DNA of 64,000 nt, from the NCBI GenBank assembly GCA_944347775.1, contig CALVMT010000091.1:47335-111334 (forward strand). Direction: 5' to 3'. The notes under the pieces are model-generated. The model made no database searches. It saw nothing but the letters and a program-made list of their open reading frames with translations, and had not been told where the DNA came from. The position numbers and the translations under genes are program-made. The number at the start of each line of letters is the position of its first letter. Positions within the stretch are counted from its first letter, which is position 1. Shown in pieces: positions 1-64,000 of this stretch. The DNA is from an uncultured Clostridia bacterium (GTDB lineage Bacteria > Bacillota > Clostridia > Christensenellales > Christensenellaceae).

Positions 1-1
1 G

Positions 2-412
2 GCTGCGTACGAGCAATATAAAGAAGAAATTCAAATGGATGAAATATGTCGTATACGTGCGCGTGTGTCTATTGGTGAAGAAACAGAATTAATTCTTGAA
101 TCCGTACGGCCATATACCGAAATACAAGAAGTTTTTTCCTTGGGGGTTAAAAATGAGAAATATAAAACTTTGTCTTCACACAAGATAGCTATGGTGAAAG
201 AAATACGCTTGATATTAGAACAGGAGGATATCGAAAAAATTCGAGCAATAAAAAATATACTCCAAAGCCGAGATGAGGCTTGGGGAGCTTCGGTTAGAGT
301 ATTTGTTCGCAGTACCGGCAGAAAGTATACGCTAAAACCTGTAAAATATTCTGAAGAATTGTATAAAGAACTGGAAAATATCTTAGGAGAACAGAATATT
401 GAGGTTATTTAA
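2..412 (+). CDS. dnaE: DNA polymerase III subunit alpha, C-terminal fragment
   Basis: The reading frame is open from the left window edge, so this is the last ~136 residues of a longer gene; the ATG at 35 is internal. The fragment has the character of the DnaE C-terminus: an OB-fold-like stretch (RIRARVSIGEE) followed by the small alpha/beta tail ending in repeated 'EELYKELENIL' helices. DnaE is the replicative polymerase catalytic subunit. The next gene is pfkA, and dnaE-pfkA is a common Firmicutes order, which supports the call. The catalytic PHP and palm domains lie outside the window, so the DnaE versus PolC distinction rests on this tail and on context. Confidence 0.72.
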   Translation, partial: AAYEQYKEEIQMDEICRIRARVSIGEETELILESVRPYTEIQEVFSLGVKNEKYKTLSSHKIAMVKEIRLILEQEDIEKIRAIKNILQSRDEAWGASVRVFVRSTGRKYTLKPVKYSEELYKELENILGEQNIEVI

Positions 413-423
413 GAAATTTTTTG

Positions 424-452
424 TTGTATGCTCTTAAAAATTATGATAAAAT
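424..452 (+). promoter_or_regulatory. Putative sigma-A promoter for pfkA
   Basis: TTGTAT (424-429), a 17-base spacer and TAAAAT (447-452) lie in the 230-base gap after dnaE. The predicted 5' leader of about 185 bases before pfkA is AT-rich and I see no riboswitch or terminator in it. Confidence 0.45.
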
Positions 453-642
453 GTCGGTTGTGTGGTGAAATTTTATACAAAAATTTACAAAAAGGATATT
501 GCATTTTGGATGTCCGGCAATAAAATGTGGAAATTAAGGAATTGTTGTTCGATTTGTAAAATATGAAATTTAAACTTATTTTATCATGATGTTTATTTTT
601 TAATTTAATTCAATTTGATGAAGAATATGTTGGAGAATTCAT

Positions 643-1605
643 ATGAAAAAAATTGCGGTACTTACTAGTGGTGGGGATACACCCGTGATGAATGCGGCGA
701 TTTATTCGGTTGTACGCATGGCAAAAAGTAAAAAAATGGATGTTATGGGAATCATCAGAGGTTATTCCGGATTAATCAATGGTGATTTGGCTGAATTATT
801 GCCGGAACAGGTAGAATACATTTCTAATCAGGGAGGAACGATTTTAAAGAGTGCACGTTGTTTGGAAATGCTTACCGACGAAGGAAAACAAAAAGCAGTT
901 CAAACGTTGAAAGATTTTGGAATTGAAGGATTAATTGTTATCGGAGGAGACGGTAGTTTTAAGGGAGCAAGAGCTTTAACGCATATGGGTGTACCTGCTA
1001 TTGGGTTGCCGGGGACAATAGACAATGATATTGCTTATACAGATTATACTCTTGGATTTGATACGGCGGTCAATACAGCGGCTCAGGAAATTGCAAAAAT
1101 TCGGACAACAATGTTATCGCATGATCGCATTTGCGTAGTAGAAATTATGGGTAGACATTGCGGAGATATGGCGTTACATGCGGGAGTTGCAGCGGAAGCA
1201 GATTTTATTATAGTTCCTGAAGTTGAGTTCGACTTAGATCAAATCTGCGAGGAAATCATGGCTAGGACAGCTCGCGGTAGAGAGACAAGTATTATTGCTT
1301 TGTCGGAAGGTGCAGGAAATAGTCAAGAAGTAGCGGAATATATCAAGGAAAAAACCGGAAGAGATATGAAACATGTTGTGTTGGGATATACCCAGAGGGG
1401 TGGAGAACCAACTGTATTTGATCGTATTCTCGCGATGAAAACCGGAGCCAGAGCAGTGGAACTGCTAGCACGGGGCATTGGTGGCAGAGTTGTGGGTGTT
1501 CGGAATAATGAGATTATTGATGATGATATAGACGAAGCTTTAGCAATGCAATTGAAATTTAATTATAAATTATATGAACAATATCAGGCTATGACGAATT
1601 ATTGA
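643..1605 (+). CDS. pfkA: ATP-dependent 6-phosphofructokinase
   Basis: Phosphorylates fructose 6-phosphate with ATP in glycolysis. The length of 320 aa is usual for bacterial PfkA. Residues align one-to-one with the E. coli numbering: G10-G11-D12 at the nucleotide loop, GGDGS at 101-105 (Gly104, the mark of ATP rather than pyrophosphate enzymes), and PGTIDND at 123-129 with Gly at the position that is Lys in PPi enzymes, plus T125 and catalytic D127. MGRHCGD and QRGGEPTVFDR are also intact. One oddity: position 21, Arg in the E. coli allosteric ADP/PEP site, is Tyr here (AAIYSVVR), while Arg25 is kept; the preceding PGMN is PVMN. The gene ends at a strong hairpin, so it appears monocistronic. 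Confidence 0.95.
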   Translation: MKKIAVLTSGGDTPVMNAAIYSVVRMAKSKKMDVMGIIRGYSGLINGDLAELLPEQVEYISNQGGTILKSARCLEMLTDEGKQKAVQTLKDFGIEGLIVIGGDGSFKGARALTHMGVPAIGLPGTIDNDIAYTDYTLGFDTAVNTAAQEIAKIRTTMLSHDRICVVEIMGRHCGDMALHAGVAAEADFIIVPEVEFDLDQICEEIMARTARGRETSIIALSEGAGNSQEVAEYIKEKTGRDMKHVVLGYTQRGGEPTVFDRILAMKTGARAVELLARGIGGRVVGVRNNEIIDDDIDEALAMQLKFNYKLYEQYQAMTNY

Positions 1606-1610
1606 TCATG

Positions 1611-1636
1611 AAAAGCGCTTTTTGGCGCTTTTTTAT
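1611..1636 (+). terminator. Rho-independent terminator after pfkA
   Basis: AAAAGCGC (1611-1618) pairs with GCGCTTTT (1625-1632) across a 6-base loop and runs into a T tract. Confidence 0.85.
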
Positions 1637-1665
1637 TTTATGGCAAGCTGGGGAGAGAAAATATA

Positions 1666-3252
1666 ATGCTTAAAAAAGGCTGTGCGATTTGCTTAAGTAT
1701 ATTATTACTATTTAATATAATGGCCTGTAAAAAGGAAAGAGAATTGTTTGTATCATCGGACTTATTGGAGTATACTTTGGAAACTGCAGTAAAAAATGAT
1801 GGGCAAAGATATTTAATGCTCTATGAACAGGCCAAAAACAGCAATATACAAACGCAAAGAAAAGAAAAAATTGAACAGGCAGCGCAGATATTATTGGAAA
1901 CAGGTGAAGTCATCCCTATTTTAAACAAAACAAATTGTTATTTGCTGCAGGACGGAATAGAAAATTATTATGTTACAGCAATGGGTGTGAGTTACTTTCA
2001 AAAAGTAAAAGCGGTAGAAAAAAAGATACGTGTATGTCTGGAAGGAAAGATTTCTACTTTTGAGCCTAGTTTAGCGGAATCTAGTCTGGAAAAAAGTCTA
2101 GCAGCAAATTGTTTTTCTGGGTTATGTAGAGAAAGCGAGGCAGGAGAAATTGAATTGGAATTAGCGGAGGCTTATGAGGTTTCTTCCGATGAATTGTCTT
2201 ATCGTTTTGTTCTGCGTGAAGGGTTAAAATGGTCTGATGGACAGGAAATTACTGCTCAGGATATTGCTTACTCATGGAATCATGCGATTGCAGCAGGAAT
2301 TTTGGATGGAATAGAATATGTAGAAAAAGCAATCGCGGAGGATGAAAAAACGGTAAACATTATATTACATCAACCATATGCTTATTTTCTCAGGTTAGCG
2401 GCAGCACCGGAATTGGGAACTGTGCGGCAATATTCAACTTATAATACGATAGGAGAATACCCCGTCAGTGGAGCATATCAGCCGGTTAAAATGGAAGATG
2501 GTGTTTTAATTTGCGAGAAAAATAATGTATATTGGAATGCAAAACAAATAGATTGTGAATGTTTAGAATTTTTTGTGGATTTAGAAGAGGATAAGGCATT
2601 TAACGCATTTGAAAAAGGAGAATTAGACCTGACGGAAATTATGCCTGTAGAGCAGCGTTGGCTTGCTTGCAAAGAAAGCAAATTTTATTCTTGTAAAGAA
2701 AATTGGCAGATAGTTTGTTTAGGAATTAGCTGGTCGGGAAATTTATTTTCCGGATTATCAAAAACACAGTCTAGGCGATTATGTAATGCATTGGGTTTGC
2801 TTATAAATCGTCAATATATAGCCCTAATGACCGGGCGTCAGATAGAAATGATTGCGACAGATATAGTCGAAAGAGAGGATGGGCAAACAGATTACTATTC
2901 TGAGGATATCATGGATAATTATACTATGGCATTAGATTTGCTTTCTATGTTAAATTGGGATATTAATGAAGAAAAAAGGTTGGAGCAACCGCGAGAATTA
3001 ATTTTTGGTATTTCAAAACACAGTACTTCAGAACAGCAACTAATTGTTAAGTGCTTGCAAGAAGATTTTGGATTTGTGGGGATTGAATTAAAAATAAAAG
3101 AGTATGATACGGAACAGGAGGCTGAACAATGGATGAAAGAAGGAAAATTGGATATGGTTGCCTATTGTTTAACTTCTTCATATGGAGATGACCTTTATAT
3201 ATTAAAACCATGGGTAGAACAAGATGGCGTTTCATGGTTACAGTGGGAGTAA
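1666..3252 (+). CDS. Solute-binding lipoprotein, SBP_bac_5 (oligopeptide-binding) family
   Basis: A 528-aa extracytoplasmic binding protein. The N-terminus is a lipoprotein signal (hydrophobic core, then lipobox NIMA-C near residue 21). The family signature is visible at about residues 180-205: 'LREGLKWSDGQEITAQDIAYSW', typical of OppA/DppA-like proteins, followed by the usual 'VEKAIAEDEKTVNIIL' region. About 100 residues precede the canonical fold start (CLEGKISTFEPSLA, from about residue 128), an unusual spacer. No ABC permease or ATPase genes are adjacent, so it may serve a distant transporter or a sensory role. The start at 1666 follows GGGAGAG. Confidence 0.85.
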   Translation: MLKKGCAICLSILLLFNIMACKKERELFVSSDLLEYTLETAVKNDGQRYLMLYEQAKNSNIQTQRKEKIEQAAQILLETGEVIPILNKTNCYLLQDGIENYYVTAMGVSYFQKVKAVEKKIRVCLEGKISTFEPSLAESSLEKSLAANCFSGLCRESEAGEIELELAEAYEVSSDELSYRFVLREGLKWSDGQEITAQDIAYSWNHAIAAGILDGIEYVEKAIAEDEKTVNIILHQPYAYFLRLAAAPELGTVRQYSTYNTIGEYPVSGAYQPVKMEDGVLICEKNNVYWNAKQIDCECLEFFVDLEEDKAFNAFEKGELDLTEIMPVEQRWLACKESKFYSCKENWQIVCLGISWSGNLFSGLSKTQSRRLCNALGLLINRQYIALMTGRQIEMIATDIVEREDGQTDYYSEDIMDNYTMALDLLSMLNWDINEEKRLEQPRELIFGISKHSTSEQQLIVKCLQEDFGFVGIELKIKEYDTEQEAEQWMKEGKLDMVAYCLTSSYGDDLYILKPWVEQDGVSWLQWE

Positions 3253-3277
3253 AGCGGATAGAAAAATCGGAGGAGAA

Positions 3278-3306
3278 GCTGTTGAATATCAAAATTATTC
3301 AACAGC
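3278..3306 (+). terminator. Hairpin after the binding-protein gene, weak terminator
   Basis: GCTGTTGAAT (3278-3287) pairs with ATTCAACAGC (3297-3306). The following sequence is A-rich rather than T-rich, so termination efficiency is uncertain. Confidence 0.4.
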
Positions 3307-3312
3307 TTAAAA

Positions 3313-3352
3313 AATTCTATAAACATTTCTTGAAAGAAATGTTTATAGAATT
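3313..3352. repeat. 18-bp perfect inverted repeat upstream of the LexA-like gene
   Basis: Arm 3313-3330 is a perfect reverse complement of 3335-3352 with a 4-base loop. There is no T tract. It ends 14 bases before the -35 box of the LexA-like gene, so it may be an operator or an mRNA 3'-end stabilising hairpin for the upstream gene. Confidence 0.7.
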
Positions 3353-3366
3353 AAACATAAAAAATA

Positions 3367-3395
3367 TTGCTTAAAAGAAATGAATGTAATATAAT
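3367..3395 (+). promoter_or_regulatory. Sigma-A promoter of the LexA-like/radical SAM operon
   Basis: TTGCTT (3367-3372), a 17-base spacer and a perfect TATAAT (3390-3395). The start codon of the repressor is 33 bases downstream of the -10 box. Confidence 0.7.
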
Positions 3396-3428
3396 AAAAT
3401 ACACTTAGATACGAAAAAGGGATTTCAT

Positions 3429-4043
3429 ATGGTGAAATTGATCGAATTAATTGAAAAAGCAGTAGGAAGTTTTTCGCATAATGCGTTTTGCCGTAAAGCG
3501 GGAATAAGCGCAGGAAATTTTTCTAGAATTTTAAAAGGTCAAAGAGTTTCTCCCGAAGTGCTGCGTAAAATTGCAGCAGCATCCACGTCGGTTACTTATG
3601 ACCAACTTATGCAAGCCGCCGGATATACAACATCCGAAAAGAAAACGCAAGCGCAAAGGATTCCTGTTTATGGTAGCGTGGCGGCAGGAAGCCCAATAGA
3701 AGCAGAGGAGGATCTTTCCGGATATATTTATTTGGACTATGCACAGAAACATTTTGGTGATCATTGTTTTGCACTTAAGGTGATCGGAGATTCAATGGAT
3801 CTTGCCAATATGCCGGATGGTTGTACTGTTATTGTACAACCGCAGCAAGAAATTAGAGACGGGGAAATTGCTGCGATTAGAGTTAATGGACAGGTTACAG
3901 TTAAACGTATTTATCATCAGGATGAACATCTGGTATTAGCTCCGGCAAGCAGAAGCTCTATTTATAGACCACAGATATATTCAACAGAAGAGGATATCAG
4001 TATATTGGGTAAAGTGGTTTTGGCATTAGTAGATATTGGATGA
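3429..4043 (+). CDS. LexA-like repressor (XRE HTH + S24 peptidase)
   Basis: A 204-aa transcription factor with an N-terminal XRE-type helix-turn-helix (about residues 14-52) and a C-terminal S24/LexA self-cleavage domain (about 78-200). The autoproteolysis parts are complete: an Ala86-Gly87 cleavage dipeptide in VAAGSP, nucleophile Ser122 in GDSMD and Lys159 in TVKR. The Ser-Lys spacing of 37 matches E. coli LexA. By analogy it should be cleaved on RecA activation or respond to another stress. It is the first gene of an operon with two DNA-repair-type genes; its stop overlaps the upstream possible start of the next ORF. It is not LexA proper, whose HTH is winged and not XRE; phage-type CI/HdiR-like repressors have this architecture. 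Confidence 0.85.
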   Translation: MVKLIELIEKAVGSFSHNAFCRKAGISAGNFSRILKGQRVSPEVLRKIAAASTSVTYDQLMQAAGYTTSEKKTQAQRIPVYGSVAAGSPIEAEEDLSGYIYLDYAQKHFGDHCFALKVIGDSMDLANMPDGCTVIVQPQQEIRDGEIAAIRVNGQVTVKRIYHQDEHLVLAPASRSSIYRPQIYSTEEDISILGKVVLALVDIG

Positions 4044-4116
4044 TGCAAGATGTATGGAGCTGCTTTTTTCACGATTCTGGAGAGCGCAGTATGGATTTAA
4101 AGGAAGAAAAGTATTG

Positions 4117-5415
4117 ATGGATATATTTGATAAATTAACTATTTTGGCAGATGCAGCAAAGTATGATGTGGCTTGTACGTCTAGTGGAGCTCATCGTCGT
4201 AAACAGGCAGGGAAATTGGGAAATATTATGCCGAGGGGATGTTGCCATAGCTTTTCTGCTGATGGAAGATGTATTTCTTTACTAAAAGTATTACAAAGCA
4301 ATATATGTGCTTATGATTGTTGCTATTGCATTAATCGTAAAAGTAATGATATTCCGAGAACTTCATTTACTCCTCGTGAATTGGCGGATCTGACGATTGG
4401 ATTCTATCGGCGCAATTATATTGAAGGGCTGTTTTTAAGTTCTGCAGTAGTGAAAAACCCGAATTATACGTGTGAACTGATGTTGCAAACCCTAAGGATA
4501 TTGCGCCTGGAATATGAATTTAAGGGATATATTCATGCTAAAATTATTCCTGGAGCGGATATCTCCTATATACGGGCAATTGGTTTTTTTGCAGATCGAC
4601 TAAGTGTGAATATAGAATTGCCTTCAGAACAGAGTTTAAGATTGTTGGCGCCGGATAAAAGCAAAAAAGCGATTTTGCAACCGATGGAGCAAATACGCAA
4701 TGAGATTTTGTCAAATCGGCAGCAAATCGTAGAATATCAAAAAGGACAATCTTTTTCTAAAGCTGGGCAAAGTACTCAATTAATTGTTGGAGCGACACCG
4801 GAAAATGATTATCAAATTTTAAAATTAGCTTCGGCAATGTATCGAAAATATGCATTGAAGAGAGTATTCTTTTCTGCTTATATTCCATTAGTTGATCATC
4901 GTAACCTACCGTCTTTGGATACAAAACCGCCTTTGTTGAGAGAACATCGTTTATATCAAGCGGATTGGCTTTTGCGTTTTTATGGCTTTGAGGCAGAAGA
5001 AATTTTGGATGAGCAGAATTGTTATTTTAATCCATATTTAGATCCTAAAAGCAATTGGGCATTAAAACATATGGAATATTTTCCTGTTGAAATTAACAAA
5101 GCACCGTATAATATGCTTTTACGAATACCCGGAGTAGGCATAACAGGTGCACGTAATATTATGATTGCGCGAAAAGCGACGAAACTGGATTTTACCGATT
5201 TAAAAAAAATGAGAATAGTATTGAAAAGAGCAAAATATTTTATCACCTGTAAAGGGAAAATGATGCCAGGTATTGGTTGTGATACAAAACATGCATTAGA
5301 AGGATTGATTTTAAATCAAGGGAAAAAAAGTGCATTTTTACTAGGGGCACACCAACTAAGCTTTTTTGAACCAACTTCGGAGGATATTTATCAATGTCTG
5401 AGCGGCCAGATATAA
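4117..5415 (+). CDS. Putative DNA modification/repair radical SAM protein (TIGR03916-like)
   Basis: Matches the family typified by starts like 'xxKLxILADAAKYDVxC' and the block 'FYRRNYIEGLFLSS'. The radical SAM cluster motif is C64-X3-C68-X2-C71 (ICAYDCCYC), preceded by a Cys-rich N-terminus. A helix-hairpin-helix-like segment near residue 345 (LLRIPGVGITGARNI) suggests DNA contact. I chose ATG 4117 because it matches family N-termini and follows AAAGGAAG; an in-frame ATG at 4036 overlaps the upstream gene and would add 27 poorly fitting residues. The 3' end overlaps the partner gene by 22 bases, so translation is probably coupled. The exact substrate is unknown; spore photoproduct lyase-like chemistry is only an inference from fold and partner. 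Confidence 0.85.
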   Translation: MDIFDKLTILADAAKYDVACTSSGAHRRKQAGKLGNIMPRGCCHSFSADGRCISLLKVLQSNICAYDCCYCINRKSNDIPRTSFTPRELADLTIGFYRRNYIEGLFLSSAVVKNPNYTCELMLQTLRILRLEYEFKGYIHAKIIPGADISYIRAIGFFADRLSVNIELPSEQSLRLLAPDKSKKAILQPMEQIRNEILSNRQQIVEYQKGQSFSKAGQSTQLIVGATPENDYQILKLASAMYRKYALKRVFFSAYIPLVDHRNLPSLDTKPPLLREHRLYQADWLLRFYGFEAEEILDEQNCYFNPYLDPKSNWALKHMEYFPVEINKAPYNMLLRIPGVGITGARNIMIARKATKLDFTDLKKMRIVLKRAKYFITCKGKMMPGIGCDTKHALEGLILNQGKKSAFLLGAHQLSFFEPTSEDIYQCLSGQI

Positions 5416-6224
5416 TATATTATTATGACGGAACACTTGAAGGGCTGTTTTGTTGTATTTATGAAAGTTATGCCAAAAAAGAAATTCCGCTCGATATTAT
5501 TGATCATCATAGGGCACAACTGCAGTTTTTTAATACCAAATATATTCACACAGTTCATCAAAAAAGTGAACGCGTGAAAAATGGATTATTAAAAAAAGCA
5601 GGGAGAAAAGTATATGTGTTTATGAAAAAGGCTTTTTTGACTTGTATACCGCAAAAAGAAATAATATTGCTAAGGTTTGCTCGTTTGAGCTTTGCACAAG
5701 GAATGAAAGTAAAATCTTTATTGTCTCATCCAGATGTCGATGTGTTGAATCGTGCGGTAAAGCATCTAAATAGAGAAACGGAATTGCTGTTGGGATTCCT
5801 TCGTTTTTCAGAATACGGAGGTGTTTTAGTAAGCGTAATAGAACCGAAAAATCAAGTTTTACCGTTGTTGAAACCGCATTTTTGTGAACGGTTTTCTGGA
5901 GAAGCTTTTTTGATTTTTGATCAGACACATCATCAGGCTCTCTTATATTATAAAGGACATAGTAAAATATGTGAGATGAATGCTATACGGTTGCCGCAAG
6001 CGAATAAAGAAGAACAAGGTTTGCGCTTATTATGGAAACAATTTTATCGTACAATTGGCATTTCTTCGCGTTACAATCCTACTTGCCGAAGGACCCATAT
6101 GCCGAAACGTTATTGGCGCAATATGACAGAGTTTCAACACTTTGAGTTGCATACAGGCACGGATGAACACAATGAGGACATACTGTTAATTTGTCCAAAT
6201 TCAAATAATGGCATAAAGACTTAA
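5394..6224 (+). CDS. TIGR03915/DUF4130 putative DNA metabolism protein
   Basis: 276 aa. The family pattern is evident: start 'YYYDGTLEGLFCCIY', mid block 'ELLLGFLRFSEYGGVLVSVIEPKNQVLPLL', 'HFCERF', and the C-terminal 'SRYNPTCRRTHMPKRYW'. In many bacteria this domain is encoded next to, or fused with, a uracil-DNA-glycosylase-like domain and is paired with the radical SAM protein encoded just upstream, as here. It is thought to act in DNA repair or modification, but the reaction is not established. It overlaps the radical SAM gene by 22 bases and closes the operon begun by the LexA-like repressor. Confidence 0.8.
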   Translation: MSERPDIIYYYDGTLEGLFCCIYESYAKKEIPLDIIDHHRAQLQFFNTKYIHTVHQKSERVKNGLLKKAGRKVYVFMKKAFLTCIPQKEIILLRFARLSFAQGMKVKSLLSHPDVDVLNRAVKHLNRETELLLGFLRFSEYGGVLVSVIEPKNQVLPLLKPHFCERFSGEAFLIFDQTHHQALLYYKGHSKICEMNAIRLPQANKEEQGLRLLWKQFYRTIGISSRYNPTCRRTHMPKRYWRNMTEFQHFELHTGTDEHNEDILLICPNSNNGIKT

Positions 6225-6264
6225 ATTTAGATTGTTTAGTGATCCAAAAGGCAAAACTAAGAAT

Positions 6265-6307
6265 AAAAAGAAACTGACCGTTTAATTTACGGTCAGTTTC
6301 TTTTTTA
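6265..6307. terminator. Bidirectional terminator between the repair operon and nagA
   Basis: GAAACTGACCG (6270-6280) pairs with CGGTCAGTTTC (6290-6300). An A run precedes and a T run follows, so it can serve both converging transcripts. Confidence 0.88.
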
Positions 6308-7444
6308 ATTTAATTCATACTCAATTTGGCCGCGGATATATGTTTTTAACAACTGCAAATCCTTAGACAAAAGAACAAAGTCGGCTTTTTTTCCAATTTG
6401 AATCGTACCGATAGAGGAGTCTCCGATGGCTTTAGCAGGATTATACGTCCCCAGTTTTAATGCATGTTCTAAAGAAACATCTGTTTCCTTTAATAAATTG
6501 CGGATACCAATTAAAGGAGAAATAATAGAACCGGCTAATCTTCCGTCATCCGCCATATGCGCGGCACCATCCTTGACATAAATCTTCTGACCAGCTAATT
6601 GGAAAAAGCCTTCCCCTTGATGAGCAGGTTCTAATGCATCCGAGCAAATAAAAGTTTTATCAAAACCTTTTGCTTTCATAATTAGTTTGGCTGCATATTT
6701 GTTGATGTGATGCAAGTCCGGGATGAACTCACAGGTAATACGGTCATCAGTGAGTGTCACGCTGATTGCACCTTCTTTTCTATGATGAAATGCATACATC
6801 CCATTAAAAGTGTGTGTAACTATACTGAGCCCTTGTGCAATGGCTTGTTCCATATCGCTAGCATTTGCGTCCGTATGAGCTGCACTAACCAATATATTTT
6901 TTTGCGCCAAATATTGAATTAGTTGCATACCGCCTTTTTTTTCAGGCGCCAAGGAAACACGCCGGACGATATCTTCATTATCACCAACCATCTTTTTATA
7001 ATTTTCCAGTGTAGGATTTTGCAACATGGGGATGGCATGTGCTCCTCGATTGTCAATATTAAAGAATGGCCCTTCTATATGAGCACCTAAAATACGTGCA
7101 CCATGTGTATTATGTATCATTTCAGATTTAACTTCACTGAGAAAATGGTTAATTTTTTCAAAGGAGTCCGTAGCGTTTGTAGGACAAAACGAAGTTGTCC
7201 CTACACTTGGCAGATGTTTAACGAGATGAGCAGTACCGCCGGGCGTCAAGACATCCATACCAAAACTTCCGTGGATATGCAGGTCAATAAATCCCGGACA
7301 TAATATTGCACCTTTTGCATCAAAAGCATCTGATAATTCGCAGTGCTCATATAGTTGTTGAATTAATCCATTTTCAAAGCGTATTGCGGTGACAGGAATA
7401 AAGATTTCTCCATTAAAAATTCGAGCATTTTTTATAATAGGCAT
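6305..7444 (-). CDS. nagA: N-acetylglucosamine-6-phosphate deacetylase
   Basis: Removes the acetyl group from GlcNAc-6-phosphate in amino-sugar catabolism and peptidoglycan recycling. The 379 aa include amidohydrolase features: PGFIDLHIHGSFGMD, the metal/catalytic Glu in GAHIEGPFF, SAAHTDAN, THTFNGM followed by HHRKEG, and the catalytic Asp in CSDAL. Two motifs differ from textbook forms: AHT replaces the usual GHT/GHS, and PDLHHI replaces the usual DGxH block. Start ATG at 7444 is preceded by GGAGGA. No nagB or PTS gene is adjacent; it stands alone, converging with the repair operon and diverging from the T-box transcript. Confidence 0.9.
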   Translation of the reverse strand: MPIIKNARIFNGEIFIPVTAIRFENGLIQQLYEHCELSDAFDAKGAILCPGFIDLHIHGSFGMDVLTPGGTAHLVKHLPSVGTTSFCPTNATDSFEKINHFLSEVKSEMIHNTHGARILGAHIEGPFFNIDNRGAHAIPMLQNPTLENYKKMVGDNEDIVRRVSLAPEKKGGMQLIQYLAQKNILVSAAHTDANASDMEQAIAQGLSIVTHTFNGMYAFHHRKEGAISVTLTDDRITCEFIPDLHHINKYAAKLIMKAKGFDKTFICSDALEPAHQGEGFFQLAGQKIYVKDGAAHMADDGRLAGSIISPLIGIRNLLKETDVSLEHALKLGTYNPAKAIGDSSIGTIQIGKKADFVLLSKDLQLLKTYIRGQIEYELN

Positions 7445-7546
7445 AGAAATTCCTCCGAATAAAACTTTATGTTTATTATAAGATTATTTTTGAAAAGAGG
7501 GAAGTAAATAATAGAAAAACATAAGAAATAGAAATTAATAAAAAGA

Positions 7547-7576
7547 TTGACAATTACTTTATTGGTGTGTTATCAT
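7547..7576 (+). promoter_or_regulatory. Promoter of the T-box transcript
   Basis: A perfect TTGACA (7547-7552), an 18-base spacer and TATCAT (7571-7576) with an extended -10 TGT just before it. It is placed to start transcription at about 7583, at the T-box 5' end. Confidence 0.75.
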
Positions 7577-7584
7577 TATTACAA

Positions 7585-7864
7585 TTTTAATGGGCGATGA
7601 CGAAGAGGGTCGAAATTGGAGCTTAAAGAGAGTTGACGGATGGTGTGAGTCAATAGCGGAAAATTTCAATGACTGGTCACTTCCGAGCCGGAGAGCAGAA
7701 AGCAGAAAGTGCAAGTAGAGCTTCCCGTGAAGCTGCGTCAAGGCGATGGGTTTGATAGAACCCTTGAGGTGGCATACATTTGTATGCAATTTGAGTGGTA
7801 CCGCGGATATTGAAATTATTTTTATTTCCGTCTCAAAGAAATTTTCTTTGAGACGGTTTTTTTG
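7585..7864 (+). promoter_or_regulatory. T-box riboswitch leader, probable tRNA-Val specificity
   Basis: The landmarks are in order: a Stem I start-like GCGATGACGAAGAG (about 7592-7605), the AGAGAG and GGTGTGAGTC distal Stem I motifs, a specifier region GGTCACTTCCGAG (7675-7687), the T-box GAGTGGTACCGCGG (7793-7806), then a terminator hairpin 7828-7856 (CCGTCTCAAAGAA with its complement) and a T run. The codon best placed for reading, followed by the usual purine, is GTC (7676-7678), valine. The base after TGG in the T-box is T, which pairs with discriminator A; tRNA-Val normally has A73, while tRNA-Trp and tRNA-Ser (the codons in the other two frames) have G73. The controlled gene starts 26 bases downstream. 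Confidence 0.87.
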
Positions 7865-7889
7865 TCCCTTAAAAAGGAGGAGTGAATAC

Positions 7890-10172
7890 ATGTCGCAAAT
7901 GACAGGTTTGGCATTTAAGTTGCAGGAAATGGCAGGACGAATTAAGAGCTTGCGGGAAATTGTAGAGTTGACGCCGGCACAAATGGCTGAAAAGACGGGT
8001 GTTTCAGTAGAAGAATATATTCGCTGTGAACAGGGAAAAGAAGATTTAAACTTTGCCTTTCTATATCGTTGCGCATTGGCACTTGGTGTGGATGTAACAG
8101 ATATTATTGAAGGTAGTAGCCCGAATCTCAGTTCTTATATGGTAACGAGAAAAGGAGAAGGGCAGCGAATTGAACATGCGCATGGGATGACGTATTATAA
8201 CTTGGCTCCACGGTTTAAAAATAGAATTGCAAACCCTCTATACGTTCGAGCGGAATATAGCGAACAGGCGCAGTATAGCGATATTGAATTGACGACACAT
8301 CGTGGACAAGAATGTGATATCATTATTGAAGGAAAGCTGAAAGTACAAGTTGGTGAACATATTGAAGTTCTTGGCGAGGGAGACAGTATTTATTACGATA
8401 GTGCAACACCGCACGGTATGATTGCCGTAGATGGAAAAGATTGTTTATTTTATGCTATTGTATTAAGTCCGGATGGAGAAGTTCAAAATCAGCCTGTAGA
8501 ATATATTGATGCACCTGTTGCACCGATAGAACAACAGCAGCGTATTTATGAGAATTTTATTCTCCCTGAGGAAAAAGATGGTGCCCTTCAGGCGATTTCA
8601 TTTAAAAACGAAGATCACTTTAATTTTGCTTATGACATTGTTGATACATTAGCCGCAACGAAGCCTAATAAATTGGCCATGCTGCATGTTGATGCAGATA
8701 AGACGGAGAGACGCTTTAGTTTTGAGGACATGAGCAGAAATTCTTCTCGGGCTGCAAATTATTTTAAAGCGTTGGGTATCAAGAAGGGTGATCGTGTTAT
8801 GTTGGTTTTAAAAAGGCACTATCAGTTTTGGTTTGCAATTCTTGCTCTTCATAAAATAGGGGCTATTGCGATTCCGGCGACAAATCAGTTGCAGCAAAAG
8901 GATTTTTCTTATCGCTTTGAAGCAGCTGGTGTGAGTGCAATTCTGTGTACTGCAGATGGGCATACTGCCGAACAAGTTGATTTGGCTGCGGCGGAGTGTG
9001 GAAATTTGATCAAACAGAAAATTATCGTTGGCGGAAAAAGGGAAGGTTGGCATAATTTTGATGAAGAATATGTGATGTATCGCAGTAGATTTGAGCGCCC
9101 CAAAAAAGAATGTCCTGAGGGAGAAGACCTGATGCTGATGTTTTTTACATCAGGGACAACAGGATATCCTAAAATTGCAGCACATAATTTTAAATATCCA
9201 TTAGGTCATTTTGTGACAGCGAAGTATTGGCATTGTGTTGATCCGGAGGGGTTGCATTTAACAATTTCGGATACGGGATGGGCGAAAGCATTATGGGGAA
9301 AATTATATGGGCAATGGCTTTGCGAAGCGGCAATATTTGTGTATAATTTTGATCGGTTTGATGCACACGATATTTTGCCGATGTTTGCAAAGTATCATAT
9401 TACGACATTTTGCGCACCGCCGACGATGTATCGTTTTATGATCAAAGAAGATCTTTCTAAATTTGATCTTAGTTCGATTAAGCATGCGACAATTGCGGGG
9501 GAAGCACTTAACCCCGAAGTGTTCCATCAATTTAAAAAAGCTACGGGGCTTTTACTAATGGAAGGCTTTGGCCAGTCAGAAACGACGGTAGCAATTGGTA
9601 ATCTTGTTGGAATGAAGCCCAAAGTTGGTTCAATGGGTAAACCCGTTCCTTTATACGATATTGATTTGTTGACAACCGATGGGCGCAGCGCGGAAGTAGG
9701 AGAAGTGGGTGAGATTGTGATTAAAACAAAAGATCATATTCCGTGTGGCTTGTTCCGGGGGTATTATCATGCTGAAGAGAAAACAAAAGAAAGTTGGCAT
9801 GACGGATATTATCACACAGGAGATACGGCATGGAGAGATGAGGATGGTTATTATTGGTATGTAGGAAGAGTAGATGATTTGATTAAATCTTCCGGTTACC
9901 GTATTGGGCCTTTTGAAATAGAAAGCGTCATTATGGAATTGCCATATGTGTTAGAATGTGGAGTTTCTCCTGCGCCGGATCCTATACGCGGACAAGTTGT
10001 TAAAGCCAGTATTGTTTTGACAAAGGGAACAGAGCAGACAGAAGAATTGAAAAAAGAAATACAAAATTATGTCAAGAAGCGTACAGCTCCTTATAAATAT
10101 CCAAGAATCGTTGTATTCCGCGAAGAATTGCCTAAAACAACCAGTGGTAAAATTATACGTAATCAATTGTAA
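7890..10172 (+). CDS. XRE-HTH/cupin/AMP-binding acyl-CoA synthetase fusion
   Basis: A 760-aa three-part protein. Residues about 14-70 form an XRE helix-turn-helix; about 130-200 form a cupin barrel (HRGQECDIIIEGKL, GDSIYYDSATPHG); about 230-760 form an ANL-family acid:CoA ligase. The ligase has the P-loop FFTSGTTGYPK near residue 418, GFGQSETT, YHTGDTAWRDEDGYYWYVGR, and catalytic Lys in TTSGKIIRNQL at the C-terminus, closest in style to medium-chain/Acs-type synthetases. I start at ATG 7890, which follows AAAGGAGG; the longer open frame from 7746 lies inside the T-box. Usually an XRE-cupin regulator and a ligase are separate genes; here they are fused and under T-box control. The acid substrate is unknown; branched short-chain acids are an inference from the valine T-box. 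Confidence 0.9.
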   Translation: MSQMTGLAFKLQEMAGRIKSLREIVELTPAQMAEKTGVSVEEYIRCEQGKEDLNFAFLYRCALALGVDVTDIIEGSSPNLSSYMVTRKGEGQRIEHAHGMTYYNLAPRFKNRIANPLYVRAEYSEQAQYSDIELTTHRGQECDIIIEGKLKVQVGEHIEVLGEGDSIYYDSATPHGMIAVDGKDCLFYAIVLSPDGEVQNQPVEYIDAPVAPIEQQQRIYENFILPEEKDGALQAISFKNEDHFNFAYDIVDTLAATKPNKLAMLHVDADKTERRFSFEDMSRNSSRAANYFKALGIKKGDRVMLVLKRHYQFWFAILALHKIGAIAIPATNQLQQKDFSYRFEAAGVSAILCTADGHTAEQVDLAAAECGNLIKQKIIVGGKREGWHNFDEEYVMYRSRFERPKKECPEGEDLMLMFFTSGTTGYPKIAAHNFKYPLGHFVTAKYWHCVDPEGLHLTISDTGWAKALWGKLYGQWLCEAAIFVYNFDRFDAHDILPMFAKYHITTFCAPPTMYRFMIKEDLSKFDLSSIKHATIAGEALNPEVFHQFKKATGLLLMEGFGQSETTVAIGNLVGMKPKVGSMGKPVPLYDIDLLTTDGRSAEVGEVGEIVIKTKDHIPCGLFRGYYHAEEKTKESWHDGYYHTGDTAWRDEDGYYWYVGRVDDLIKSSGYRIGPFEIESVIMELPYVLECGVSPAPDPIRGQVVKASIVLTKGTEQTEELKKEIQNYVKKRTAPYKYPRIVVFREELPKTTSGKIIRNQL

Positions 10173-10174
10173 CG

Positions 10175-10212
10175 AAAATACCCTATGCAGCTTATATGCA
10201 TAGGGTATTTTT
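10175..10212. terminator. Bidirectional terminator
   Basis: AAAATACCCTATGCA (10175-10189) pairs with TGCATAGGGTATTTT, with A and T runs on both sides. It separates the ligase gene from the converging DUF4363 gene. Confidence 0.85.
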
Positions 10213-10218
10213 AATATT

Positions 10219-10599
10219 TCAGAAAATGTTTCCAAAAGAAAACATATCCGTTTTTGTTAAATGAGTAAATAGATAATCAAGTTGTTCAAAGCTATACGAT
10301 AGTTCAGCTTCATCTCCACCGGTAAGCAAGCATTTGAGGTGGGCCAATTCTAGGTAAATATCGTCTAGTTGCTGATGAGGAAGTAGAGAAATTAATATAT
10401 TGGCGCGTTCTTCCCATTGTGTATAAAGTTTAGTGTAAATTTTTTCGGTTTGATCTTCATTATGTGTGTAATGACTTTCTTGTACTTGTGCCAGCAGGGA
10501 TCGGAGAGCATGGGAAGAATCTTTTAAATATTGACTTTGTAATATACACCCGCCAAAAAGTAATATGCAAATAATGAGAAGAAAAATTTTTCTAAGCAT
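10219..10599 (-). CDS. DUF4363 family protein
   Basis: 126 aa with one N-terminal hydrophobic segment (about residues 4-18) ending FGGC, then a helical extracytoplasmic domain. DUF4363 proteins are commonly encoded with DUF421 membrane proteins, as here, where the start overlaps the end of the DUF421 gene by 8 bases. The FGGC could be a weak lipobox, but Phe at -3 is poor. Function unknown; it is probably a partner of the DUF421 protein. Confidence 0.75.
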   Translation of the reverse strand: MLRKIFLLIICILLFGGCILQSQYLKDSSHALRSLLAQVQESHYTHNEDQTEKIYTKLYTQWEERANILISLLPHQQLDDIYLELAHLKCLLTGGDEAELSYSFEQLDYLFTHLTKTDMFSFGNIF

Positions 10600-11308
10600 T
10601 AAAATATCCTTTCTTTAACTGTGCAGTGTATGTTTTCCCGAATTTATCCTGTAAGAAAATTTCGCCGTTATCCGAAAGTGTCAATAATAGAATTTCACGA
10701 ATAGAACGATACCCCAAATTAATAATAAATTTTTGAAGCTTGTCTTTATCTGTATTTAGATTTGCTAACCCTGATGTATTAAACTGTCCATCCAGCAATA
10801 CTGCAGAATAAAAACTGGGATCGGACACGTGAACTTTCATCTGTTTTGGCGTTAAAGGTGCCTCGCTGGCATAGGGTAAAACGGATAATTGGCCATTAGT
10901 TTCTAAAACCGCATAGTGAATGCTGCTGATATCTGTTTGACCAGACATGCGCAATTGTTCCATCAGGTCGTTTAAGCTATACCCGTTTTTTTTGATTTCA
11001 TCATAGAGCAATTTGCCGTTGTGAATTAAAATACTTGGTTTCCCGCATAAAAACAAACGCATTGTTTTGCTTTTAAGACATACATAATTGATTAATGCGT
11101 AAAGCAATAATAACGTGATTGAAGGAACTAAACCGTAGATAAAAGGTGTTCCAGGATTATCCATAGGGGTGGCGGCTACTTCTGCAATAAGTAAAGTGAT
11201 GACAATTTCATATGGCTGTAATTGTCCCGCTTGCTTTTGTCCCATAATTCTCATGGTAAGAAATAAAATAATATAGATTAGAGCTGTTTTTAAGATAATG
11301 TTGATCAT
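10592..11308 (-). CDS. DUF421/YetF family membrane protein
   Basis: 238 aa. Three N-terminal membrane helices (about residues 5-80) carry the family sequence TMRIMGQKQAGQLQPYEIVITLLIAEVA, followed by a cytoplasmic domain with KPSILIHNGKL and 'LRMSGQTDISSIHYAVLE' blocks. Members of this family in Bacillus (YetF, YrbG, YdfS) have been linked to spore properties and membrane or envelope homeostasis, but no reaction is established. It is first in a two-gene operon with DUF4363. Confidence 0.88.
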   Translation of the reverse strand: MINIILKTALIYIILFLTMRIMGQKQAGQLQPYEIVITLLIAEVAATPMDNPGTPFIYGLVPSITLLLLYALINYVCLKSKTMRLFLCGKPSILIHNGKLLYDEIKKNGYSLNDLMEQLRMSGQTDISSIHYAVLETNGQLSVLPYASEAPLTPKQMKVHVSDPSFYSAVLLDGQFNTSGLANLNTDKDKLQKFIINLGYRSIREILLLTLSDNGEIFLQDKFGKTYTAQLKKGYFNA

Positions 11309-11444
11309 AATTACTCCTTTTCCATTGCTAGTATGTCAGGAAAATTTATGGAATATACATAATTTGCTGGATAATTAATATTGAGTGTAGGCTTAAAATA
11401 CGATAAGCTAGGTATTGGATGTAAATTAAATAAAGGAAGAAAAA

Positions 11445-12431
11445 ATGAGTAGAAGTAAATATTGTATACTAATTTTATTAATGCTTATTTTCTTAATTTT
11501 TTTAACAAGTTGCTCAGTTAAGCAGCTTTCTTCAAACCGATATGAAATCGGAAAAGAATTAACGGAAATATTGTGGAATGTTGATTATCGTTCATTTACA
11601 GCGGAAAATACAACAATATTTGCTAAAAAATATTATGAATCCTCTTATCTAGAGTATTATTTAAAAGATGAAGAATATAATGCCGGGGTACTTCATGTTC
11701 AGGAAACTCAACTAATAAGTCGACTATTATCCACTGAAAATATGGGTGAAGAACTGGAAAATTTAGATGGTGTGCAATATACGATACAAAAACTAAAAGT
11801 TAATGTTGCGGTTGATCATTTTCGCCCGGAGTATCCGGAACAGAATTATTTTGAGGAAGGGGAAACCTACTCTCTTATTTACTATATCTATTTTATTGAA
11901 CAAAACGGACAGATGAAAATTTCCGGATTCTCTTATTTACCTGAAGATGGAGAAATGTTACCTCTTGAGCATCGTCAAAAACTAACACAGGAGCAAAAGG
12001 AAGAAATTCTTTCCATGACCAATGAATATTTAGCAATACGTTATCAATTAGATGCACAATCTTTTTCGCCTGACCAAGCTTGGGCGTTTTATCAGGAAAA
12101 CTTAAGTGGAGTTTTTTTAGAACGTGATGAAATTTCGCTTGAGAGTCTAAAGAACATGACTGATGAATATAAAAAATATGGGATAAAAATCCAATTAATG
12201 GAAAAACAATTGGAAGCAGGGGAGACAAAAACTTTAGCATATGATGGCTATACTGCACAATATTATTATTGGGTAAAGGCAGAATATAGCTATAAAATTT
12301 TCGCAGACGATCCGCTTTTTTTCTCAATAAAAGGGGTGAACGAAAGGGAAAATTTAAAAGAGATGCTATATTTTGAACTACAGGAAGACGGTACTTTTCA
12401 GATTGTATTTGCAGAATACATTGAAGATTAG
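11445..12431 (+). CDS. Lipoprotein with two NTF2-like repeats, function unknown
   Basis: 328 aa with a lipoprotein signal (lipobox FLTS-C at about residue 23). I do not recognise a named family. Two halves look alike in layout: each starts with an amphipathic helix pair ending in an aromatic/acidic strand (residues about 37-75 'LTEILWNVDYRSFTAENTTI' and about 188-220 'TNEYLAIRYQLDAQSFSP'), and each ends with long aromatic beta strands (YSLIYYIYFIEQNG; YYYWVKAEYSYKIF). This suggests a tandem of SnoaL/NTF2-like domains facing the outside. It is encoded before the spo0E-like and cdaAR genes, divergent from DUF421. Confidence 0.7.
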   Translation: MSRSKYCILILLMLIFLIFLTSCSVKQLSSNRYEIGKELTEILWNVDYRSFTAENTTIFAKKYYESSYLEYYLKDEEYNAGVLHVQETQLISRLLSTENMGEELENLDGVQYTIQKLKVNVAVDHFRPEYPEQNYFEEGETYSLIYYIYFIEQNGQMKISGFSYLPEDGEMLPLEHRQKLTQEQKEEILSMTNEYLAIRYQLDAQSFSPDQAWAFYQENLSGVFLERDEISLESLKNMTDEYKKYGIKIQLMEKQLEAGETKTLAYDGYTAQYYYWVKAEYSYKIFADDPLFFSIKGVNERENLKEMLYFELQEDGTFQIVFAEYIED

Positions 12432-12506
12432 CTTGATAAAAACAATGGCAGGGAATAAAATAGAAGTTAGGTGCGGGAAGAGGAATCTTGCCGATTGGAG
12501 GAAAAA

Positions 12507-12734
12507 ATGAATAACCGGGAAGAAAAACAGCAAATCCTGAGCGAAAAGGAAAAAGCTTTGCAAAAAGAAATTGAAAAGCTAAATCATTTAGCTGAAGAAG
12601 CTCTTGAGCAGGGCGGGTCGTTAAGCGATGATCAGCGAGTATTGCGGCAAAGCAAATATACGGATGAAATGATTCTTGATATTCAATATTTGCAAAATAT
12701 GTTAGATGAATATGATCGAGAGCATGGCGAATAA
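12507..12734 (+). CDS. Spo0E-like small aspartyl-phosphate phosphatase (tentative)
   Basis: A 75-aa helical hairpin protein. ATG 12507 is preceded by GGAGG; the longer open frame from 12471 lacks a ribosome binding site. The layout fits the Spo0E family: first helix 'LQKEIEKLNHLAEEAL', a short turn with GGSLSDD, then a second helix with the S-x-x-x-D signature (Ser and Asp in QSKYTDEMI) used to dephosphorylate Spo0A~P. Known family members are 50-85 aa. An alternative is a generic coiled-coil peptide. It is encoded just upstream of cdaA. Confidence 0.55.
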   Translation: MNNREEKQQILSEKEKALQKEIEKLNHLAEEALEQGGSLSDDQRVLRQSKYTDEMILDIQYLQNMLDEYDREHGE

Positions 12735-12794
12735 ATATACAGAGATGGTTTTAATACATTTGAGAATGGACAAGCCGGTTGTGGAGAAAAGAGA

Positions 12795-13640
12795 ATGGAT
12801 ATGGGATTGACAGACTTATTTGACAAAATTTCAACGATTAATCTGAATTTTACCATATTGGATGCTATAGATATTTTGTTGGTTGCAGCAGCAATTTATG
12901 GCTTACTTAAGCTTACGCAGAAAACGCGGGCATCCCAGGTTTTAAAGGGGCTGGGAATTTTTATTATACTTACTCAATTGTGCAAAATTATTGGCTTATC
13001 TGCGATGTCATGGGCGCTTAATATATTAATTGAGGCGGGTGTGATTATTATTGTTATTATTTTTCAGCCGGAAATACGTCGTGCATTGGAACATGTGGGA
13101 CGAAATAAGCTTTTTCGCATGGTAGGAACTGGGGAAGTAAAGGATTACAGCCGCGAAATTGAGGAAATTGAACGAGCGGTTTTAGATATGTCAAAGCATA
13201 AAGTGGGTGCTTTAATTGTGTTTGAGAATCGTACAGGACTTAACGATGTAATTGAAAGCGGACATATTGTTGATGCGCGGATTACAAGCGAATTATTAGA
13301 AAATATTTTTTTTCATAATGCACCTCTGCATGATGGAGCAATGATTATCAAAGGTGACCGTATTGTTGCGGCAGGGTGTTTTTTGCCATTGAGTGATAAT
13401 CGTAACCTTTCTTCTGAATTAGGTACCAGGCATCGGGCGGCTCTTGGAATATCAGAAGTTTCGGATGCACGTATTCTTGTGGTTTCCGAAGAAAACGGAG
13501 TAATTTCACTTGCCCATGAGGGAACTTTAACAAGATATTTAGATATTAAGTCTCTGCATGAAACATTGGAAACAATTTATAATGTAAGAGGCCGTTCCAG
13601 TAAGCGGATAGGAGGAAAGGCTTGGAGTAAAAATGGGTAA
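12795..13640 (+). CDS. cdaA: Diadenylate cyclase CdaA
   Basis: Makes cyclic di-AMP from two ATP at the membrane, controlling potassium, osmotic balance and wall metabolism. The 281 aa begin with three membrane helices (about residues 18-95, including VIIIVIIFQPEIRRALE), followed by a DisA_N catalytic domain with the DGA motif near residue 180 and the RHR motif near 213 (GTRHRAALG). The gene overlaps cdaR by 8 bases, the conserved cdaA-cdaR pair; glmM, often third, is absent. Confidence 0.95.
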   Translation: MDMGLTDLFDKISTINLNFTILDAIDILLVAAAIYGLLKLTQKTRASQVLKGLGIFIILTQLCKIIGLSAMSWALNILIEAGVIIIVIIFQPEIRRALEHVGRNKLFRMVGTGEVKDYSREIEEIERAVLDMSKHKVGALIVFENRTGLNDVIESGHIVDARITSELLENIFFHNAPLHDGAMIIKGDRIVAAGCFLPLSDNRNLSSELGTRHRAALGISEVSDARILVVSEENGVISLAHEGTLTRYLDIKSLHETLETIYNVRGRSSKRIGGKAWSKNG

Positions 13641-14919
13641 AAAAATATTTTCTGCTATTGGAAGATTGAGCAAGGCAACGGGAACAGTAATTTGGAATTT
13701 TTTTAAAAAAAATACGTGGTTAAAAGTGATCTCCTTGCTTTTTGCCGTATTTATTTGGAGTTATGTTATTGCAGAAGAAAACCCTACACGACAGATGACC
13801 TTAAAAAATATTTCGGTCACGTATAGAGGAATAAGTGAATTATCTGAACAAGGATTGACGGTTGAAAGGGATGAACTGATTAATGTCGTGAATCTTTCGA
13901 TTATGGCAGGGCAGGATAACCATAAAAATATTAATCAGAATACTGTTACAGCGTTTTTGGATTTTTCTCATATCAATGAGCCGGGAACTTATACGTTGGA
14001 TGTTCAGGTAAATATTACTGTCGGAGGCGCTTCTGTGAACGCATGTACGCCAAGCAGCGTGCAGGTAGAAGTAGAGGAATTGGTAGAAAGGCAGATACCA
14101 GTTGAATGCAACTTGGTTGGTGTTGCGGAAAACGGATATTATGTGGAAGAACCTCAAATTGAGCAAAAATACATCACAATTTCTGGTGCAAAAAGTAAAG
14201 TGGAACAAGTCGCAAGAGCCGTAGCAACAATTCCTATTGATGGACTTTCCCAAAGTTCTGAAAACAGTTATGTTGTTGAATTATTGGATTTGAAAGGGAA
14301 TCCAATACAAATAAATTCGATTAACGGAGAAATTCCTTCGGTTATTGTGCAGCTTAATGTTTTGCGGATGAAAACCATTCAATTGGATGAAGAAGAAATA
14401 AAAGGTTGCATTACTAATGTTAAAGAGGGCTATGAAGTGGTCAATGTAACGCTTACGCCGGGATCTGTAGATATCATAGGTGAAGAAGATATATTAGCTC
14501 AGGTGGATAAACTTTCGATACAGCCGGTTTCTGCGGAAAATGCTGATCAAGGGACTCTTCTTACGGCAGAATTGCAGCCAATTGAAGGAGTAAAATTCCT
14601 TTCTGGCAATACCATTTCAATTTATGCTCAGATCAGTGAAAAAACAATGGAAAAGCATTTTGAAAATATTGCGATAGATGCGGTCAATGTAGATGAAAAC
14701 CTGAAAACGGTTTTTTCTGTAACACATACGGATATTACGATTTCGGGCGGAATATCAGCAATGACAGGGATTACGCGTAGTGATTTAAACGTTTATATTG
14801 ATTTGACAGGTCTTACTTCAGGAACATATGTGCTTCCGGTAAAAATTGAAGAGTTGCCTGGTATTGATTCTTCTGATATTTTAATAGAAAATCCAAGCGT
14901 AACAGTGGTCATCGAATAA
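13633..14919 (+). CDS. cdaR: CdaA regulator CdaR (YbbR repeats)
   Basis: 428 aa: a cytoplasmic basic N-terminus, one membrane helix (about residues 28-48, VISLLFAVFIWSYVIAEE), then about four extracytoplasmic YbbR repeats of ~80 residues rich in V-x-V strands, ending in PSVTVVIE. CdaR binds and modulates CdaA. Translational coupling with cdaA (8-base overlap) supports a complex. A strong terminator follows. Confidence 0.92.
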   Translation: MGKKIFSAIGRLSKATGTVIWNFFKKNTWLKVISLLFAVFIWSYVIAEENPTRQMTLKNISVTYRGISELSEQGLTVERDELINVVNLSIMAGQDNHKNINQNTVTAFLDFSHINEPGTYTLDVQVNITVGGASVNACTPSSVQVEVEELVERQIPVECNLVGVAENGYYVEEPQIEQKYITISGAKSKVEQVARAVATIPIDGLSQSSENSYVVELLDLKGNPIQINSINGEIPSVIVQLNVLRMKTIQLDEEEIKGCITNVKEGYEVVNVTLTPGSVDIIGEEDILAQVDKLSIQPVSAENADQGTLLTAELQPIEGVKFLSGNTISIYAQISEKTMEKHFENIAIDAVNVDENLKTVFSVTHTDITISGGISAMTGITRSDLNVYIDLTGLTSGTYVLPVKIEELPGIDSSDILIENPSVTVVIE

Positions 14920-14936
14920 TCACAAAAGGAGAACCG

Positions 14937-14973
14937 AGAACCATTTTTGAAATTTTCAAAAATGGTTCTTTTA
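14937..14973 (+). terminator. Terminator after cdaAR
   Basis: AGAACCATTTTTGAA (14937-14951) pairs with TTCAAAAATGGTTCT (14955-14969), then TTTT. It ends only about 6 bases before the start codon of the next gene, leaving no room for a normal ribosome binding site. Confidence 0.85.
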
Positions 14974-14978
14974 TCAAC

Positions 14979-16561
14979 ATGAAAAAAATAGTAATACATG
15001 AGTTGGCGGCAAGCGTATATGAAAATGAAAGCAACATATTGCAATTGGCAGCCAAAAAAATGGGAATACTTCCCGAACAAATTCAAAGATGGGGAATTTT
15101 GCGTAAATCGTTAGATGCAAGAAAAAAGAACGATATTTTATATAAATATTCTCTTTGGATACAACCAGAAGAGAAGTTGATTCCACGACTTGAAAAAAAG
15201 GATTTGAAGCCTATGAAGCCTTGACTGAGCAAACGCCATTGCCGGGCAGCAAAGAGATTAATGGAAAAATTGTTGTGATTGGAGCCGGCCCTTGCGGTTT
15301 GTTTGCTGCATATATTTTAGCTCAAAATGGTTATCGGCCTTTGCTGATTGAACGGGGAAAAGCAATAGAACAAAGAGAACAAGATTTTTTATTGTTGCAA
15401 AAAGAGGGATTGATGAATCCGGAAAGTAATGCTTGCTTTGGAGAAGGAGGAGCGGGTGCTTTTTCGGATGGGAAACTAACTGCCCGAAATAAAGCCCCTC
15501 ATACGGCGCATGTGATGTCGATTTTTATTGCGCATGGGGCAACACCCAGTATTGCTTATTATGCTAAGCCGCATTTGGGAACAGATTATATTCGCCGCAT
15601 TATTGTTTCGATGAGAAATGAAATAATAAAAAGAGGCGGAGAAGTTATCTTTGAAGCTCGGTTAGAAAATTTAATTCAAAAAGAAGGAAAATTGCAAGGT
15701 ATTGTTTATACGAAAAAAGGCAATCGAATTAGAGTAGATTCAAACGCTTGTATATTGGCGATCGGGCATAGTGCGCGGGATACTTTTGCTATGTTGCAAG
15801 AGCAGGGTATAATATTGCAACCTAAACCTTTTGCAATGGGTGTACGGGTAGAACATTTGAGAAAACATATTGATCAATGGCAATATGGAAAATTTGCTAA
15901 AGTATTAGGTGCAGCAGAATATACGTTAAAAGCACAGGTGCAAGATAGGGGTGTTTATTCTTTTTGTATGTGCCCCGGCGGTGAAGTAATATGTTCAGCG
16001 ACAGAATCCGGATATACAGCAGTTAATGGGATGAGTTGGCACGACCGTAGCCAGCCCTATTCTAATGGTGCAATTGTCGTTAGTGTCGGTGTAAATGATA
16101 TGCCATCTGGTTCGCTTGGAGGGATTGCTTTACAAAAACAACTTGAACGTGCTGCATATATGATGGCCGACGGATATGGCGCACCGGCACAAACTTATTT
16201 GGATTTTATAGAAGGTAGACGTGGGAAAAAATTGCCGGAAAACAGTTATAAACCTTATACTGTTTCGGCAAATTTATCAGCATGTTTACCGGAATTCATC
16301 CGCCGGGGAATTATTGGCGCTGCAAAACATTTTGAAGGAGCAATTCCGGGATTTGTTCGGCAAGGATTGATGATTGGTGTAGAAACAAGGACTTCCTCTC
16401 CAGTGAGAATTCTGCGTAATCAGGAATTTAGTTCAAATATCATCGGATTATATCCGGGCGGAGAAGGTGCAGGTTATGCCGGAGGAATTATGTCAGCAGC
16501 AATAGATGGAATAAAATTAGCCAATCAGTTGATTTCCACATTTAAACTACCTAATAGATAG
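14979..16561 (+). CDS. FAD-dependent dehydrogenase (COG2509-like), frame interrupted at A AAA AAG
   Basis: Two open frames together make one ~527-aa protein of the uncharacterised FAD-dependent dehydrogenase family. Frame one (14979-15224) encodes the N-terminal domain with the family's LRKSLDARKK motif. Frame two (open from 15194) encodes the FAD fold: VVIGAGPCGLFAAYILA, ACFGEGGAGAFSDGKLTAR, GTDYIRR, and the C-terminal YPGGEGAGYAGGIMSAA. The zero-frame heptamer A AAA AAG at 15194-15200 sits exactly where a -1 slip yields continuous sequence (LEKKGFEAYEAL); without it, translation stops at 15222. The second frame's only start would be TTG 15221 with no ribosome binding site. Programmed -1 frameshifting, a decayed gene or a homopolymer sequence error are all possible. 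Family members are ~530 aa. Confidence 0.8.
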
Positions 16562-16576
16562 AAAGGGGATCGTAGG

Positions 16577-17263
16577 ATGAAAGATAAGCCGATATTTAAA
16601 AGATATGTTGTGTTGGTAGGAAATTTTGGAAGCGGTAAGACAGAGCTAGCTCTTAATTTAGCTATGGATGCGGTAAAAAGTGATTCAACAATGTTAGTTG
16701 ATATGGATATTATTAATCCTTATTTTAAATCTTCAAGCAAGCAGGCATTATTGGAAAAAGCAGGAATAAGGGTCATAAAACCAGAATTTGCAAACACCAC
16801 GATGGATGTGCCGACTTTGCCGGCGGAAATTTATGCACCTTTTGATACACGACCAGGAAAAGCTATCTTTGATATTGGGGGAGATCCGGTAGGTGCGGCA
16901 GTTTTAGGGTTGTTGAAAGAACATTTTCTAAAAAATCTTAACGAGAGCGAGTTCTTATTTGTAATAAATCCGTTGCGCCCCATGCAGGAAGATGCAAAAT
17001 CAATTATTGCTTTGATGCGGGAAATAGAATTAAGAGCTTGTGTACATATTACAGGCTTAATTTGCAATGGAAATTTGGCATTGGAAACAGATTTACAGAC
17101 TGTACTTTATGGAGAAAAGATAACAAAAGAAGTCTCGGCACTTACAGGCATTCCGATAAAGTGTATTGCAATTAAACAGGAATTGGTTGATCAATATCGT
17201 GGAAACCAAACCGTTTTGCCAATCTCATTATACATGCGGCCCGAGTGGTTGGATGAAAGGTAA
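16577..17263 (+). CDS. P-loop NTPase (MinD/CobQ-like)
   Basis: 228 aa with Walker A GNFGSGKTE near residue 15, an acidic DMDIINPYF block following the first strand as in the SIMIBI/MinD class, and a Walker B-like IFDIGGDPVG. It probably binds ATP or GTP. It lies immediately upstream of the 2-oxoacid:ferredoxin oxidoreductase genes, and similar ATPases are found at that position in other Clostridia, but a role in assembly or regulation is only inferred. A promoter lies between this gene and the next, so they may be separately transcribed. Confidence 0.7.
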   Translation: MKDKPIFKRYVVLVGNFGSGKTELALNLAMDAVKSDSTMLVDMDIINPYFKSSSKQALLEKAGIRVIKPEFANTTMDVPTLPAEIYAPFDTRPGKAIFDIGGDPVGAAVLGLLKEHFLKNLNESEFLFVINPLRPMQEDAKSIIALMREIELRACVHITGLICNGNLALETDLQTVLYGEKITKEVSALTGIPIKCIAIKQELVDQYRGNQTVLPISLYMRPEWLDER

Positions 17264-17293
17264 AGATGGATAATAAAAAATTTTTATATCCGG

Positions 17294-17322
17294 TTTACAT
17301 CTTTTTCGAAATGTGTTATTCT
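17294..17322 (+). promoter_or_regulatory. Promoter of the 2-oxoacid oxidoreductase operon
   Basis: TTTACA (17294-17299), a 17-base spacer and TATTCT (17317-17322) with an extended -10 TGT. Confidence 0.6.
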
Positions 17323-17383
17323 AAAATGAATTAGTGAAATTATTCTTAGAATATGTATAAAAATGAAGAAAAGAGGTAGGGTC

Positions 17384-17590
17384 ATGGCGAAACTTATCAT
17401 CAATGAAGAGGCCTGTAAGGGATGTTCTTTATGCATAAATGTTTGCCCTAAAAAAATATTGCAGCTGCATAAGGAAAAGTTGAATACAAAAGGGTATCAC
17501 CCAATTAGCATTATTGATATGGACGCTTGTATTGGATGTGCATCATGTGCACGGATGTGCCCGGATGTAGTGTTTACAGTTGAAAAATAA
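17384..17590 (+). CDS. 2-oxoacid:ferredoxin oxidoreductase, 2x[4Fe-4S] delta subunit
   Basis: A 68-aa ferredoxin-like subunit with two CxxCxxCxxxCP motifs (CKGCSLCINVCP and CIGCASCARMCP), passing electrons from the catalytic subunits to ferredoxin. I start at ATG 17384, preceded by GAGGTAGGG; an upstream in-frame ATG at 17363 has no good site. The first of four consecutive subunit genes in the delta-alpha-beta-gamma order typical of KorDABC/VorDABC enzymes. Confidence 0.9.
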   Translation: MAKLIINEEACKGCSLCINVCPKKILQLHKEKLNTKGYHPISIIDMDACIGCASCARMCPDVVFTVEK

Positions 17591-17619
17591 TTAATTACTT
17601 AAAGCAGAAAGGGATAAAT

Positions 17620-18684
17620 ATGGCAAAGAAATTGATGAAAGGGAGCGAAGCGATCGGCGAAGCGGCAATCCAAGCTGGATGTAGATATTTTTTCGGCTAT
17701 CCTATAACTCCTCAAAATGAAATTCCGGAATATATGAGCCGCAGACTTCCTAAGGAAGGGGGATGCTTTTTGCAGGCAGAAAGTGAAGTGGCAGCCATTA
17801 ATATGGTCTATGGAGCTGCCGGAGCAGGGGCACGTGTAATGACTTCTTCTTCAAGCCCAGGGATTAGCTTGAAACAGGAGGGGATAAGTTACATTGCGTG
17901 CGCTGAATTGCCGTGTGTCATTGTAAACATGATGCGTGTAGGGCCGGGGCTTGGAGGTATCTTGCCTGCACAGGGAGATTATTTTCAAGCAACTAAAGGT
18001 GGTGGTCACGGAGATTATCATTTAGTAGTTTTAGCGCCGTCGACAGTGCAAGAAGCAGCGGATATGGTAATGGAAGGCTTCGATATTGCAGATACATATC
18101 GTATTCCTGTGATGATACTAGGCGATGGAATGATTGGCCAAATCATGGAACCGGTAGAATTTAAAGTTCACCAAAAACGTCAAGTGCCGGAAAAAACATG
18201 GGCTGCAACGGGATGGTCGGATAAATCTCGTCCAAGAGCAATTATCAATTCTCTATATATTGAAGCAGAACAGATGAAAGCAGTTTCTGAACGTTTGTTG
18301 GCAAGATATGCGCAGATTACTGAAAAAGAAACAAAAGTTGAAGAATTTATGATGGATGATGCGCAATATTGTATTGCGGCATATGGAACAACGGCCAGAA
18401 TTGCGAAAAGTGCGGTGGTTAAAGCACGGCAAATGGGTATTAAAGCCGGTTTAATTCGACCAATTACGATATGGCCCTTCCCATCGGAAGCTTTTGCGAA
18501 AGCGGCAGAGCAAGTGAAGGCTTTCCTTACTGTTGAAATGAGTACGGGACAGATGGTGGAAGACGTACGGTTGGCGGTTGCAGGAAAGAAGCCCGTATAC
18601 TTTAAAGGCACGCTTGGCGGATTTGTTCCGACAACACAGGATATGGTTAATGAATTAGTTAAGTTGACAGAAGGCAGGGAGTAA
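17620..18684 (+). CDS. 2-oxoacid:ferredoxin oxidoreductase alpha subunit (VorB/KorA-like)
   Basis: 354 aa. N-terminal pyrimidine-binding domain: 'GYPITPQNEIPEYM', then 'QAESEVAAINMVYGAAGAGAR' and SSSPGISLKQEGISY. C-terminal transketolase-like domain ends with KGTLGGFVP. In Clostridia this subtype is usually labelled 3-methyl-2-oxobutanoate (VorB) or 2-oxoglutarate oxidoreductase; substrate cannot be settled from sequence. Separated by 2 bases from the beta subunit. Confidence 0.88.
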   Translation: MAKKLMKGSEAIGEAAIQAGCRYFFGYPITPQNEIPEYMSRRLPKEGGCFLQAESEVAAINMVYGAAGAGARVMTSSSSPGISLKQEGISYIACAELPCVIVNMMRVGPGLGGILPAQGDYFQATKGGGHGDYHLVVLAPSTVQEAADMVMEGFDIADTYRIPVMILGDGMIGQIMEPVEFKVHQKRQVPEKTWAATGWSDKSRPRAIINSLYIEAEQMKAVSERLLARYAQITEKETKVEEFMMDDAQYCIAAYGTTARIAKSAVVKARQMGIKAGLIRPITIWPFPSEAFAKAAEQVKAFLTVEMSTGQMVEDVRLAVAGKKPVYFKGTLGGFVPTTQDMVNELVKLTEGRE

Positions 18685-18686
18685 AC

Positions 18687-19424
18687 ATGGCAATAGTATT
18701 TAAAAAGACGAAGATGCTTACTGATGTGCCGTTTCATTATTGCCCTGGTTGTACCCATGGCATTGCGCATAGATTGGTAGCAGAGTGTATTGAAGAGCTG
18801 GGAATGGAAGATAAAGCAATTGGCGTTGCACCGGTTGGATGTGCAGTGTTTGCCTATAATTACTTTAACTGTGACATGATGGAAGCGGCACACGGCCGTG
18901 CGCCTGCGGTAGCTACGGGAATCAAACGTGTACATCCGGATAAGTTGGTATTTACTTATCAGGGAGATGGAGATTTGGCTTCAATTGGTACGGCAGAAAT
19001 TGTTCATGCAGCAGCCAGAGGAGAAAAAATAACAACTATTTTTATTAATAATGCAATTTATGGGATGACAGGAGGGCAAATGGCGCCTACTACTTTGGAA
19101 GGACAGGTTACGACAACTTCGCCTTATGGTCGCCAAAAAGAGCATTGTGGATTGCCTATTCGTATGTCTGAATTGATTGCTACATTGGATGGAGCTTGTT
19201 ATGTAGAACGGGTATCTATGCACGATGTTCCTAATATTATCAGGGCAAAGAAAGCTATTAAGAAGGCGTTGATTTGCCAAATGGAGCGGAAGGGGTTTTC
19301 GTTTATTGAATTGCTTTCTACCTGCCCGACAAACTGGGGTATGACGCCGACGGCTGCGCTGACTTGGCTAAAGGAAAACATGATTCCTTATTATCCGTTG
19401 GGTGTAAAAAAGGAGGTAGAGTAA
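18687..19424 (+). CDS. 2-oxoacid:ferredoxin oxidoreductase beta subunit (TPP-binding)
   Basis: 245 aa. Binds thiamine diphosphate and magnesium through GDGDLASIGTAE...NNAIYGMTGGQ, the classical GDG-X(~26)-N motif, and contains the start motif 'FHYCPGCTHGIAHRL'. No extra ferredoxin domain is present, so electrons leave through the delta subunit. Lies between alpha and gamma with almost no spacing. Confidence 0.9.
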   Translation: MAIVFKKTKMLTDVPFHYCPGCTHGIAHRLVAECIEELGMEDKAIGVAPVGCAVFAYNYFNCDMMEAAHGRAPAVATGIKRVHPDKLVFTYQGDGDLASIGTAEIVHAAARGEKITTIFINNAIYGMTGGQMAPTTLEGQVTTTSPYGRQKEHCGLPIRMSELIATLDGACYVERVSMHDVPNIIRAKKAIKKALICQMERKGFSFIELLSTCPTNWGMTPTAALTWLKENMIPYYPLGVKKEVE

Positions 19425-19425
19425 G

Positions 19426-19962
19426 ATGCTGCATCAAATTATTAGCGCGGGATTTGGAGGGCAAGGGGTGTTATTGCTCGGACAGCTGATTGCTTATGCT
19501 GGTTTAAAAGAGGAGAAAAATGTCTCTTGGCTTCCTTCTTATGGCCCGGAAATGCGCGGTGGTACAGCTAATTGCTGTGTTGTTGTTTCGGACGAAGAAG
19601 TCGGAAGCCCGGTTGTGACTGAGGCAGATGTTGTTGTAGTGATGAACAGACCTTCGTTTGAAAAATATGAAAATAATGTTGTGCCTGGTGGGAAACTGTT
19701 TGTCAACAGTTCATTGATTGATTTAAGATCGAACAGAACAGATATTGAGGTGTATTATGTGCCGGCTAATCATATTGCAGACGAATTAGGTAATGGTAGA
19801 GTGGCAAATATGGTTATGTTAGGTGCTGTTTTGAAAAAGACACACATTGTTTCTCCGAAAACAGCTATAGAATGTTTGGCGGCTTCTTTTGGAGAAAGAA
19901 AAGCACATTTGATTCCGATTAATGAGCAGGCATTGGAAAAGGGAGCCGAAGTTGTTCGCTGA
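19426..19962 (+). CDS. 2-oxoacid:ferredoxin oxidoreductase gamma subunit
   Basis: 178 aa with the gamma-domain signature 'GFGGQGVLLLGQLIAYAGL', then SYGPEMRGGTANCCVVVSD. It begins one base after the beta stop and completes the four-subunit complex. The operon ends at a hairpin beginning 13 bases after the stop. Confidence 0.92.
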   Translation: MLHQIISAGFGGQGVLLLGQLIAYAGLKEEKNVSWLPSYGPEMRGGTANCCVVVSDEEVGSPVVTEADVVVVMNRPSFEKYENNVVPGGKLFVNSSLIDLRSNRTDIEVYYVPANHIADELGNGRVANMVMLGAVLKKTHIVSPKTAIECLAASFGERKAHLIPINEQALEKGAEVVR

Positions 19963-19975
19963 TTTATGATTGAGG

Positions 19976-20027
19976 AGGCATAGTTGATAGAGGAACTATG
20001 CCTTTTCTTGCATTTACAAGAAAAGGC
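19976..20027 (+). terminator. Terminator with a second overlapping hairpin
   Basis: Hairpin 1: AGGCATAGTT (19976-19985) with AACTATGCCT (19994-20003), then TTTTC. Hairpin 2: GCCTTTTCTTG (20000-20010) with CAAGAAAAGGC (20017-20027). The 3' arm of the first and 5' arm of the second share 20000-20003, so they cannot both form fully. Confidence 0.7.
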
Positions 20028-20109
20028 AGATATAATAACAATAGTTTGGAATTAAAGGATGAATTCGTGCACGGCGCATGAAACAGTTAAAATTTAAAGG
20101 AGCGATAAA

Positions 20110-20955
20110 ATGTATAAAATCCTGGAAAAGAAAGTATTGGGTCCCCAAATTACGAAAATGGTAATTGATGCTCCGGCGATTGCAAAGAAAGCTGAGCCGG
20201 GTCAGTTTATCATTTTGCGTATTGATGAAAAAGGTGAACGTATTCCTTTAACCATAGCGGACTTTGATAGAGAAAAGGGAGCAGTCACAATTATTTTTCA
20301 GATTGTCGGAAAAACGACAACACAGCTCAACGAACTGTCAGAGGGTGAAGAATTATTAGACTTTGTAGGGCCGCTTGGAAAGGCGTCTGAGTTTGAACCA
20401 GGGATAAAAAAGGTTGCGGTGATTGGCGGCGGTTTGGGAACGGCGATAGCATATCCACAGGCAAAGAAACTTTCAGCTATGGGTGTTGAAGTTGATATGA
20501 TAGCTGGTTTTAGAAATACAGACTTTATTATTCTGGAAGAAGAAATGAGGGCTAGTTCTAAAAACCTTTATATCACAACTGATGATGGAAGTAATGGTAG
20601 AAAAGGATTGGTTACGGATGTCCTTAAAGAGCGTATTGAAGCAGGAGAACAATACGACTTGGTAATTGCAATTGGTCCGTTAATTATGATGAAATTTGTT
20701 TGCCTGTTGACAAAAGAATATGGAATTAAGACAATTATTAGCATGAATCCGGTTATGATTGATGGAACGGGGATGTGCGGAGGCTGCCGGATAGTAGTAG
20801 GGGGAGAGACAAAATTTGCATGTGTTGATGGCCCTGATTTTGACGGACATCTGGTTGATTTCGATTCTGCGATGCGTCGGCAGTCGATGTATCGTGAACA
20901 AGAACAACAAAGCCTGCGTGAGCATCAATGCAGAATGGAGGGGATGAGCAGATGA
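20110..20955 (+). CDS. nfnA: NfnA-like FAD/NAD-binding [2Fe-2S] subunit
   Basis: 281 aa, ferredoxin-NAD reductase fold. It has a flavin domain (PGQFIILRIDEKGERIPLTIAD), an NAD domain (AVIGGGLGTAIAYPQAK) and a C-terminal [2Fe-2S] cluster with GMCGGCRIVVGGETKFAC-DGP. With the next gene it should form NfnAB, the electron-bifurcating NADH-dependent reduced ferredoxin:NADP oxidoreductase; sulfide dehydrogenase SudB is a homologue that cannot be fully excluded. The stop overlaps the next start (ATGA). Confidence 0.88.
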   Translation: MYKILEKKVLGPQITKMVIDAPAIAKKAEPGQFIILRIDEKGERIPLTIADFDREKGAVTIIFQIVGKTTTQLNELSEGEELLDFVGPLGKASEFEPGIKKVAVIGGGLGTAIAYPQAKKLSAMGVEVDMIAGFRNTDFIILEEEMRASSKNLYITTDDGSNGRKGLVTDVLKERIEAGEQYDLVIAIGPLIMMKFVCLLTKEYGIKTIISMNPVMIDGTGMCGGCRIVVGGETKFACVDGPDFDGHLVDFDSAMRRQSMYREQEQQSLREHQCRMEGMSR

Positions 20956-22343
20956 AGAGGAATATGTCATTAGAAAAAGTTGTAATGCCTGAACGTGACC
21001 CTCGTGAGCGCAGCACAAATTTTGAGGAAGTTGCATTGGGCTATACAGAAGAAATGGCATTAGAGGAAGCAGCACGTTGTTTAGGTTGTAAAAATATGCC
21101 GTGTGTTTCAGGGTGCCCCGTGAATGTAAAGATTCCGGAATTTATTGCTCTTGTACAGGAAGGCGAATTTATTAAAGCGTATGAAAAAATTAAAGAGACG
21201 AACAGCCTTCCAGCTATTTGTGGTCGCGTTTGCCCACAGGAAAGTCAATGTGAGGGGAAATGCGTGCGTGGAATCAAAGGGCAACCGGTAGGTATAGGTC
21301 GTTTGGAACGTTTTTGTGCTGATTATGCAATGCTGCATGGTTATGAAAGCATACAAAATATTGAAAAAAATGGAAAAAAAGTAGCAGTTATAGGCTCTGG
21401 CCCTGCCGGTCTTAGCTGTGCAGGTGACATGGCTAAGAAAGGTTACGATGTAACTGTGTTTGAAGCTTTTCATGTTGCAGGAGGTGTGTTGCAATATGGT
21501 ATCCCACAATTTCGTTTGCCTAAAGAACTGGTTAATGCGGAGATTAACGGCCTAGAAAAGATGGGTGTAAAAATAGAAAAGAATATGGTCATAGGAAAGA
21601 TTCTTTCTCTTGAAGAATTAAAACAAGCGGGTTATGAAGCAATTTTTATTGGCTCTGGAGCCGGATTGCCCAGCTTTATGCATATTCCAGGAGAAAATTT
21701 AAATGGTGTATATTCAGCTAATGAGTTTTTGACTAGAATTAATTTAATGAAAGCTTATAAGTTTCCGGAATATGATACACCGATTAAGCCGTATCATACA
21801 GTTGCAGTCGTAGGCGGTGGAAATGTGGCAATGGATGCAGCAAGATGTGCAAAAAGATTGGGCGCAGAAAAGGTTTATATTATTTATCGCAGAGGCGAGG
21901 AAGAAATGCCTGCCAGACTAGAAGAGGTGCACCATGCAAAAGAAGAAGGAATTGAATTCCGGTTGCTGGAAAATCCGATTGAAATTTTAGGAGATGAAAA
22001 GGGCAATGTAAATGGAATTAAAGATATTAAGATGCAACTAGGTGAACCCGATGCATCTGGAAGGAGACGCCCAGTTCCTATAGAAGGCAGCGAATATAAA
22101 CTTGATGTCGATGCAGTAGTTATTGCAATTGGGCAGAGCCCTAACCCCTTACTAAAGCATGCAACACCGGATTTAAAAACTAAACCGTGGGGTGGCATTG
22201 AAGCAAATGAAGATGGCCTTACAAGCATTGAGGGAGTATATGCAGGTGGCGATGCTGTAACAGGTGCGGCAACAGTCATATTGGCAATGGGAGCTGGCAA
22301 GAAAGCTGCGGCTGCAATGGACGCATATTTGCAAAATAAATAA
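20952..22343 (+). CDS. nfnB: NfnB-like NADPH/FAD subunit (GltD homologue)
   Basis: 463 aa. N-terminal Cys-rich domain for two [4Fe-4S] clusters (CLGCKNMPCVSGCPVNVKIP and CGRVCPQESQCEGKC), then two Rossmann folds: VAVIGSGPAGLSCAGDMA (FAD) and VAVVGGGNVAMDAARCAKRLGA (NADPH), with the C-terminal AGGDAVTGAATVILAMGAG FAD closure. Start ATG 20952 overlaps the nfnA stop and has GAGGGG upstream. No glutamate synthase large subunit is encoded nearby, which with nfnA next door favours Nfn over GltD. Confidence 0.9.
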   Translation: MKRNMSLEKVVMPERDPRERSTNFEEVALGYTEEMALEEAARCLGCKNMPCVSGCPVNVKIPEFIALVQEGEFIKAYEKIKETNSLPAICGRVCPQESQCEGKCVRGIKGQPVGIGRLERFCADYAMLHGYESIQNIEKNGKKVAVIGSGPAGLSCAGDMAKKGYDVTVFEAFHVAGGVLQYGIPQFRLPKELVNAEINGLEKMGVKIEKNMVIGKILSLEELKQAGYEAIFIGSGAGLPSFMHIPGENLNGVYSANEFLTRINLMKAYKFPEYDTPIKPYHTVAVVGGGNVAMDAARCAKRLGAEKVYIIYRRGEEEMPARLEEVHHAKEEGIEFRLLENPIEILGDEKGNVNGIKDIKMQLGEPDASGRRRPVPIEGSEYKLDVDAVVIAIGQSPNPLLKHATPDLKTKPWGGIEANEDGLTSIEGVYAGGDAVTGAATVILAMGAGKKAAAAMDAYLQNK

Positions 22344-22362
22344 GTTTTGACGAGTAAAACAC

Positions 22363-22396
22363 AAATCACCGGCCTTATGGTTGTCGGTGATTTTTT
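22363..22396 (+). terminator. Terminator after nfnAB
   Basis: AAATCACCG (22363-22371) pairs with CGGTGATTT (22385-22393), then a T run. Confidence 0.85.
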
Positions 22397-22446
22397 AAAC
22401 AAAGGATACTTTTATCCGATTGTGGACGGAGGAGATATTTTTTGTT

Positions 22447-23124
22447 ATGATAGAAGCAACAGAAAAAAAGAGGAAAGATAAGCAGATGTGCGAGCTGGAA
22501 ATGATTAGACGATTGGAACAACATTATTTTAATGCGAAGCCGGGATTAGATTATCAAAATCCATATCAGTTGTTGGTTGCTACGATTCTTTCTGCACAGT
22601 GTACCGATGTACGCGTCAATCAAGTAACAAAAATGTTGTTTGTACATTATCCGGATGCATATGCTTTAGCTGATGCGGATTACGATTCTTTATGCCGGGA
22701 AATACATAGCTGCGGATGTTATAGTGTCAAAGCAAAAAATTTGATTCGAACGGCTAAAATATTATGCGAACGCTATAACGGAGAAGTTCCACCTGATATG
22801 GAAAAATTAATTGAGATGCCCGGTGTAGGGAGAAAAACGGCAAATGTAGTTCTTTCTAATGCGTTTGGCATTCCCGGATTAGCGGTAGATACGCATGTCT
22901 TTCGAGTTTCGCACCGCCTGGGCCTAGCGGACGCGAAAGATCCGGACGGAACAGAACAACAACTTTGTGCACTAATTCCTAAAGAAAAATGGGGCCAAGC
23001 TCATCATTGGCTAATATATCATGGCAGGCAGGTATGTAGTGCTAGAGCGCCAAAGTGCTCTACATGTTTTTTGGCAGATATATGCCCCTTTTTTGAACAA
23101 GAAAAAGAAAGAGAAGTCAAATGA
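22447..23124 (+). CDS. nth: Endonuclease III
   Basis: Base-excision repair glycosylase/AP lyase for oxidised pyrimidines. Visible: LVATILSAQCTD, the helix-hairpin-helix MPGVGRKTANVV with the catalytic Lys, catalytic Asp in VDTHVFRVSHRLGL, and a [4Fe-4S] loop C-X6-C-X2-C-X5-C near the C-terminus. Start is uncertain: ATG 22447 follows GGAGGAG at a long spacing (225 aa), ATG 22486 follows AGAGGAA (212 aa, nearer the E. coli length). Its stop overlaps the obgE start by 4 bases. Confidence 0.93.
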   Translation: MIEATEKKRKDKQMCELEMIRRLEQHYFNAKPGLDYQNPYQLLVATILSAQCTDVRVNQVTKMLFVHYPDAYALADADYDSLCREIHSCGCYSVKAKNLIRTAKILCERYNGEVPPDMEKLIEMPGVGRKTANVVLSNAFGIPGLAVDTHVFRVSHRLGLADAKDPDGTEQQLCALIPKEKWGQAHHWLIYHGRQVCSARAPKCSTCFLADICPFFEQEKEREVK

Positions 23125-24395
23125 TTACAGATAGAACGAAAATTTATATAAAAGCCGGAAACGGAGGTAACGGTGCAGTTAGTTTTCGCCGAGAGAAATA
23201 TGTTCCTAATGGAGGACCGGATGGCGGAGATGGTGGTGAAGGCGGTAGTATTATTTTTGAAGCGACACCTGAAATTCGGACATTGAATGATTATCGTTTT
23301 CATCGTAAATATCTTGCACAAAATGGAGAAGCGGGAAAGGCTTCTAATATGACGGGAAAAAATGGTCAGGATTTGATTTTAAAAGTGCCGGAAGGGACAG
23401 TAGTGATTGATGCTATGTCAGGTAGAGTTGTAGCGGATTTAAATCATGCACAAACACGAACTATCCTTAAAGGAGGAAAAGGTGGAAAAGGGAATGCTCG
23501 TTTTGCGACACCAACTCGCCAGGCGCCGAAGTTTTCTACACCTGGGCGCAAGACAATAGGGCGTGAGGTGATTTTAGAATTAAAATCTATTGCGGATGCA
23601 GGACTTGTGGGTTTCCCGAGTGTAGGGAAATCGACATTGCTTTCTATTGTTTCAGCGGCAAAACCTAAAATCGGTGATTATCACTTTACAACATTAAGCC
23701 CGAATTTAGGTGTTGTATCTGCTTTAGCTGGCAGCTTTGTTCTGGCAGATATTCCGGGTTTAATTGAAGGAGCTAGTGAAGGTGCCGGATTGGGCCATGA
23801 TTTTTTAAGACATATTGAACGTACTCGTTTAATTGTACATATGGTGGATGCTTCTGGAATAGAAGGGCGTGATCCGGTAGATGATTATTATACGATTCGA
23901 AAAGAATTGAAGGCATATAGCGAAGCCTTGGCTAATAAAAAAGAAATTGTTGTGGCTGCAAAAATGGATATTCCGGGAGCAGAAGTTGGATTGGAAATGC
24001 TCCAGGCAGAACTCGAACCTAAGGGAGTAAAGATTTATCCGATTTCTGCTGCCACAACAAAAGGTATTAAGGAATTAATGGATGCACTTTCAGTTGCTCT
24101 TTTGGAAATTCCTATTCCGAAGCCGATTGAAGAAGAGGGCGTATTAGAAGAATGGGAAAACTATGATTCGCAGTTTACCTTTGAGATTATCCGTGCAGAA
24201 GATGGAATAGTTGAAGTAAATGGAAATTTGATTGATCATATTTTTGAAAGAATTGATCCCCAAGATCCGGATTCTATGCGGCATTTTGCTAAGCTATTAG
24301 AAGATTATGGGATTATTCAGGCTTTAAGGAATTTTGGAGTCAAAGACGGACAAGAAGTGAGAATGAATGGGGAGACCTTTGATTTTATTGATTAA
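23121..24395 (+). CDS. obgE: GTPase ObgE/CgtA
   Basis: Essential GTPase in 50S ribosome maturation and stress control. The 424 aa have the Gly-rich Obg fold (residues 1-158, GGNGGDG-type repeats), a G domain (GFPSVGKST near 163, DIPGLIEGA, AAKMD) and the Gram-positive C-terminal OCT domain (about 345-424). It is translationally coupled to nth and followed by yhbY. Confidence 0.97.
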   Translation: MITDRTKIYIKAGNGGNGAVSFRREKYVPNGGPDGGDGGEGGSIIFEATPEIRTLNDYRFHRKYLAQNGEAGKASNMTGKNGQDLILKVPEGTVVIDAMSGRVVADLNHAQTRTILKGGKGGKGNARFATPTRQAPKFSTPGRKTIGREVILELKSIADAGLVGFPSVGKSTLLSIVSAAKPKIGDYHFTTLSPNLGVVSALAGSFVLADIPGLIEGASEGAGLGHDFLRHIERTRLIVHMVDASGIEGRDPVDDYYTIRKELKAYSEALANKKEIVVAAKMDIPGAEVGLEMLQAELEPKGVKIYPISAATTKGIKELMDALSVALLEIPIPKPIEEEGVLEEWENYDSQFTFEIIRAEDGIVEVNGNLIDHIFERIDPQDPDSMRHFAKLLEDYGIIQALRNFGVKDGQEVRMNGETFDFID

Positions 24396-24425
24396 ATTGG
24401 CAAAATGCCGGAAAAGGAATAAATT

Positions 24426-24710
24426 ATGACAGGTAAACAACGTGCAAGTTTAAGGGCGATGGCTAATGAATATCAGCCGATTATTTATATTGGCAAAGAG
24501 GGAGTAACCAATTCTCTGATTGAAGATGCAGATGCAGCATTAGAGGCGAGAGAATTGGTCAAGGGCTCATTAGGTCGAAACGCAAATATTAATTTACATG
24601 ATGCAGTAAATCAGCTCTGCGCAGCATTAGGGGCGGAACCAATACAGGTAATCGGCAGAAAATTTGTTATTTTTCGTCAATCGAAAAAGAATCCGACGAT
24701 TCTTCTTTAA
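24426..24710 (+). CDS. yhbY: Ribosome-associated RNA-binding protein YhbY
   Basis: A 94-aa CRM-domain protein (MTGKQRASLRAMANEYQPIIYIGKEGV...) that binds pre-50S particles. The obgE-yhbY-nadD-yqeK-rsfS order is conserved in Firmicutes. Its last 44 bases overlap, in antisense, the 3' end of the convergent membrane-protein gene. Confidence 0.94.
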   Translation: MTGKQRASLRAMANEYQPIIYIGKEGVTNSLIEDADAALEARELVKGSLGRNANINLHDAVNQLCAALGAEPIQVIGRKFVIFRQSKKNPTILL

Positions 24711-25569
24711 ATTGTTGCTTGCGTGTATTTCGGTAACTTAAGATTGCTAAAATACAACAGATAAGCGCTGCAATTGGATAAAGAATACTTAAACGGAATA
24801 GGAAATACCAGCAAATAAGAAAAAAAGCACAAGTAAGATATGCACGATATTTGTTTGGTGCAAAAGCGCTGTATCGCAGTTTGGTTTTATGATAGAATTT
24901 ATGCATGTCTTCATGAAGCATTTTTCGGATGTTTTGTTCGCTGGCATCGATATATATATCGGCATAAGAGAGTAACTCCTGTTGACCTAATAATACAAAA
25001 TGAATTCCAAGTCGATCTGAAAAGGCTTTAGCATCATCGACATAAGTTGATGTAGAGAGTAGGCAGCAATTCTTTGCTTTTAATTTTTGTAATTTTCGAT
25101 AAAGAGCCATCATTTGCCGAATACCAACGGGTACTTTGGGATGATTATGGAAAGCATAACAGAACAGCTCATGTTCTTTGAAATAAAACCCATGATAGAC
25201 ACTGATTGGTTGTTCATTCGGATATAGTCTGGTAAAAATGTTGCGGCAGATTTCCTGGTAGGAGAAATCAGGCAATAGGGTAAGAGCTTCAAGAGCAATA
25301 GATTTTTGAATTCGATCCAATTCAGCAGTAATTAGGCGCTCTATGCGATAATGACGGTAGACAGTATGGAAAAGAATGACGCTGCTGCAAAGGCATATGC
25401 TGAGCACAGCAGCACCTTGAATAGATGCACCAAAATATCTTAATAGAAAAAATAAAAAAATAAGCAGCATAAGTGAACCCAATATGCAGTCAAGTAAATG
25501 CGCAGCAGTGCTTTTTCCACCATAACATTTGTGTTTAAAATAGCGAAGTTCTTTTTTATCCAATTTCAT
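24667..25569 (-). CDS. Membrane protein with a possible Mrr-like domain, function unknown
   Basis: 300 aa. Two helices near the N-terminus (about residues 27-72), a soluble domain (about 75-225), two more helices (about 243-280) and a polar tail. I do not recognise a named family. The soluble domain ends with CCLLSTSTYVDDAKAF and GIHFVLLGQQELL, resembling the last strands of Mrr-type nuclease domains ('vTtgxFsxxAxxfAxxxgIxLidgxxLl'). However the D and ExK/QxK catalytic positions look replaced (CYAFHNHPK), so any such domain is probably inactive. The gene interrupts the obgE-rsfS cluster on the opposite strand. Confidence 0.65.
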   Translation of the reverse strand: MKLDKKELRYFKHKCYGGKSTAAHLLDCILGSLMLLIFLFFLLRYFGASIQGAAVLSICLCSSVILFHTVYRHYRIERLITAELDRIQKSIALEALTLLPDFSYQEICRNIFTRLYPNEQPISVYHGFYFKEHELFCYAFHNHPKVPVGIRQMMALYRKLQKLKAKNCCLLSTSTYVDDAKAFSDRLGIHFVLLGQQELLSYADIYIDASEQNIRKMLHEDMHKFYHKTKLRYSAFAPNKYRAYLTCAFFLICWYFLFRLSILYPIAALICCILAILSYRNTRKQQFKEESSDSFSIDEK

Positions 25570-25645
25570 CAGATAATCTAACCTCCTTTGTTATTGGATA
25601 GTATTACCAGTTTGGTAAAATTTGATACGATAATTGAGGCAAGAT

Positions 25646-26260
25646 ATGAAAATCCGAAATGTAAAAATGGGAATCTTGGGCGGTTCTTTTAATCCGCCTC
25701 ATTTAGGGCACCTCTTTATTGCACAAACAGTATATCGTGAGTTTAATTTAGATGGAATCATGTTACTTCCTCTAGGGATGCCTCCGCATAAAAAAAATAT
25801 TGCACCTAAAGCAGACAGAGAACGGATGTGCCGCATGCTTGCTAAGGCCGCAGGAAATGGTATGGATGTATGTACAATAGAACTGGACAGAGAAGGCTAT
25901 ACCTATACAGTAGATACGTTATGCCAGTTGAGAGAAAAATATCCAAAATATATATTTTATTATATTATTGGAACAGATACGCTGTTTCAATTGGAAACAT
26001 GGCGCGATTATCGGCGGGTATTTGCTTATACGGAGTTTATATGTGTTCCGCGACCGGGAGATGACCCAAACAAGGTGTATGATAAAATAAAGCAACTAGA
26101 TCGACAGTATGGGAAAAAAATTCTTCTATGTATGCAAAGTGGCCCGGATATTTCTTCGACCCAAATAAGAGAAGAGATTCGTTATAATCGAAGCACAGAA
26201 GGGATGTTGTTGCCTGAAATACGTGAATATATTGATAAGGAGCGATTATATGCAGAGTAA
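25646..26260 (+). CDS. nadD: Nicotinate-nucleotide adenylyltransferase
   Basis: 204 aa. Transfers AMP to nicotinate mononucleotide in NAD synthesis. It has the nucleotidyltransferase motif GGSFNPPHLGHL near the N-terminus and SSTQIR near the C-terminus. ATG 25646 is preceded by GAGG; the longer frame would use TTG 25634. It overlaps yqeK by 11 bases. Confidence 0.95.
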   Translation: MKIRNVKMGILGGSFNPPHLGHLFIAQTVYREFNLDGIMLLPLGMPPHKKNIAPKADRERMCRMLAKAAGNGMDVCTIELDREGYTYTVDTLCQLREKYPKYIFYYIIGTDTLFQLETWRDYRRVFAYTEFICVPRPGDDPNKVYDKIKQLDRQYGKKILLCMQSGPDISSTQIREEIRYNRSTEGMLLPEIREYIDKERLYAE

Positions 26261-26846
26261 CCAGAGAGAGATATATATTGAAAGTATAAAACAACGTCTG
26301 AGTCCAGAGCGTTTTCGTCATTGCATGGGAGTGGAAAAGGCGGCAATACAATTGGCAAAGAGATATGATGTGGATCTAGAGAAGGCGAGTACAGCAGCAT
26401 TGCTGCATGATTATGCAAAAGAATTGCCCAAACAACAATTGTTGCTTTTGGCGAGGAAATATAATATTGTCGTAGATGATATTATTCAAACTTCATTAGG
26501 GCTTTTGCATGGGCCTGTGGCTTCATGGTTGGTAAAAGAGAAATTTAAAATAACTGATGTACAAATATTAGATGCAATAAAAAACCATACGGTGGGCGCA
26601 AAAAGAATGTCTAAACTGGAAAAAATTATATATCTTGCAGATTTAATAGAGGAAACGAGAGAGTTTAGTGGAATAAATACAATAAGAGAAGCTGCAATGA
26701 ATAATTTGAATGAAGCAATGCGCATGGCTTTGACTTGTGAAGTTGTATATACAATGCAACATTGCCGAGCAGTACATCCTAATTCTATAGATGCGTATAA
26801 CGACCTTGTAACGTCACAAAAGGAGAAAGAAAATGAAGCAATTTAG
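26250..26846 (+). CDS. yqeK: HD-domain Ap4A hydrolase-like YqeK
   Basis: 198 aa with HD-superfamily residues: RHCMGV with its His, LLHDYAKELP (HD), GPVASWL and the downstream KNHTVGA / YLADLIEE. Members of this family hydrolyse diadenosine tetraphosphate symmetrically. ATG 26250 with GGAG was chosen over an upstream in-frame ATG at 26223. Coupled to both nadD and rsfS. Confidence 0.92.
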   Translation: MQSNQREIYIESIKQRLSPERFRHCMGVEKAAIQLAKRYDVDLEKASTAALLHDYAKELPKQQLLLLARKYNIVVDDIIQTSLGLLHGPVASWLVKEKFKITDVQILDAIKNHTVGAKRMSKLEKIIYLADLIEETREFSGINTIREAAMNNLNEAMRMALTCEVVYTMQHCRAVHPNSIDAYNDLVTSQKEKENEAI

Positions 26847-27198
26847 TGAAACCGTAATGGCAGTCGCAAAAAAATTAGATGAAAAAAAAGCAAGGGATAT
26901 TCTTTTGCTGGATGTAAGTAAAGCGACTATTCTCGCCGAAACATTTATTATTTGTAGTGGAACATCTTCGAATCAGGTAAGAATGTTGGCGGATGAGGCA
27001 GAAAAAACGATGGCTCTTTATGGTATTTTTAGAAAAAGAATAGAAGGTTATCGCGAAGGACGTTGGATTGTTGTCGATTTTGGAGATATCCTAGTACATA
27101 TTTTTCATCGCGAAGAGAGAGAATTTTATGATATTGAACGCTTGTGGAAAAGTGAGGGGAATTATTTACAGTATGTTGGAGAATCGCCTCAACAGTAA
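26833..27198 (+). CDS. rsfS: Ribosome silencing factor
   Basis: 121 aa. Binds uL14 and blocks subunit joining in poor growth. It has the family blocks ILLLDVSKATILAETFIICSG, RIEGYREGRWIVVDFGDILVHIF and REEREFYDIERLW. Overlaps yqeK by 14 bases, the usual end of this cluster. Confidence 0.95.
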   Translation: MKQFSETVMAVAKKLDEKKARDILLLDVSKATILAETFIICSGTSSNQVRMLADEAEKTMALYGIFRKRIEGYREGRWIVVDFGDILVHIFHREEREFYDIERLWKSEGNYLQYVGESPQQ

Positions 27199-27217
27199 AT
27201 ATAAGAGTTGAGATGTT

Positions 27218-27265
27218 AAACATAATAAAAGTCTTGCTATAGTTTGCAAGACTTTTATTATGTTT
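27218..27265. terminator. Long perfect bidirectional terminator
   Basis: A 20-bp perfect stem (27218-27237 with 27246-27265) with an 8-base loop. A/T runs at its base suit both rsfS and the convergent gene. Confidence 0.88.
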
Positions 27266-27280
27266 ACAGAATGGAGATAT

Positions 27281-28132
27281 TTAATTTCTTCTTAACTTAC
27301 GGTTAAGAAGTGTTGAGGTAAATAAAATTGCTTTTTGCAATACTGTGCTATTTAAATGTTGATCTTTGGATGTTGCAATAGGGCCGGAATGATACCCTAA
27401 AGGGGAATATTCTGCCATAAAAATATCTATTTCTTTATATTTGTTACGTTTTTGAACAATATGATAACATTCTAAATTATCGAATAAAGCTTTATATTTT
27501 TTTTCTGCCTTAATCAGCGTAGAATTTCCTTGACCTAATAAGTGCAGCAAAAAAAATTCCTTGTTGCGTAAAATATTACTGTATTTTTTCTTAAAAAAAA
27601 GCTTTCCTGAAGGAAAAAAACTGCTATTATCTAAAAGTACGATACATAAGTTATCCTTTTGATATTTTTGGCAAAGGGCATGTAGAGCAATAAGTCCGGA
27701 TGAATAATTATAATTATTAGAATTAAAGAAAATACCTTTAATACATAAAGCAAATGGGAGAAAAAGTAAACATGCAAAAAACAATTTCCAGTGAAACAAC
27801 AAAGTAAAGATTGAACAAATAAAAAATATGAGGATCATTGGAATTAATGTTTGCAAATATTGGGCAAGCGGATTATTATAATAAAGCCGGTAAGGGAAAA
27901 AACGCATTGCCGGTGTATCATAATAGGCTGCAATAATGGCATCCGCTTTAGCAGGGTCTCCAAAAATGATATTTGTACAAGAAAAACCAAATCGGGTATG
28001 ATGGTCTAAAAGAGCTGGTGTTGATGTTGAAAAAGCACGCGCCGCAAAATAGATAAATGCTTCTTTTTGTTGAGATGATCGGCGTATGGGATAATGATTA
28101 AACAGTATATTTGTAAATTCTTGTGTTGTCAT
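27281..28132 (-). CDS. Membrane protein related to M28 peptidases, probably inactive
   Basis: 283 aa. The N-terminal part has NIIFGDPAKADAIIAAYYDTPAM, recalling the M28 metallopeptidase strand 'NVIxGxxxxxxIxxxaHYDTxa', but the metal-binding His is Tyr. Two membrane helices follow (about residues 95-145), then NYNYSSGLIALHAL where active enzymes have DNxSGxxxLLE. A later 'LLDNSSFFPSGKLFF' replaces the xxxEExGLxGS block. The protein therefore looks like a membrane-anchored pseudoenzyme. ATG 28132 is preceded by AAAGGAG. No known partner is adjacent. Confidence 0.6.
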   Translation of the reverse strand: MTTQEFTNILFNHYPIRRSSQQKEAFIYFAARAFSTSTPALLDHHTRFGFSCTNIIFGDPAKADAIIAAYYDTPAMRFFPYRLYYNNPLAQYLQTLIPMILIFFICSIFTLLFHWKLFFACLLFLPFALCIKGIFFNSNNYNYSSGLIALHALCQKYQKDNLCIVLLDNSSFFPSGKLFFKKKYSNILRNKEFFLLHLLGQGNSTLIKAEKKYKALFDNLECYHIVQKRNKYKEIDIFMAEYSPLGYHSGPIATSKDQHLNSTVLQKAILFTSTLLNRKLRRN

Positions 28133-28219
28133 GGGGGCGACTCCTTTTATACTATATTTATTATAACAACGAATGCTGTTGGAAAAATATGATAAATTTG
28201 TAAAAAATCAAAAAGAGCT

Positions 28220-28248
28220 TTCTTTACTTTGTTATACTATGCTATAAT
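28220..28248 (+). promoter_or_regulatory. Promoter of the D,D-carboxypeptidase gene
   Basis: TTCTTT (28220-28225), a 17-base spacer and TATAAT (28243-28248). Confidence 0.5.
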
Positions 28249-28302
28249 ACACTTTATAGCGTTTTTGTAAGAATAAATAAAAAAATAGGAGGCGGAATCG
28301 GA

Positions 28303-29931
28303 TTGAATAAAACAGTTATAAGGATCGTCTTGTTTTTTCTGGCATTTATGATTGTTTTTTCCTGCATATATTCTGTATTCGCTACAGAAATAGATGAAGA
28401 AGAGATTACGGCTGCTTCTGTCATGCTGATTGATATAGATACTGGGTCTGTTCTTTATGAAAAGAATGCAGATGAACAGCGAGCTCCTGCAAGTACAACA
28501 AAATTAATGACGGCGGTTCTCACTTTGGAGAATATGGAATTGGATCAAGAAGTGACAGTTCCTCCCGAAGCGCAGACAAGCGGTTCAAATATGGGAATAA
28601 AGCCCGGACAGACTGTTACAGTAGAAACGCTATTATATGGGTTGATGATGAATTCAGGTAATGATGCTGCGGTTACTTTAGCTATAGCAATGAGTGGAAC
28701 GGTCTCTGCTTTTGCTGAAAAAATGAATGAAAAAGCCGCTGAACTTGGAATGAATCATTCGCACTTTGTAACAGCGTCGGGTCTGGATGCAGAATCTCAC
28801 TACGTTACAGTAAGAGATATGTCAATTTTAGCACGTTATGCGTATAGCTTTGAAACATTGCGACAGATAATGTCAACCGAGGAAAAAACAGTTTATACGA
28901 CAGATAAAAGCGTTGGGTTTGAATTACAGAATACGAATTTACTGATTCATACACCAACGGAAGATGCAAACGGAGAACCATATACGGGGCCTTCATATCT
29001 TTATGAATATGCAACAGGAATGAAAACAGGATCGACATATAGTTCTAACGGATGCCTTATTGCCAGTGCTGAAAAAGATGGACAACGCTTGATTGCATTA
29101 ATTTTTGGTGATGCTTCTGAAGGAGAAAAAGATCGTTGGGGAATTGCATCGAAATTATTTGAATATGGGTTTTCAAATTATAAAAATTATGTGCTTGCAG
29201 ATTTGGTTGGGGGAACAATTGATATAGATGTATTAGGTGGTCCGATAGTAAATGGAGAAGCGGTTAAATTGAAATGCATACCGTGTTCTCAATCGGGAGA
29301 GGAATCGATTACTTTACCGATCAATACAGATATTTCTTTAATAAAATATACTGTTGTACAGAATAGTACAGCATTAACTGCGCCTATTGAAGAAGGAGCT
29401 GCGGTAGGGACAATTGAAATTTCTCTTAATGATTCGATACTATTTTCAGGAGAATTGGTTGCGGCAGAAGCAATGATGACAGCAGAGGATTATGCTAAAT
29501 TATCCGGTACGCAGTTAGAAATTTCAAATTTACTTGATTTGGATTCAGAAAAACGTCAAAACTTGCGGAAGTATACGTGGATATGGTTGATTTTACCGAT
29601 TGCGGGTGTTGCTTTTTTTGTTTGGAGAGGAATACAGAGTAGCAGGCATTCACATAGGCGTTATCGTAATATCGAAAGAATGCCAAAATCTCCACGGCGT
29701 CGCCGGCAAATGCAACAACATCTATATGCAGAAAATCATCGAAGAAGAGGGCAGCGAATACCTTCAGGGCATGTCCGACAGCCTGTGGTACAGCGCTTAC
29801 CTGTAATTATGCAAAATGAACGAGCAGGGAGTAATGTTCGAAGCCCGCGACGTGGAGCAGTGCGACGAACGTCAGTGATGCGAACGGCACGCCCTAATGT
29901 AAGACGGCCGCGTACCAGAGGAGGAGCGTGA
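28303..29931 (+). CDS. D-alanyl-D-alanine carboxypeptidase with Arg-rich C-terminal tail
   Basis: 542 aa. Signal peptide (about 1-28), then a penicillin-binding S11 domain with SxxK (ASTTKLM), SGN (MNSGNDAAV) and KTG (GMKTGST); it trims stem peptides of peptidoglycan. A beta-rich domain follows, then one membrane helix near residue 427-442 (WIWLILPIAGVAFFVW). After it comes a ~100-residue tail with about 27 Arg, including SPRRRRQ and repeated VRxPRR-like pieces, which should be cytoplasmic. S11 enzymes normally end in a short amphipathic anchor, so the tail is unusual. The start is TTG 28303, after AGGAGG. Confidence 0.9.
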   Translation: MNKTVIRIVLFFLAFMIVFSCIYSVFATEIDEEEITAASVMLIDIDTGSVLYEKNADEQRAPASTTKLMTAVLTLENMELDQEVTVPPEAQTSGSNMGIKPGQTVTVETLLYGLMMNSGNDAAVTLAIAMSGTVSAFAEKMNEKAAELGMNHSHFVTASGLDAESHYVTVRDMSILARYAYSFETLRQIMSTEEKTVYTTDKSVGFELQNTNLLIHTPTEDANGEPYTGPSYLYEYATGMKTGSTYSSNGCLIASAEKDGQRLIALIFGDASEGEKDRWGIASKLFEYGFSNYKNYVLADLVGGTIDIDVLGGPIVNGEAVKLKCIPCSQSGEESITLPINTDISLIKYTVVQNSTALTAPIEEGAAVGTIEISLNDSILFSGELVAAEAMMTAEDYAKLSGTQLEISNLLDLDSEKRQNLRKYTWIWLILPIAGVAFFVWRGIQSSRHSHRRYRNIERMPKSPRRRRQMQQHLYAENHRRRGQRIPSGHVRQPVVQRLPVIMQNERAGSNVRSPRRGAVRRTSVMRTARPNVRRPRTRGGA

Positions 29932-29962
29932 AAAGAGCAGAAAGATACTGCTCTTTTTTTTA
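29931..29962 (+). terminator. Terminator after the D,D-carboxypeptidase
   Basis: AAAAGAGCAG (29931-29940) pairs with CTGCTCTTTT (29948-29957), then a T run. Confidence 0.85.
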
Positions 29963-30214
29963 TGTCATCAATTATGAACTATATATGGATAGTTAAAAAT
30001 ACTTGTTCGATATCCTGTGTAACCAGCAAAATAATATGAACAATAATTAAGCAATAAAATGTTTTTACATGTTATGAATGCTTTTTTATTTGTAAAATTA
30101 TTTAACAGATAGATGCATTATAGGATAAAAAACGCTATAATACTACTGTTAAGAATATAATATACAGAATTAATACAAAATTAGTTAGATAAAGAAAGTG
30201 GGGCAAAATGGGAA

Positions 30215-32239
30215 ATGGATATTAATTTGCCGGGAAAAAAATCTCATAAAATTTATTTTATAGGAATAAAACCGTTATTTTTTATATTAACGGTAGTATA
30301 CTTGACAATCATTATTTTTGTTGGATGTAATTTAAAATTATTTTTAGATAAAAAAGAGGATTTCTGGCTGCTAAATTTGACTTCGTTGATATTATTCTTA
30401 CTTGCAGTTGCTTTTTTCTTTTTTTTCCGCATAGATCAGCAAAGTAGAAAAGCAGAATGGTGGACTGACTTATTACTGACGATATTGGCTGCTTTTTTTT
30501 CCTATTATCAAATTGAAATGTTGGGTTTTAACGATATTATCAAGGCGGAAGTACAGGCAATATTTATCAACTGGGGATTGATTTCGCTGATATATTTATT
30601 AGGATACATGTTGTTTAATTCCTTTCGTGGTTCAATTATTTTTGGAAACACAGTCTGCTTTATTTTTGCAGTCGTAAATCATTTGGTTTTTCTCTTCCGA
30701 GGGACTCCTTTGTTGCCTAATGATATTTATGCTACCCAAACGGCAATGAATGTGCTTGGACAAATGACTTACGAATTACAGTATCAGACGATTTTGGGTT
30801 GTCTGCCTTTTATTTTGAATTATGCGATTGCCGGATGGATGCACTATAAAAACAAAACATTAAAAGCGCATTTGATTGCGAAAATAGGTGGGGCAGTAAC
30901 TATTACTGCAGTAATGTTATTATGTGTCTGTACGGATGCGCTTTTATATTGCGGTACATCAATTAGCTACTGGAATACGGTAAAAAGTTGTAATGCAAAT
31001 GGTCAGACAATGCAATTTATGATCTATATTCGAAAATCTCAAGTAGAAAAACCAAGTGATTATTCGATTGAGCAAGTAGAACAAATACAGGAAAAATATA
31101 TGGATATGGATTCGGGGCAGGGAGAAGTCAAACCCAATGTGATTGTCATTATGAATGAAGCGTTTTCGGATCTTTCAGTCATTTCCGATTTCCAAACGAA
31201 TGAAGATTACATGCCTTTCTTCCGTAGTTTATCAGAAAACACCATTAAGGGAAATATGATTGCATCAATTAAAGGTGGGGGAACTTGTAATACGGAGTTT
31301 GAATTTTTAACGAGCAGTACACATGCTTTTTTACCTGCATCTTGTTTACCGTATCAGCAATATATTCATTCTGATATGCCTTCCATGGCGAGTATTATGA
31401 AAGAACAAGGTTATCAGGTTTTGGCGACACATCCTTATTACGCTACGGGGTGGAGAAGATCTACAGTATATCCGTTGCTTGGATTTGATGAATTTGCCAG
31501 TATGGAAGATTACCCTAAAAATGCGCAGAAGGGTAGATTGCGTTTAATTACGGATAAGGCAAATTATCAATATTTGATTGAAAGATTTGAAAATAAAAAA
31601 GAAGATTCTCCTATATTTATATTTAATGTAACGATACAAAATCATTCAAGTTACTCGAGCGATTATAATTTTGCAGATAGGATTACGCTAAGCGATTATG
31701 ATTCAGAGGAATATCTTAATGCAGAGGTTTACCTTTCATTAATAAAACAATCTGATTCGGCTTTTCAATATTTAATTGAATATTTTGAAGAAGTAGAAGA
31801 GCCGACAATTATTGTGATGTTTGGAGATCATCAGCCAGGAGATATGAATGATTTTTTAAATATACTAAGTGAGAATTTAACTGATTCATTAGAAGATTTG
31901 GCAAAACTATATACTGTTCCTTATGTAATTTGGGCAAATTATGATATTGAAGAAATAAAGTTGGATTATATTAGTGCCAATTATTTAAGCAGTATTGTAA
32001 TGGAAATGGCCGGGATTAATTTGCCACCGTATAACGAATTTTTGCTACTACTTCGCGAAGAATTTCCCGTTATTTCTTCTAAAATATGTATTGATCAATT
32101 AGGTAATTATATGACACCGCAAGAAGCTCTGGAAACAAATAGTATGGTAAAGGAGTATCAATTATTACAATATAATAATTTATTTGATGGGGATAACCGA
32201 AATGATTTATTTTTTTATGGCTATCAACTAGAAGGATAA
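30215..32239 (+). CDS. LTA synthase family (sulfatase-fold) membrane protein
   Basis: 674 aa with about five N-terminal membrane helices (residues ~20-260) and an extracellular alkaline phosphatase/sulfatase-type domain (~300-640). Metal and nucleophile features: NVIVIMNEAFSDLS, GGGTCNTEFEFLT (Thr nucleophile region), HPYYATGWRR and FGDHQPGDMND. It should transfer phosphoglycerol or phosphoethanolamine-type groups to a surface polymer, lipoteichoic acid or a related glycan; which one cannot be told. Preceded by a 250-base AT-rich gap. Confidence 0.85.
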   Translation: MDINLPGKKSHKIYFIGIKPLFFILTVVYLTIIIFVGCNLKLFLDKKEDFWLLNLTSLILFLLAVAFFFFFRIDQQSRKAEWWTDLLLTILAAFFSYYQIEMLGFNDIIKAEVQAIFINWGLISLIYLLGYMLFNSFRGSIIFGNTVCFIFAVVNHLVFLFRGTPLLPNDIYATQTAMNVLGQMTYELQYQTILGCLPFILNYAIAGWMHYKNKTLKAHLIAKIGGAVTITAVMLLCVCTDALLYCGTSISYWNTVKSCNANGQTMQFMIYIRKSQVEKPSDYSIEQVEQIQEKYMDMDSGQGEVKPNVIVIMNEAFSDLSVISDFQTNEDYMPFFRSLSENTIKGNMIASIKGGGTCNTEFEFLTSSTHAFLPASCLPYQQYIHSDMPSMASIMKEQGYQVLATHPYYATGWRRSTVYPLLGFDEFASMEDYPKNAQKGRLRLITDKANYQYLIERFENKKEDSPIFIFNVTIQNHSSYSSDYNFADRITLSDYDSEEYLNAEVYLSLIKQSDSAFQYLIEYFEEVEEPTIIVMFGDHQPGDMNDFLNILSENLTDSLEDLAKLYTVPYVIWANYDIEEIKLDYISANYLSSIVMEMAGINLPPYNEFLLLLREEFPVISSKICIDQLGNYMTPQEALETNSMVKEYQLLQYNNLFDGDNRNDLFFYGYQLEG

Positions 32240-32270
32240 AAAACTGCAACATTTAAGTTGCAGTTTTTTT
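32240..32270. terminator. Bidirectional terminator
   Basis: AAAACTGCAAC (32240-32250) pairs with GTTGCAGTTTT (32257-32267) with a T run. It divides the LTA-synthase-like gene from convergent deoC. Confidence 0.85.
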
Positions 32271-32301
32271 AAATATTGGTAAAATTCAAATTTTCTAGAC
32301 T

Positions 32302-32973
32302 TTATTTTAAAAAATTAAGTTCTTTTGCAATTGCTAACATACTGCTTGTTCCGATTCGGTCTGCTCCGGCAACAACCATATCTAAAGCCTGTTTTAATGT
32401 TCGAATACCGCCAGCAGCTTTCACTTTAGCCTGAGACCCAACTACCTCTCGCATTAAGCGGACATCTTCTACTGTAGCACCGCCATAAGAAAGTCCGGTT
32501 GAGGTTTTGACAAAATCGGCTCCTGCTTTTACGCATATTTCACAGGCGCGGATTTTCTCTTCTTTGGTTAACAGACAAGTTTCAAGAATAACCTTTAAGA
32601 TGGCCTGATCTGCACATGCTTCGCGTACAGTAGCAATATCGCGATAAACAGCATCGAAATCACCGGATTTCATTGCGCCAATATTCATCACGATATCAAT
32701 TTCCTGTGCACCATCGGCAATAGAGGTTCTGGCCTCATATGCTTTTACGCTGCTGGGTTGCGCACCATATGGAAATCCGGCTGTGGCACCAGTTTTAACA
32801 TGACTTCCGGCAAGCTGTTCGGCAACCAGAGGTGTATAATAACCATGAGTAAAAACAGTTGCCACACCATACTGAATTGCCTCATGGCAAAGTTGGATAA
32901 TTTGTTCTTTTGTTGCCTCTGCTTTAAGTAGGGTATGGTCGATGAGGCTTAAGATATTTTTTTTATCAATCAT
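32302..32973 (-). CDS. deoC: Deoxyribose-phosphate aldolase
   Basis: 223 aa. Cleaves 2-deoxyribose-5-phosphate to glyceraldehyde-3-phosphate and acetaldehyde. The Schiff-base Lys is in ADFVKTSTGLSYGGAT, with IDHTLLKAEAT at the N-terminus and KAAGGIRT at the C-terminus. Encoded 14 bases after the nucleotidyltransferase gene, so probably co-transcribed with it and the kinase upstream. Confidence 0.95.
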   Translation of the reverse strand: MIDKKNILSLIDHTLLKAEATKEQIIQLCHEAIQYGVATVFTHGYYTPLVAEQLAGSHVKTGATAGFPYGAQPSSVKAYEARTSIADGAQEIDIVMNIGAMKSGDFDAVYRDIATVREACADQAILKVILETCLLTKEEKIRACEICVKAGADFVKTSTGLSYGGATVEDVRLMREVVGSQAKVKAAGGIRTLKQALDMVVAGADRIGTSSMLAIAKELNFLK

Positions 32974-32987
32974 AGATTTATTTTCCT

Positions 32988-33899
32988 TTATTTTAAATAA
33001 GGAGGGTAAACTCCCGAACTTTGCATAGTGCGAAGTCCTTGAGAAACTTCTTCCCGGTCAGATGGATATGTAATTCCCATCCAAGAAGCGTTACAGGGCA
33101 AAACCTCTACATGTAAACGACCGGAATGAATTAACTCATCAATCATTGTAGAAAGCACATATTCACTGGTTAAATCATTTTTTGGTAGGTGGCGGATAAA
33201 ATGATCAAAGCAGTTTTTTGCTTCCTTAAAAATCGAAGGCTGAAATCCCCAAAAATTCATTGAAACGATACTTTCACCACTGAGAACTTGGCTTGAAGCT
33301 TCTCCGTAATTGCTGACAATCCGATTCTCGCTGTCGGGCATAATTTTATATGTTTCGGTAACACCTGTTAATTTTCCATTGGAAATATGACAAATACCGC
33401 GGTTAACAGTACCGTTACAGGATATGGTATTTTTTAATTTATATCCAATCATGCAGGCTGCTGTTTTATCTTGTGAAAAGGAAATGTTATCCAGCTGTTT
33501 CGCACAGGTAATATATGCTTCGCGACCATAATAATCATCTGCATTAATAATAGCAAAAGGTTCACAAACAATATCTTTAGCAGCCAATAATGCCTGCACT
33601 GTTCCGAGCATTTTTTTTCGCCCTGAAGGTATTTGATAGCCTGAGGGCAAATAAGCTTCATCTTGAAAAGCATATGCTACTTCAGCACGAGTTTCGGCAT
33701 ATGCTCCGATTGCTTGTTTAAAATCTGATTCAATTGTTCGTTTAATAATAAATACAATTTTTTCGAAGCCGGCCAATACTGCATCATGAATAGCATAATG
33801 AAGAAGAATTTCTCCATTTGGACCAAGCGGCGCAATTTGTTTAATGCCGCCATAACGCGAACCGAGGCCTGCGGCTAAAACTAACAGTGTTTTTTTCAT
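32988..33899 (-). CDS. Sugar-phosphate nucleotidyltransferase
   Basis: 303 aa with the NTP_transferase N-terminal loop LVLAAGLGSRYGG (the LxAGxGxR motif), a lysine in IKQIAPLG, and the metal-binding Asp in INADDYYG. Such enzymes activate a sugar-1-phosphate as an NDP-sugar. Placed between deoC and a galactokinase-like gene, so a galactose-1-phosphate or related substrate is plausible, but the sequence does not fix it. It lacks the second domain of GlmU-type enzymes. Confidence 0.82.
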   Translation of the reverse strand: MKKTLLVLAAGLGSRYGGIKQIAPLGPNGEILLHYAIHDAVLAGFEKIVFIIKRTIESDFKQAIGAYAETRAEVAYAFQDEAYLPSGYQIPSGRKKMLGTVQALLAAKDIVCEPFAIINADDYYGREAYITCAKQLDNISFSQDKTAACMIGYKLKNTISCNGTVNRGICHISNGKLTGVTETYKIMPDSENRIVSNYGEASSQVLSGESIVSMNFWGFQPSIFKEAKNCFDHFIRHLPKNDLTSEYVLSTMIDELIHSGRLHVEVLPCNASWMGITYPSDREEVSQGLRTMQSSGVYPPYLK

Positions 33900-33929
33900 T
33901 AATGATTAACTCCTCATTATTTTATCGGA

Positions 33930-35114
33930 TTAAAATTCTCTTTGAATACCATTAGAGCGAACTTGTAGCAGTAGGGTACTTCCTTTTCCAAACAATGCGT
34001 CCATCCCTGATGAATATTTTTTTACCATATGTTCAGGAATAATCGCTAGGATTGTTCCTGCAAACCCACCTCCGTGTACACGCACAGCACCTTCTCCTGC
34101 CAGCAAATATTCACTATAAGCCAACGCTAATGCGATACTCTGATCCATAGAAGAATTTGGACGTAAGACATTTTGCAAATATTTATATGAGGAATCTCCT
34201 GATTCTCGAATAATTCGCAAAAAGGCACAAAAATCCTTTTTCTTCATTGCCTCAGAAAGGAGAATTGCACGCTGATTTTCTTGAAAAAAATGCATTGCAC
34301 GCAATATAGCACGATCGCCTGATGATGAACGTAAGGAAGAGAGAGTAGCATAGAATTGTTTCGAGTCACATTCTCTTAAATACTGTTGCCCTAACGAAAC
34401 AGCGATACTTTTTATTTCCTGAGTAATTGATGCATATTCCTGTGTTAAATGTATATGATTGCCATCTGTATTCACAATACATAAACTATGCGAACATTCA
34501 GCGCAATCACATGCAATTTTATTAACCTTGCGTTGCGTTGTATCAGCAAAATCAATTGCGCAAATACCGCCTGTTGAACAGATTAATTGATCCATTAGCC
34601 CGCAAGGTTTCCCAAAATAAAAATTTTCAGCATATTGCGCAGCAAGAGCTAAATTATACAACGATATTTTCCCCTGAGCGTAAAAAAAATTAAATAAACC
34701 AGCAATAAGTACACCAAACGCAGCTGAAGAAGACAAACCTACACCTGAGGGAATATCAGAAGTAATGTAGCAACAAAAGCCGCTAACAGGATAACCGGCG
34801 TCAGACATCCAGCGGGCTATACCTCGGATCAAACCGACTGTTGTATTGAATTCCTCTGGATTTGGATCTAAATGGTGCAAATCAATATAAAATTCTCCAA
34901 AATGATCAGATAAAATATGAATGTTTGGTTCAAAAGTTTTTTGAGCAACGGCTAACATATCCATATGAATCGCGGCCGCAACAACACAGCCACGTTGGTG
35001 ATCAGTATGATTTCCGCAAAGCTCTACTCTTCCCGGAACTGTTAAGCCTACGCCTGGCACAAGGTTAAATTTATTTTTAAAAGATGCGATTGCTTGATCA
35101 TTTCGATTATTCAT
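33930..35114 (-). CDS. Galactokinase-like GHMP kinase
   Basis: 394 aa. GHMP signatures: GRVELCGNHTDHQ near the N-terminus, ATP loop SGVGLSSSAAF, CGLMDQ with the catalytic Asp, and VHGGGFAGTILAI near the C-terminus. The first motif differs from the classical GalK 'GRVNLIGEHTDYN' (Asn replaces Glu, His-Gln replaces Tyr-Asn), a variant that occurs in Clostridia. Galactose is the likely but unproven substrate. First gene of a probable galK-nucleotidyltransferase-deoC operon. Confidence 0.83.
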   Translation of the reverse strand: MNNRNDQAIASFKNKFNLVPGVGLTVPGRVELCGNHTDHQRGCVVAAAIHMDMLAVAQKTFEPNIHILSDHFGEFYIDLHHLDPNPEEFNTTVGLIRGIARWMSDAGYPVSGFCCYITSDIPSGVGLSSSAAFGVLIAGLFNFFYAQGKISLYNLALAAQYAENFYFGKPCGLMDQLICSTGGICAIDFADTTQRKVNKIACDCAECSHSLCIVNTDGNHIHLTQEYASITQEIKSIAVSLGQQYLRECDSKQFYATLSSLRSSSGDRAILRAMHFFQENQRAILLSEAMKKKDFCAFLRIIRESGDSSYKYLQNVLRPNSSMDQSIALALAYSEYLLAGEGAVRVHGGGFAGTILAIIPEHMVKKYSSGMDALFGKGSTLLLQVRSNGIQREF

Positions 35115-35235
35115 TATATATTTTCCTCATCAGGTCTAAGCAAGTATAACATATATTGATTAAAATTTCATCTATAATCATGTAAATTCGGCAATGTATA
35201 ATGCAAAAATAATCTGAATAGATAACGCACATAAA

Positions 35236-35258
35236 GAAAGAGGCAAAATTTTTGCCTC
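35236..35258 (-). terminator. Terminator of the pyr operon
   Basis: On the minus strand GAGGCAAA (complement of 35251-35258) pairs with TTTGCCTC (complement of 35240-35247), then a T-rich stretch. It lies 15 bases past the pyrI stop. Confidence 0.75.
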
Positions 35259-35273
35259 CGATAGATTGACAGA

Positions 35274-35714
35274 TTAACGTTTAAAAGAAGAGGTTTCTGC
35301 TCTCTTAGCCTGAGTATCGCAGTATATGCAACGATAAGTGCGCGAAACAGGATCTGTTAAGCGAAATACTTGAGGAAGTTCCTGCTCAATAGAAGTAATA
35401 CAGCGGGGATTTTTACATATTAAAACATCACGTAATTCAGCGGGCAATTCCATTCGTCTTTTTTGCACACTTCCGTTTGTAATGATATTTACTGTGATAC
35501 CTGGATCAATATAGCCAAGGGCGGTAAAGTTAAGACGAATTAGTTGATCAATTTTTATTATATCTTTTCGGCCCATTTTGGAACTTGGAACATTCATTAA
35601 AATTGCTACAGAACATTGTAATGTACCGAGGTTAAGTGCATCATAAATTTCCATGGCACGCCCAGATTGAATATGATCAATAACATAGCCATTTTGGATA
35701 GAATCAACATTCAT
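35274..35714 (-). CDS. pyrI: Aspartate carbamoyltransferase regulatory subunit
   Basis: 146 aa. Binds nucleotide effectors and joins PyrB trimers. The C-terminal zinc site has four Cys: CKNPRC and CIYC. The N-terminal allosteric domain has IDHIQSGRAMEIYDAL. Starts 2 bases after the pyrB stop, last gene of the operon. Its presence means ATCase here is probably feedback-regulated, which matters because no transcriptional attenuator is visible. Confidence 0.94.
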   Translation of the reverse strand: MNVDSIQNGYVIDHIQSGRAMEIYDALNLGTLQCSVAILMNVPSSKMGRKDIIKIDQLIRLNFTALGYIDPGITVNIITNGSVQKRRMELPAELRDVLICKNPRCITSIEQELPQVFRLTDPVSRTYRCIYCDTQAKRAETSSFKR

Positions 35715-35716
35715 AT

Positions 35717-36631
35717 TTATTTTACCTCCAGCAGTTTGAGAATTAAAGCCATACGTACATATTTACCATTAAGTGCTTGGCGAAAATAGCATGCTCGCGG
35801 ATCGTCGTCTACGGCAGTCGTAATCTCATTGACGCGAGGCAACGGATGGAGAATGCACATATCTTTTTTTGCACTGCGTAATTTTTCGGGATTTAAAATG
35901 TAACTGTCTTTCAGACGAATATAATCTGCTTCATTAAAGAAACGTTCTCTTTGTACACGTGTCATGTAGAGAATATCTAATTGTGGCATTGCTTCTTCCA
36001 AAGAACTGGTTTCTTCAAATGGAATTGCTTTTTTAATCAAGATATCATTGCGGATATAATCAGGTATTTTTAATTCATCCGGGGAAATTAAGATAAATTT
36101 AATATTATGATATCTGCTAAGAGCACCAATTAAAGAATGAACAGTACGACCGAATTTTAAGTCTCCACATAAACCTATAGTAAGATGATCGAATTTTCCC
36201 TTTTCTCTCTTAATTGTAAGTAAATCAGTTAAAGTCTGTGTAGGATGATTGTGACCGCCATCACCCGCATTGATAATGGGAACTGATGCGTACATAGACG
36301 CTACAAGAGGGGCACCTTCTTTTGGATGTCGCATGGCAATAATATCAGCATAACAGCTGACTACTCTTACTGTATCGGCTACACTTTCTCCCTTTGAAGC
36401 GGAACTACTGGCCGCTTCCGAAAATCCCAATACATTTCCGCCAAGTTCATACATTGCTGCTTCGAAGCTAAGGCGCGTACGTGTAGATGGCTCAAAAAAT
36501 AATGTTGCTAATTTTTTTCCTCGGCATTTTTCACTATATTTTTGAGGATTTAAAATAATATCCTGGGCCGTTGCTAACAATTCGTCAATTTCTTGTGTAG
36601 AAAGATCTAAAATATCAATTAAACTTCTCAT
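35717..36631 (-). CDS. pyrB: Aspartate carbamoyltransferase catalytic subunit
   Basis: 304 aa. Forms N-carbamoyl-L-aspartate. Carbamoyl-phosphate loop [22 protein letters not shown], and the aspartate-site HPLPRVNEI. Located 2 bases downstream of pyrE. Confidence 0.96.
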
Positions 36632-36633
36632 GA

Positions 36634-37269
36634 TTAACCTCCGATCCAGCTTTCGTCAGCAGGATTATTGCGGAAAGCAATAAGGCGCGCGATATCTTCT
36701 GCTTTGATATAACCGCTGTCTGCTGCAACCTGAGCAATAGTATCAAAATCGGTTAAACTGATATTTTTTACATTTGCAGCAGCAAGGCGATCAAGTCCTT
36801 TTTGCATGCCGTAAGTAAAAATGCTGACAATACCTAATACTTCTGCGCCGGCTTCGCGCAATGCATTAACTACTTCAATTACACTACCTGCAGTAGATAT
36901 GAGGTCTTCAACAACAACGACTTTTTGCCCAGGTTCTAATTTTCCCTCAATGCGATTTTGGCGTCCATGATCTTTTACACTGCTGCGCACATAACCCATT
37001 GGTTTATTTAAAAGATGTGCTGCAATAGCGGCATGCGCAATACCGGCTGTGCTGGTCCCCATCAAGACTTCACATTCGGGAAATTTTTCACTAATAGTAG
37101 AAGCTATTGCTTGTTCAATATAATTTCGGGCATCAGGCGCAGTAAGAATCAAACGGTTATCGCAATAAACTGGGCTTTTAATGCCGCTTGCCCAGATAAA
37201 AGGCTGATCAGGACGAAAAAAAACAGCATGAATAGAAAGTAAAAATTTAGCAACTTCTTGGTTTAACAT
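36634..37269 (-). CDS. pyrE: Orotate phosphoribosyltransferase
   Basis: 211 aa. Joins orotate and PRPP. The PRPP motif [13 protein letters not shown] is intact, and the flexible-loop Lys lie in [14 protein letters not shown]. Start ATG 37269; 16-base gap from pyrF. Confidence 0.95.
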
Positions 37270-37285
37270 AAAGACCTCCGCTTAA

Positions 37286-37984
37286 TTAACCTAAAAATTC
37301 CTTAATACATCTTTGATATGCACAAACTGGATCGGCTGCTTGGGTAATGGGACGACCGACAACAATATAGTCGGAACCAAGCTCTCGAGCTTTGGCAGGT
37401 GTCGTGACACGGATCTGATCGCCTTTTTCACCATCTGCAAAACGAACCCCAGGGGTAACTGTTAAAAATTGACAGCCACAAACTTTTTTTACGGCACTTG
37501 CTTCCAAAGGTGAACAGACTACACCATCTAAACCTGCTTTTTTGGCATTTTCAGCATAGTGCATAACGACTTCTTGCATTGGAGCTTGAATCATCAAATC
37601 TTGTTCCATCCGTTCCTGGCTGGTAGAAGTGAGTTGAGTAACTGCAATAAGCATTGGGCGAGAACCATCAGAACGTGTAAGCCCTTCCATAGCCGCCTCC
37701 ATCATTGCAATTGTTCCTGCTGCATGAAGATTACACATGTCTATATCTAATGAAGAAAGAACAGCCATAGCTTTTTTTACGGTATTTGGAATATCATGCA
37801 ATTTAAGATCAAGAAAAATACGATGACCTCGTTGTTTAATCGCATAAATGATTTCCGGCCCGACAGCATAAAAAAGTTCCATACCGATTTTAACGTAAGG
37901 CTTTTCTTCTTTAAAGTGATCAAGGAAATTCAAGGTTTCTTCTTTACTGTTGAAATCACAAGCAATAATGACATCTTTATTCAT
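37286..37984 (-). CDS. pyrF: Orotidine-5'-phosphate decarboxylase
   Basis: 232 aa, type 1. Catalytic D-x-K-x-x-D in [12 protein letters not shown], and the phosphate loop ending in VVGRPITQA. Starts in a 4-base overlap with pyrD. Confidence 0.95.
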
Positions 37985-38895
37985 TGATGAGCGCCTCCTA
38001 TGATTTGTTTTAAATTTGAAATACCTAATTTTTGCATAACAGAAGGTAAATTTTCAATGATATCTTTGCAGATAAACGGATGAATAAGATTGGCAGCACC
38101 AACTTGCACCGCAGTGGCTCCTGCTAACATCATCTCAATGACATCTTCAGCACTGCTTACACCACCCATACCAATAATGGGAATGGAAACAGCCTCATAA
38201 ACTTGCCATACCATCCGCAACGCTATAGGGAAAATTGCATTTCCGGAAAGTCCTCCGGTAATATTGGCAAGAATTGGTTTTTTACGTTTAATGTCAATAC
38301 GCATACCCATTAACGTATTGATTAAGCTGATCCCATCTGCACCTGATTCTTCGCATGCTTTAGCAATTGATGCAATATCAGCCACATTTGGACTGAGTTT
38401 CATATAAACAGGTTTGGTTGTAACAGATTTTACCGTTTTGGTAATAGCAGCGGCAGATTCAGGTGTTGTACCAAAACTCATACCGCCGTTATGCACATTT
38501 GGGCAGCTGATGTTAACTTCAATGATGCCTACTTGAGGTTGTTGATCAATTAGTTTGCAACAATATGCATATTCTTCAGCAGAAAAACCACTGATGTTGG
38601 CAACAACAGGTTTATGAAAACAAGCGGCCAACTTTGGTAATTCTTCGGAAATTACCTTTTCAATACCTGGGTTCTGCAAACCAACAGAATTTAACATTCC
38701 ACATGGCGTTTCGGCAATTCGCGGGGTTAAATTACCAAAACGTGGATTCTTTGTCGTTCCTTTAAATGAAAGAGAACCGAGAATATTAATATCATATAAG
38801 TCCGCGAATTCGTAGCCATAACCAAACGTACCGCTGGCAGGGATAATGGGATTATCCAGAGTTAGTCCACTCAAACAAACTTTGGTATCTACCAT
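37981..38895 (-). CDS. pyrD: Dihydroorotate dehydrogenase, class 1B catalytic subunit
   Basis: 304 aa, FMN TIM barrel. The Cys base of class 1 enzymes is in [18 protein letters not shown] and [11 protein letters not shown] match the NAD-linked PyrDB type. Overlaps pyrK by 7 bases; PyrK supplies FAD and [2Fe-2S], so electrons go to NAD. Confidence 0.95.
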
Positions 38896-39638
38896 AGAAT
38901 TTCCTCCTTATTTAACACGGGACCGTCTTTACAAATACGCTTGTTTCCATATTTTGTTTTGCAGGAACATCCCATACATGCGCCAAACCCACACCCCATG
39001 CGCTCTTCAAAGCTCATCTGCCCATCAGTTGAACAAGTATGGTAAATAGCTTTTAACATTGCTTCCGGTCCACATGCATAATAGAAAGAATAGTCTAAAT
39101 AACTTGTATTGCGAATGGCATCCGTAACAAAACCTTTTATGCCAATACTGCCATCTGCTGTGCAAAGCAAAACATGCATACCCAGAGCTTCAAATTTCTC
39201 GCGATAAAAAATCTCGTCTGCCGTATTAAAACCAAGTATGGCAATAGGCTTTTTCTTTTCTATAAGCAATTGCTTTGCCAAAGCGTACATGGGAGGGATC
39301 CCAGCTCCTCCGCCAATCAACAGAGGAGAAAAGCCGCTTTTCGCGGTATCAAATCCATTGCCCAAACCACATAGGATATCCAGGCTTGTACCCTCGTTTA
39401 GTTTGCTTAATAATGCAGTACCTTTTCCAACTACTTTATAGATGATTGTTATGTGAAAAGAATCGTAGTCGCATACGGAAATAGGGCGCCGAAGGAAACA
39501 ACCATCGAGCAAAATATTGATAAACTGCCCCGGCAAACGCAGGGAAGAAGTATCGCCTTCTAAAACCATTTCAAATGTATTTTTGGCAACACAACGGTTG
39601 GAAAGTATTTTATAAATTCCTTGAGTCATAAAATGCAC
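38889..39638 (-). CDS. pyrK: Dihydroorotate dehydrogenase electron-transfer subunit
   Basis: 249 aa. FAD domain (LPGQFINILLDGCFLRRPISV), NAD domain (LLIGGGAGIPPMYALAK) and a C-terminal [2Fe-2S] cluster: CGFGACMGCSCKT with a fourth Cys in CKDGP. It resembles NfnA encoded elsewhere in this window, but its position next to pyrD decides the call. Confidence 0.95.
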   Translation of the reverse strand: MHFMTQGIYKILSNRCVAKNTFEMVLEGDTSSLRLPGQFINILLDGCFLRRPISVCDYDSFHITIIYKVVGKGTALLSKLNEGTSLDILCGLGNGFDTAKSGFSPLLIGGGAGIPPMYALAKQLLIEKKKPIAILGFNTADEIFYREKFEALGMHVLLCTADGSIGIKGFVTDAIRNTSYLDYSFYYACGPEAMLKAIYHTCSTDGQMSFEERMGCGFGACMGCSCKTKYGNKRICKDGPVLNKEEILW

Positions 39639-39647
39639 TCCTTATCT

Positions 39648-42600
39648 TTATGCATCAATAGTTGATACACCGATGGTAATTTCTTCTAAGACATCTAACA
39701 ACACTTTTACCGTATCTAGCGAGGTAAACATGGTTACATTATTTTCGACTGCTGCTCTACGGATGATATATCCATCAGTTTCCTGTTCTGTGGAATTAAT
39801 GTCCCGGGTGTTAATTACATAAGCAACATAGCCCCCGCGCAGCAAATCAACAATTTCATTACTTCCTTCGCTTAATTTTGCTTTGACACGGGTGCGAATT
39901 CCATGTTGACGAAGGAAATTTGCGGTACCTTGTGTAGCTTCGATATTAAAACCTAATTGATAGAACCGGCGAATAAGAGGGAGGGCTTCTTCTTTGTCGG
40001 CATCTGCTAAAGTGACAAATACAGTACCATAATTAACAACTTTAGTTCCGGAAGCTTGAAGAGCCTTATATAAAGCACGTGTTAATTTTTGATCATAACC
40101 AATGGCCTCGCCGGTAGATTTCATTTCTGGTGACAGATAAGCGTCAAGCCCACTTAGTTTAGAGAAAGAAAATGCAGGAACTTTGACATACCAACGCTTT
40201 TTTTCTTTAGGATAGAGCATATCAATTCCCTGTTCTTTTAATGAATGCCCAAGCATAACTTTAGTACCAATATCTGCTAGAGACCATCCTGTAGCTTTGG
40301 AAAGAAAGGGGACAGTTCTGGAAGAGCGGGAATTTACTTCGATAATATAAACATTTTCCTGTTTGTCTACGATAAATTGAACGTTAAACAGCCCTATAAT
40401 TCCAATACCGAGTCCAAGGCGTTTTGTGTAGTCTAGAATGGTGTCTTTTACCTTTTTTGAAATGCTGAAGGTTGGATAGACACTGATGGAATCTCCGGAA
40501 TGGACACCAGTACGTTCTACCAGCTCCATAATGCCGGGTACAAATACATCAGTTCCGTCGCAGACCGCATCAACTTCCAATTCTTTACCTGCTATGTATT
40601 GGTCAATCAGTACAGGTTGATCTTCGTTAATGGCAACTGCGGATTTTAGATATTTTAGCAAAGCTTCATCGCTGGACACAATCTGCATTGCGCGCCCACC
40701 AAGAACATAACTGGGGCGAACCAGAACAGGGTAGCCGATTTCATTGGCAGCTTTTAAACCATCCTCAATGTTGGTTACACCAACTCCCTTTGGACGAGGT
40801 GTACCCAGGCGGGCAGTAAGGCGTTCAAAATTTTCTCTGTTTTCTGATTGATTAAGAGCTTCAACGCTGGTTCCAATAATTCTGACTCCGCGTTTTTGCA
40901 ATGGCTCGGCCAAGTTAATTGCTGTTTGACCACCTAAAGAAGTAATCACTCCCTCCGGATTTTCAAGAGTAATAATATTCATGATATCTTCAGGTGTTAA
41001 TGGTTCAAAATATAGTTTATCGCTTGTTGTATAATCTGTAGATACCGTTTCGGGATTATTGTTAATTATAATTGCATCATAACCCGATTGCTTTATTGTC
41101 ATGACTGCGTGTACTGTGGAATAATCGAATTCAACTCCTTGTCCGATGCGGATAGGACCTGAGCCAAGCACAATAATTTTGCGGTTGAGACTAACAATAG
41201 ACTCATTCTCTTCTTCATAAGTAGAGTAAAAGTAAGGAACATAACTTGCAAATTCACTGGCGCATGTGTCAATCATTTTATAGACAGGGAAAATATTTTC
41301 TGTTTTGCGAATGTTAAAAATATCTTCTTCCTGCATATTCCAGAAATGAGCAATAACGGCATCTGTGAAGCCCATACGTTTAGCCTGATATAGGGTTTGG
41401 ATATTCCCGGGGTGAGAAGCAAGTTCTTCTTCCATATCAATAATATTTTTGATTTTATTCAGGAAGAAAATATCGATTTGTGTTGCATCGCAGATCATAC
41501 CAATATCTGCATGGTTGCGCAATAATTGCGCAATACCAAAGATCTGTTCACTGGTTCCTTCTTTAATAAATGACATAAGCTTCGCGTTGGAAATATCAGA
41601 AAACTTCTCCATATACAAATGATTTACACCAATTTCCAATGAACGGACTGCTTTTAGCAAGCTTTCTTCGATTGTCCGCCCGATACTCATTACTTCGCCT
41701 GTAGACTTCATTTGTGTTCCCAATTTATTTTGAGCAGAAGTAAATTTATCAAAGGGGAAACGCGGCATTTTAGTTACAACGTAATCCAGTGTCGGTTCAA
41801 AGCTGGCTGGCGTATTTGCTATGCGTATTTCATCTAAATGCATGCCAACAGCAATTTTAGCTGAAACCATTGCAATAGGATAACCGCTTGCCTTGGAAGC
41901 TAAAGCAGACGAACGGGAAACGCGAGGGTTGACTTCGATAAGATAGTATTGAAATGAATGAGGATCGAGTGCAAACTGTACGTTGCAGCCACCTTCTATT
42001 TTAAGCGCACGAATAATTTTGAGTGCGCTATCTCTCAGCATATGATATTCTTTGTTAGTCAACGTCTGGCTCGGTGCCACAACAATAGAGTCGCCGGTAT
42101 GAACGCCGACTGGGTCAATATTTTCCATATTACAGATGGTGATAGCGGTATCATTGGCATCGCGCATGACCTCGTACTCAATTTCTTTATATCCTTTAAC
42201 GCTTTTTTCTACTAAAACCTGATGTACGGGGGAAAGTTTAAGCGCATTTTTTAGGATTTCTATTGCTTCGTCATTGTCAGCAGCAAAACCGCCCCCTGTA
42301 CCGCCTAAAGTAAAAGCTGGGCGAAGGACAACAGGATAACCAATTTGATTGGCAGCGTCGATTCCTTCCTGAATAGAATGGACAGGAATGGAGGGCAATA
42401 CAGGTTCTCCCAATTTTTCACAGAGCTCTTTAAATAAAGCGCGGTCTTCTGCTTGATCGATACTCTTACTGCTAGTTCCGAGCAATTCGACTTGACATTC
42501 TTTCAACACACCGCGACGTTCAAGTTCCATTGCTAGGTTAAGGCCGGTTTGGCCGCCTATACCAGGAAGAATTGCGTCAGGACGTTCATAACGTAAAATT

Positions 42601-42827
42601 TTTGATAGATATTCTAAAGTGAGCGGCTCCATATAGATTTTATCTGCTACAGCAGAATCTGTCATGATGGTAGCAGGGTTAGAGTTGGCCAGAACAACCT
42701 CATATCCTTCTTCCCGCAGCGCTAAACAGGCTTGAGTCCCAGCATAATCAAACTCGGCAGCTTGCCCAATAACGATCGGACCAGAACCAATCACAAGTAT
42801 CTTTTTTAAATCAGTTCTTTTTGGCAT
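39648..42827 (-). CDS. carB: Carbamoyl-phosphate synthase large chain
   Basis: 1059 aa. Two homologous ATP-grasp synthetase halves, starting VIGSGPIVIGQAAEFDYAG and VLGSGPIRIGQGVEFDYST, with an oligomerisation segment between and a C-terminal MGS-like allosteric domain (from about residue 930, GTVFVTLADADKEEALP). Full length. Overlaps carA by 17 bases. Confidence 0.97.
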   Translation of the reverse strand: MPKRTDLKKILVIGSGPIVIGQAAEFDYAGTQACLALREEGYEVVLANSNPATIMTDSAVADKIYMEPLTLEYLSKILRYERPDAILPGIGGQTGLNLAMELERRGVLKECQVELLGTSSKSIDQAEDRALFKELCEKLGEPVLPSIPVHSIQEGIDAANQIGYPVVLRPAFTLGGTGGGFAADNDEAIEILKNALKLSPVHQVLVEKSVKGYKEIEYEVMRDANDTAITICNMENIDPVGVHTGDSIVVAPSQTLTNKEYHMLRDSALKIIRALKIEGGCNVQFALDPHSFQYYLIEVNPRVSRSSALASKASGYPIAMVSAKIAVGMHLDEIRIANTPASFEPTLDYVVTKMPRFPFDKFTSAQNKLGTQMKSTGEVMSIGRTIEESLLKAVRSLEIGVNHLYMEKFSDISNAKLMSFIKEGTSEQIFGIAQLLRNHADIGMICDATQIDIFFLNKIKNIIDMEEELASHPGNIQTLYQAKRMGFTDAVIAHFWNMQEEDIFNIRKTENIFPVYKMIDTCASEFASYVPYFYSTYEEENESIVSLNRKIIVLGSGPIRIGQGVEFDYSTVHAVMTIKQSGYDAIIINNNPETVSTDYTTSDKLYFEPLTPEDIMNIITLENPEGVITSLGGQTAINLAEPLQKRGVRIIGTSVEALNQSENRENFERLTARLGTPRPKGVGVTNIEDGLKAANEIGYPVLVRPSYVLGGRAMQIVSSDEALLKYLKSAVAINEDQPVLIDQYIAGKELEVDAVCDGTDVFVPGIMELVERTGVHSGDSISVYPTFSISKKVKDTILDYTKRLGLGIGIIGLFNVQFIVDKQENVYIIEVNSRSSRTVPFLSKATGWSLADIGTKVMLGHSLKEQGIDMLYPKEKKRWYVKVPAFSFSKLSGLDAYLSPEMKSTGEAIGYDQKLTRALYKALQASGTKVVNYGTVFVTLADADKEEALPLIRRFYQLGFNIEATQGTANFLRQHGIRTRVKAKLSEGSNEIVDLLRGGYVAYVINTRDINSTEQETDGYIIRRAAVENNVTMFTSLDTVKVLLDVLEEITIGVSTIDA

Positions 42828-43914
42828 TTTTCCACTCCTCCATCAAGTTAATAAAACGATCAAATAGATAAGTACTATCCTGAGGACCAGGAGCACTTTC
42901 AGGATGATATTGTACGCTGAAGATATGGTCTTTTTCGCAACAAACCCCTTCCACCGTATTATCTAAAAGATTAATATGTGTAATTTGTAATGGTGTATTT
43001 TCAATAGATGCTTTATCAACAGCATAGCTGTGGTTTTGGCTAGTAATTTCAATTTTTCCTGTACGTATATCTTGGACGGGATGATTGCCGCCGCGATGAC
43101 CAAATTTAAGCTTATATGTTTTGGCTCCGTAAGCTAAACTGATAAGCTGATGCCCCAGGCAAATTCCAAAAATAGGGTATCTACCGCGCAATTGACGCAC
43201 TAAGTCAACAACCTGTGGAACATCCTCTGGGTTTCCCGGACCATTTGAAAAAAAGATTCCATCAGGCCGCATTTCTTCAATAACACTGCTTGATGTATTC
43301 CATGGAACAACAGTAATATTACAGCTACGTTTATTTAAACTGCGTACAATATTTAATTTTATACCACAGTCAATTGCAACCACATTATATTTTGGCTTAA
43401 AGGTTTTAGAATACCATCTTTTTTTACAACTGACTTGAGAAACGGCATCGTGAGGGATCTCTGTATTTTTTAGAATTTCCAGCGCACGCTCTAACGGCGT
43501 ATCAATATCGGTAATTAATACTTTGCGGCTACCTAGGTCACGAATACTACGTGTCAGTTTGCGGGTATCAATATCAGTGATAGCAGGAATATTGTTTTCT
43601 TCCAAAATTTCGGAAAGAGTGCGCGTATAGCGGAAGTTGCTGGGCTGATCATTGTACTCACGGACAATCAGGCCGCCTATGCTGGGAGTACGGGTTTCAA
43701 AATCGTCATCTGTAATACCATAATTCCCGATAAGTGGGTAGGTCATAACGACCATCTGGTAGGTATAGGACGGATCGGAAATAATCTCCTGATAACCAAC
43801 CATAGAGGTATTAAATACGATTTCATTTACTTTATCGCATTTGGCACCGAAACCGTAACCGGTGTAAACACTTCCGTCTTCCAATACTATTTTTCTATCA
43901 TGTTCTCTAGCCAT
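42811..43914 (-). CDS. carA: Carbamoyl-phosphate synthase small chain
   Basis: 367 aa. Glutaminase supplying ammonia to CarB: N-terminal CPSase domain (VYTGYGFGAK, NTSMVGYQEI), C-terminal class I amidotransferase with nucleophile Cys in FGICLGHQ and the His/Glu of QYHPESAPGP. It starts within the last 28 bases of pyrC, with GGGAGG before ATG 43914. Confidence 0.96.
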   Translation of the reverse strand: MAREHDRKIVLEDGSVYTGYGFGAKCDKVNEIVFNTSMVGYQEIISDPSYTYQMVVMTYPLIGNYGITDDDFETRTPSIGGLIVREYNDQPSNFRYTRTLSEILEENNIPAITDIDTRKLTRSIRDLGSRKVLITDIDTPLERALEILKNTEIPHDAVSQVSCKKRWYSKTFKPKYNVVAIDCGIKLNIVRSLNKRSCNITVVPWNTSSSVIEEMRPDGIFFSNGPGNPEDVPQVVDLVRQLRGRYPIFGICLGHQLISLAYGAKTYKLKFGHRGGNHPVQDIRTGKIEITSQNHSYAVDKASIENTPLQITHINLLDNTVEGVCCEKDHIFSVQYHPESAPGPQDSTYLFDRFINLMEEWKNAKKN

Positions 43915-45167
43915 ACAATCCTCCCATTTACCATTGTTAATTTACATTTTCCAAAGACTGTATCACCGGCAAAAGGCGTGCTTTTCCCTTTGGATAGAAA
44001 AGAAGCCGGGTCAATTTCATACTGTTCATCCAGCGCAAAAACACTGAGGTCGGCAGGAGCCCCTTCTACTAACGGTGAACCAATGCCAAAACGTTTAGAA
44101 GGGTTGGTATGCATTAGTTCAAGTAATTTTTCCAGTGAGAGTATTCCTGGTTTAACTAAACATGTATATAGTTTTGCAAAAGCTGTTTCTAGTCCTACAA
44201 CGCCCATTAAACTTCCAGATAATCCTTTTGATTTTTCTTCGGTCGAATGTGGTGCGTGATCTGTAGCGATCATGTCAATAGTACCATCAAGAATCCCTTC
44301 AATTAAAGCTTGCTGATCCTCTTTACTGCGAATGGGTGGATTCATTTTAAAACGGCCTTCTTCTTGAATATCCATGTCATTAAGCAGAAGATAATGAGGA
44401 GCCGTTTCACAGGTGACATCTAACCCTTCGGCCTTTGCTTGACGGATAAGCGCTATACTTTCTTTTGTAGAAACGTGGCAAACATGATATGCACATTCTG
44501 TTTTGCGGACTAAGCAAAGGTCTCTTTTAATTTGCCCCCATTCGCTTTGGCTGCATATGCCACGATGACCATGTAAGTAAGCATACTCTCCATCATGTAT
44601 ATATCCGCCTTGCAACAAGGTATTATCTTCGCAGTGCGCAACAATAATCTTATTCAACTTTTTGGCTTTTTGCATAGCCAGATACATGAGCTCGTCGGAT
44701 TGTACGCCTTTGCCATCATCTGAAAAACCGATAACATGCTCAGCAAGCTCGTCCATATTTGAAAGCATTTTACCTTGTTGACCGTAGGTTATTGCACCGT
44801 AAGGGTAAACATGAATTTTGGCATTCTGATGAATTGCTTCCAACTGAATTGATAAATGCGCCATACAATCTGGAACAGGATTAAGGTTAGGCATGGAGCA
44901 TATTGCAGTATATCCGCCATGTGCAGCAGCTAACGTACCGGTTAAAATACCCTCCTTATAAAAAAAACCCGGCTCTCGAAGATGAACATGAACATCTATC
45001 AAACCGGGAAAAACAATATAATCGCTGCAATCGATAAGAACATAATTTGAGGAGAGTTGCGGAATACGATCGGAAATGGAAATAATATTCCCATGATCAA
45101 TCAGAATATGAGATATCGTTTTGTTTTGTTGATTAAAAATCCGAACATTTGAAAGGATATACTTCAT
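43887..45167 (-). CDS. pyrC: Dihydroorotase
   Basis: 426 aa. Zinc amidohydrolase with DVHVHLREPGF, VAHCEDN, HVSTKE and ATDHAPHS. First gene of the nine-gene UMP operon; start ATG 45167 with GAGGAGG upstream. The order pyrC-carAB-pyrKD-FE-BI contains every step from bicarbonate to UMP. Confidence 0.95.
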   Translation of the reverse strand: MKYILSNVRIFNQQNKTISHILIDHGNIISISDRIPQLSSNYVLIDCSDYIVFPGLIDVHVHLREPGFFYKEGILTGTLAAAHGGYTAICSMPNLNPVPDCMAHLSIQLEAIHQNAKIHVYPYGAITYGQQGKMLSNMDELAEHVIGFSDDGKGVQSDELMYLAMQKAKKLNKIIVAHCEDNTLLQGGYIHDGEYAYLHGHRGICSQSEWGQIKRDLCLVRKTECAYHVCHVSTKESIALIRQAKAEGLDVTCETAPHYLLLNDMDIQEEGRFKMNPPIRSKEDQQALIEGILDGTIDMIATDHAPHSTEEKSKGLSGSLMGVVGLETAFAKLYTCLVKPGILSLEKLLELMHTNPSKRFGIGSPLVEGAPADLSVFALDEQYEIDPASFLSKGKSTPFAGDTVFGKCKLTMVNGRIVWLENMIEK

Positions 45168-45198
45168 TGTTCCTCCTCTAAAAATCTACATATTTATA

Positions 45199-45227
45199 AG
45201 GGTATCACCTTTATAGATCAATGTCAA
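45199..45227 (-). promoter_or_regulatory. Promoter of the pyr operon
   Basis: On the minus strand a perfect TTGACA (complement of 45222-45227), 17 bases, then TACCCT (complement of 45199-45204). The untranslated leader would be only about 25 bases, too short for PyrR-type attenuation. Confidence 0.55.
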
Positions 45228-45400
45228 ATAATTTTTATAAATTTTTTTGTTAATCATTAATGACAAAATAGTTGAAATAAAAAAAGATATATTTTTATTT
45301 ATATTATAGATGCTGGTAAAAGGGAAAACAAGAAGATTGTGCTGAAAAATAGTAAATCACTATATAATGGAAAAAATTAATTAATTTGTAAAATAAAATC

Positions 45401-45436
45401 AGTTTGCTTGCGCAAACTATTTGACCGCATTATAAT
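45401..45436 (+). promoter_or_regulatory. Promoter with overlapping palindromic operator before the CobW pair
   Basis: The -35 TTGCGC (45408-45413), 17 bases and a perfect TATAAT (45431-45436). The inverted repeat AGTTTGC (45401-45407) / GCAAACT (45412-45418) covers the -35 box, so a repressor bound here would block RNA polymerase. The rest of the 45168-45400 gap is AT-rich and holds no gene I can see, only the divergent pyr promoter. Confidence 0.6.
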
Positions 45437-45486
45437 CAAAATGAAATATATTTCTTGTGTAAAATAAATAGAAAAGAGATGGCATT

Positions 45487-46614
45487 ATGACAAAAGTTGA
45501 TATTTTTTCCGGATTCCTCGGTGCAGGGAAGACGACGCTGATTAAAAAATTAATTGAGGAAGCTTATCGGGGCGAAAAGCTGGTCCTTATTGAAAATGAA
45601 TTTGGAGAGATTGGCGTAGATGGGATGTTTATGCAAGAAGCAGGAATTGAAGTTACAGAAATGAATTCTGGGTGTATTTGCTGTAGTCTGGTCGGTGATT
45701 TTGGAAAGGCTTTGAAAGAAGTATTGACTCGTTTTTCTCCTGATCGCATTTTAGTAGAGCCTTCAGGAGTAGGGAAATTAAGTGATGTTATTTTGGCCGT
45801 GCAAAATGTTGATTCTTCTTTAATCAAATTGAATGGCCTGACTACAGTTGTCGACGCAAAAAAATCTAAGATGTATATGAAGAATTTTGGCGAGTTTTTT
45901 AATAACCAAGTGGAATATGCAAATTGTATTATTTTAAGTCGTACAGAGGAGTTGCCTGAAGAAAAAATTGCACAATGCATTTCTATGTTGAGAGAATATA
46001 ATCAAGAAGCAACAATCATTTCTACTCCATGGAATCAATTGGAAGGAAAGCAGATTTTGGAAGCTATAGAACAGCGGAATACGCTTAAAACGGAATTGGA
46101 AATCTTATCCCAGCAGACAAAAATGCACGATAAACATAAACATAGAGAAGGCGGCTGTGGTCACGAGCATCATCATGAACATGGGGAATGCAGTTGTGGT
46201 CATGAGCATCATCATGAACATGGGGAATGCAGTTGTGGTCATGAGCATCATCATGAACATGGAGAATGCGGTTGTGGTCACGAGCATCATCATGAACATG
46301 GAGAGTGCGGTTGTGGTCACGAGCATCATCACGCAGAGGATGTTTTTACAAGCTGGGGTACGGAAACAGCCAGAGTGTTTAGCAGGGAGGCATTAGAACA
46401 GGCGTTGACTGCATTAAATGACAGTGCTGCTTATGGCTTAATTCTTCGGGCAAAGGGCGCATTAGCTTCGAAAGATGGGCAATGGTTATATTTTGACTAT
46501 GTACCGGAAGAAACAAATATTCGGATTGGTAAACCTTCGGTTATTGGACGTTTATGTGTCATTGGAACTCGGATTGACGAGCAAAAACTTAAAACTCTGT
46601 TTGGTGTTATCTGA
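45487..46614 (+). CDS. CobW/ZNG-type G3E GTPase metallochaperone with His/Cys repeats
   Basis: 375 aa. P-loop GFLGAGKTTLIKK, metal-binding SGCICC near residue 62, EPSGVG and a C-terminal CobW_C domain. Between them, residues about 216-283 are a metal-binding linker: a 13-residue unit GHEHHHEHGECxC repeated 4.5 times. Such proteins hand zinc or cobalt/nickel to target enzymes; which metal is not shown. First gene of a pair behind an operator-like palindrome. Confidence 0.9.
   Translation: MTKVDIFSGFLGAGKTTLIKKLIEEAYRGEKLVLIENEFGEIGVDGMFMQEAGIEVTEMNSGCICCSLVGDFGKALKEVLTRFSPDRILVEPSGVGKLSDVILAVQNVDSSLIKLNGLTTVVDAKKSKMYMKNFGEFFNNQVEYANCIILSRTEELPEEKIAQCISMLREYNQEATIISTPWNQLEGKQILEAIEQRNTLKTELEILSQQTKMHDKHKHREGGCGHEHHHEHGECSCGHEHHHEHGECSCGHEHHHEHGECGCGHEHHHEHGECGCGHEHHHAEDVFTSWGTETARVFSREALEQALTALNDSAAYGLILRAKGALASKDGQWLYFDYVPEETNIRIGKPSVIGRLCVIGTRIDEQKLKTLFGVI
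46159..46332 (+). repeat. 39-bp tandem repeat, 4.5 copies, coding
   Basis: Units start at 46159, 46198, 46237, 46276 and 46315 (the last partial). Each encodes GHEHHHEHGECxC. Copies differ by few, mostly silent, bases, so recent expansion is likely and the number may vary among strains. Confidence 0.93.
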
Positions 46615-46621
46615 GGTGTAT

Positions 46622-47566
46622 ATGGAAATCCCGATTTATTTGTTTACCGGATTTTTGGAATCCGGTAAAACGCGATTTATTCAGGAAACATTAGAAGATG
46701 AGAACTTTAATGCAGGAGAAAATACATTGCTTCTGGTTTGTGAAGAAGGGATAGAAGAATATAATCCGGATAAATTCTCGGATAAGGCTAATATTCATAT
46801 TGAGTATGTAGAAAATATTAAGTTATTGGATACGAAGAAGCTTGTTGCCTTAGAGCATCAGTGGAAGTTGGACCGTGTAATGATTGAACATAACGGGATG
46901 AATATGGTCAGGGATTTAATGGAACGTTTACCCCAAAACTGGGCAATATATCAGGAAGTAATGTTTGCTGACGCCACAACATTTTTAAACTATAACACAA
47001 ATATGCGTGGATTAATGGTGGATAAACTGCAGGGATGTGAACTTATTGTATTTAACCGTTGTAATCCGCAAATAGATAAAATGAAACTGCATAAAATTGT
47101 TCGAGGATCTAATAGAAGGACAAATATTATTTATGAACAGGAAAATGGAGAAATAGAATATGACCAAATACAGGATCCACTTCCATTTGATCTTAATGCG
47201 CCTGTAATTGAAATTAAGGATAAGGATTATGCGATTTGGTATCGGGATATTGTTGAAGAATTAACAAAGTATTCCGGGAAAACAGTTTGTTTTAAAGGGA
47301 TTGTGGCCTTTAATCGCTCTCAACCGAAAAATACATTTTTTTTAGGGCGCCATGTTATGACATGCTGTGTAGAAGATATCACATATATGCCTTTTTTATG
47401 TAGATGGAAAGAGGCGGATAAGTTGCATATGCGTGATTGGATTACGGTTACAGCTTCAGTAGAAATTCAGTTTAACAAACGTAACGGTCAGAAAACACCG
47501 GTATTTCGGATAATTTCTGTTGTCCCTGCACAAAAGCCAGATCAAGAAGTTGCAACTTTTTATTAA
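46622..47566 (+). CDS. CobW-like GTPase fused to a YcgQ/DUF1980-like domain
   Basis: 314 aa. N-terminal G3E P-loop (FTGFLESGKTRF) but no CxCC metal site, and FNRC replaces the NKxD guanine motif, so nucleotide use is uncertain. From about residue 220 the protein resembles the C-terminal DUF1980/TIGR03943 (YcgQ) domain: GKTVCFKGIVAF, LGRHVMTCCVEDITYMPFL, DWITVTASV. ATG 46622 is used, since the frame before it runs through the upstream gene and lacks a start signal; GAGG precedes. It is presumably a partner of the upstream GTPase in metal handling; YcgQ-type domains usually accompany metal permeases. Confidence 0.75.
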   Translation: MEIPIYLFTGFLESGKTRFIQETLEDENFNAGENTLLLVCEEGIEEYNPDKFSDKANIHIEYVENIKLLDTKKLVALEHQWKLDRVMIEHNGMNMVRDLMERLPQNWAIYQEVMFADATTFLNYNTNMRGLMVDKLQGCELIVFNRCNPQIDKMKLHKIVRGSNRRTNIIYEQENGEIEYDQIQDPLPFDLNAPVIEIKDKDYAIWYRDIVEELTKYSGKTVCFKGIVAFNRSQPKNTFFLGRHVMTCCVEDITYMPFLCRWKEADKLHMRDWITVTASVEIQFNKRNGQKTPVFRIISVVPAQKPDQEVATFY

Positions 47567-47574
47567 GGTTTAAT

Positions 47575-47603
47575 AAAAATGCCTGCTGTCGGCGGGCATT
47601 TTT
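47575..47603 (+). terminator. Terminator after the CobW pair
   Basis: AAAAATGCCTGC (47575-47586) pairs with GCGGGCATTTTT with one G-T pair, and a T-rich end. Confidence 0.8.
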
Positions 47604-47639
47604 ATGTTATACTGTAGATAGAAAAAGAGAGGAATAAAG

Positions 47640-48749
47640 ATGGAACGGAAAATTTATGTTAATTATGGCAGTGATGCCCGGTTAATGACAATTGCATTAT
47701 TGGAAGCTGCAAATATATCTGAGCGTATTCCCAAAGACGCAAATATTGGATTAAAACCGAATTTGGTGTTGGATAGCCCTGCTTCGCAAGGGGCAACCAC
47801 ACATCCCGAAATCGCTGAAGGTGTAATTCAGTATTTACAAATGCATGGATTTAAAAAGATTTTTATTATGGAAAGTTCGTGGGTAGGTGCGTCTACAGAC
47901 AGAGCGTTTTTAACATGTGGTTATTCTGAGTTATGTAAGCGTTATCATATTCCATTTTATGATTTAAAAAAAGATGAAACGATACAGATAAAAACGCCTA
48001 TTGGTCCCCTATCTATATGTAAAAGAGCATGGGAGGCGGATTATCTAATCAATTTGCCTGTACTTAAAGGTCATTGTCAAACAGTAATGACATGTGCTTT
48101 AAAAAATTGTAAAGGATGTATTCCCGACCGGGAAAAAAGGCGATTTCATGCGTTAGGGCTGCATAAACCTATAGCTGCATTGGCAGCGACGCTTCGGCCT
48201 GCACTTACAATTGTCGATAGTATTTGTGGGGATCTTGATTTTGAAGAGGGAGGTAATCCAATTCAAACACAGCGGATTTTTATGGGAGAGGATCCGGTCC
48301 AAGTAGATACATATGGATGCAGTTTGATTGGAGTAGATCCGCAAAAAATAGAATATTTAGCGCTTGCACAAGAGTTTGGAGCGGGAAGTATGGATTATAC
48401 ACCTGAGGATATCATTCTGCTGAACTCTCCTCTTAACGATCATTCCGAAGGGAAAATCTATCATGGAAAGGCAGAATATTTAGCGGCTTTTGTACAGCAA
48501 GATCAAGCCTGTTCTGCTTGTTACGGTTCGTTAATTCATGCATTATATCGATTGCAGCAGCAAGACCAATTGCAGAAACTGCCCCATATCTATATTGGGC
48601 AAGGTTGGCGAGGAAAGACTCTTAACGGAATTGGGGTTGGCCGTTGCTGCGCTGGGGCAGAGCTGCACATTAATGGGTGCCCGCCAAGCGCACAGGAAAT
48701 ATTGCGAGTATTGCAGGAATGGATACAAAAAGATGAAGGAAAACTTTAA
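47640..48749 (+). CDS. DUF362 domain protein
   Basis: 369 aa. DUF362 blocks: IGLKPNLVLDSPASQGATTHPE, INLPVLKGHCQTVMTCALKNCKGC, DSICGDLDFEEGG and PVQVDTYGCSLIG. The C-terminus carries a Cys set (CSACYGSL, GRCCAG, HINGCPPSAQEI) that could hold a cluster or metal, instead of the usual 2x[4Fe-4S] ferredoxin tail. Function unknown. GAGAGGA precedes the ATG; ridA follows 26 bases on. Confidence 0.8.
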   Translation: MERKIYVNYGSDARLMTIALLEAANISERIPKDANIGLKPNLVLDSPASQGATTHPEIAEGVIQYLQMHGFKKIFIMESSWVGASTDRAFLTCGYSELCKRYHIPFYDLKKDETIQIKTPIGPLSICKRAWEADYLINLPVLKGHCQTVMTCALKNCKGCIPDREKRRFHALGLHKPIAALAATLRPALTIVDSICGDLDFEEGGNPIQTQRIFMGEDPVQVDTYGCSLIGVDPQKIEYLALAQEFGAGSMDYTPEDIILLNSPLNDHSEGKIYHGKAEYLAAFVQQDQACSACYGSLIHALYRLQQQDQLQKLPHIYIGQGWRGKTLNGIGVGRCCAGAELHINGCPPSAQEILRVLQEWIQKDEGKL

Positions 48750-48775
48750 TTAATCATATAAGGAAGGACATAACA

Positions 48776-49150
48776 ATGAAAATCATAAGCACGGATAAAG
48801 CGCCGGCAGCAATCGGGCCTTATTCCCAGGCGATAGTAACGGGAAATTATGTTTTTACTTCAGGACAAATACCAATAGATCCGTTAAGCGGAGAAGTAAA
48901 AGGGGATTGTATTGTTTGCCAAACCGAACAGGTCATGTCTAATTTAAAGGAGGTTTTGCAAGCTTCAGGTGCCGGATTTGAAACCGCTATAAAAACAACT
49001 TGCTTTTTGACAAATATGGCTGATTTTGCGGAGTTTAATCGTATATATGAAAAATATTTTGTCAATAAACCGGCTCGTTCATGTGTTGCAGTCAAGGATC
49101 TGCCCAAAGGAGTAAAAGTAGAAGTAGAAGTCATTGCAGAATTGAAATAA
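48776..49150 (+). CDS. ridA: RidA family reactive intermediate deaminase
   Basis: 124 aa. Hydrolyses enamine/imine by-products of PLP enzymes. Family features: AIGPYSQAIVTGNYVFTSGQIP, KTTCFLTNMADF, and the Arg of KPARSCVAVKDLPKGVKVEVE. Likely co-transcribed with the DUF362 gene. Confidence 0.94.
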   Translation: MKIISTDKAPAAIGPYSQAIVTGNYVFTSGQIPIDPLSGEVKGDCIVCQTEQVMSNLKEVLQASGAGFETAIKTTCFLTNMADFAEFNRIYEKYFVNKPARSCVAVKDLPKGVKVEVEVIAELK

Positions 49151-49225
49151 AAGTAATCTGTTGACCCAATGAATACTGTGAGGTATATTCAAAAAATATT
49201 TTAATATAGCTATTTATAGATAATT

Positions 49226-49257
49226 AAAAGGGAGTTGCCGTTTGGCAACTCCCTTTT
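49226..49257 (+). terminator. Terminator after ridA
   Basis: AAAAGGGAGTTGCC (49226-49239) pairs with GGCAACTCCCTTTT (49244-49257) and continues with T. Confidence 0.88.
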
Positions 49258-49343
49258 TAAAAAAAGTTCTATGAGGTAAAAACAAAAAATATGATATTGG
49301 TAAAGTAATAAAAAAAGAATATGCCTCAAAGAAAGGATTATAA

Positions 49344-49841
49344 ATGAACCGTAACAAAAATGGGAATTATTTTTCACTAAACAGGAATATTCCTGCATCG
49401 GGAAGAATGTATACACCACAAGAAGAGTATGAGCAGTTAAAACAACAATATCCACAGGAGGGAATTTTTAAAGCTCAAGTTTATGCTGGAGACAGGGGAT
49501 TTCCGATTCCAAATGTGAAAGTGGAGGTAACAAAAAAGTTTTTAAATGGTGAATATTTGATTGATACACAACTAACGGATATGTCTGGATTAACTCAGCC
49601 GATTTTTTTGCCTGCACATCCGGCAACGGAATCAAACCAACCTGGAAGACCTCACCCATATACAACTTATGATGTTAAATTTTCGCATCCTGATTACACA
49701 ACAGTTATTGTGCATAATGTTGCTATTTTTGAAGGAATTACCTCTCTGCAATCCATGGAAATGATCCCAAGCGGCGCGGCATCGGATGGAAGGACATTGA
49801 TTGAATATTATGTTCTTGAACCTGATCAGATAAACGGTTAG
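49344..49841 (+). CDS. SleC N-terminal-like (prodomain) protein
   Basis: 165 aa without a signal peptide. The sequence fits the beta-sandwich found at the N-terminus of the clostridial spore cortex-lytic enzyme SleC: FKAQVYAGDRGFPIPNVKVEV, TQLTDMSGLTQPIFLPA, PHPYTTYDVKFSHPDY, NVAIFEGITSLQSMEM. In SleC this part precedes the SpoIID-like catalytic region in one chain; here it ends in TAG and a new gene with AGGAGG starts 9 bases later in the same reading frame. It may work as a separate propeptide or chaperone. Confidence 0.65.
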   Translation: MNRNKNGNYFSLNRNIPASGRMYTPQEEYEQLKQQYPQEGIFKAQVYAGDRGFPIPNVKVEVTKKFLNGEYLIDTQLTDMSGLTQPIFLPAHPATESNQPGRPHPYTTYDVKFSHPDYTTVIVHNVAIFEGITSLQSMEMIPSGAASDGRTLIEYYVLEPDQING

Positions 49842-49850
49842 GAGGAAAAA

Positions 49851-51203
49851 ATGGTACAATATGGTTACCCTGTAATCCCTGAAACAATTACAGTACATTT
49901 AGGCACACCAAATGAAAATGCACTTAACATAGAAGTGCCATTTGTAGATTATATAAAAAACGTTGCTTCGAGTGAGATTTATCCGACATGGCCGGAAAAT
50001 GCAATTAGAGCAAATGTTTATGCGCAAACCAGTTATGCATTAAATCGAGTATATACGGAATGGTATCGTTCCAAAGGATATAATTTTGATATTACGAATT
50101 CTACTTTATACGATCAAGCTTTTGTAGAAGGAAGAGATATTTTTGAAAATGTAGGTCGGATTGTAGATGAAATTTTTAATGATTATGTGCGAAAACAAGG
50201 AAGTGTAGAACCTTATTTTACACAATATTGTAATGGAACGACATCGAAGTGTCCCGGGCTTTCCCAATGGGGTACAGTCTCTCTTGCCAACCAGGGCTAT
50301 ACACCTTATGAAATATTGCAGTACTATTATGGGGACGATATTGAAATTGTCTTTAATGCTCCGGTTCAGGAAGTTGAAGAATCTTATCCAGGAATTGCAC
50401 AACGTTTAGGTATGCGCAATAATGACATCCGAATACTGCAAGGACAGTTAAACCGTATTCAACAGAATTATCCAGCTCTTCCCAGAATTGCACAGGTCAA
50501 CGGTGTATTTGGTATGGATACGGAAAAGGCCGTTAGGGAATTTCAACGTGTATTCCAGCTACAAGAGGATGGAATTGTCGGTAAAGCAACGTGGTATAAA
50601 ATTAAGCAAATTTATAATGGCGTAAAACAGTTAGGTGATTTAAGTTCAGAAGGAATACAACCTGAAGAGTTGGAACCGGTCGTGCTTACGGAACTGATTC
50701 CGGGCACTTACAGTAACGAAATGAAAACTGTACAATATTATTTGGCGGTTATTGGTTATTTTATTAGTGGCCTTTCTTCTACTGCCCAAATTGACGGATA
50801 TTATGGGCCCGAAACAGAAGAGGCAATCCGACAATTCCAAGCTTACTATGGTTTGCCCGCCACTGGGCTTATCGATCGACAAACATGGAATCAAATGATT
50901 CGGATTTATAATGAGATTAATGCAGCAATTCCGGATGAATTTTATCAGGGAATGGGTGTGCTGTTTCCGGGTTTTATGCAGTACGGGATGGAAGGAGAGA
51001 GTATACAGTTATTGCAACGCTATTTAATTGCTGTTGCAGATGTATATCCCGATATTCCTAAAACGAAGGAAACAGGATATTTTGGACAATTAACATTGGC
51101 TGCTGTCAATGCGTTTCAACAGCATTTTGATATTCCGGTTACTGGAATTGTAGGTCCGGCAACCTGGGATGTTCTGGTACGGGAATATAATCAGACACGA
51201 TAA
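49851..51203 (+). CDS. SleC-like spore cortex-lytic enzyme (SpoIID domain + three PG-binding domains)
   Basis: 450 aa. Residues about 20-175 match the SpoIID/LytB lytic transglycosylase fold: VPFVDYIKNVASSEIYPTWPENAIRANVYAQTSYAL with the likely catalytic Glu in ASSEI, and CPGLSQWGTVSLANQGYTPYEILQYYYG. Then three PG_binding_1 domains (about 190-255, 290-355, 378-448), each ending in a D/T-GxxGxxTWxxL/I-type block. It should degrade cortex peptidoglycan on germination. One rather than three binding domains is usual in SleC. No Csp activating proteases are in this window. Confidence 0.72.
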   Translation: MVQYGYPVIPETITVHLGTPNENALNIEVPFVDYIKNVASSEIYPTWPENAIRANVYAQTSYALNRVYTEWYRSKGYNFDITNSTLYDQAFVEGRDIFENVGRIVDEIFNDYVRKQGSVEPYFTQYCNGTTSKCPGLSQWGTVSLANQGYTPYEILQYYYGDDIEIVFNAPVQEVEESYPGIAQRLGMRNNDIRILQGQLNRIQQNYPALPRIAQVNGVFGMDTEKAVREFQRVFQLQEDGIVGKATWYKIKQIYNGVKQLGDLSSEGIQPEELEPVVLTELIPGTYSNEMKTVQYYLAVIGYFISGLSSTAQIDGYYGPETEEAIRQFQAYYGLPATGLIDRQTWNQMIRIYNEINAAIPDEFYQGMGVLFPGFMQYGMEGESIQLLQRYLIAVADVYPDIPKTKETGYFGQLTLAAVNAFQQHFDIPVTGIVGPATWDVLVREYNQTR

Positions 51204-51209
51204 TATTTT

Positions 51210-51236
51210 AAAAGAGAAGCAAGTCGCTTCTCTTTT
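51210..51236 (+). terminator. Terminator after the SleC-like pair
   Basis: AAAAGAGAAGC (51210-51220) pairs with GCTTCTCTTTT (51226-51236). Confidence 0.8.
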
Positions 51237-51253
51237 CTATGTTTGCCAAGCTA

Positions 51254-51282
51254 TTGGATAAACCAAAAGAATATGTTATACT
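51254..51282 (+). promoter_or_regulatory. Promoter of degV-type gene
   Basis: TTGGAT (51254-51259), a 17-base spacer and TATACT (51277-51282) with an extended -10 TGT. Confidence 0.6.
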
Positions 51283-51319
51283 AAAAATAATATTGACAAA
51301 AGATGTTTGGAGAAAAAAT

Positions 51320-52192
51320 ATGCAGCAGTTTGTAATAGTAACGGATTCTTCATGTGATTTATCTGCACAGATGGCTTTGGATCTTCAATTGGAAGTTCTT
51401 CCGCTTTCTGTAACAATAGAAGAAAATACTTATAAAAATTATTTGGATGGGCGGGAAATTTCAGCAAAAGACTTTTATGGCAGAATTAGGGAAGGGAAGA
51501 GAGTAGTTACTTCGGCCGTGAACACAAATGCATTTGTAGAGGTGATGGAGCCACTATTAATGCAGGGAACGGATATTCTATATTTAGGATTTTCTTCAGG
51601 GCTTAGTGGAACTTATAATGCCGGAGCAACAGCCGTACGTGAATTGGCAGAAAAATATCCGCAAAGAAAAATTTATGCTGTTGACACATTGTGCGCGTCA
51701 ATGGGTGAAGGGTTGCTAATTTATCTAGCTGTACAGCAAAAAAACACTGGTAAAACGATTGAAGAAGTACGCGATTATGCAGAAGAGACAAAGTGGAAAA
51801 TTTGTCATTGGTTTACGGTAGAAAACTTAATGCAATTAAAAAAGGGCGGCAGAATTTCGGCTACAACGGCTATTGTCGGAACAATGCTCAATATTAAGCC
51901 GGTAATGCATATGGATATGCTTGGGAAACTGGCGGCTGTAAGTAAAGTGAGGGGAAGGAAAGCATCTATTCGTGCTTTATTTAACAGAATGGCAGAGCAC
52001 GTGGTCAATCCGGAAGGGCAAATGATTTTTATTAGTCACGGAGATTGCGAGGAAGAGGCTCGGGTTTTGGCGGAAATGATTCGGGAACAATGGCCGGTAA
52101 AGGATGTTGTTCTTAACCATGTTGGCCCTGTTATTGGGGCTCATACTGGACCTGGCGTTATTGCACTGTTCTTTTTGGGCGATAATCGTTGA
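51320..52192 (+). CDS. DegV family fatty acid-binding protein
   Basis: 290 aa. Starts FVIVTDSSCDLS, then SSGLSGTYNAG (lipid-binding Ser region), GGRISATTAIVG and HVGPVIGAHTGPGVIALFF. DegV/FakB proteins present fatty acids to the kinase FakA. ATG 51320 with GGAGAAAA was chosen over an upstream frame start at 51239, which lies within the promoter. No fakA is nearby. Confidence 0.92.
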   Translation: MQQFVIVTDSSCDLSAQMALDLQLEVLPLSVTIEENTYKNYLDGREISAKDFYGRIREGKRVVTSAVNTNAFVEVMEPLLMQGTDILYLGFSSGLSGTYNAGATAVRELAEKYPQRKIYAVDTLCASMGEGLLIYLAVQQKNTGKTIEEVRDYAEETKWKICHWFTVENLMQLKKGGRISATTAIVGTMLNIKPVMHMDMLGKLAAVSKVRGRKASIRALFNRMAEHVVNPEGQMIFISHGDCEEEARVLAEMIREQWPVKDVVLNHVGPVIGAHTGPGVIALFFLGDNR

Positions 52193-52211
52193 GTAAGAAG
52201 GAATTCATGAT

Positions 52212-52264
52212 AAAAAAACCTTAGTGCATATCTTTTGCGAAGAGATAAGCCTAAGGTTTTTTAT
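52212..52264. terminator. Bidirectional terminator, nested hairpin
   Basis: AAAAAACCTTAG pairs with CTAAGGTTTTTT around an inner TATCTTTT/AAGAGATA stem. It divides degV from the convergent permease gene. Confidence 0.78.
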
Positions 52265-52280
52265 TAAATGCGCAAACAAA

Positions 52281-53117
52281 TTAGAAAATAAATTGCAGGA
52301 TAAACCCAACGGTGACCGATATACCATACAAAATCAGTAAAATAGAAAAATTCTCTTTTTGAGATGGATTGGATTTAAAAAGCAACAATAAAGCAACGCC
52401 GGAATTAGAGCACAGTCCGGCAAGAAGTGAAGCAAACGATAGACCTCCTGATAAAAAAAGCTGTGTTAAAAGAACTGAGGAAGCACAGTTTGGAATTAAA
52501 CCAATAAGGGAGGACAGAAAAGGCTGGAAAACAGAACCGTTAAGTATAAGCGAAGAAAAAACTTCTGTTCCAATTAATTCCATAATTAAACCAATAAAAA
52601 AAGTAAAGATAAACAACGGTAAAACCGTAATAAACGTATGATACAGTGCCGCGCTCAGTAGCGAGCGTTCTCCATGGCAGCCGCAAGAAGCGCAGAATGT
52701 ATGCATATCTTTGGTTGATTTTTTGGTGGCATAGAAAAAATCAATGATTAACCCAGAAATACATCCAATTAAAAATTTGCAAAGTAGTAATCGCCAAACC
52801 GTATTTAATTGGTCGCCGCGACTAAGTAATATTAATAAAGCTTCATCTGAAGTGGAGAGCAGTACAGAGAGGAGAGTTCCTAAAGAGATGAGCCCTCCTG
52901 CATAAAGATTGGCGGCGGCAGCGGAAAAACCGCATTGGGGAATAAGGCCAAAAACCGCTCCAAGAGGAGCCCCCAAAAATTTGGAAGAGGATAGCCAGCG
53001 GTTTATGCGGTTAGCTGCTTTATGTTCGCAAAACTCCATAAAAATAAATGCGATAAAAAGAAAAGGAAGAGTTTTTAACGTATCCAATAATGCGTCAATT
53101 GCTAAATCTAATATCAT
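52281..53117 (-). CDS. ArsP_2-type permease (putative manganese transporter family)
   Basis: 278 aa, about eight membrane helices in two inverted halves, each with a Pro-rich signature: GAVFGLIPQCGFSAAAANLYAGGLISLGT and SLIGLIPNCASSVLLTQLFLSGGLSFASLLAG. A central loop has CASCGCHGE, a possible metal site. The family (ArsP_2/DUF2899) is annotated as putative manganese transporters and is related to DUF318 permeases that pair with YcgQ-type proteins. The start at 53117 (MILDLAIDALL) follows GGAGAAAA; an upstream in-frame ATG at 53168 adds 17 unlikely residues. Confidence 0.78.
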   Translation of the reverse strand: MILDLAIDALLDTLKTLPFLFIAFIFMEFCEHKAANRINRWLSSSKFLGAPLGAVFGLIPQCGFSAAAANLYAGGLISLGTLLSVLLSTSDEALLILLSRGDQLNTVWRLLLCKFLIGCISGLIIDFFYATKKSTKDMHTFCASCGCHGERSLLSAALYHTFITVLPLFIFTFFIGLIMELIGTEVFSSLILNGSVFQPFLSSLIGLIPNCASSVLLTQLFLSGGLSFASLLAGLCSNSGVALLLLFKSNPSQKENFSILLILYGISVTVGFILQFIF

Positions 53118-53194
53118 ATCATTTTCTCCTTTAGGGTAAAAAAAATAAAATATACTTACGGTAGGCAAAAAGTACAGACAAGCACACCCTAAAG

Positions 53195-53644
53195 TTATTT
53201 GGAAAATAGTTCACTGACCAATTGATTAACTAATTTTCCGTCAGCTTTTCCCCGAACTTTTGGCATGAGGGCTTTCATGATTGCACCTTTATCAGAAAAT
53301 GTTGGTTGAGCAAGATGAAGCTGCCTAAGAACTTCAGAAATTAGCGGGCGGATTTCTTTTGCATCCATAAGTTTTGGAGCAAATTCTGAATATATGGCAA
53401 TTCTTTGGCGACATTCTTCAATGAGTTGTACTCGGTCTTTTGGTATAGTATCAATTGTTTCTTGCGCCTCCTTAATTTCTTTAAAAATAATACTATTTTC
53501 TTCTTCTTCTGTAAGTTCTGCATGCTTATCAATTTGCTTGTTTTTTAGTGCAGATAACAATAAAGATAGCGCGTCCTTCCTTTCTTTATTACCGGCTTTT
53601 AATGCAAGCATCATTTCTTTGCGGACCAATTCTATTTTAGACAT
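53195..53644 (-). CDS. GatB/YqeY domain protein
   Basis: 149 aa. The YqeY family resembles the tail domain of the GatB amidotransferase subunit: helical bundle with KDALSLLLSALKNKQID and the C-terminal KGAIMKALMPKVRGKADGKLVNQLVSELF. Thought to bind tRNA or assist mischarged tRNA handling; not proven. Single gene. Confidence 0.93.
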   Translation of the reverse strand: MSKIELVRKEMMLALKAGNKERKDALSLLLSALKNKQIDKHAELTEEEENSIIFKEIKEAQETIDTIPKDRVQLIEECRQRIAIYSEFAPKLMDAKEIRPLISEVLRQLHLAQPTFSDKGAIMKALMPKVRGKADGKLVNQLVSELFSK

Positions 53645-53842
53645 TAAACTATTTCACCTCGATTTTTTCTTATTGTACGGCGATAAAGCGCTTTCGTCAA
53701 TGATACTAAAATTAAAAAATAAATTGGAAGTAAAAACAATTAAACAGGAGGCTTTTTTTTAAATCTTTATAAAAAATACTTTTTATTCTGTTTATTCATT
53801 GATATAATAAAGAAAAAAGCGATAAGGAGAAGGAGGAGGACA

Positions 53843-54223
53843 ATGAGTACAACAAGTGATACGCCGTTATTATTATTGGATAACAGCGCGATGATGTCGG
53901 TGATTAATCAGGGTGATTACAGATGTACAAACCTATCTTTTGAAGAGGCAAAAGCAGTGTTGGATATGCATGGGGATTATGATGTAATTAAATGTTTTTC
54001 GGACAGCGCTTTGGAAGAAGTAATTTTTAATTATTTGGGAATAACACCGAGAGATTATCCTTATAAAAAAATTCGCTTTATGAGGCCTTCTCAAGAAGCT
54101 ATTGTATTTAAATTGTATATTACGCCTTCGGAAACGCAGCCGGTTATTAATGTGGATGGAATAGAAGCAAAAAAAATTCAAAATGTTTATGTTTATTGTC
54201 AGTTTATTGCAAGATATAAATGA
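53843..54223 (+). CDS. Small protein, possibly DUF1874-like
   Basis: 126 aa, preceded by AGGAGGAGG at a short spacing. Not confidently recognised. The pattern (LLLLDNSAMMSVI, LSFEEAKAVLDMHG, ALEEVIFNYLGI, KIRFMRPSQEAIVFKLYIT) recalls DUF1874/YddF proteins of mobile elements and archaeal viruses, some of which (AcrIII-1/Crn2) are ring nucleases degrading cyclic oligoadenylate. The conserved GH of those nucleases, expected near residue 50, is not present (CFSDSAL), so if related it would lack that activity. It begins the accessory region. Confidence 0.5.
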   Translation: MSTTSDTPLLLLDNSAMMSVINQGDYRCTNLSFEEAKAVLDMHGDYDVIKCFSDSALEEVIFNYLGITPRDYPYKKIRFMRPSQEAIVFKLYITPSETQPVINVDGIEAKKIQNVYVYCQFIARYK

Positions 54224-54246
54224 GAGGGGGGTTCCCCTCTCTTTTT
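54222..54246 (+). terminator. Terminator after the small protein
   Basis: GAGAGGGG (54222-54229) pairs with CCCCTCTC (54234-54241), then TTTTT. Confidence 0.85.
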
Positions 54247-54505
54247 ATATTGCTTATACAAAATAAATAGGAAATTAGCAAAAGAGTATAATATTTTATA
54301 AAGCATAGAATTTGGTATACGCGATTTTAGTTATTTTCGATTTTCTTTTAAATCAAAAAACAACCAATTATTTTTATAAATGGCTGTCTGGCTGTATATT
54401 TAGATTTCATTTGAGAAATTTTTTGAAGAGTAGGATGTTTGATTTGTTAGCCTACAAGAGGTTGGGTTGTTTTTCAAGATTTAAATTGCTGGGCGCTGTC
54501 CGCTT

Positions 54506-54922
54506 TTATTTATATATTTTTATATATTCAAAAAGCATTGTATAGGGCTTTTCACCTTTGTTCATAGCAAAAGCAAACGGTTTGTTCTGCTCTTTTGAGA
54601 TATACTCGAGGAGATAGCTATTCTCTTTGGTGAAAAAAATTGTATTTAAATTATACGGGTTATTCGCTTCCAGTGTTAAAAATAGGATATCACTAGGAGA
54701 AATAACATCCTTTACGCCGGAAATATTTTTAAAAAAATGTCTGCAATTTCAGAATACACTATGAGTATATCGAGAGACGATGGCATAACAGTAATATCTG
54801 AAGTATCCACATATCGCTGCTCTTTTCCCGAACAGCTGGTGCATGTGTTTTTTAACGCTGCTGTTGGGCTTATTTTTAGATGAGCCTTAAGCGTTGGGAG
54901 TATGCGCTGTGTCTATCGACAT
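54506..54922 (-). pseudogene. Decayed gene of unknown family
   Basis: On the minus strand a coding-like sequence of ~138 codons is spread over three frames. From 54922: MSIDTA, then after a shift 'RILPTLKAHLKISPTAALKN', CTSCSGKEQRYVDTSDI, 'PSSLDILIVYSEIADIF', then after a second shift in a seven-T run (seven As on the plus strand) 'KNISGVKDVISPSDILFLTL' down to a stop at 54506. Amino acid composition is natural throughout. I do not recognise the family. The rest of the 54247-55087 gap is AT-rich and holds nothing else I can support. Confidence 0.5.
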
Positions 54923-55087
54923 CTTATATCTCTAAAGCTGTCGATCATCTCTTTATATCTAAAAAATTTGATTTATTTTGAATATGTTATTTCTAAACAT
55001 TTTTATATAAAAATTGCCGCAACAGCAAATATATAGTAGAATGGAGATAAATAAAAAATCTATTTTTTAAGGAGAGCGTAAACTCTG

Positions 55088-55798
55088 ATGAAACGAAGTG
55101 AAATTAACGAAATAATCAAAAACGCAATCTCTTTTATTGACTCTTTCCAGTTTGCTCTGCCGCCTTTTGCACTTTGGTCGCCAGATGATTGGAAGAAAAA
55201 AGGACCAGAATGCGACGAAATCCGCGATAACATGCTGGGATGGGATATTACTGATTACGGGCTTGGACGTTTTTCCGATATCGGCCTTGTATTAATTACA
55301 ATCCGAAATGGCAATCAGAATAATTCGTATTATCAAAAGCCCTATGCTGAAAAAATATTGATTAGTCAGGAAAAACAAGTTTGTCCGATGCACTTTCATT
55401 GGAAAAAAATGGAGGATATCATTAACCGTGGCGGTGGTATATTGATGATGCAATTATATAATTCTACACCAACAGAAGAGTTGGATATGTTAAATCCAGT
55501 GCATGTTGTGTCAGACGGTATCGCTCTGACTATCCCAGCCGGTACAATATTAGAGCTAAAACCCGGTCAAAGTGTCACACTGACTCCAGGAATGTATCAT
55601 GCATTTTGGGCGAAGGAAGGTTGCGGTCCGGTTCTTATCGGAGAAGTAAGCCAATGTAACGATGATAATACAGACAACCGCTTTTTAGATCCTATCGATC
55701 GTTTCCCGGAAATTACTGAAGATGAACCCGCGCTGCGTTTATTGTGTACAGAATATCCAAAAGCATTTTCTGCAAAAACTGTTTCGGAAATTGAATAG
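55088..55798 (+). CDS. D-lyxose/D-mannose isomerase
   Basis: 236 aa, cupin-type sugar isomerase (D-lyxose ketol-isomerase family). Metal ligands: H-x-H and Glu in CPMHFHWKKMEDIINRGGG, and the later His in TPGMYHAFW. N-terminal 'SFQFALPPFALWSPDDW' and 'NMLGWDITDYG' match the family. It interconverts D-lyxose/D-xylulose or D-mannose/D-fructose. No sugar transporter or kinase is next to it. GGAGAG precedes the ATG. It looks like a lone acquired metabolic gene between decayed sequences. Confidence 0.9.
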   Translation: MKRSEINEIIKNAISFIDSFQFALPPFALWSPDDWKKKGPECDEIRDNMLGWDITDYGLGRFSDIGLVLITIRNGNQNNSYYQKPYAEKILISQEKQVCPMHFHWKKMEDIINRGGGILMMQLYNSTPTEELDMLNPVHVVSDGIALTIPAGTILELKPGQSVTLTPGMYHAFWAKEGCGPVLIGEVSQCNDDNTDNRFLDPIDRFPEITEDEPALRLLCTEYPKAFSAKTVSEIE

Positions 55799-55830
55799 TG
55801 ATTCTATTTCATATCAAATAAAAAAGATAG

Positions 55831-55858
55831 AAAAGGATGTAAAAAATACATCCTTTTT
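55831..55858. terminator. Bidirectional terminator
   Basis: AAAAGGATGTA (55831-55841) pairs with TACATCCTTTT (55847-55857), with T run. Serves the isomerase gene and the convergent carD gene. Confidence 0.85.
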
Positions 55859-55920
55859 TCATTGCTTTTCCTAATTACTTTTCCGATCTGAGTTTTTTTG
55901 AAGAACAATTTTTCTACAAT

Positions 55921-56439
55921 TTAGTTTTCGTTTTTATGATTTACAAGTAGTAAATCCCTTTCTATCATTTCCTTTTCAACACCTAGTGCTACTGCAAGTT
56001 CGCCACAAAGCAATTCTTCTGCTCTATTTTCATATAATCTGTCGGTTTGACAAAGCTTCCTGCCTCCCTTTTCCATATTAGCCCGCTTATGATAAATATA
56101 AGAAAGCAATCGCAATATATCCATAACCTCTCCCGAAGCCAATAGTGATTTATAGTAATTCGGCAATTCCCTTTGTTCAAGTTGAGGTATTTGTGTACTA
56201 AACTTTTTTAACAGTTCAGGAATTTGTTCAAGTAATTTTCGCGCATATTCTTTTCCTAAAATTGGGCGCATCAATACTTTTGCATTAATCGGAATAAAAA
56301 TAGTTTCACTTCCATAAACAGGCTCTAACGTATAATATTCTTGACCTGAATCCATACCAGACAATTGCGGATCTCCGATTGCCGTTACTTTACATACACC
56401 ACTTTTGCCATACATAATATAGGATCCAACCTCAAACAT
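55921..56439 (-). CDS. CarD family transcriptional regulator
   Basis: 172 aa. N-terminal CarD/TRCF RNA-polymerase-interacting Tudor-like domain (MFEVGSYIMYGKSGVCKVTAIG, EYYTLEPVYGSETIFIPINA) and a helical C-terminal domain. CarD-type proteins bind the RNAP beta subunit and stabilise open complexes. ATG 56439 follows GGAGGTG; an upstream in-frame ATG at 56460 overlaps that site and is less likely. Unlike YdeB/CdnL of some bacteria, its target genes are unknown. Confidence 0.88.
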   Translation of the reverse strand: MFEVGSYIMYGKSGVCKVTAIGDPQLSGMDSGQEYYTLEPVYGSETIFIPINAKVLMRPILGKEYARKLLEQIPELLKKFSTQIPQLEQRELPNYYKSLLASGEVMDILRLLSYIYHKRANMEKGGRKLCQTDRLYENRAEELLCGELAVALGVEKEMIERDLLLVNHKNEN

Positions 56440-56460
56440 ATACGCTTCACCTCCATACAA

Positions 56461-57952
56461 CTTTTTCCATTTATTGTATTATAGCACATTTTTTGGTTTT
56501 ATGTAAGAGGTTGTTTGTACAAAAATTTAATTAAACCCGATAAAAATTCTATAAAATGAGTTTATTTATAGAATAAAAAGGTACCTATATTTTACCTCAT
56601 TCTTTATATTTAACAAAAAAAAATTGTAATACTCTATTTAAACAAAAACAAAATATCTTATAAACAACTTTTATGAATTGGATATTATTCAAAAAAGAAA
56701 GGGTCTGTGGCAGATCTTTTCGCCATGACATCCTTGAGAGGCATTATTATTTACCTGTATGTCAGACAGGAGGGGTGCCATTGGGTTAAAAGTAGTAAGT
56801 ACAGAGCCTTGCCGACATACTCGTGACAGCTTTTACTAAGTCGCCTGTATTATTCCGCTGTGCTGCGAAAGGAAGCCACAAATAAAGTGCAGAAATCTTT
56901 AAGAAGACAGGAGATTTATTTTTACTTATTGATAGTGGGCTTTAAAAATATTAGATTTGAACGAGCAAAAATTTTAATGAATAACGGGAAAAAGTTAGAA
57001 ATAATATTACAAGAGTTATAATGAGCTTCCCTTTATTCTTAGTGTAGAAAAAGTATTTGCGGCGCTTGGGCTTTCTCAATTGAGTGCGTACAAGCTGTTT
57101 CGTTCGAACGACTTCCCGAGTATGCGGGTGGATAAACGACTGATAGCCAGCAAAAACAACTTTATCGGACGGATTGCAAACAGTCGAGAGGTGCGGCACG
57201 AGTAATATAAAGGAAAAGATATTTAACACTATGGACGTAAAAAACCTTATGAATATCAAATTGTCACCGATACATGACATGGTAGGTGACGTCATGGTTA
57301 CCAAGTTGTACGTTCTCGTAGCTAAGTCGCTTTGTGGTAAGCCTACGTATTAATGTGGTGTTCTGTATATCTTTTTGGAAGGATACTGCCAAGCGTATTT
57401 GCAAGCGCTTTATACAGATGAACAAAGAGGTACTCAAAAATCTGCATTTTACCTCTTATGCGCCAAAGCTGAACGAAGGACTGCTAGGGGAGCTGTACAA
57501 CTTTTTAGGAACAGCCCGATGTAAAACTGGTCGCGATCGACACGCTGCTAAAAATAAACAGAGAGGTAAATGCTGAGCAAGGAAAGCTTTGCGCTATCGA
57601 TGACAACGTCCTGTCTTAGTTCAAAATTGTTGCAGATGAATTTCGCATGATGCATCCCTTACGAAAAAGCAAAATAGGCAGCATACTTGCCTATATATAG
57701 GGCACAAGCAAATAGAAACACACGTATTAATTAAAATCAAGGTTTTAATAGCTGTGTTTTTGATCATAATTATTTTATTCTCGTTTATGATCTATTGTCT
57801 TAGTTAGTACCTGAATATATTACGTTGTTTGGCAACTCGTTCATTAGTTGCTACAATCGGATTTGTTTGTTTTTCATGCAGATATTATAATGTGAACTAT
57901 AATCAAGTTGGTCAGTTGTGTCAATATATATATTAGATGAGGTATATACACG
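56461..57952. other. Gene-poor decayed mobile-element region
   Basis: 1.5 kb with no intact gene. Besides the excisionase remnant, a 33-codon frame at 57518-57619 (DVKLVAIDTLLKINREV) resembles the Walker B strand of RepA-like AAA ATPases of mobile elements, but this match is weak. Base composition from 56700 to 57620 is less AT-rich than the flanks, in line with imported DNA. 56461-56690 and 57640-57950 are AT-rich with nothing further visible. Confidence 0.45.
57005..57205 (+). pseudogene. Excisionase/HTH_17-type DNA-binding protein remnant
   Basis: Open frame of ~66 codons with no start codon. It reads NELPFILSVEKVFAALG, then LSAYKLFRSNDFPSMRVDKR, matching the excisionase-family helix-turn-helix pattern 'LSVEEVAxxLGISxxTAYxLxRSxDFPSIRVGKR'. 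Proteins of this type come from Tn916-like and other integrative elements. The missing start and flanking stops suggest decay. Confidence 0.6.
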
Positions 57953-58930
57953 ATGAAGAAAAATTTATTTTTATTTTCTATTCTCTTGTTAATGTTATTT
58001 TTGTTTGTTGGATGTACTTCGGTAGATGATCCAGATCTATTCACGCACATTACCATTGGCCAGGAGTATTCAGAATCTGTTTCCTGGCTAAAGGCGAATC
58101 ATCTAGAATATACTGAAAGCATATCTCCAGAAGGATATGTGCATGATAAAGAAATACAAATTGAACAAGATGGGATCAATTATCGTTTTCTGTACTATGT
58201 GTCTCCGGTAGATCTTCCCAATAAGCAGGTATATCGGCTTGGTTTTATAGACTACACCAAACCTTCTTCCGCTTCTGAAATAAAAGACGCGATTTCTGGA
58301 TTTTCGCAACCATCTTGGTATGATGACGAAAATCTTCCTTATTATGAAAAGAAAGAAGATGGCGTATACCAGACTTTATGCGTCTTATCTGATAAATCGA
58401 TACGAAAATGCCTTTCTATCTTTCCCCTCGATGCAATCCCTCTTTATCCTTACGCAGATTTAAATGGTGGAGCGTTTAATCGTGCGCTTCCATTAGAACT
58501 AAAGTTAAAAAACGAAGGGGCCTCTGCTGTGATATATGACTATTATTCACTTGATGATTTGCAACAATCTATTGCGTCGCTAGGAGATGATTTTAATAAA
58601 GCAGTTTTGATAGCCAACGAAAAATGGATAACTTCTGATAATTTTATTTGCGAAACTGACGATGGCCAATTTTATTACTTTGTAGATAGCAAAACCGGTA
58701 GAATCGAAATACGGCTTAAAAATTTGGAATTTGAGATAAATGGAACGCAAATTTTAAATTATGATGATATGGTCTCTCTGCTTGGATATCCGCATGATCT
58801 TTCTTACTCCAAAAGTAACGGATATAAGGCTATTTATGACGGTTCCGCTAGCGAATATAGTTATTATAAACTAACGATTTTTTTGAATACAGATCTAAAG
58901 CCTATTCAAATGGAACTTGAAATTTCTTAA
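57953..58930 (+). CDS. Lipoprotein of unknown function
   Basis: 325 aa with a clear lipoprotein signal: MKKNL, a Leu/Phe-rich core and lipobox LFVG-C at residue 21. The rest is a secreted, aromatic- and acid-rich protein with no family I recognise. It has an N-terminal 'ITIGQEYSESVSWLKANHLEY' repeat-like helix, as in SmpA/BamE- or DUF-type small folds, and a similar 'YDDMVSLLGYPHDLSYSKSNG' near the C-terminus. Start ATG 57953 has no good Shine-Dalgarno sequence. It sits alone between two decayed stretches. Confidence 0.6.
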   Translation: MKKNLFLFSILLLMLFLFVGCTSVDDPDLFTHITIGQEYSESVSWLKANHLEYTESISPEGYVHDKEIQIEQDGINYRFLYYVSPVDLPNKQVYRLGFIDYTKPSSASEIKDAISGFSQPSWYDDENLPYYEKKEDGVYQTLCVLSDKSIRKCLSIFPLDAIPLYPYADLNGGAFNRALPLELKLKNEGASAVIYDYYSLDDLQQSIASLGDDFNKAVLIANEKWITSDNFICETDDGQFYYFVDSKTGRIEIRLKNLEFEINGTQILNYDDMVSLLGYPHDLSYSKSNGYKAIYDGSASEYSYYKLTIFLNTDLKPIQMELEIS

Positions 58931-58992
58931 AAGAAGTTTAGTAATCAACCCCTTTCTAGCTGCTATAGTTCTAACAGCACCAAAGCCGACGA

Positions 58993-59605
58993 TTACGCAT
59001 GACCTTTGATATATGTATAATCCCGGATTAGTTCATGCACTTCTTGGATATTTTTTTGATTTAAAATTTTTGACATATTACCTTTAATTGTCAAAATCTT
59101 ATTACCATCACAATTTTTTCGTACCAATCCGATGTGACTTACCGACCTGCCAGCAAGCAGCATCCTTGTAAAGGAAATAAATGCAGTCTCCTTTACGCGG
59201 AAGATATTCAGACACAATTGTTCTAGAGGCATTTTTGCGAATAAACTATTTTTTCAGTGTAGGTACCCTTTGGAACTAAAATATCCATAATCCCAACTTT
59301 ATTTACACACCATGCAAAACAGTTAAACCATGCAGCTCTTTTACTTTCGTATTATGTGCCATATTTACTATACCCTTTTTCGTGTGAATATCCAACTTCT
59401 GCTGTTGCGGCCTGGATGAGTCTATCAAAGATTGTGCCTCTAGAAGCAGAGTTTAATCCGTCTATATATTGAAATGCATAATTTTTATTTTTAGTCTATC
59501 TACCCGTTACGGCAGGAAGATTTTGACAAGCAGCTTCGTAGATTTCATTCAAAGATATATTGGCAAGAAATCCGTTTCGTCTATTCTGATGGGCTTGCTA
59601 TCAAT
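58993..59605 (-). pseudogene. CHAP-domain hydrolase, decayed
   Basis: Read on the minus strand, the pieces 'GFLANISLNEIYEAACQNLPAVTG', 'FDRLIQAATAEVGYSHEKGYSKYGT' then an in-frame TAA (59359-59361), 'AWFNCFAWCVNKVGIMDILVPKGTY', and in another frame 'GRSVSHIGLVRKNCDGNKILTIKGNMS' follow the order of a CHAP amidase: EVGYxEK, KYG, the Cys in AWC, SHIGLV with the His, and TIEGN-like block. The gene is broken by stops and frameshifts, and TIEGN is TIKGN. The 79-aa open frame at 58993-59232 is only its 3' end. Confidence 0.7.
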
Positions 59606-59650
59606 GTGTAACAAGAAAAATGCATAAAACTTTAGTTGTTTTTTACAAAA

Positions 59651-59686
59651 CAAAAAACCCAGAAAATGCATGTTTTTTGGGTTTTT
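59651..59686 (-). terminator. Terminator of the tRNA-Arg gene
   Basis: AAAAAACCCA (59652-59661) pairs with TGGGTTTTTT (59678-59687). On the minus strand it directly follows the tRNA and ends in T's. Confidence 0.75.
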
Positions 59687-59763
59687 TGGCGTACCCGGGA
59701 GGATTTGAACCTCTGGCCTTTGGAGTCGGAGTCCAACGCTCTATCCAGCTGAGCTACGGGTAC
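59687..59763 (-). tRNA. tRNA-Arg (anticodon CCG), CCA encoded
   Basis: On the minus strand a 77-base cloverleaf: acceptor GTACCCG/CGGGTAC, D arm GCTC/GAGC, anticodon arm TTGGA-CTCCGAC-TCCAA with anticodon CCG (codon CGG, Arg), T arm AGAGG-TTCAAAT-CCTCC, then G-CCA. Confidence 0.96.
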
Positions 59764-59786
59764 ATATTTGATTGTATGGTGGATAA

Positions 59787-59834
59787 GCCTTTGGAGTCGA
59801 ACTTCTACACTCTATCCACATGAGCTGTAAGCAC
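59787..59834 (-). repeat. Partial, degenerate copy of the tRNA-Arg 5' half
   Basis: GCCTTTGGAGTCG, TCTATCCA and TGAGCT recur here in the same order as in the tRNA gene 23 bases away, with mismatches between. The copy covers the anticodon arm to the 5' acceptor end. It is either a dying tandem tRNA gene or a scar of integration. Confidence 0.65.
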
Positions 59835-59992
59835 TAGCAAACAATAATTGCTTTTTCAGTATACACCCATATTAATGCAAAATCAAGAAAACATAGATAC
59901 TTTCTTGGAAAAGAGATGACGTGGCGCAGGAAAAAGAGTATAGTATAAGAGTATAATATGGGTAAAAGAATGCAGGTAAAGGAGTTTTTTTC

Positions 59993-61732
59993 TTGATTAA
60001 CGGAAGTACAAATGGAATAAAACAGCACATTTTGGATGAGATGGATCTCATTTATGAACATCGGTGCGCCTCCGATGAATTTATCAGTCAAACCCTGGTT
60101 AATTATTTGGAAAAATATACTGGTTTATTAAAAAGGGAAATTTCAATATATCTTTCTAGAGCAGGGAAAGTGATTGACGTTTCTGTCGGAGATGTTGATC
60201 ACGTAAGTTTGCCCTATGTTCGAAAGCGCAGAGGATTGCAAGGGCTTTCTGGTGTTCGGTGTATTCATACGCATCCCGGGGGCTCCTCTTGTCTGTCATC
60301 TGTTGATATTGCAACACTACTGTCGGCACGCTTAGATTCTATGGCTGCATTGGCGGTCAGAGATGGTAAAGCACAAAGTTTACAGGCGGGTTTTATCGGA
60401 GAAACATTAACTGAGCCGTTTGTTTACGGTCCATATCCCGTATATCGTTTGCCTAATGCATTTTTTATGCAAGAAATTGAACGGGCAACGGCTCGTGTAG
60501 CAAGACTCGTACGACTTCAGGATACGCATTTAAAAAAGGAAAGAGCAATTTTAGTGGGTGTTGGAGCAAAGGCAAGTGAAATGCAGGAACTTGCTATGCT
60601 TGCTGATACTGCGGGAGCTGAAGTTGTCGGCCAGATATTGCAGGCTAAAGTGAACAGTGATTCCTCATTTTATGTCGGGAGAGGAAAGCTAAAAGAACTA
60701 TTACTTGAAATTTCTGCTTTAGAAGCGGATATGATCATTGTAAATGATGAGTTGAGCGCAATTCAAACACGAAACCTGGAAGAACAATTGGGAACTAAGG
60801 TAATTGATCGGACGGTTTTAATTTTGGATATTTTTGCGCGTCATGCAAAAACTAGGGAAGGTAAATTGCAAGTTGAACTTGCTCAGTTAAAATATAATCT
60901 TCCCCGGCTGATGGGATCCGGACTGGCTCTCTCCAGGCAGGGCGCTGGAATTGGCACGCGCGGCCCCGGCGAGACAAAACTGGAATCCGATCGTCGTCGT
61001 ATTCACCGTCGTATTTTTGAACTGGAAAAAGAAATTGATCAGTTAGGTGTACAAAGAAAACTTCGTAGAGAGCAGCGGGAAAAAAATCAAATAAAGGAAG
61101 TTGCTCTGGTTGGCTACACGAATGCAGGAAAAACAAGCCTGCTTAATGCTCTTGCAGATACAGAGCAATATGCTGAAAACAAATTGTTTGCAACGCTGGA
61201 TCCTGTTACCCGTAAGGTGATGCTGCCTTCCGGAAAAGAAATTTTACTGACTGATACGGTAGGCTTTGTCAGTAAACTGCCTCATGAGCTTGTCAGTGCA
61301 TTCCGTTCTACATTAGAAGAGGCAACAAGAGCAGATTTGTTGTTAGAGATCGCAGACGCTTCAAACCCGGAAAACACTGAACAAAGGCAGGTTGTTCAGG
61401 AAGTTTTGCATGGTCTAAATGCTTTAGATAAGCCGATGATTCATGTTTATAATAAGGCGGATCTTCTTTCTGCACAGCCATTGCTGATGCCCCCAAATTC
61501 GTATTATGTTTCAGCAAAAACAAAACAAGGGCTTAATGAATTGTTAGAGGCGATTGATGCAGCGCTACGACCAAAAATGGTAGAAATTACTCTCAAGTTA
61601 GGTTATCATGAAGGGGCTAAATTATCACAATTGCAGAAATATGCAGAAAAAATTGATATTAAGTATGACGAGAAATATATGCATATTAATGCCGTATTGC
61701 CAGAGGATGCAGCACGCCGAATTTTTGGCTGA
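59993..61732 (+). CDS. hflX: GTPase HflX with an N-terminal JAMM-like domain
   Basis: 579 aa. The C-terminal ~400 residues are a normal HflX ribosome-splitting GTPase: GRGKLKELL, GTRGPGETKLESDRRRI, G1 GYTNAGKTS near residue 373, DTVGFVSKLPHELV, NKADL. The N-terminal ~180 residues are an extra domain containing H92-T-H94-x7-S102-x-x-D105 (CIHTHPGGSSCLSSVD), exactly the JAMM/MPN+ metal motif, with Glu49 (REISIYL) as possible fourth element. Longer HflX proteins of this kind appear in other Clostridia. Start is TTG 59993 with AAAGGAG upstream. Confidence 0.92.
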   Translation: MINGSTNGIKQHILDEMDLIYEHRCASDEFISQTLVNYLEKYTGLLKREISIYLSRAGKVIDVSVGDVDHVSLPYVRKRRGLQGLSGVRCIHTHPGGSSCLSSVDIATLLSARLDSMAALAVRDGKAQSLQAGFIGETLTEPFVYGPYPVYRLPNAFFMQEIERATARVARLVRLQDTHLKKERAILVGVGAKASEMQELAMLADTAGAEVVGQILQAKVNSDSSFYVGRGKLKELLLEISALEADMIIVNDELSAIQTRNLEEQLGTKVIDRTVLILDIFARHAKTREGKLQVELAQLKYNLPRLMGSGLALSRQGAGIGTRGPGETKLESDRRRIHRRIFELEKEIDQLGVQRKLRREQREKNQIKEVALVGYTNAGKTSLLNALADTEQYAENKLFATLDPVTRKVMLPSGKEILLTDTVGFVSKLPHELVSAFRSTLEEATRADLLLEIADASNPENTEQRQVVQEVLHGLNALDKPMIHVYNKADLLSAQPLLMPPNSYYVSAKTKQGLNELLEAIDAALRPKMVEITLKLGYHEGAKLSQLQKYAEKIDIKYDEKYMHINAVLPEDAARRIFG

Positions 61733-61765
61733 GACGTTCGGCGTGCCATAAAAATAATAGAAGGC

Positions 61766-62521
61766 TCAGACAATTAATTTTCCCCAAAAAATAACCGTTT
61801 CGTTTTTTACTGTAAGGGAATCTTGGTCGGTCCAGTTGTCAATTAATTTCCACAATGCTTTTGTATACGCTGCATAACGAGGGTCATTCGGATCAGGCGC
61901 ATAAGAAGAGGATAAACTGCGCTCAATAAATTTTTCTTTATGATAATGTAAGGGAAATAAAAATGATTCCCGGTGTAGTTCCTGACCGAAAAAGGCAGGC
62001 ATTTCCCGTTCGGTTTTTTCCAGTCCATGCCTCAGAGAAGAAAAACCGGGGCAGAATTCTTGACACAAAAGGTGCTGAGCGCGGGTTAACGGGTCCTCAG
62101 GATCTCGCGCATTGAGCAAGATACAAACGATCCCTTCTTTTTTTAAAAGACGTTGGCATTCCTGACGGAACAGATTGGCATTAAACCAGTGAAAGGCCGA
62201 AGCAACTGTTATTGTGGTAAACATATGTGATTTCAATCCCGTGTGTTCGGCAGAAGCAGGAACAGAATGGAACAATGTGTTATTTGCAAACCGGAGTTCT
62301 GCTTTTGCGCGCATTTGTGGATTTGGCTCAACGCAATAGGTAACAATCTTTCTGTTAAGAAGTTGCTGTGAGAAAATCCCTGTTCCGGAACCGATATCCG
62401 CAACAATAGCGCTTGGGGGGAGTATGTGTTCAAAAATGAAATTGATTGCGTCCGGTGCATAACCTGGGCGTGCACGGTGATAATGATCGGCGCGTTGATT
62501 AAATAATTGTTCGTTTGCCAT
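61766..62521 (-). CDS. Class I SAM-dependent methyltransferase
   Basis: 251 aa. SAM motif I VADIGSGTGIFSQQLL, motif II-like VEPNPQM, and FTTITVASAFHWF, as in ubiE/trans-aconitate-type methyltransferases that act on small molecules. Substrate unknown. ATG 62521 (GAGG upstream, long spacing) is used because the frame further upstream, to 62806, overlaps glyS. It follows glyS after a terminator. Confidence 0.85.
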   Translation of the reverse strand: MANEQLFNQRADHYHRARPGYAPDAINFIFEHILPPSAIVADIGSGTGIFSQQLLNRKIVTYCVEPNPQMRAKAELRFANNTLFHSVPASAEHTGLKSHMFTTITVASAFHWFNANLFRQECQRLLKKEGIVCILLNARDPEDPLTRAQHLLCQEFCPGFSSLRHGLEKTEREMPAFFGQELHRESFLFPLHYHKEKFIERSLSSSYAPDPNDPRYAAYTKALWKLIDNWTDQDSLTVKNETVIFWGKLIV

Positions 62522-62573
62522 ATTAATTATAATATCCTCATAATAGAATAGATGGTTATTGAGTGAGATGATA

Positions 62574-62602
62574 AAAACCCGGAAATATTTTATCCGGGTT
62601 TT
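62574..62602 (-). terminator. Terminator after glyS
   Basis: AAAACCCGGA (62574-62583) pairs with TCCGGGTTTT (62593-62602), T/A runs on both sides. Confidence 0.85.
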
Positions 62603-62606
62603 ATGC

Positions 62607-63998
62607 TTAAAATAGTTCTTTTTCTTCAAGAAATGCAGATATTTTTTCGATAGGCATACGTATTTGCTGCATTGTATCGCGATCACGTACGGTAACCGAA
62701 CCGTCGTTTTCGGTATCAAAATCGACTGTGATGCAATACGGTGTACCAATTTCATCCTGGCGCCGATAACGTTTGCCGATGCTTCCCGAAGCATCGTAAT
62801 CGACATTATGATGCTTTAACAGCATGGAATAAACCTCATCTGCTTTACCGGATAACTTTTTTGTTAAAGGCAAAATTGCAGCTTTATACGGAGCTAATGC
62901 AGGGTGCAGATGCATTACAATTCGTGTTTCTCCGTTTTCAAGTTCTTCCTCATCATAAGCTTCACATAGGAAAGCCAACGCAACGCGGTCTGCTCCTAAC
63001 GAGGGCTCGATACAATAGGGAACATATTTTTCATTGGTTATCGGATCCTGATAGGTAAAGTTTTCTCCAGAATGTTCCATATGTGCTTTTAAGTCGAAAT
63101 CTGTCCGATCCGCAACGCCCCATAATTCACCCCAGCCAAAGGGGAATAAATATTCGATATCGGTTGTTGCGTTGGAATAATGGGATAATTCTTCCGGTTC
63201 ATGATCTCTAAGACGCATAGTTTGTTTAGAAATGCCCAAATCCTGTAAAAATTTTGCGCAATAATCTTTCCAGTAATGGAACCATTGCATTTCTTCTGCC
63301 GGATTGCAGAAAAATTCCAACTCCATTTGCTCAAATTCTCTGGTTCGGAAAGTAAAGTTACCCGGTGTAATTTCGTTTCGGAAAGACTTTCCGATCTGGG
63401 CTATTCCCATAGGCATTTTTCTTCTCGTTGTCCGCAAAACATTTTTGAAATTGACAAAAATCCCCTGTGCTGTTTCAGGACGAAGATAAATTTGCGAAGC
63501 AGTATCTTCATTAACCCCCTGAAATGTTTTAAACATCAGGTTAAATTTCCGAATTGGTGTAAAATTGGCTTTTGCGCCGCAAGAAGGGCAAACGATGTGA
63601 TCAGCAATGAAAGATTCCATCTCTTTATTGGACATTGCGGCAACGTCAATTTCCTGGTTGTGCTCAAAAGCATATTCTTCGATGAGTTTATCTGCACGGA
63701 AACGCTCGTGGCAAGATTTGCAATCCATGAGCGGGTCATTAAATCCGCCGACATGACCGGAAGCGACCCAAGTTTCGGGATTCATGAGAATAGCGCAGTC
63801 TAACCCAACGTTGTAACGGCTTTCAGTAACAAATTTACGCCACCATGCTTTTTTTACATTGTTTTTAAATTCTACACCAAGAGGACCGTAATCCCATGTA
63901 TTGGCAAGACCGCCATAAATTTCTGAAACAGGAAAAACAAAGCCCCTGCCTTTACATAAGGCAACAATTTTATCCATGGTTTTTGCTCTAGGATCCAT
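62607..63998 (-). CDS. glyS: Glycyl-tRNA synthetase, alpha2 (class IIa) type
   Basis: 463 aa, homodimeric eukaryote/Gram-positive type. Motif 1 region [15 protein letters not shown], motif 2 [25 protein letters not shown], motif 3 [13 protein letters not shown], zinc-type Cys pairs DCKSCHERF and CPSCGAK, and a C-terminal anticodon-binding domain. ATG 63998 is near the right edge; upstream sequence is outside the window, so a longer N-terminus or a T-box leader cannot be excluded. MDKIV at residue 8 is an alternative start. Confidence 0.95.
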
Positions 63999-64000
63999 TA

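Follow-up and report, generated by a model that had tools for sequence, protein, structure and literature searches.

Within the window analysed here, a 64,000-nucleotide stretch of DNA from an uncultured Clostridia bacterium, a valine-type T-box leader stands before a gene encoding a predicted isobutyrate:CoA ligase fused to a putative DNA-binding head and a cupin. Very likely, uncharged tRNA-Val turns on this ligase, and its product, isobutyryl-CoA, is converted to valine by reductive carboxylation and transamination. By this scheme, uncharged tRNA-Val would pair with both the GUC specifier and the UGGU of the T-box bulge, stabilising an antiterminator that would allow RNA polymerase to reach the gene. 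The ligase would convert isobutyrate from the surroundings into isobutyryl-CoA, with ATP going to AMP; a 2-oxoisovalerate:ferredoxin oxidoreductase (VOR) would combine isobutyryl-CoA with CO2 and reduced ferredoxin to give 2-oxoisovalerate, and a branched-chain aminotransferase would turn the latter into valine. A paralogue under an isoleucine T-box may run the same route with 2-methylbutyrate, and a third ligase, under a leucine T-box, may perhaps serve isovalerate. The original prediction had linked valine charging to branched-chain acyl-CoA formation, a link now strengthened by the isoleucine paralogue, by VOR and aminotransferase genes as neighbours in many loci, and by searches that found no ilvC or ilvD.

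All window coordinates given here are on the + strand. In a search with the Rfam T-box covariance model (RF00230), positions 7588-7838 align to the full model, 1-219, at 89.0 bits (cmscan, E 4.8e-20), a significant and full-length match that bears out the predicted Val-type T-box before the fusion gene. Since the score lies 4 bits under the gathering score of 93, the annotation threshold of the family, the leader is missed by a default Rfam scan of the whole window. Stem I, with its distal loop, AG bulge and specifier loop, occupies 7585-7690 according to both the Rfam alignment and our model R1, which scores 79.8 bits at L009:1196-1301, a sequence that is one of its own seeds. Ahead of the leader, a scan by consensus only finds a promoter-like, sigma-70-like TTGACA-18-TATCAT (7547-7576; 11 of 12 matches) with TG before the second hexamer. 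The specifier codon GUC (Val), at 7676-7678 as first proposed, falls in the specifier columns of Rfam's own alignment. When 47 Stem I RNAs are aligned by sequence alone with MAFFT, it also sits one base 5' of a covariation-supported helix, with compensatory changes in 12 of the 14 predicted pairs. A chance T-box is ruled out by the E-value and the covariation, and another codon in the specifier loop by the Rfam alignment and the 47-RNA covariation. Across 120 Stem I hits from 80 public loci, pairing cells reach 97.9% versus 78.1% in shuffles, in an alignment that was itself fitted to the model. On the tRNA side, a check covering 30 of the 49 tRNA loci of the genome finds a tRNA-Val(GAC) in which discriminator A is followed by CCA; this fits both GUC and UGGU and upholds the earlier reading of the T after TGG as the counterpart of a discriminator A.

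Downstream, two competing structures can be folded. The antiterminator (7790-7838) folds as UUUGAG...CGCGG / CCGUCUCAAA at -10.5 kcal/mol and leaves bulged the T-box sequence UGGUACC (7796-7802), whose UGGU can pair with the ACCA end of the tRNA. The alternative is a more stable terminator-like hairpin of 13 pairs (7828-7856; -18.2 kcal/mol) with a T-run on its 3' side (7857-7863). By folding, the two structures are mutually exclusive, with CCGUCUCAAAG common to both. Judged from its sequence, the RNA would act as a transcription-attenuation T-box that binds tRNA-Val.

In its Stem I specifier, UGGN bulge, choice between antiterminator and terminator, and tRNA logic, the leader resembles the T-boxes of valS, ileS, ilv and leu genes, which also belong to RF00230. 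Those T-boxes control aminoacyl-tRNA synthetases, de novo biosynthesis or a transporter, whereas here the target gene encodes an acid:CoA ligase with a fused HTH-cupin head. The proposal of a new T-box target class thus stands for the kind of gene controlled and falls for a wholly new purpose, because the function of the target remains amino-acid supply, by a non-canonical route. Displacement of a leader that normally belongs to valS is also ruled out: valS lies elsewhere in the same genome (contig C24; over the cut-off for valine--tRNA ligase) and has a separate T-box with specifier GUC. The ileS leader of the genome is a T-box as well, in which AUC can be read by eye two bases before CAC, the triplet given by R1. 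Because of this wrong call R1 is less trustworthy outside ligase leaders, and its specifier call at the leader C59:15163 is unreliable.

The fusion gene runs from an ATG at 7890 to a stop at 10172, and a ribosome-binding site, AGGAGG, can be read directly at 7875-7880. Its 760-amino-acid product has the domain order expected from the first reading, consisting of an HTH domain (residues 7-74, 7908-8111; HTH_3 23.8 bits against a cut-off of 23, with helices in the AF2 model), a cupin domain (residues 83-192, 8136-8465; Cupin_2 39.9 bits) and an AMP-forming acid:CoA ligase domain (residues 219-760, 8544-10169; AMP-binding 197.9 bits, AMP-binding_C 74.8 bits). The AF2 model of the whole protein has a mean pLDDT of 78.5. 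The closest solved structure is 3etc, the Macs protein of Methanosarcina acetivorans (662 bits), with 52% identity across the ligase domain by Foldseek. Ligase residues W447, W464, K466, W469 and C508 are identical in all 117 genes compared (116 fused and one unfused), and the enzyme resembles Macs in having both the AMP-binding and C-terminal domains and in conserving the acyl-pocket residues of 3etc. Of those pocket residues, the Lys256-Cys2(98) link is named in a title tied to 3etc, and the accessible part of PMC10455477 names Trp259 of Macs and gives 2-methylbutyrate as the preferred substrate of the M. acetivorans enzyme. While the two proteins share aligned Trp, Lys and Cys residues, the branched short-acid substrate is that of Macs and the activity here is predicted; moreover, Macs is a 580-residue chain without an HTH-cupin head, and it has Gly where Val-type ligases have Ala. 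The substrate of the window ligase is probably isobutyrate, as far as its sequence and leader can tell. Isovalerate is less likely, since a separate ligase stands under the leucine T-box.

This Ala, residue 465 (codon 9282-9284), separates Val-type from Ile-type ligases and lies beside the acyl pocket, between the positions aligned to Trp254 and Lys256 of 3etc. Ala is found in 60 of 60 genes under a Val T-box and Gly in 85 of 87 under an Ile T-box. In a first set of 117 genes the agreement is complete (Ala in 50/50 Val, Gly in 67/67 Ile), and 30 further genes give Ala in 10/10 Val and Gly in 18/20 Ile, the exceptions L252 and L253 having an Ile T-box yet Ala465. From the genome and its relatives, the test covered 51 (21 + 30) of the 68 instances with a T-box. 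Ala is also present in all 11 second genes of tandems that have no T-box of their own (the incomplete second gene L192 was left out). Because the tree holds only two independent co-changes of specifier and residue on well-supported branches, a sign test is not significant.

The search for the leader and domain order in other genomes, suggested at the outset, shows the pairing to be recurrent. Among the matches listed for the genome and its relatives, some of which were left out by choice, 131 ligase instances were examined and 68 follow a Val or Ile T-box (25 Val, 43 Ile); 60 have none, including 11 fused homologues of 53-69% identity, and three have too little upstream DNA. In 80 public MAG loci, the same holds for 101 of 114 ligase genes (62 Ile, 39 Val). 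In 25 of these 80 loci an Ile-type ligase is followed in tandem by a Val-type ligase, each with its own T-box, and a Leu T-box is also present in 16. Specifiers of the 120 Stem I hits in the public loci are AUC (62), GUN (40), CUC or CUG (16) and others (2). The wider set of 202 Stem I hits includes three duplicates (L001, L006 and L147) and leaders of other genes from the window genome itself, and 82 of the 202 come from loci that contain the seeds of R1.

Turning to the metabolic setting, no match to ilvC or ilvD was found in the window genome or in any of six congeners. The assembly consists of 172 contigs and is 90% complete, so that the absence leans on the relatives. More broadly, none of the 25 Val-T-box-ligase genomes found has an ilvC match, against 51 of the 126 remaining genomes (Fisher p 1.3e-5, kinship ignored). 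Of the 44 genomes whose ligase has an Ile T-box, 9 have one. VorB scores over its cut-off in 24 of the 25 Val-type genomes, with none over cut-off in G067 (71% complete), and in 44 of the 44 Ile-type genomes. These per-genome ilvC and VorB tallies were compiled by hand from match lists, and the count of 44 Ile genomes exceeds the 43 in the ligase tally because the leader in G057 lies more than 1.3 kb from its ligase match.

In the window, the 2-oxoacid:ferredoxin oxidoreductase noted earlier at about 7 kb proves to be a VOR (17620-19962) that begins 7.4 kb from the ligase, and the two do not form one operon. Its VorB-type alpha subunit (17620-18684) matches NF005507 at 552 bits against a cut-off of 399. 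The beta subunit (18687-19424; PorB_KorB family) is below cut-off and 67-73% identical to copies in the public loci, and the gamma subunit (19426-19962; PorC_KorC family) is also below cut-off. The cassette further includes a P-loop ATPase (16577-17263) and a VorD-like ferredoxin (17384-17587), which are 39% and 56% identical to their counterparts in the cassette of locus L172. Of the 80 public loci, 33 carry a VOR downstream of the ligase and on the same strand; of the 55 that retain at least 4 kb there, only 28 do. Within 4 kb, 20 of the 33 VOR-bearing loci carry a branched-chain aminotransferase homologue; three such genes were scanned, and all exceed the NCBIfam cut-off for branched-chain aminotransferase. 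The window genome carries, on another contig, a homologue that shares 60% identity with the one in the public loci.

These neighbours bear on an alternative in which the main task of the ligase is to supply branched-chain acyl-CoA as primer for branched-chain fatty acids, with valine shortage acting only as a proxy for primer shortage. MbcS feeds branched-chain fatty acid synthesis, and the best NCBIfam match of the ligase is to the MbcS acyl-CoA synthetase (NF047394); at 430 bits this is far under the equivalog cut-off of 850, and the ligase is not filed as MbcS. VOR and branched-chain aminotransferase genes beside the ligases in many loci, together with the lack of an ilvC match in the Val-type genomes, speak against the alternative, which we regard as unlikely. 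Primer supply and valine supply can coexist in one cell.

It is likewise improbable that the protein serves mainly to regulate transcription, with its ligase domain as sensor, like BirA-type trigger enzymes. The HTH-cupin head, in which cupin residues H137, E141 and H175 are invariant across 16 sequences, would suit such a role, and in split relatives the HTH-cupin gene still adjoins the ligase gene. Against it stand the five ligase residues constant in 117 of 117 genes; in addition, when the regions ahead of the promoters were searched for a common operator, only A/T-run inverted repeats exceeded shuffles (a crude block shuffle). BirA-type ligase/repressors also carry a DNA-binding head on an acyl-adenylate-forming ligase, but they lack the cupin, DNA binding is putative here, and the ligase fold of BirA is not known to be related. 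Finally, VOR and AMP-forming ligases can be reversible in principle and anaerobes ferment amino acids oxidatively, but a catabolic route from valine to isobutyrate that gains ATP or reduced ferredoxin is very unlikely, because a T-box activates its genes in response to uncharged tRNA, the opposite of what catabolism calls for, and a cell without ilvC and ilvD matches would burn an amino acid that it possibly cannot make.

Valine supply from isobutyrate remains the preferred reading, and its proposed chemistry is old. Allison (1966), Robinson and Allison (1969) and Allison and Peel (1971) reportedly dealt, by their titles, with reductive carboxylation of branched-chain acids in rumen bacteria. 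The accessible part of PMC7356843 cites all three on this physiology and describes isobutyrate and 2-methylbutyrate in rumen fermentation as precursors of valine and isoleucine. The rumen route comprises the same conversions, isobutyrate to valine, 2-methylbutyrate to isoleucine and isovalerate to leucine; that work concerned physiology, whereas what is put forward here is a set of genes, their order and control through tRNA. Such control appears new in the literature searched. TBDB entries aside, neither an acid:CoA ligase nor reductive carboxylation was found tied to a T-box in the accessible parts of the open-licence T-box literature: the TBDB paper (PMC7778990) mentions there neither 'acyl' nor 'ligase', PMC5794164 neither 'acyl-CoA' nor 'isobutyr', and PMC2494555 and PMC10620731 show no such tie.

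If the valine reading is correct, tRNA charging would be tied to the use of an acid excreted by other microbes, and a bacterium without a detected normal valine pathway could rebuild valine from their fermentation acid. It would also supply candidate genes for the rumen physiology described in 1966-1971, as cited in the accessible part of PMC7356843. With the T-box specifier as a written label of the ligase substrate, enzyme specificity would be predictable from RNA, a directly testable code. The reading would also have a bearing on isoacid feed supplements and gut cross-feeding. More tentatively, gut and rumen Clostridia without de novo branched-chain amino acid synthesis might carry an isoacid-salvage island in which every branched-chain amino acid has a T-box, three in all, and each T-box reports the substrate of its ligase. 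A single active-site residue, Gly or Ala at 465, might then tune the enzyme to match the codon, towards 2-methylbutyrate or isobutyrate, and the HTH-cupin head, by sensing the acid or acyl-adenylate, might provide a further layer of control at the DNA level. If true, that island would give a genetic basis for the classical need of fibre-digesting rumen bacteria for isoacids.

The original prediction placed a valine T-box ahead of the gene for a 760-residue HTH-cupin-AMP-forming acid:CoA ligase, and the leader bears this out. Positions 7588-7838 (+) match the full length of the Rfam T-box model RF00230 at 89.0 bits (E = 4.8e-20), slightly below the model's gathering score, so that a default scan overlooks the leader. 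As predicted, the specifier columns of the Rfam alignment hold GUC (GTC in the DNA) at 7676-7678, and the genome encodes a tRNA-Val(GAC) with discriminator A. A site resembling a promoter occupies 7547-7576, and positions 7828-7856 can form a terminator-like hairpin of 13 bp. In the predicted folds, the antiterminator, UUUGAG-(UGGUACC)-CGCGG...CCGUCUCAAA, and the terminator compete for the 5' arm of the latter. By free energy alone the antiterminator is the weaker (-10.5 versus -18.2 kcal/mol), as expected if the tRNA has to stabilise it. Domain searches confirm the proposed fusion of DNA-binding head, cupin and ligase in one gene (7890-10172), and an AF2 model has the three parts in that order (mean pLDDT 78.5). 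The cupin residues of the head are conserved, and a search for a shared operator upstream of the promoters found none. The divergent neighbour, nagA (N-acetylglucosamine-6-phosphate deacetylase, 6305-7444, -), has no obvious connection.

One alternative, a valS leader displaced by local rearrangement, finds little room, as valS of the same genome has a separate GUC T-box. That genome holds ten T-boxes at E <= 0.001, with specifiers taken from Rfam alignments and targets from NCBIfam or Pfam. Besides valS, they precede ileS (AUC, read by eye), a TrpX-like transporter gene (UGG; 254 bits, below its cut-off), a TrpB-like gene (UGG), asnB (AAC), proS, a split HTH-cupin and ligase pair on contig C59 (AUC), a LeuA-like gene (HMGL-like, LeuA_dimer) with a TIM barrel-ligase fusion (AP_endonuc_2, AMP-binding) on contig C72 (CUC), and the ligase of the window (GUC); one lies at C59:15163. 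Each branched-chain amino acid thus has a T-box before a gene or operon holding an AMP-ligase, three T-boxes for three targets.

Among 131 ligase instances, drawn from the matches listed in 151 genomes including this one, 25 have a valine T-box, 43 an isoleucine T-box and 60 none, while three have too little upstream DNA. When 47 Stem I RNAs, picked by a 3' motif read by eye, were aligned by sequence alone, covarying helices fixed the position of the specifier. A model built from this alignment gave 120 matches, none of them seeds, in 75 of 80 public loci (62 AUC, 34 GUA, 5 GUC, 1 GUG, 13 CUC, 3 CUG and 2 other). These 80 loci came out best among at least 594 candidates; all are metagenome-assembled by title, many from ruminants. 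Within them, 101 of 114 ligase genes carry their own T-box; eight of the 13 others are second genes of tandems. An isoleucine-type ligase is followed by a valine-type ligase in 25/80 loci and by a T-box-less one in 7/80, with the reverse order in 1/80. Leucine T-boxes occur in 16/80, nine on the opposite strand. Their arrangement before a LeuA-like gene and a xylose-isomerase-like TIM barrel-AMP-ligase (CUC/CUG) is seen at L044:4031-7968 (the C72 locus) and, for example, at L155, L162, L184, L189 and L219. Since the only aconitase-family match in the window's genome lies inside a single 768-residue frame, classical LeuC may be absent, and the leucine-type ligase may serve isovalerate.

The ligases often neighbour 2-oxoisovalerate:ferredoxin oxidoreductase (VOR). 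Loci L155 and L172 read: isoleucine T-box and ligase; valine T-box and ligase; P-loop ATPase; the ferredoxin VorD; VOR alpha, beta and gamma; branched-chain aminotransferase. A leucine T-box and LeuA-like gene lie close by in both, with the TIM-ligase also in L155. VOR follows on the same strand in 33/80 loci, and 20 of the 33 have an aminotransferase homologue within 4 kb; several of the 80 loci stop before this can show. All three cluster aminotransferases scanned exceed the NCBIfam equivalog cut-off. The window keeps the cassette order of ATPase (16577-17263), VorD (from 17384) and VOR (17620-19962), but 6.4-7.4 kb from the ligase, in line with the oxidoreductase originally noted about 7 kb away; the close homologue in G002 has the identical 7.4-kb gap. 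The window's genome encodes its aminotransferase elsewhere, with 60% identity to the cluster enzyme. The small ATPase adjoins VorD in all four cassettes read (window, L155, L157 and L172), and weak ParA/Mrp-like matches of one copy (L172:8294-8959) make an assembly factor possible. Downstream of VOR, a gene pair at 20110-22343 exceeds the cut-offs of PRK06222 and gltA. We take it to resemble an NfnAB-type electron-bifurcating transhydrogenase; such an enzyme could keep reduced ferredoxin in balance for the carboxylation.

Of the classical route, neither ilvC (PF01450) nor ilvD (PF00920) had a match in the window's genome or six congeners, and both were present in 14/14 control genomes. Across the collection, ilvC occurs in 0/25 genomes with a valine-type ligase versus 51/126 others (p = 1.3e-5, kinship ignored), and in 9/44 with an isoleucine-type ligase. 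VorB, the VOR alpha subunit, exceeds its cut-off in 24/25 and 44/44, respectively. The ilvD-family matches in 5/25 valine-type genomes score 366-381 bits, below the 419-468 bits of strong matches. Four genomes of one genus (G030, G078, G097 and G114; loci L034, L030, L033 and L035) combine ilvC with isoleucine-type ligases. None of their examined ligase instances is valine-type, as would be the case if they salvaged isoleucine alone.

The nearest solved structure to the ligase is Macs of Methanosarcina acetivorans (3etc), for which PMC10455477 gives 2-methylbutyrate as favoured substrate. When 117 ligases were sorted by specifier only, a single column, position 465, split the classes fully (Ala in 50/50 valine-type, Gly in 67/67 isoleucine-type). 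It aligns between the equivalents of Trp254 and Lys256 of Macs, itself Gly; the numbering offset was verified via the Lys256-Cys2(98) link in a paper's title. Apart from that link, the Macs acyl-pocket residues applied to this region are those we take to line the pocket. Among 30 unfused genes outside the discovery set, Ala was found in 10/10 valine-type and Gly in 18/20 isoleucine-type genes. The exceptions, L252 and L253 (G085 and G120, both genus g48), have an isoleucine T-box but Ala; their genomes contain ilvC. T-box-less second genes of tandems have Ala (11/11), and other T-box-less genes Gly (10/11). A tree built without column 465 needs six specifier changes, only two of them forced by well-supported branches, so the independence is modest. 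The additional methyl that Ala would place in the pocket may suit the shorter isobutyrate.

The T-box and the carboxylation chemistry are each already known. Their link, the split between isoleucine and valine ligases and the match of specifier to residue appear new in the literature searched; the main T-box surveys lie outside it, so an earlier mention is possible. For rumen fermentation, PMC7356843, citing Allison and co-workers, derives valine from isobutyrate and isoleucine from 2-methylbutyrate, with leucine obtainable by carboxylation of isovalerate. In the organism studied here, uncharged tRNA-Val would switch on the ligase gene, the ligase would turn isobutyrate into isobutyryl-CoA, and VOR would convert this to 2-oxoisovalerate, from which valine would be made.
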